Below, one piece after another: positions 1 to 12,909 of a DNA stretch of 12,909 nucleotides. The notes beneath the pieces were generated by a model. That model was not told the origin of the DNA, searched no databases, and saw only the letters and a program-made list of their open reading frames with translations. Each line of letters begins with the position of its first letter. The first letter of the stretch is position 1. The stretch lies in contig JALGVQ010000074.1 in assembly GCA_025774615.1 (NCBI GenBank), positions 1 through 12,909 of the forward strand. Direction: 5' to 3'. This DNA is from a bacterium. Lineage in GTDB: Bacteria > Blakebacterota > Blakebacteria > Blakebacterales > Blakebacteraceae. A program made the position numbers and the translations under genes.

Positions 1-60
1 GGGCCCTCTCTTCCCGGTACTCCTGCTGGTGTATCGGACAGTGGTAAGGCTCCCGTCGGT

Positions 61-753
61 TCACTCGATCGTGTAACTCTCACCAACCTGCAGTACCACA
101 CTCTTGATGCCGACTTTTTCGGTGCCTGCCGCGAACTCTTCGGGATCGGTGTCGATCACTTCCCATGTCCCGTAGTGCATCGGGATCGCGACCTTCGGCT
201 TCAGGTATTCAGTGGCGGTGACAGCATCCTCCACTCCCATCGTGAAGTTGTCTCCGATCGGCAGCAATGCGAGATCGATGCGGTTCCGGTCACCGATCAG
301 TTTCATGTCGAGGAAGAGACCCGTGTCACCGGCGAAGTAGATGCATTTCGTCTCTGTCTTGATCAGAAAACCGCATGGACTCCCGAGGTAGAGCGGCCGA
401 CCACCATCCTCGATCAGGGCCGAACCATGATGAGCGATCGTGAGCTGCAGGCGCCCCCAGGGGAAGTTGAACCCTCCGCCGATGTGCATCGGGTGCACCG
501 CGGCGCCCTGCTCACCGCAATAGACGGCCAGTTCGTTAGGCGCGACGATGGTCGCGCCGGTGCGAGCGGCGATCGCGAGCGCGTCGCCCAGGTGGTCACT
601 GTGCCCGTGTGAGAGGAGGATGAAATCCGCCTCCACTTCATCAGCTTTCATCCGGGCGACGGGTGATCCGGTCAGGAAGGGATCCACTACGATCTTCGTC
701 CCGTCGATATCGATTGTGTAACAGCTGTGTCCGTGCCAGGTCGCGGTGATCAT
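61..753 (-). CDS. UPF0173 metal-dependent hydrolase, metallo-beta-lactamase fold
   Basis: This 230-residue protein is a soluble cytoplasmic metallo-beta-lactamase-fold hydrolase of the UPF0173 type (YtkL-like); the substrate is not established for the family. Visible zinc-binding features are the N-terminal WHGHSC strand, the HGHSDH motif (residues about 49-54, HxHxDH), a HH pair near 108-109, AGDTG (Asp about 143) and PMHYGT (His about 193). The length matches the family. I chose the second of two adjacent ATGs (753) because it lies 7 bases after AGGAG; the ATG at 756 is only 4 bases from it, and a frame-open extension to 789 has no ribosome site and is unlike the family N-terminus. It follows the fructose-bisphosphatase gene by 81 bases on the same strand and may be the last gene of that transcript. 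I am confident of the family and not of the reaction. Confidence 0.93.
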   Translation of the reverse strand: MITATWHGHSCYTIDIDGTKIVVDPFLTGSPVARMKADEVEADFILLSHGHSDHLGDALAIAARTGATIVAPNELAVYCGEQGAAVHPMHIGGGFNFPWGRLQLTIAHHGSALIEDGGRPLYLGSPCGFLIKTETKCIYFAGDTGLFLDMKLIGDRNRIDLALLPIGDNFTMGVEDAVTATEYLKPKVAIPMHYGTWEVIDTDPEEFAAGTEKVGIKSVVLQVGESYTIE

Positions 754-834
754 CATTTCTCTCCTGATTGCATGCCCACGCGCCCTCATTGAACGCGTGC
801 CATTGGTACATTTGATCTGTTATCCGGGGACTTC

Positions 835-1866
835 TCAGCGCTCCCCCCGATAGTACGCCTCGTAATCCTCCACATCGAGCCTGCTGCCGATGATCAGGGG
901 CACCCGTTGATGGATATCATCCGGAACGATGTCCAGGATACGCGTGTCACCGGTGGATGCTTTACCACCCGCTTCCTCGGCCACGAAGGCGAGTGGCGCT
1001 GCTTCATAGAGCAGGCGCAGTTTCCCGTGCGGCTGATCGGGATCCTTTCCGTTCTCCGGGTAGAGGAAAATGCCGCCGTACACGAGGTCCCGGTGAAAAT
1101 CGGCGACCAGACTGCCCACATAGCGGCAGAGATAGGGCCGGTTCTCTCCCTCCGATTTCAGAAAGTCGATATACTCTCTCGTATTCTCCTTCCACCACGG
1201 TCGATATCCCTCATTGACGCTCAGGATACTCCCGCGCTCCGGGGTCCTGATATGCGGATGACTCAGGATGAATTCTCCCAGACTCGGGTCGAGGGTGAAT
1301 CCATGCACCCCGCCCAGGCGCGTCGCATAGACCAGGACAGTCGAGGAACCATAGATCACATACCCAGCTCCGACCTGTTCACTGCCCGGTCGATGGAACA
1401 GATCTTCGTCTTCAGCCAGTTCGCCCGGGGTGCGCCGATAGATACCGAATATCGTGCCGACCGGGATGTTGGCGTCGGTATTTGAGGAACCGTCCAGAGG
1501 ATCGATGGTGATCAGGTAGTGGCCGTGCGGCATGAAACCGGGGATCTTGATGATCTCCTCGGATTCTTCCGATACGATGGCGTGGACCCGACCGCCACGC
1601 TTCAGTATCTCCACGAAGACGGTCTGGGCGAACACGTCCAGTTTCTTGACCGCTTCACCCTGGACGTTCACTTCACCGGTCACGCCCAGAATATCCGCAA
1701 GACCGGCACGCCGGACCTCCCGGGAGACGATCTTGGCCGCCAGCGCGATCTCACAGAGAACTCCCGAGAACTGCCCGCTGGCTTCTGGAACCTTCTTCTG
1801 TGTTTCGTGGATGTGGTTCTCGATGCTGATGATCTGATCCACTCTGTCGTTCATCTCTTCAGCCAT
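835..1866 (-). CDS. fbp: Fructose-1,6-bisphosphatase, class I
   Basis: This enzyme hydrolyses fructose 1,6-bisphosphate to fructose 6-phosphate and phosphate, the committed step of gluconeogenesis, in the cytoplasm with divalent metal. The 343-residue length is normal for class I. The metal/phosphate signature is present: the SEESEE stretch (residues 99-104), IDPLDGSSN (121-129), then RYVGSLVADFHR (248-259), the GIFLYP strand (265-270) and KLRLLYEA (282-289), which carry substrate-binding residues in this family. The ATG at 1866 has AGGA 7 bases upstream; a second in-frame ATG at 1854 is possible. It starts only 30 bases after the response-regulator stop codon, with no terminator between, so cotranscription with the kinase/regulator pair is likely. 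No other glycolytic or gluconeogenic gene is in the window. The assignment is firm. Confidence 0.97.
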   Translation of the reverse strand: MAEEMNDRVDQIISIENHIHETQKKVPEASGQFSGVLCEIALAAKIVSREVRRAGLADILGVTGEVNVQGEAVKKLDVFAQTVFVEILKRGGRVHAIVSEESEEIIKIPGFMPHGHYLITIDPLDGSSNTDANIPVGTIFGIYRRTPGELAEDEDLFHRPGSEQVGAGYVIYGSSTVLVYATRLGGVHGFTLDPSLGEFILSHPHIRTPERGSILSVNEGYRPWWKENTREYIDFLKSEGENRPYLCRYVGSLVADFHRDLVYGGIFLYPENGKDPDQPHGKLRLLYEAAPLAFVAEEAGGKASTGDTRILDIVPDDIHQRVPLIIGSRLDVEDYEAYYRGER

Positions 1867-1896
1867 GCCGATATCCTGTTTCCCGAAGTCCGCGGC

Positions 1897-3237
1897 TCAG
1901 TATTCGATGTCATGGTGCTGCATTCGAGAGTAAAGGCGACGTCGGCTCATGTGCAACAGCCTCGCCGCTTCGCTCTTGTTCCCCTCCGACTTCCTCAAGG
2001 CCTCGAGGATGTGCTGTTTCTCGAGGTCCTCCATATCCACTCCACCCTCCGGAATGGTCACACGTGGCGCACCCTCATCACTCTCAGGGATCGCCTCGAG
2101 GTGCGAGATGAATCGGGTGGTGATCTCTTCTCCCGGGCCCGCCAGGATCGCGGCTCGTTCGATCACGTTCTCCAGTTCCCGGACATTGCCGGGCCACCGG
2201 TACTGCTGCAGGATCTTCACCGCATCCGGTGCTATACCCCCTGCTCCGTTCGAGGAGGCGAAATGACCGGCCAGAAGAGGGATGTCTCCGGCACGCTCCC
2301 GCAAAGGCGGGAGGTGGATGGGAAAGACGTTCAGCCGGTAAAAAAAATCTTCCCGGAATCCTCCCCGCGAGACCTGCTCCTGCAGATTCCGATTCGTGGC
2401 TGCAAGTACACGCACGTCGATGCGGATCGTCTCGACCCCTCCACCGAGCCGCTCCACTGTTCGTTCCTGCAGGACCCTCAACAGCTTCACCTGCGCCTGA
2501 CCGGAAAGTTCCGATATCTCATCGAGGAACACCGTGCCGCCGTCTGCGAGTTCGAACCTGCCGAGTTTTTTCCGGTCGGCACCGGTGAAGGCTCCTTTTT
2601 CATGTCCGAAGAGTTCAGATTCGATAAGGGTATCGGGGATCGCGGCGCAATTCACGACCACAAAGGGAGATCCCGCCCTGTGACTCGCGGCGTGGATCGA
2701 GCGTGCTATCAGTTCCTTACCGGTTCCCGACTCCCCCTCGATGAGGACGGTGGCATCCTGATCAGCGACCTTTCCGACCAGTTCGAACACCTCCCGCATC
2801 GCTTCTGACTCACCGAGGATCGAAACTTCGCCGGCGCCCAGGTTCTCACGGAGTTGGGTGTTTTCAAGGAGGAGTCGCTGCTGAGAGTCTATCCGTTCCA
2901 CCATGATGAGCAGTTCGTCCATCTCGAACGGCTTTATCAGGTAATCGTACGCTCCCTCCTTCATGGCGCTCACGGCAGTCTGGGCCGATGCGTATGCGGT
3001 CATGAGGACGACCGCCGTCTCCGGTGACTGTTCCTTCACCGCTTTCAGGAGGGTGAGTCCATCCATTCCCGGCATGCGGAGGTCGGTAAGCACCAGATCG
3101 AAGTCATTCCTGCCCACCAGTTCGAGGGCCATGGCTCCATCGCCCGCCGTGGAAACTGAATGGGCATGCTCTTCCAGTTCCATCCTGATCAGGCCCGCCA
3201 TGCGGGCTTCATCATCAACCACGAGTATTCGTGACAT
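1897..3237 (-). CDS. NtrC-family sigma-54-dependent response regulator
   Basis: This 446-residue protein is a complete three-domain enhancer-binding regulator. The receiver domain (about 1-120) has the acidic pair DD (8-9), phospho-acceptor Asp52 in [11 protein letters not shown], Thr80 and Lys102. The AAA+ domain (about 138-370) has Walker A GESGTGKE (168-175), the sigma-54 contact loop GAFTGA (215-220), Walker B GTVFLDE (234-240) and the arginine-rich FYRLNVFPI region. The C-terminal Fis-type helix-turn-helix (about 407-440) reads [19 protein letters not shown]. All key residues are intact, so it should be phosphorylated, hydrolyse ATP and activate RNA polymerase with sigma-54. The ATG at 3237 follows GGGAGG at about 8 bases. 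The partner is the kinase gene 88 bases upstream. Its targets are unknown; the palindrome at 4823-4838 is a candidate binding site. Confidence 0.96.
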
Positions 3238-3325
3238 CCCTCAAGCCTCCCTGGTACATCGCTCAGCGATTACGCCGGCGTTCGAGTACCGATACATCAC
3301 CGCAATCACGGAGCGGTGTATTTCA

Positions 3326-4723
3326 TCAGGTATCGCCGTCCGGTTCTATCGGGAGCCGGAACACGAATCGCGCTCCGCCCTCAGGCGCCGTCTCCACGGC
3401 AATCTCTCCGCCGTGAGCGCTGACGATTCCGTGGACGATATAGAGTCCGAGCCCGTTCCCATCCGCGCGGGTACTGAAGAAGGGATCGAATATCCGTTCT
3501 CTCAGGCCCTCGGGGATACCCGGTCCGGTGTCCTCGACCCCGATCAGCAGATCACCGGTCTCTCTGTCGGCAGAGTCACGGCGAGCGAAAAGGGTGATGA
3601 CCCCATCGGTGCCCATTGCCTCCACCGCGTTCCAGCTGAGATTCAGCAGAACCTGTCTCAGGAGATCGGGATCGCCCTGGAACAGAGGCAATCCATCCTC
3701 GATCTCGACCTTCATTGTTATCCCGGCGCGCGGTTCACTTCGTTCGAGCGCGAGCGCAGCCGACTCCATCAGGTCACGCGGATCGACCTCTCCTATCCGC
3801 AGTGAGCCATGACGCGCGTAGGTGAGATAGCGGTCGGTCAGGTCTTCCAGTCGCCCCGACTCCTCTTCGATATACCGCACCATCTCGATCAGTTCCGGAT
3901 CCACATCCCGTCGCCCGCCGCCGAGACTGTCGAGCCACTTCGTCATCCGCCGGGCAGAGTACTTGATGATCCCGACCGGATTCCGGATCTCGTGTGCTAC
4001 CTGACTGGCAAGCCTTCCCATCGCCGCCATCCGGTCCTCCCGCTCGAGAGCCTTCCTCGCGTGCCGGACCTGTGCCTGGAGCCCCAGGTAAGTCGCCACG
4101 AGAAGAAGGAGCAGAATGCCGGTAGCGAGCATGCCGCTCAGCATCACGCCGCGGACGGTCCCCAGTACATCGAGGAAGTCAGCGCTGGCCTCAACGACCA
4201 GGATCCCGACAACCTCTTCATCTCCGAGAAGAGTGAAGACCGGGGCGAACCCGCTTTTCAGGTAGATCGAACCGACAGGAATGGTCCGGGAGACGGTGAC
4301 GTCACGCGTGGTGATCGCCTCCACAATGGCCTCACCATGGGTCTCAAGGTGCGCGTATTCCCCGCCGGTACGGTAGAGATCACTCGAAGAATAGCCGACA
4401 ACGAACTCGACCGGATCGAGCAGGAGGATCGCATCGAGCTCATTCTCTTCCTGCACCAGCTTCAGGACCTCATCGATATAGAGGAGTTCGTTCTCATCGA
4501 ACGTCCCCATTTCCGCCTGCAGGGCATCACCCTGGACCGTACCGGTAGCGAGCAGAGTACGGACCACCGAGGAGAGTCTTTCACCCAGGTTCTCCTCGAG
4601 GGCCGCTTCGACCCTCTGATAGATCCAGACGTTGGCTATGGTGAGCAGAAGGAACACGCTCGCAAGGAAGATTGCTGCCATCCAGCCGGTACGCCGGGTG
4701 AAAAACCTCGGAAGCCTGATCAT
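3326..4723 (-). CDS. Membrane-bound sensor histidine kinase (NtrB/ZraS-like)
   Basis: This 465-residue inner-membrane kinase is the cognate partner of the downstream NtrC-type regulator. It has one membrane segment near 14-34, a periplasmic sensor region of about 155 residues, and a second membrane segment near 192-213. The dimerisation/phosphotransfer helix follows with His244 in VAHEIRNPVG. The ATPase domain carries the N box NLSWNAVEAM (361-370), G1 DTGPGIP (398-404), F box FDPFFST (412-418) and G2 GNGLGL (422-427). No HAMP or PAS domain fits between the second membrane segment and the phospho-accepting helix. The sensed signal is not recognisable; a Cache-like fold is a guess. I chose ATG 4723, which has GGAGGG 11 bases upstream; a GTG at 4768 would add 15 residues but has no well-placed ribosome site. 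It lies 88 bases before the regulator gene. Confidence 0.94.
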   Translation of the reverse strand: MIRLPRFFTRRTGWMAAIFLASVFLLLTIANVWIYQRVEAALEENLGERLSSVVRTLLATGTVQGDALQAEMGTFDENELLYIDEVLKLVQEENELDAILLLDPVEFVVGYSSSDLYRTGGEYAHLETHGEAIVEAITTRDVTVSRTIPVGSIYLKSGFAPVFTLLGDEEVVGILVVEASADFLDVLGTVRGVMLSGMLATGILLLLLVATYLGLQAQVRHARKALEREDRMAAMGRLASQVAHEIRNPVGIIKYSARRMTKWLDSLGGGRRDVDPELIEMVRYIEEESGRLEDLTDRYLTYARHGSLRIGEVDPRDLMESAALALERSEPRAGITMKVEIEDGLPLFQGDPDLLRQVLLNLSWNAVEAMGTDGVITLFARRDSADRETGDLLIGVEDTGPGIPEGLRERIFDPFFSTRADGNGLGLYIVHGIVSAHGGEIAVETAPEGGARFVFRLPIEPDGDT

Positions 4724-4920
4724 GGACGCGTGATCCCTCCAACCCGACAAGCAGAATCGGGAGTTCACTTGTTACCGATCGGGACCCCTCCCGTGTGACC
4801 GTGGACACAGAAAAGGTAGACCTGTCCCATATGGGACACAAGGAAGTTCAGGGAGTGTCGAGAGTTCATCAAGATGTTCAGAGGATCACAGCTGATCAGA
4901 AGTCTCTGGTCCCGATACGC
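4724..4920. other. Intergenic spacer before the kinase/regulator genes
   Basis: This 197-base gap separates the AlaX-like stop from the kinase start. It holds the 16-bp palindrome at 4823-4838, a short dyad GATCA-CAGC-TGATC (4884-4897) without a T-tract, and the kinase ribosome site GGAGGG. No gene or convincing intrinsic terminator is seen. It is the most likely site of the promoter for the kinase, regulator and fbp genes. Confidence 0.5.
4823..4838. promoter_or_regulatory. Perfect 16-bp palindrome, candidate operator of the two-component operon
   Basis: TGTCCCATATGGGACA is a perfect inverted repeat with no spacer, located 99 bases upstream of the kinase ATG in the 197-base gap after the AlaX-like gene. 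NtrC-family regulators bind dyads of about this size, so autoregulation by the downstream regulator is a reasonable inference. A weak sigma-70-like pair on the minus strand (TTGTGT at 4841-4836, TACCTT at 4818-4813, 17-base spacing) would place the dyad in the promoter spacer, which would suit repression. I found no sigma-54 promoter nearby. The dyad is seen; its function is inferred. Confidence 0.5.
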
Positions 4921-6153
4921 TCAGGTACCGGTAAGAAGAGCGCGGGCCTGCTCCAGCGCTCCGGTCAGCGCCATATCGAGCGCTTCGCCCTGTGGTCCAC
5001 CGCCGGTGGCATGGTCGGGCTGACCGCCACCGCCACCTCCCAGAATGGAGGCAGCTTCCTTCAGCAGGGCACCCATATCAAGGTCAGGGGTTTCTCCCCT
5101 GGCAAAGACAAGCCGGCCGGTATCGGCCACCCGGGCGCCGAGGAGCGCAACCACATCGGGCGTCTCTGTGAGGGAGGAGGCCAGCGGCAGGAGTGTTTCG
5201 GGGGGCAGATCGTCGATGCGGGCCACGATCACCCTGACTGCTCCGATCTTCTCTGCTGAATCGAGAAGCGCTTCGGAGCGAAGGGGAATGAGCGCCCGGC
5301 GCATCTCACTGATCTCCGCCTGCAGGTCCCGGTTCTGCTCGAACAGGTCTTCGACGCGTTCATTGAACGACCCGGGACTGGTCGAGAGCGTGCGGGAGAG
5401 ATCGGCGGTCATCCGATCGAGCTCTGCCAGACGCCTCCGGATACGGTCGCCACAGAGGAACGAGATCCTGAACAGCCCGTGGGCCTTGTTCGTGCCGCCG
5501 GCAAGCAGATGGATCCCGCCGATCTGTCCTGTGGACGGCATATGTGTGCCGCCACAGGGGACCGCCTCGATATCACCGATCTCCACCAGCCGGACCCGTT
5601 CGATATCGGGCGGGGTGCGACGCGCCGCTTTGACCGCCGGATCATCCCGATCGACGAACCGGGCGGTCACCGGCAGATCGGCATCGATGAGGGCGTTGGC
5701 TCGCGCCTGCACAAGGGCCAGTTCCCCGTCGGTGAGTTCCTTCGTCAGGTCGATGGTCGATTCATCCTCACCGAGGTGGAATCCGCGTGTCTCCGAACCA
5801 TACTCATCGACCAGCACCCTGCTGAGGAGATGTTGCCCGGTGTGCTGCTGCATGTGGTCCCGGCGTCGTCCCCGGTCGATGCTCCCTTCGACCTCAGATC
5901 CGATCTCGAGCGGCTGATCGCTCACATGGAGGATCACACCGACCTCTTCGAGGACTTCCAGCACTTCAGCTTCGCCGAGTCGTCCTTCATCGGTCGGCTG
6001 TCCACCCCCCTCAGGATAGAAAGCGGTCTGATCGAGGATGATCCCCCAGACCTCCTCACCGATCTCGCGGACCTCGAGGACCGTCGCTGTGAACGTATCG
6101 AGGAAGGGATCCTCCCAGAAGAGCTTCCGGGTACCGGAGTAGTCAGCCGTCAC
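4921..6153 (-). CDS. AlaX-type alanyl-tRNA editing protein with DHHA1 domain
   Basis: This 410-residue cytoplasmic protein resembles the editing and C-terminal parts of alanyl-tRNA synthetase without the aminoacylation domain. Proteins of this kind (long AlaX) deacylate mischarged Ser- or Gly-tRNA(Ala) in trans. Visible are the beta-barrel strand TAFYPEGGGQPTDEG (43-57), the zinc motif HTGQH (104-108), the second zinc motif CGGTH (200-204), a charged coiled-coil-like stretch (about 262-300) and a DHHA1 domain ending in GGGGGGQPDHATGGG (372-386), the same glycine-rich signature found at the end of AlaRS. The GTG start at 6153 is preceded by AGGTGG. It lies 23 bases after the DUF5916 gene, so the two are probably cotranscribed. 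Editing zinc ligands and DHHA1 glycines are intact. Substrate specificity cannot be read from the sequence. Confidence 0.92.
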   Translation of the reverse strand: MTADYSGTRKLFWEDPFLDTFTATVLEVREIGEEVWGIILDQTAFYPEGGGQPTDEGRLGEAEVLEVLEEVGVILHVSDQPLEIGSEVEGSIDRGRRRDHMQQHTGQHLLSRVLVDEYGSETRGFHLGEDESTIDLTKELTDGELALVQARANALIDADLPVTARFVDRDDPAVKAARRTPPDIERVRLVEIGDIEAVPCGGTHMPSTGQIGGIHLLAGGTNKAHGLFRISFLCGDRIRRRLAELDRMTADLSRTLSTSPGSFNERVEDLFEQNRDLQAEISEMRRALIPLRSEALLDSAEKIGAVRVIVARIDDLPPETLLPLASSLTETPDVVALLGARVADTGRLVFARGETPDLDMGALLKEAASILGGGGGGQPDHATGGGPQGEALDMALTGALEQARALLTGT

Positions 6154-6176
6154 ATTGCCACCTGTCGCGTGCCGCT

Positions 6177-8528
6177 TCAGAACAGGAACAGATACGTAGC
6201 CTTCAGCATCAGGGTACGGTTTGTCGCCGTCGGGTCGAACGTGAGTCCCGTGTCGTAGTTCTCGTTATAAACCAGGTAGATCTCTGTACCGTCACGGATG
6301 ATCCAGTGGAGCAGATAGTTCGAGACGATGGCGTTCCGGCTTTCATTGTACTGCAGATACCCCTTCACGAACAGGTCAGGCGTGAAGGCGTACTGGGCAC
6401 GCAGGCTGAGGGTACTGGTCGTGAACCTCTGCTTCAGGATGTTATCGGGATTATCTGTGGCAAATCCCTGGATGTCTGTCGACCCGATGTCCCAGAGAGA
6501 GTTCCTGGTGAGACTGAGATCCATCGTAAAATGGGAGTTGGGTTGGAACGTGGTGCTGAGGTTAACGCTCACCTGCTGGCCATTGTAATAGGCGCCAAGC
6601 TGGCCGCCCCCTCTGAACCGGAGGGATTTCCGGCTGTCTGTGGAACCGTGGAAAAAGATACCCGTCCATTCGTAGATCCCGGCCGGGATCACCACCACAT
6701 CGTTGTTATCGGGATTGCTGAATATCCGGAAGTCGTAATCGAGGATGTCGAGTTCCCGGCCCACACTGATGAAGAAGCTGGCCGTGTTTTCCATCGAGAG
6801 GCGGGTACGGAAGGTCATTTCCCGGGTAAGCATCCGGTTGGCGATATCGGTCAGGTAGCTTCCCTCGACAGTCAACGCAACCTGCCGGATTCCCAGGACT
6901 CCCGGTCGGGGGGCCCACTCCAGCTTTCCCGAAGTCTCCCGGACATCGGTCCGGCGGATGTACCCCATCTCGTTTGCCTGAAAGTCGTCTCCCACCCTGC
7001 GATGGGAGATATTGAAGTCATACAGGTCTGAGTCGTAGTCGAACCGCCCCGAATACGCTACCGCGTCGCCCGTGATCCCCGGGTCGAAGACCTGCGCCAC
7101 CTCCATGGTAATCTTCATGACCTCGGTCAGGGCCAGGTTGGTATCGAGACGCAGACTCCGGTTGTATTCGCCCGCTCGCGGGTCTTTGCTCAACGCCATG
7201 ATCCCGATCGATGAGCGTTCAAAGATGTTCCGACGGAGTGAGACGACCGACCAGTTGGTCAGAGGGATAACGTCACCATCCGAGTCGGTCTTCTCGGTCG
7301 TGACGACATTCAGGGCCCCGATAGTCCACGGCCCGGTACGCCCGGTGATCTTCCCGCCACCGATGATCGGTACCTCTGATCCGTCCGAAGCCAGTCCGAT
7401 ACGACGGCTGTAGAAGAGCTGGAGATCGGGTCCACCTCCATACCCACCCCCGCCACCACCGCCACCCATACCGAATCCCCGTCCCCCGCCGGCACCGAAG
7501 ATGGCGGCACCCTCGAGGAAGAAGTCACGTTTCTCGGGAAAGAAGAGACTGAAGCGGGTCAGATTCACCCGCTCCTGGTCGGCTTCGACCTGGGCAAAAT
7601 CGGTATTGAGTGTGAGATCGAGGGTCAGGTTGGCCGAAGGCGCGAACTTGATATCGAGACCCCCGTCAGCGACACTGCCGGTCGTCCGGGAAGGGTCACC
7701 CGGGTCTGGGGCGAGATCGCGGTTCATCTCCAGACCGCCGATGGCATACGGCTTCACCTGGAGGTTGGTGCCCTGGCCGAGGCCGGAGAGACCGGTCAGG
7801 GTACCGGCGTTCGAGAGCCGGTGGAGACCGAAATATCCAAGATGCCGGGGTGTGGGAACCCAGTAGACCTCTTCGTTGTTCTTTCTGATCGTTCGTCGGA
7901 AGTTGATCCCCCAGGCCTGCTCTCCGTCGGTCGATGCGAACCTGAGCTGGTTCAGGGGGATCGCCATCTCGGCAGTCCAGCCCTCCCCGTTGATGTCGGT
8001 CGCCGCTTCCCAGACGATATTGAAGTCGCTGTTCACGCTTCGACCTTCATCGGTGATGTAGCCGTCGTAGCGGGCGCCCGCGGGGTTGACGTTGAATATG
8101 AAACCGTTCCGGTGATCGAGGAAGGTGTCGATGATGATCGCGAGGTGGTCGTCAGCGTGGAGGCGTCCATCCCTGCGGAGCTGAGTGATGACAAGGCTCC
8201 CGGTATCGGCGTGGTACATCCTCGCGCCGATATAAAGGGTCTGACGGGTATAGACGATCCGTATCTCGGTCCGTTCGGTAGCAGGTGCTCCTTCAACGGG
8301 GTCACGCTGGGTGAAACCGGTGGCCGCTTCTGCCCGGTTCCACAGCGACTCGTCCAGTCGCCCGTCGAGGATCGGAGCTTCTTCGACGAAGAGTGCCCGG
8401 AGCGAGTAATCAGCCGGATCGTAGTTTCCGATCCCCTGCTGGGTGAGTGCTGTCCCCTCTGGAATGATCAGACTGGAAAGGAGAAGAAACAGGGGGAATC
8501 GCCTGGTTGGATGAATACGGTGCTTCAG
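6177..8528 (-). CDS. CBM9-like / DUF5916 outer-membrane beta-barrel protein (CTG start)
   Basis: The reading frame gives 783 residues. A signal peptide (basic KHRIHPTRR, core FPLFLLLSSLII, cleavage near GTA-LTQQ) is followed by a CBM9-like domain (about 45-260) containing ILDGRLDESLW and IRIVYTRQTLYIGARM, then the family hallmark FFPEKRDFFLEG (about 329-340) and a long C-terminal region of alternating strands ending LMLKATYLFLF, as expected of an outer-membrane barrel. Carbohydrate binding or envelope transport is suggested by family; no reaction is known. The first canonical in-frame start is the ATG at 8219, inside the CBM9-like domain, which would remove the signal peptide. The frame is open back to a stop at 8607-8609 and contains no ATG, GTG or TTG there. 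CTG at 8528 lies 9 bases after AGGAG and is the best start. A one-base frameshift near 8530 is the alternative. A glycine-rich insert lies at about 345-366. Confidence 0.88.
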   Translation of the reverse strand: MKHRIHPTRRFPLFLLLSSLIIPEGTALTQQGIGNYDPADYSLRALFVEEAPILDGRLDESLWNRAEAATGFTQRDPVEGAPATERTEIRIVYTRQTLYIGARMYHADTGSLVITQLRRDGRLHADDHLAIIIDTFLDHRNGFIFNVNPAGARYDGYITDEGRSVNSDFNIVWEAATDINGEGWTAEMAIPLNQLRFASTDGEQAWGINFRRTIRKNNEEVYWVPTPRHLGYFGLHRLSNAGTLTGLSGLGQGTNLQVKPYAIGGLEMNRDLAPDPGDPSRTTGSVADGGLDIKFAPSANLTLDLTLNTDFAQVEADQERVNLTRFSLFFPEKRDFFLEGAAIFGAGGGRGFGMGGGGGGGGYGGGPDLQLFYSRRIGLASDGSEVPIIGGGKITGRTGPWTIGALNVVTTEKTDSDGDVIPLTNWSVVSLRRNIFERSSIGIMALSKDPRAGEYNRSLRLDTNLALTEVMKITMEVAQVFDPGITGDAVAYSGRFDYDSDLYDFNISHRRVGDDFQANEMGYIRRTDVRETSGKLEWAPRPGVLGIRQVALTVEGSYLTDIANRMLTREMTFRTRLSMENTASFFISVGRELDILDYDFRIFSNPDNNDVVVIPAGIYEWTGIFFHGSTDSRKSLRFRGGGQLGAYYNGQQVSVNLSTTFQPNSHFTMDLSLTRNSLWDIGSTDIQGFATDNPDNILKQRFTTSTLSLRAQYAFTPDLFVKGYLQYNESRNAIVSNYLLHWIIRDGTEIYLVYNENYDTGLTFDPTATNRTLMLKATYLFLF

Positions 8529-8734
8529 CTTCGGACACTCCTGATGAGACCCACATTGATGGAATGCAAAACGGAGTCGGAACGTAGGTATACCCCCGCC
8601 CTCCGGTCAACGGATTTTGCAGTATGACAATCTGCTTCCCGGAATCCTTGCGTGCAATCATGAGGAATCATGCGCGCGGATGAGGAGACGGGCACCGGAT
8701 GATACTGGTGCCCGCCGGAATCAGAGAGTGCTGT
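8529..8734. other. Intergenic spacer between purC and the DUF5916 gene
   Basis: This 206-base gap contains a hairpin just after purC (8689-8714) and, on the minus strand, the ribosome site AGGAG (8542-8538) for the DUF5916 gene. No gene is seen. The hairpin plus the gap length suggest a new transcript starting here, but no convincing promoter boxes were found. Confidence 0.4.
8689..8714 (-). terminator. Hairpin downstream of purC, possible terminator
   Basis: Read on the minus strand, CGGGCACC pairs perfectly with GGTGCCCG across a 10-base loop, 20 bases after the purC TAG. The 8-bp GC-rich stem is followed by TCTCCTC and not by a clean T-tract, so it may be a weak or Rho-assisted terminator, or an mRNA 3'-end stabiliser. 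Confidence 0.5.
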
Positions 8735-9622
8735 CTACAACTCGCTCCCCGTGAGCCATTCGTAGATGGCGCGATACCGTCTGGAGGTCTCAGCGACGAT
8801 CTCATCCGGGAGATCGGGACCGGGATCGGTCTTGTCCCAGTCGAGGGTTTCCAGATAATCGCGTACATACTGCTTGTCGAGACTCGCCTGGGCGACACCC
8901 ACCGTGTATGTGTCGGCGGGCCAGAACCTGGATGAATCGGGTGTGAGTACTTCGTCTATCAGGATCAGTTCTCCGTTGAGCAGGCCGAACTCGAATTTCG
9001 TGTCGGCGATGATGATCCCCTTCTCCGCAGCCTCGGCCGAACCCTTGAGATATATCTCGACGGCAAGGTCGCGCGCCTGACGTGCGACCTCGACTCCGAC
9101 GATCGACTCCATCCTTTCGAAGGAAATGTTCTCGTCGTGATCGCCATGCTCGGCCTTGGTGGCAGGGGTGAAGATCGGTTCAGGAAGTTGACTCGAGAGT
9201 TCGAGTCCCGCAGGGAGCTGGACACCGCTGGTGGATGAGGTCTGCTGGTAATCCTTCCAGCCCGATCCGGCCAGGTAGCCGCGGATGACACACTCGACGG
9301 GCAGGGGATCGGCTTTCTTCACCAGCATGCTCCGCCCCTGCAGGAGTTCAGCATGCGCCCGTGCCTCTTCCGGATAATCGTCAGGATCGACGGAGATCAT
9401 GTGGTTGGGGACGATCGACTCCATCCGCGAGAACCAGTAAGCGGAGATCTGCGTCAGCACCTTCCCCTTGTCGGTGATCGGTGTCGGTAGAATAACATCG
9501 AATGCCGAGAGACGGTCAGTTGCCACGATCATCATCCGATCATCGAAATCATAGATGTCGCGGACCTTCCCCCGGCCGATCAGGGGGATACCTTCCAGTT
9601 CTGTCGAATAGATCGGTTCCAT
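8735..9622 (-). CDS. purC: Phosphoribosylaminoimidazole-succinocarboxamide synthase (SAICAR synthetase)
   Basis: PurC joins CAIR and aspartate with ATP to give SAICAR in de novo purine synthesis, in the cytoplasm. The 295-residue protein shows GRGKVRDIYD (16-25), ATDRLSAFDVILP (34-46), RGYLAGSGWKDY (114-125), the loop FTPATKAEHGDHDENIS (151-167), IADTKFEFG (205-213) and LIDEVLTPDSSRFW (221-234), all expected of the family. It is of the longer form, about 300 residues, resembling the ADE1-type layout, and not the roughly 240-residue E. coli form. The ATG at 9622 directly abuts the TAG of the upstream ThiE-like gene, with its ribosome site AAGGAG lying inside that gene, so translation is probably coupled. 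No other purine gene is in the window. The assignment is firm. Confidence 0.97.
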   Translation of the reverse strand: MEPIYSTELEGIPLIGRGKVRDIYDFDDRMMIVATDRLSAFDVILPTPITDKGKVLTQISAYWFSRMESIVPNHMISVDPDDYPEEARAHAELLQGRSMLVKKADPLPVECVIRGYLAGSGWKDYQQTSSTSGVQLPAGLELSSQLPEPIFTPATKAEHGDHDENISFERMESIVGVEVARQARDLAVEIYLKGSAEAAEKGIIIADTKFEFGLLNGELILIDEVLTPDSSRFWPADTYTVGVAQASLDKQYVRDYLETLDWDKTDPGPDLPDEIVAETSRRYRAIYEWLTGSEL

Positions 9623-10294
9623 CTACTGCTCCTTCTGGTTCCCAGGTTCACTGATGTTCAGTTTCCGGGTCTCCTCAACCCATTCCTTCGCGATCCGCTC
9701 GGGATCATCCGACTCGAAGACCGCCCTCGAGCACGCTGTCCCGGCCGCGCCCATCTCGATCGCCGTGCCGGTATTTTCCGGCGAAATGCCGCCTGTAGCG
9801 ATAACTGGGACCCAACCCTCCGCACATATACCGGCCAGGGCATCGACGCCCACAGGCGCCCCGTAGCGTTCTTCGTCGGGAGAGTCGAATACCGGTCCGT
9901 AGAGCACATAATCCGCGGTCCCGGCCGAGGCCCGAGCTACATCTGCCTGATCATGAGCCGTGGTACCGACCAGAAAATCCTTCCGGTCGAGCCGGAGGGC
10001 AAGTTCCCGCGCCGCCTCGGGATGGAGATCGCGTTCACCAAGCACCACGCCGTGCGCGCGCATGGCAAGCGCCACATCGAGGCGTCCTCTCACGATCACC
10101 CTGGCACGGGATGAGTTCGCCAGTGATAGTATTTCCGAAGTGAGACCGGCCAGATCATGAGATGAGACGTGTGTCCCCTGGATCTGTACCGCATCGACTC
10201 CCGAGTTCAGAGCGAGCCGCACGACACGGATCGTCTCTTCACGACCGTACTGTTCGACATCAGCGATCAGATATGTCCGGAATGGCAGGTTCAG
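9623..10294 (-). CDS. Divergent thiamine-phosphate synthase / TenI-like protein (CTG start)
   Basis: The 223-residue product has the ThiE/TenI TIM-barrel pattern: TYLIAD (strand 1), GVDAVQIQ (strand 2), DVALAMRAHGVVLGERDL (strands 3-4), VGTTAHD, GTADYVLYGPVFDSP and VPVIATGGISPENTGTAIEMGAAGTACSRAVFE (phosphate-binding end). Several thiamine-phosphate-synthase residues are missing: the QLRxK motif reads QIQGT, the INDR motif reads VRGR, and the HLGQ histidine is Val. It is therefore more likely TenI-like or of another function than a working ThiE. The first canonical start is GTG 10222, which would delete strand 1. CTG 10294 lies exactly 7 bases behind AAAAGGAGG and restores the family length, with an in-frame TGA just upstream. 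It abuts purC with no gap. AIR, the intermediate shared by purine and thiamine synthesis, makes the pairing suggestive. Confidence 0.85.
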   Translation of the reverse strand: MNLPFRTYLIADVEQYGREETIRVVRLALNSGVDAVQIQGTHVSSHDLAGLTSEILSLANSSRARVIVRGRLDVALAMRAHGVVLGERDLHPEAARELALRLDRKDFLVGTTAHDQADVARASAGTADYVLYGPVFDSPDEERYGAPVGVDALAGICAEGWVPVIATGGISPENTGTAIEMGAAGTACSRAVFESDDPERIAKEWVEETRKLNISEPGNQKEQ

Positions 10295-10301
10295 GGCTCA
10301 T

Positions 10302-10310
10302 CCTCCTTTT
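10302..10310 (-). promoter_or_regulatory. Strong ribosome binding site that decides a CTG start
   Basis: On the minus strand AAAAGGAGG ends 7 bases before CTG 10294-10292. An ATG touching the site (10301-10299) opens only a 13-codon frame ending in TGA and has zero spacing, so it is an unlikely main start. The position of this site is the chief argument for CTG initiation of the ThiE-like gene. Confidence 0.6.
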
Positions 10311-10362
10311 CAGGCCATCATGATACACCGGGCCTCAGACTCCCCTTCCCGATCGGTGCAGA

Positions 10363-11346
10363 TTACGGCCTGGTAATGAGCGTGATATTGCCGCTGAAGG
10401 CAGTCAGTTCCACCCGGGCGGCCGGTTCGAGGTATTCACCCTGCAGGGATCTCCGACTGGTGGTCTCACCCATGAGAACCAGCTCGAGAGGGGTTGAGAT
10501 ACTGCCCGATATCGTACTGAGGTTCACCGAGAAACCGGTCTCTCCCAGGGCAGTGAATTCAATATCTCCGGAATGGCTCGAGAGCCGGATCAGGCCACCC
10601 TCTCCGACTTTTGCCTCCCACCGGATGGAACCTCCTGTGTTGTTGGCCTCGACATCGGTCGGAACATCCCCCCGAATGGTGATGTCACCCGAGACACAGG
10701 TAGCCCGGATCCGACGGCCGATATCGGTAAGGTCGATGTCACCCGAGGCGGAACCCGCCACGACCGGACCGCCTGCATTGCGAACCGTCATGTTCCCGCT
10801 CATGGTGTCCAGGTCCACGGTTCTGTCGACATCCCTGATCACGATCGATCCTGATGTACTCCTCACGCTGATCCTCACATCGGCAGGCACCTCGATGACG
10901 TACGAGATCCTGAGTCGCATCGGCTCAGGATCGGCTCCGGTAATCCCGCGCACCACCGCTGCTTCGGGATGCCTGGTCACCACCTCGACCGAGGAATCAC
11001 CGCCGGCAACCGTGAAGGAGAGTGCTGCAAGGAGCGGTTCCGCGACAGATCGGTCTCCTGCGTCCACCTCCCTGGTCGCGCGGATCCGGACCATCCTGCC
11101 GGTCGTGCCCGTGACTGTTATATCACCATGAGAGTTCGTGAGGCGGAATATCCCGTCGGCGCGCAGAGGAATGGTCCGTTCCGTGGTCGTGGAGAAATGC
11201 TGCTGGGGATGTCCCTGTGGATCTGCGGCGAGGATTCCGGCTGCCGCAGGAAGAGCGGCACAAAGGGTGGCAGATAAAACCCCGATGGCCAATGCAGCCA
11301 CCGGGGTCAATCGCTGAGTTCTCCTGTATCGACCACGATTCAGCAT
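10363..11346 (-). CDS. Exported DUF4097-type beta-solenoid protein (first paralogue)
   Basis: This 327-residue protein has an N-terminal signal peptide: basic RGRYRRTQR, then the hydrophobic core VAALAIGVLSATLCAALPAAA. The mature part is a repetitive beta-solenoid of the DUF4097 kind, with rungs marked by short SGD/SGS/SGN turns: NSHGDITVTG (71-80), STSGSIVIRD (163-172), TMSGNMTVRN (181-190), SASGDIDLTD (199-208), CVSGDITIRG (217-226), SSHSGDIEFT (256-265), STISGSISTP (277-286) and AFSGNITLI (316-324). No catalytic residues are recognisable, and the function of DUF4097 proteins is unknown. The ATG at 11346 has only a weak ribosome site. It follows the second paralogue by 77 bases and is probably cotranscribed with it. 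A role in the envelope is inferred from export only. Confidence 0.88.
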   Translation of the reverse strand: MLNRGRYRRTQRLTPVAALAIGVLSATLCAALPAAAGILAADPQGHPQQHFSTTTERTIPLRADGIFRLTNSHGDITVTGTTGRMVRIRATREVDAGDRSVAEPLLAALSFTVAGGDSSVEVVTRHPEAAVVRGITGADPEPMRLRISYVIEVPADVRISVRSTSGSIVIRDVDRTVDLDTMSGNMTVRNAGGPVVAGSASGDIDLTDIGRRIRATCVSGDITIRGDVPTDVEANNTGGSIRWEAKVGEGGLIRLSSHSGDIEFTALGETGFSVNLSTISGSISTPLELVLMGETTSRRSLQGEYLEPAARVELTAFSGNITLITRP

Positions 11347-11423
11347 CGAACGGCACCAGAGGGATCAGGGTATGAGACACTGTTCAGGCTGGTCCGGCGA
11401 GTGCCCCTCGACCGCCGCACCGG

Positions 11424-12527
11424 CTACCGGGGATGTATTCTGACGCTTCCCGAACCGGTGTCAGTGTAAATGCGACCGTTCCCGTTACCAATAGTGCCGC
11501 GGACGTATGACCGCCCCTTCCGGGCGTAATCTATCGGAACATTCACCGTGATCCCGCCCGAACCGGTGTCGATCTCCACTTCGGCGTTGATCGACCGGGG
11601 AACACGTACCGTCACGCCACCTGAACCGGTATCGATCACCAGGTTCCTGATGTCTGAAAGGAGGCCGATGGTGACACTTCCGCTCCCGGTGTCGAGCTTG
11701 ATGTCCTCACCTCTGACATCATCAACGTTGATCCCGCCAGAACCGGTGTCGATCTCCAGTATCCGGGCCTCGATCGAGTTCCCGGTGACACGACCCGAGC
11801 CGGTGTCCACCCGTACCTCACTACCACGGACATCACTGAGCCTGACGCTGCCGGAACCGGTGTCGATATTGAGATCACCCTCGATATCACTCACTATAAC
11901 GCGGCCCGATCCCGTATCGACCAGCAAGGAGCCGGTCACCCGGTTGGCGGTCACCTCACCGCTGTGCGTATCGAGACGGAAGTTCCCGTTGATGTTCTCG
12001 GCGTCGATCCTGCCGACACCGATGTAAATCGCAACCTTCTTCCCTTCAGGAACCTTCACGATGAGATCGGCATGGGCCTCGAGACCGCCTCCACCGAGCA
12101 GACCACCGGTGACGACGACCCGTCGAGTGCCCGCGGAGCTCCCCCCGAACCTGCCATCACGTCTCACATTGACGGTTGAGCGTGATCCGCGTCCGAGCTC
12201 CCGGTAGATGATCCGGTCATCCGGGTATACGATCCGCAGTGTCATATCCCCATTGATCCGGCCCGTTTCGATTACCAGCGCATCGGCGTCGCGGCCTCCC
12301 CGATCGATCTCGACGATCACATCGGAACCGCTCCCCCGTTCTACACTCACCTGCCCGGCCAGGTTCCAGATCGCCACGCTCTCTCCGGAAAGAGACTGAC
12401 TCCGGTCCTGCTGGGCAGACACAGGAGAGGCCATGGTCCCCACCGCCATCAACATGGCCATCATTCCGAACGTAACGAGGTTCCTCCGGTTCGATCGGGT
12501 ATTCCATGCCAGAATATTCATTGCCAT
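11424..12527 (-). CDS. Exported DUF4097-type beta-solenoid with eight DTGSG repeats (second paralogue)
   Basis: This 367-residue protein has a signal peptide (NTRSNRRN, core LVTFGMMAMLMAVGTMA, cleavage near VSA-QQ). The C-terminal half is a regular solenoid in which DTGSG begins at residues 204, 222, 241, 260, 279, 299, 320 and 356, preceded by a variant DTHSG at 186. The spacing is 18-21 residues except before the last copy. Each repeat is followed by alternating hydrophobic residues, consistent with a right-handed beta-helix rung. A glycine-rich linker GGLLGGGG lies at 141-148. DTGS resembles an aspartic-protease motif, but the repetition argues for a structural turn. ATG 12527 lies 6 bases after GAGGGGG; ATGs at 12533 and 12521 are alternatives. 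It is the first gene of the leftward set and is divergent from the gene at 12736. Function is unknown. Confidence 0.9.
   Translation of the reverse strand: MAMNILAWNTRSNRRNLVTFGMMAMLMAVGTMASPVSAQQDRSQSLSGESVAIWNLAGQVSVERGSGSDVIVEIDRGGRDADALVIETGRINGDMTLRIVYPDDRIIYRELGRGSRSTVNVRRDGRFGGSSAGTRRVVVTGGLLGGGGLEAHADLIVKVPEGKKVAIYIGVGRIDAENINGNFRLDTHSGEVTANRVTGSLLVDTGSGRVIVSDIEGDLNIDTGSGSVRLSDVRGSEVRVDTGSGRVTGNSIEARILEIDTGSGGINVDDVRGEDIKLDTGSGSVTIGLLSDIRNLVIDTGSGGVTVRVPRSINAEVEIDTGSGGITVNVPIDYARKGRSYVRGTIGNGNGRIYTDTGSGSVRIHPR
11448..11972 (-). repeat. Tandem coding repeats encoding DTGSG rungs
   Basis: About 19-codon units recur, with the plus-strand core ACCGGTGTCGA or a close variant repeated at nearly every unit. 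The repeat exists at both DNA and protein levels, so unit number could change by slippage or recombination. The units differ elsewhere, which suggests an old array and not recent amplification. Confidence 0.85.
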
Positions 12528-12735
12528 CAACATCCCCCTCAAATCGTGGCGGGTGTCAGTGCCCTGAGTCACAAGGACTACTGCCAATACCTGAGATACG
12601 CAGTATCATGACTCCAGGTTTCAACTGAGGGGCATTACTCTGTCAGAGTCAGCTTCCCCGTTGACACCTGCCATCCACTCATTCGACCTTATTGAAGAAC
12701 CAGCCCGGTGAATGTGAACATATGGAGGCTTCCCC
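12528..12735. promoter_or_regulatory. Divergent intergenic region between a DUF4097 gene and a plus-strand gene
   Basis: This 208-base region must hold the promoters for both directions. It contains two small perfect dyads, GATAC-GCA-GTATC (12595-12607) and ACTCTG-T-CAGAGT (12637-12649). A TTGACA at 12661-12666 faces the plus-strand gene but has no good -10 partner at 16-18 bases. The layout and dyads are seen; promoter and operator roles are inferred. Confidence 0.45.
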
Positions 12736-12909
12736 GTGACACATCGGTCCAGATTCCACAGAATCCCTGCCATTCCAGCCACACGTACAGCAATTCCAGC
12801 CACCCGGAGAATGTTCCTGCCGGCGTTGCTGCTCGTCATATCGGTGCTCCTGCCTGCACGATCGGTCGCCCAGACCGGAAACCGGAACATCAGCCGCGGA
12901 CTCCCGCTG
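12736..12909 (+). CDS. Start of an exported protein, truncated by the window end
   Basis: Fifty-eight codons are visible and the frame runs off the window, so this is a partial gene. GTG 12736 is preceded by GGAGG (12724-12728) at 7 bases, an ideal placement. The product begins with a long basic n-region that repeats IPAT (IPAIPATRTAIPATRR), then a hydrophobic core MFLPALLLVISVLLP and a likely cleavage after SVA before QTGNRN, so it is exported. ATG 12811 is an alternative start giving a more ordinary signal peptide, but its GGAG is too close. No domain can be named from the 15 or so mature residues. It is the only plus-strand gene seen and is divergent from the DUF4097 pair. Confidence 0.65.
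   Translation, partial: MTHRSRFHRIPAIPATRTAIPATRRMFLPALLLVISVLLPARSVAQTGNRNISRGLPL

Follow-up and report, generated by a model that had tools for sequence, protein, structure and literature searches.

Translation of the TMP-TENI (ThiE/TenI-like) gene in the window, as the whole analyzed stretch of 12,909 nucleotides is called here, most probably starts at the CTG codon at 10294, a reading to which we give a probability of roughly 0.8 on the basis of sequence comparisons. This codon follows a strong Shine-Dalgarno (SD) sequence, AAAAGGAGG. The conservation of the CTG start and its SD across the phylum very probably represents real biology, of a rare kind that is already known in bacteria.

The CTG at 10294 is in frame with TYLIAD and with the stop codon TAG at 9625-9623 on the minus strand, which gives a protein of 223 residues; further in-frame CTGs stand at 10288 and 10270. 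In the window, no ATG, GTG, or TTG is present in this frame on the minus strand between the TGA at 10300-10298 and the GTG at 10222, and the coding signal derived from codon usage starts at 10297. An earlier note on this DNA (the sequence-only reading) had reported that AAAAGGAGG stands exactly 7 bases ahead of the CTG, which is indeed the case (10310-10302, followed by the CTG at 10294-10292), and that the first barrel strand (TYLIAD) is coded upstream of the GTG at 10222, with which both the frame and a structure model agree. It had also named CTGs as the sole possible starts; this holds with respect to ATG, GTG, and TTG, but the near-cognate ATC is in frame too, for example at 10267.

Table 1. 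Features of the window that bear on the proposed start of the TMP-TENI gene and on its surroundings.
Feature	Position	Strand	Basis or remark
Shine-Dalgarno sequence AAAAGGAGG	10302..10310	-	Direct sequence reading; 4/4 phylum genomes have GGAG(G) here
Out-of-frame ATG 10301 mini-ORF (13 codons), rejected	10260..10301	-	Zero spacing from GGAGG
In-frame TGA stop just upstream of CTG 10294	10298..10300	-	Sequence reading
Proposed CTG start codon	10292..10294	-	GGAGG ends 7 nt ahead; aligned codon is CTG in 4/4 genomes
GTG, first canonical in-frame start (codon 25), rejected as gene start	10220..10222	-	
TMP-TENI (ThiE/TenI-like) gene, 223 aa	9623..10294	-	PF02581, 121.1 bits against a cut-off of 27
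purC, with its own AAGGAG, directly downstream (TAG-ATG)	8735..9622	-	PRK13961/purC, above cut-off
Second candidate CTG start, DUF5916 gene (8528-6177; PF19313)	8526..8528	-	Aligned with GTG in G002 and G003

The metagenome-assembled genome of an uncultured bacterium that holds the window (G000; 3.3 Mb, contig C77) was compared with three further genomes of the phylum: G001, of the same genus (public contig JALGWK010000194.1; L032/L053), and G002 (L054) and G003 (L055), of a second genus. Each of these four sequences comes from a metagenome assembly, and together they represent two genera only. The orthologous proteins are 55-77% identical to that of the window, and their first codons align without gaps: CTG AAC CTG CCA TTC CGG ACA in G000, CTG AAC GTG CTG ATG CGC ACC in G001, CTG AAA GCA CCC GTG AGA ACA in G002, and CTG AAG TCA CCC TTG CGA ACG in G003. 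Within codons -8 to +8, only the CTG and the GGA of the SD are identical in the four genomes; variation is seen on both sides of the CTG, in codons -3 to -1 and in codons 2 to 8. The distance from GGAG(G) to the CTG is 7 nt in each genome, and each has an in-frame stop codon ahead of the CTG, at a distance of 6 to 42 nt. Thus, the CTG is not located inside a longer frame that opens further upstream. Codons 6 to 24 are conserved as protein, with changes among the four genomes that fall mostly at third positions; together with the coding signal from 10297, this indicates that translation starts upstream of the GTG at 10222. Constraint at the protein level is not clearly evident in codons 2 to 5 of these genomes, and the second codon is A-rich in all of them (AAC, AAC, AAA, and AAG). 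With the CTG at the homologous position and the same SD spacing in four genomes of four, the CTG initiation proposed in the sequence-only reading is supported. For the three relatives, our confidence in CTG initiation is somewhat lower than for the window. In a scan of a wider genome collection, the relative of the same genus was the sole match, and homologues outside the phylum are too distant for their starts to be compared.

The three relatives carry a canonical codon at codon 5 (ATG in G001, GTG in G002, and TTG in G003), from which it can be argued that codon 5 is the true start of the family, that the window lost it by a substitution to TTC, either real or a consensus error, and that the CTG is untranslated spacer. 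A protein that starts at codon 5 would still have a normal length for the superfamily, and the free variation of codons 2 to 5 between genomes would agree with such a start. Nevertheless, codon 5 is 19 nt away from the SD in all four genomes, which is a background distance in G000, and there is no closer SD. In addition, this reading does not account for the CTG kept at precisely 7 nt in all four genomes, it deprives the window of any usable start, and the presence of NTG at codon 5 is equally explained by a hydrophobic residue (F, M, V, or L) before strand 1. A start at codon 5 is, in consequence, considered unlikely. In G001, there is additionally a GTG at codon 3, with an SD spacing of 13 nt. 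Since infC of this lineage has a GTG start at 13 nt from GGAGG, the spacing argument is tempered for this GTG of G001, but not for the window, where there is no canonical codon to choose.

Other explanations dispense with the CTG through a sequence error or a later start. That one extra base, introduced in sequencing or assembly, separates the ATG at 10301 from the barrel frame and masks a normal ATG start is very improbable, even though this ATG lies close by and would fall into frame if there were one base fewer before the CTG (the sequence-only reading spoke here of a missing base, whereas one base fewer or two more would be needed). In G001, which was assembled independently, the spacing is equal, there is no indel, and TGG stands in place of this ATG; neither G002 nor G003 has an ATG at the position, and GGAGG abuts the ATG (0 nt), too close to work. 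Equally little weight can be given to translation from the GTG at 10222, with the conserved frame upstream of it untranslated. This GTG is the first canonical in-frame start and the choice of a standard gene caller, but the codon at its position is GTG, GTA, ATA, and GTG in G000, G001, G002, and G003, respectively, codons 6 to 24 upstream of it are kept as protein, and, as strand 1 of the barrel is formed by residues 7-12, it would be deleted by such a start. The two outcomes that the sequence-only reading had named as speaking against a CTG start thus fail: the ATG at 10301, to be joined by a frameshift, is absent from the relatives and leaves no spacer after the SD, and orthologues starting at the position of GTG 10222 would need a codon that is not conserved. 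Finally, selenocysteine insertion or stop read-through from an upstream ATG-x-x-TGA (ATG 10321) was rejected, given that the window has two upstream TGAs and that no ATG is present in G002 or G003.

The spacing that is usual in this organism was obtained from 680 called genes in 1.12 Mb of G000. In these genes, the preferred distance of GGAGG is 5-10 nt for ATG and 6-10 nt for GTG, and the occurrence of GGAGG at 19 nt is at background level (none for ATG, two for GTG, and none for TTG). Only 11 of 10,894 intragenic CTGs in G000 (0.1%) have an SD match of at least 7 nt located 6-8 nt upstream. Near gene starts, two CTGs have such a match: CTG 10294 and a CTG at L184, which was set aside as it sits directly before an ATG. 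Genome-wide, CTGs near gene starts are not enriched in SDs (6.3%, no more than other codons), which rules out a general habit of CTG starts in the lineage. A canonical start is absent nearby in 62 genes, and for three of these a CTG start is convincing; the candidates at L130 and L048 were discarded because a better canonical start exists downstream in both.

In addition to the TMP-TENI gene, CTG is a candidate start in the DUF5916 gene of the window and in a GAF-GGDEF gene of another contig (L166:7432, plus strand, C172 of G000). In the DUF5916 gene, AGGAG lies upstream of the CTG at 8528 with a GGAGG-equivalent spacing of 8 nt, the frame of this CTG opens a signal-peptide-like N-terminus, and there is no canonical start before the ATG at 8219. 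The gene begins with CTG AAG CAC in the window as against GTG TGG CAC in G002 and GTG CGG CAC in G003. In the GAF-GGDEF gene, the CTG is 6 nt after GAGGAGG and precedes the first canonical start by 132 nt (44 codons), and CTG ATC GAA in G000 corresponds to ATG ATC GAT in G002. In the DUF5916 and GAF-GGDEF genes, CTG appears to have replaced GTG or ATG recently, whereas the CTG of the TMP-TENI gene looks old and shared. As relatives have GTG or ATG where these two genes have CTG, CTG seems to be usable as a start in this lineage. It is doubtful, nevertheless, that a few genes of this phylum (TenI/ThiE-like, DUF5916, and the GAF-GGDEF sensor) stably retain CTG as a fourth start codon that is conserved across genera and deliberately sets expression low or makes it sensitive to IF3.

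Initiation at CTG 10294 would proceed by the positioning of this codon in the ribosomal P site by the strong SD 7 nt upstream, and initiator fMet-tRNA would pair with C-U-G despite the mismatch at the first position. We infer that ribosomes initiate at this codon with insertion of methionine, so that the product would be the TMP-TENI barrel protein (f)Met-Asn-Leu-Pro-Phe-Arg-Thr-Tyr-Leu-Ile-Ala-Asp and so on. It is known that wild-type tRNAfMet favors GUG and UUG over CUG (PMC11497404). Perhaps the strong SD partly offsets the weak CTG codon, which in turn may hold expression low. By analogy with sigR (PMC5472188), IF3 would be expected to discriminate against CTG 10294 as it does against other non-canonical starts. 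A missing IF3 or a changed initiator tRNA was rejected as the cause of CTG initiation, as the IF3 gene is present in three genomes of the phylum and the initiator tRNA of G000 has a normal GGG/CCC anticodon stem. No stable RNA structure that hides or exposes the CTG start was found (z-scores of 0.5 to 0.8), and neither a promoter nor a terminator was found in the intergenic gap.

With regard to the protein, its profile places it in the ThiE/TenI superfamily (PF02581; structures 1xi3, 2tps, and 1yad), with which it has the barrel fold in common. A model built from the four orthologues, of moderate confidence (mean pLDDT of 74, higher in the first half), has eight barrel strands, of which the first is TYLIAD. 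The term ThiE-like, used in the sequence-only reading, is correct at the superfamily level but not beyond it: the window protein scores 116.7 bits against the ThiE equivalog TIGR00693 (cut-off of 145.1; G001 and G002 orthologues, 113.9 and 131.6) and 89.4 bits against the TenI equivalog PRK07695 (cut-off of 251), and a bona fide ThiE is encoded on another contig, C220 (220.1 bits). The protein also differs from ThiE in an Asn-Asp pair that is present in G002 and G003 (VNDRLD) and lost in G000 (VRGRLD) and G001 (VKGHLD); this pair is part of the ThiE active site. Its loss suggests that function changed within the family between the two genera. Within the superfamily, the window protein is probably not a ThiE. 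A ThiO-like gene, recognized by eye only, is located close by in G003, and a function in the thiazole branch, or another non-ThiE function, is a guess.

The order DUF4097 gene, TMP-TENI gene, and purC is found in all four genomes, and the DUF5916 gene comes after purC in G000, G002, and G003, while the contig of G001 ends there. The direct TAG-ATG junction to purC is limited to the genus of the window; in G002 and G003, the two genes are separated by 78 and 163 nt, respectively. Because of this limitation, and because purC has its own AAGGAG, the suggestion that the CTG tunes the coupled purC is graded as speculation.

Some further genes of G000 have unusual frames. A thioredoxin-like protein (L097:15190-15700, minus strand; C64) has a TGA at the first cysteine of its motif (FGAPW-U-GYC), and a peroxiredoxin (L105:5750-6340, minus strand; C72) has one at the peroxidatic position (FYPGDFTFV-U-ATE); both are likely selenoproteins, and from the latter the lineage probably uses selenocysteine. 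An aminotransferase-like frame is broken by TAG at about 2646 of L041 (minus strand; C9), and an AcpS-like gene at about 7594 of L079 (minus strand; C26) has no canonical start upstream of its conserved N-terminus, both families being judged by eye. These two cases are possibly frameshifts or other unusual starts.

Standard gene callers accept ATG, GTG, and TTG only, which would cut the window gene by 24 residues, and in the relatives they would probably misplace the start by four codons. A CTG shared by every sampled member of the phylum would mean that starts of this type can persist in evolution, and with this compact test case one can ask if weak start codons are retained for a regulatory purpose. 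Comparing the aligned codon and a fixed SD spacing across metagenome-assembled genomes, as was done here, could serve as a general check.

Non-canonical starts are known from other bacteria. The sigR gene of Streptomyces starts with GTC, and both its repression by IF3 and the requirement to restrict SigR relative to RsrA have been shown experimentally (PMC5472188). The window gene resembles sigR in the conservation of its non-canonical start across related species and in having a co-transcribed gene directly after it; by contrast, its codon is CTG rather than GTC. In E. coli, infC starts with ATT and is autoregulated by IF3 (PMC5472188). Like the window gene, infC is present in one copy and has a non-canonical start codon where ATG, GTG, or TTG would be usual, although no autoregulation loop such as that of IF3 is expected for the TMP-TENI protein. 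In a survey of prokaryotes, switches to CUG were found for 2 of 61,358 ancestral AUG, 1 of 5,080 GUG, and 1 of 2,468 UUG codons, and a strong SD was reported to compensate for weak start codons (PMC5622118). Unlike the CUGs of that survey, the window CTG start is invisible to a standard gene caller. Moreover, the survey CUGs are recent switches in annotated genomes, whereas the window CTG is common to the four sampled members of the phylum, in two genera.
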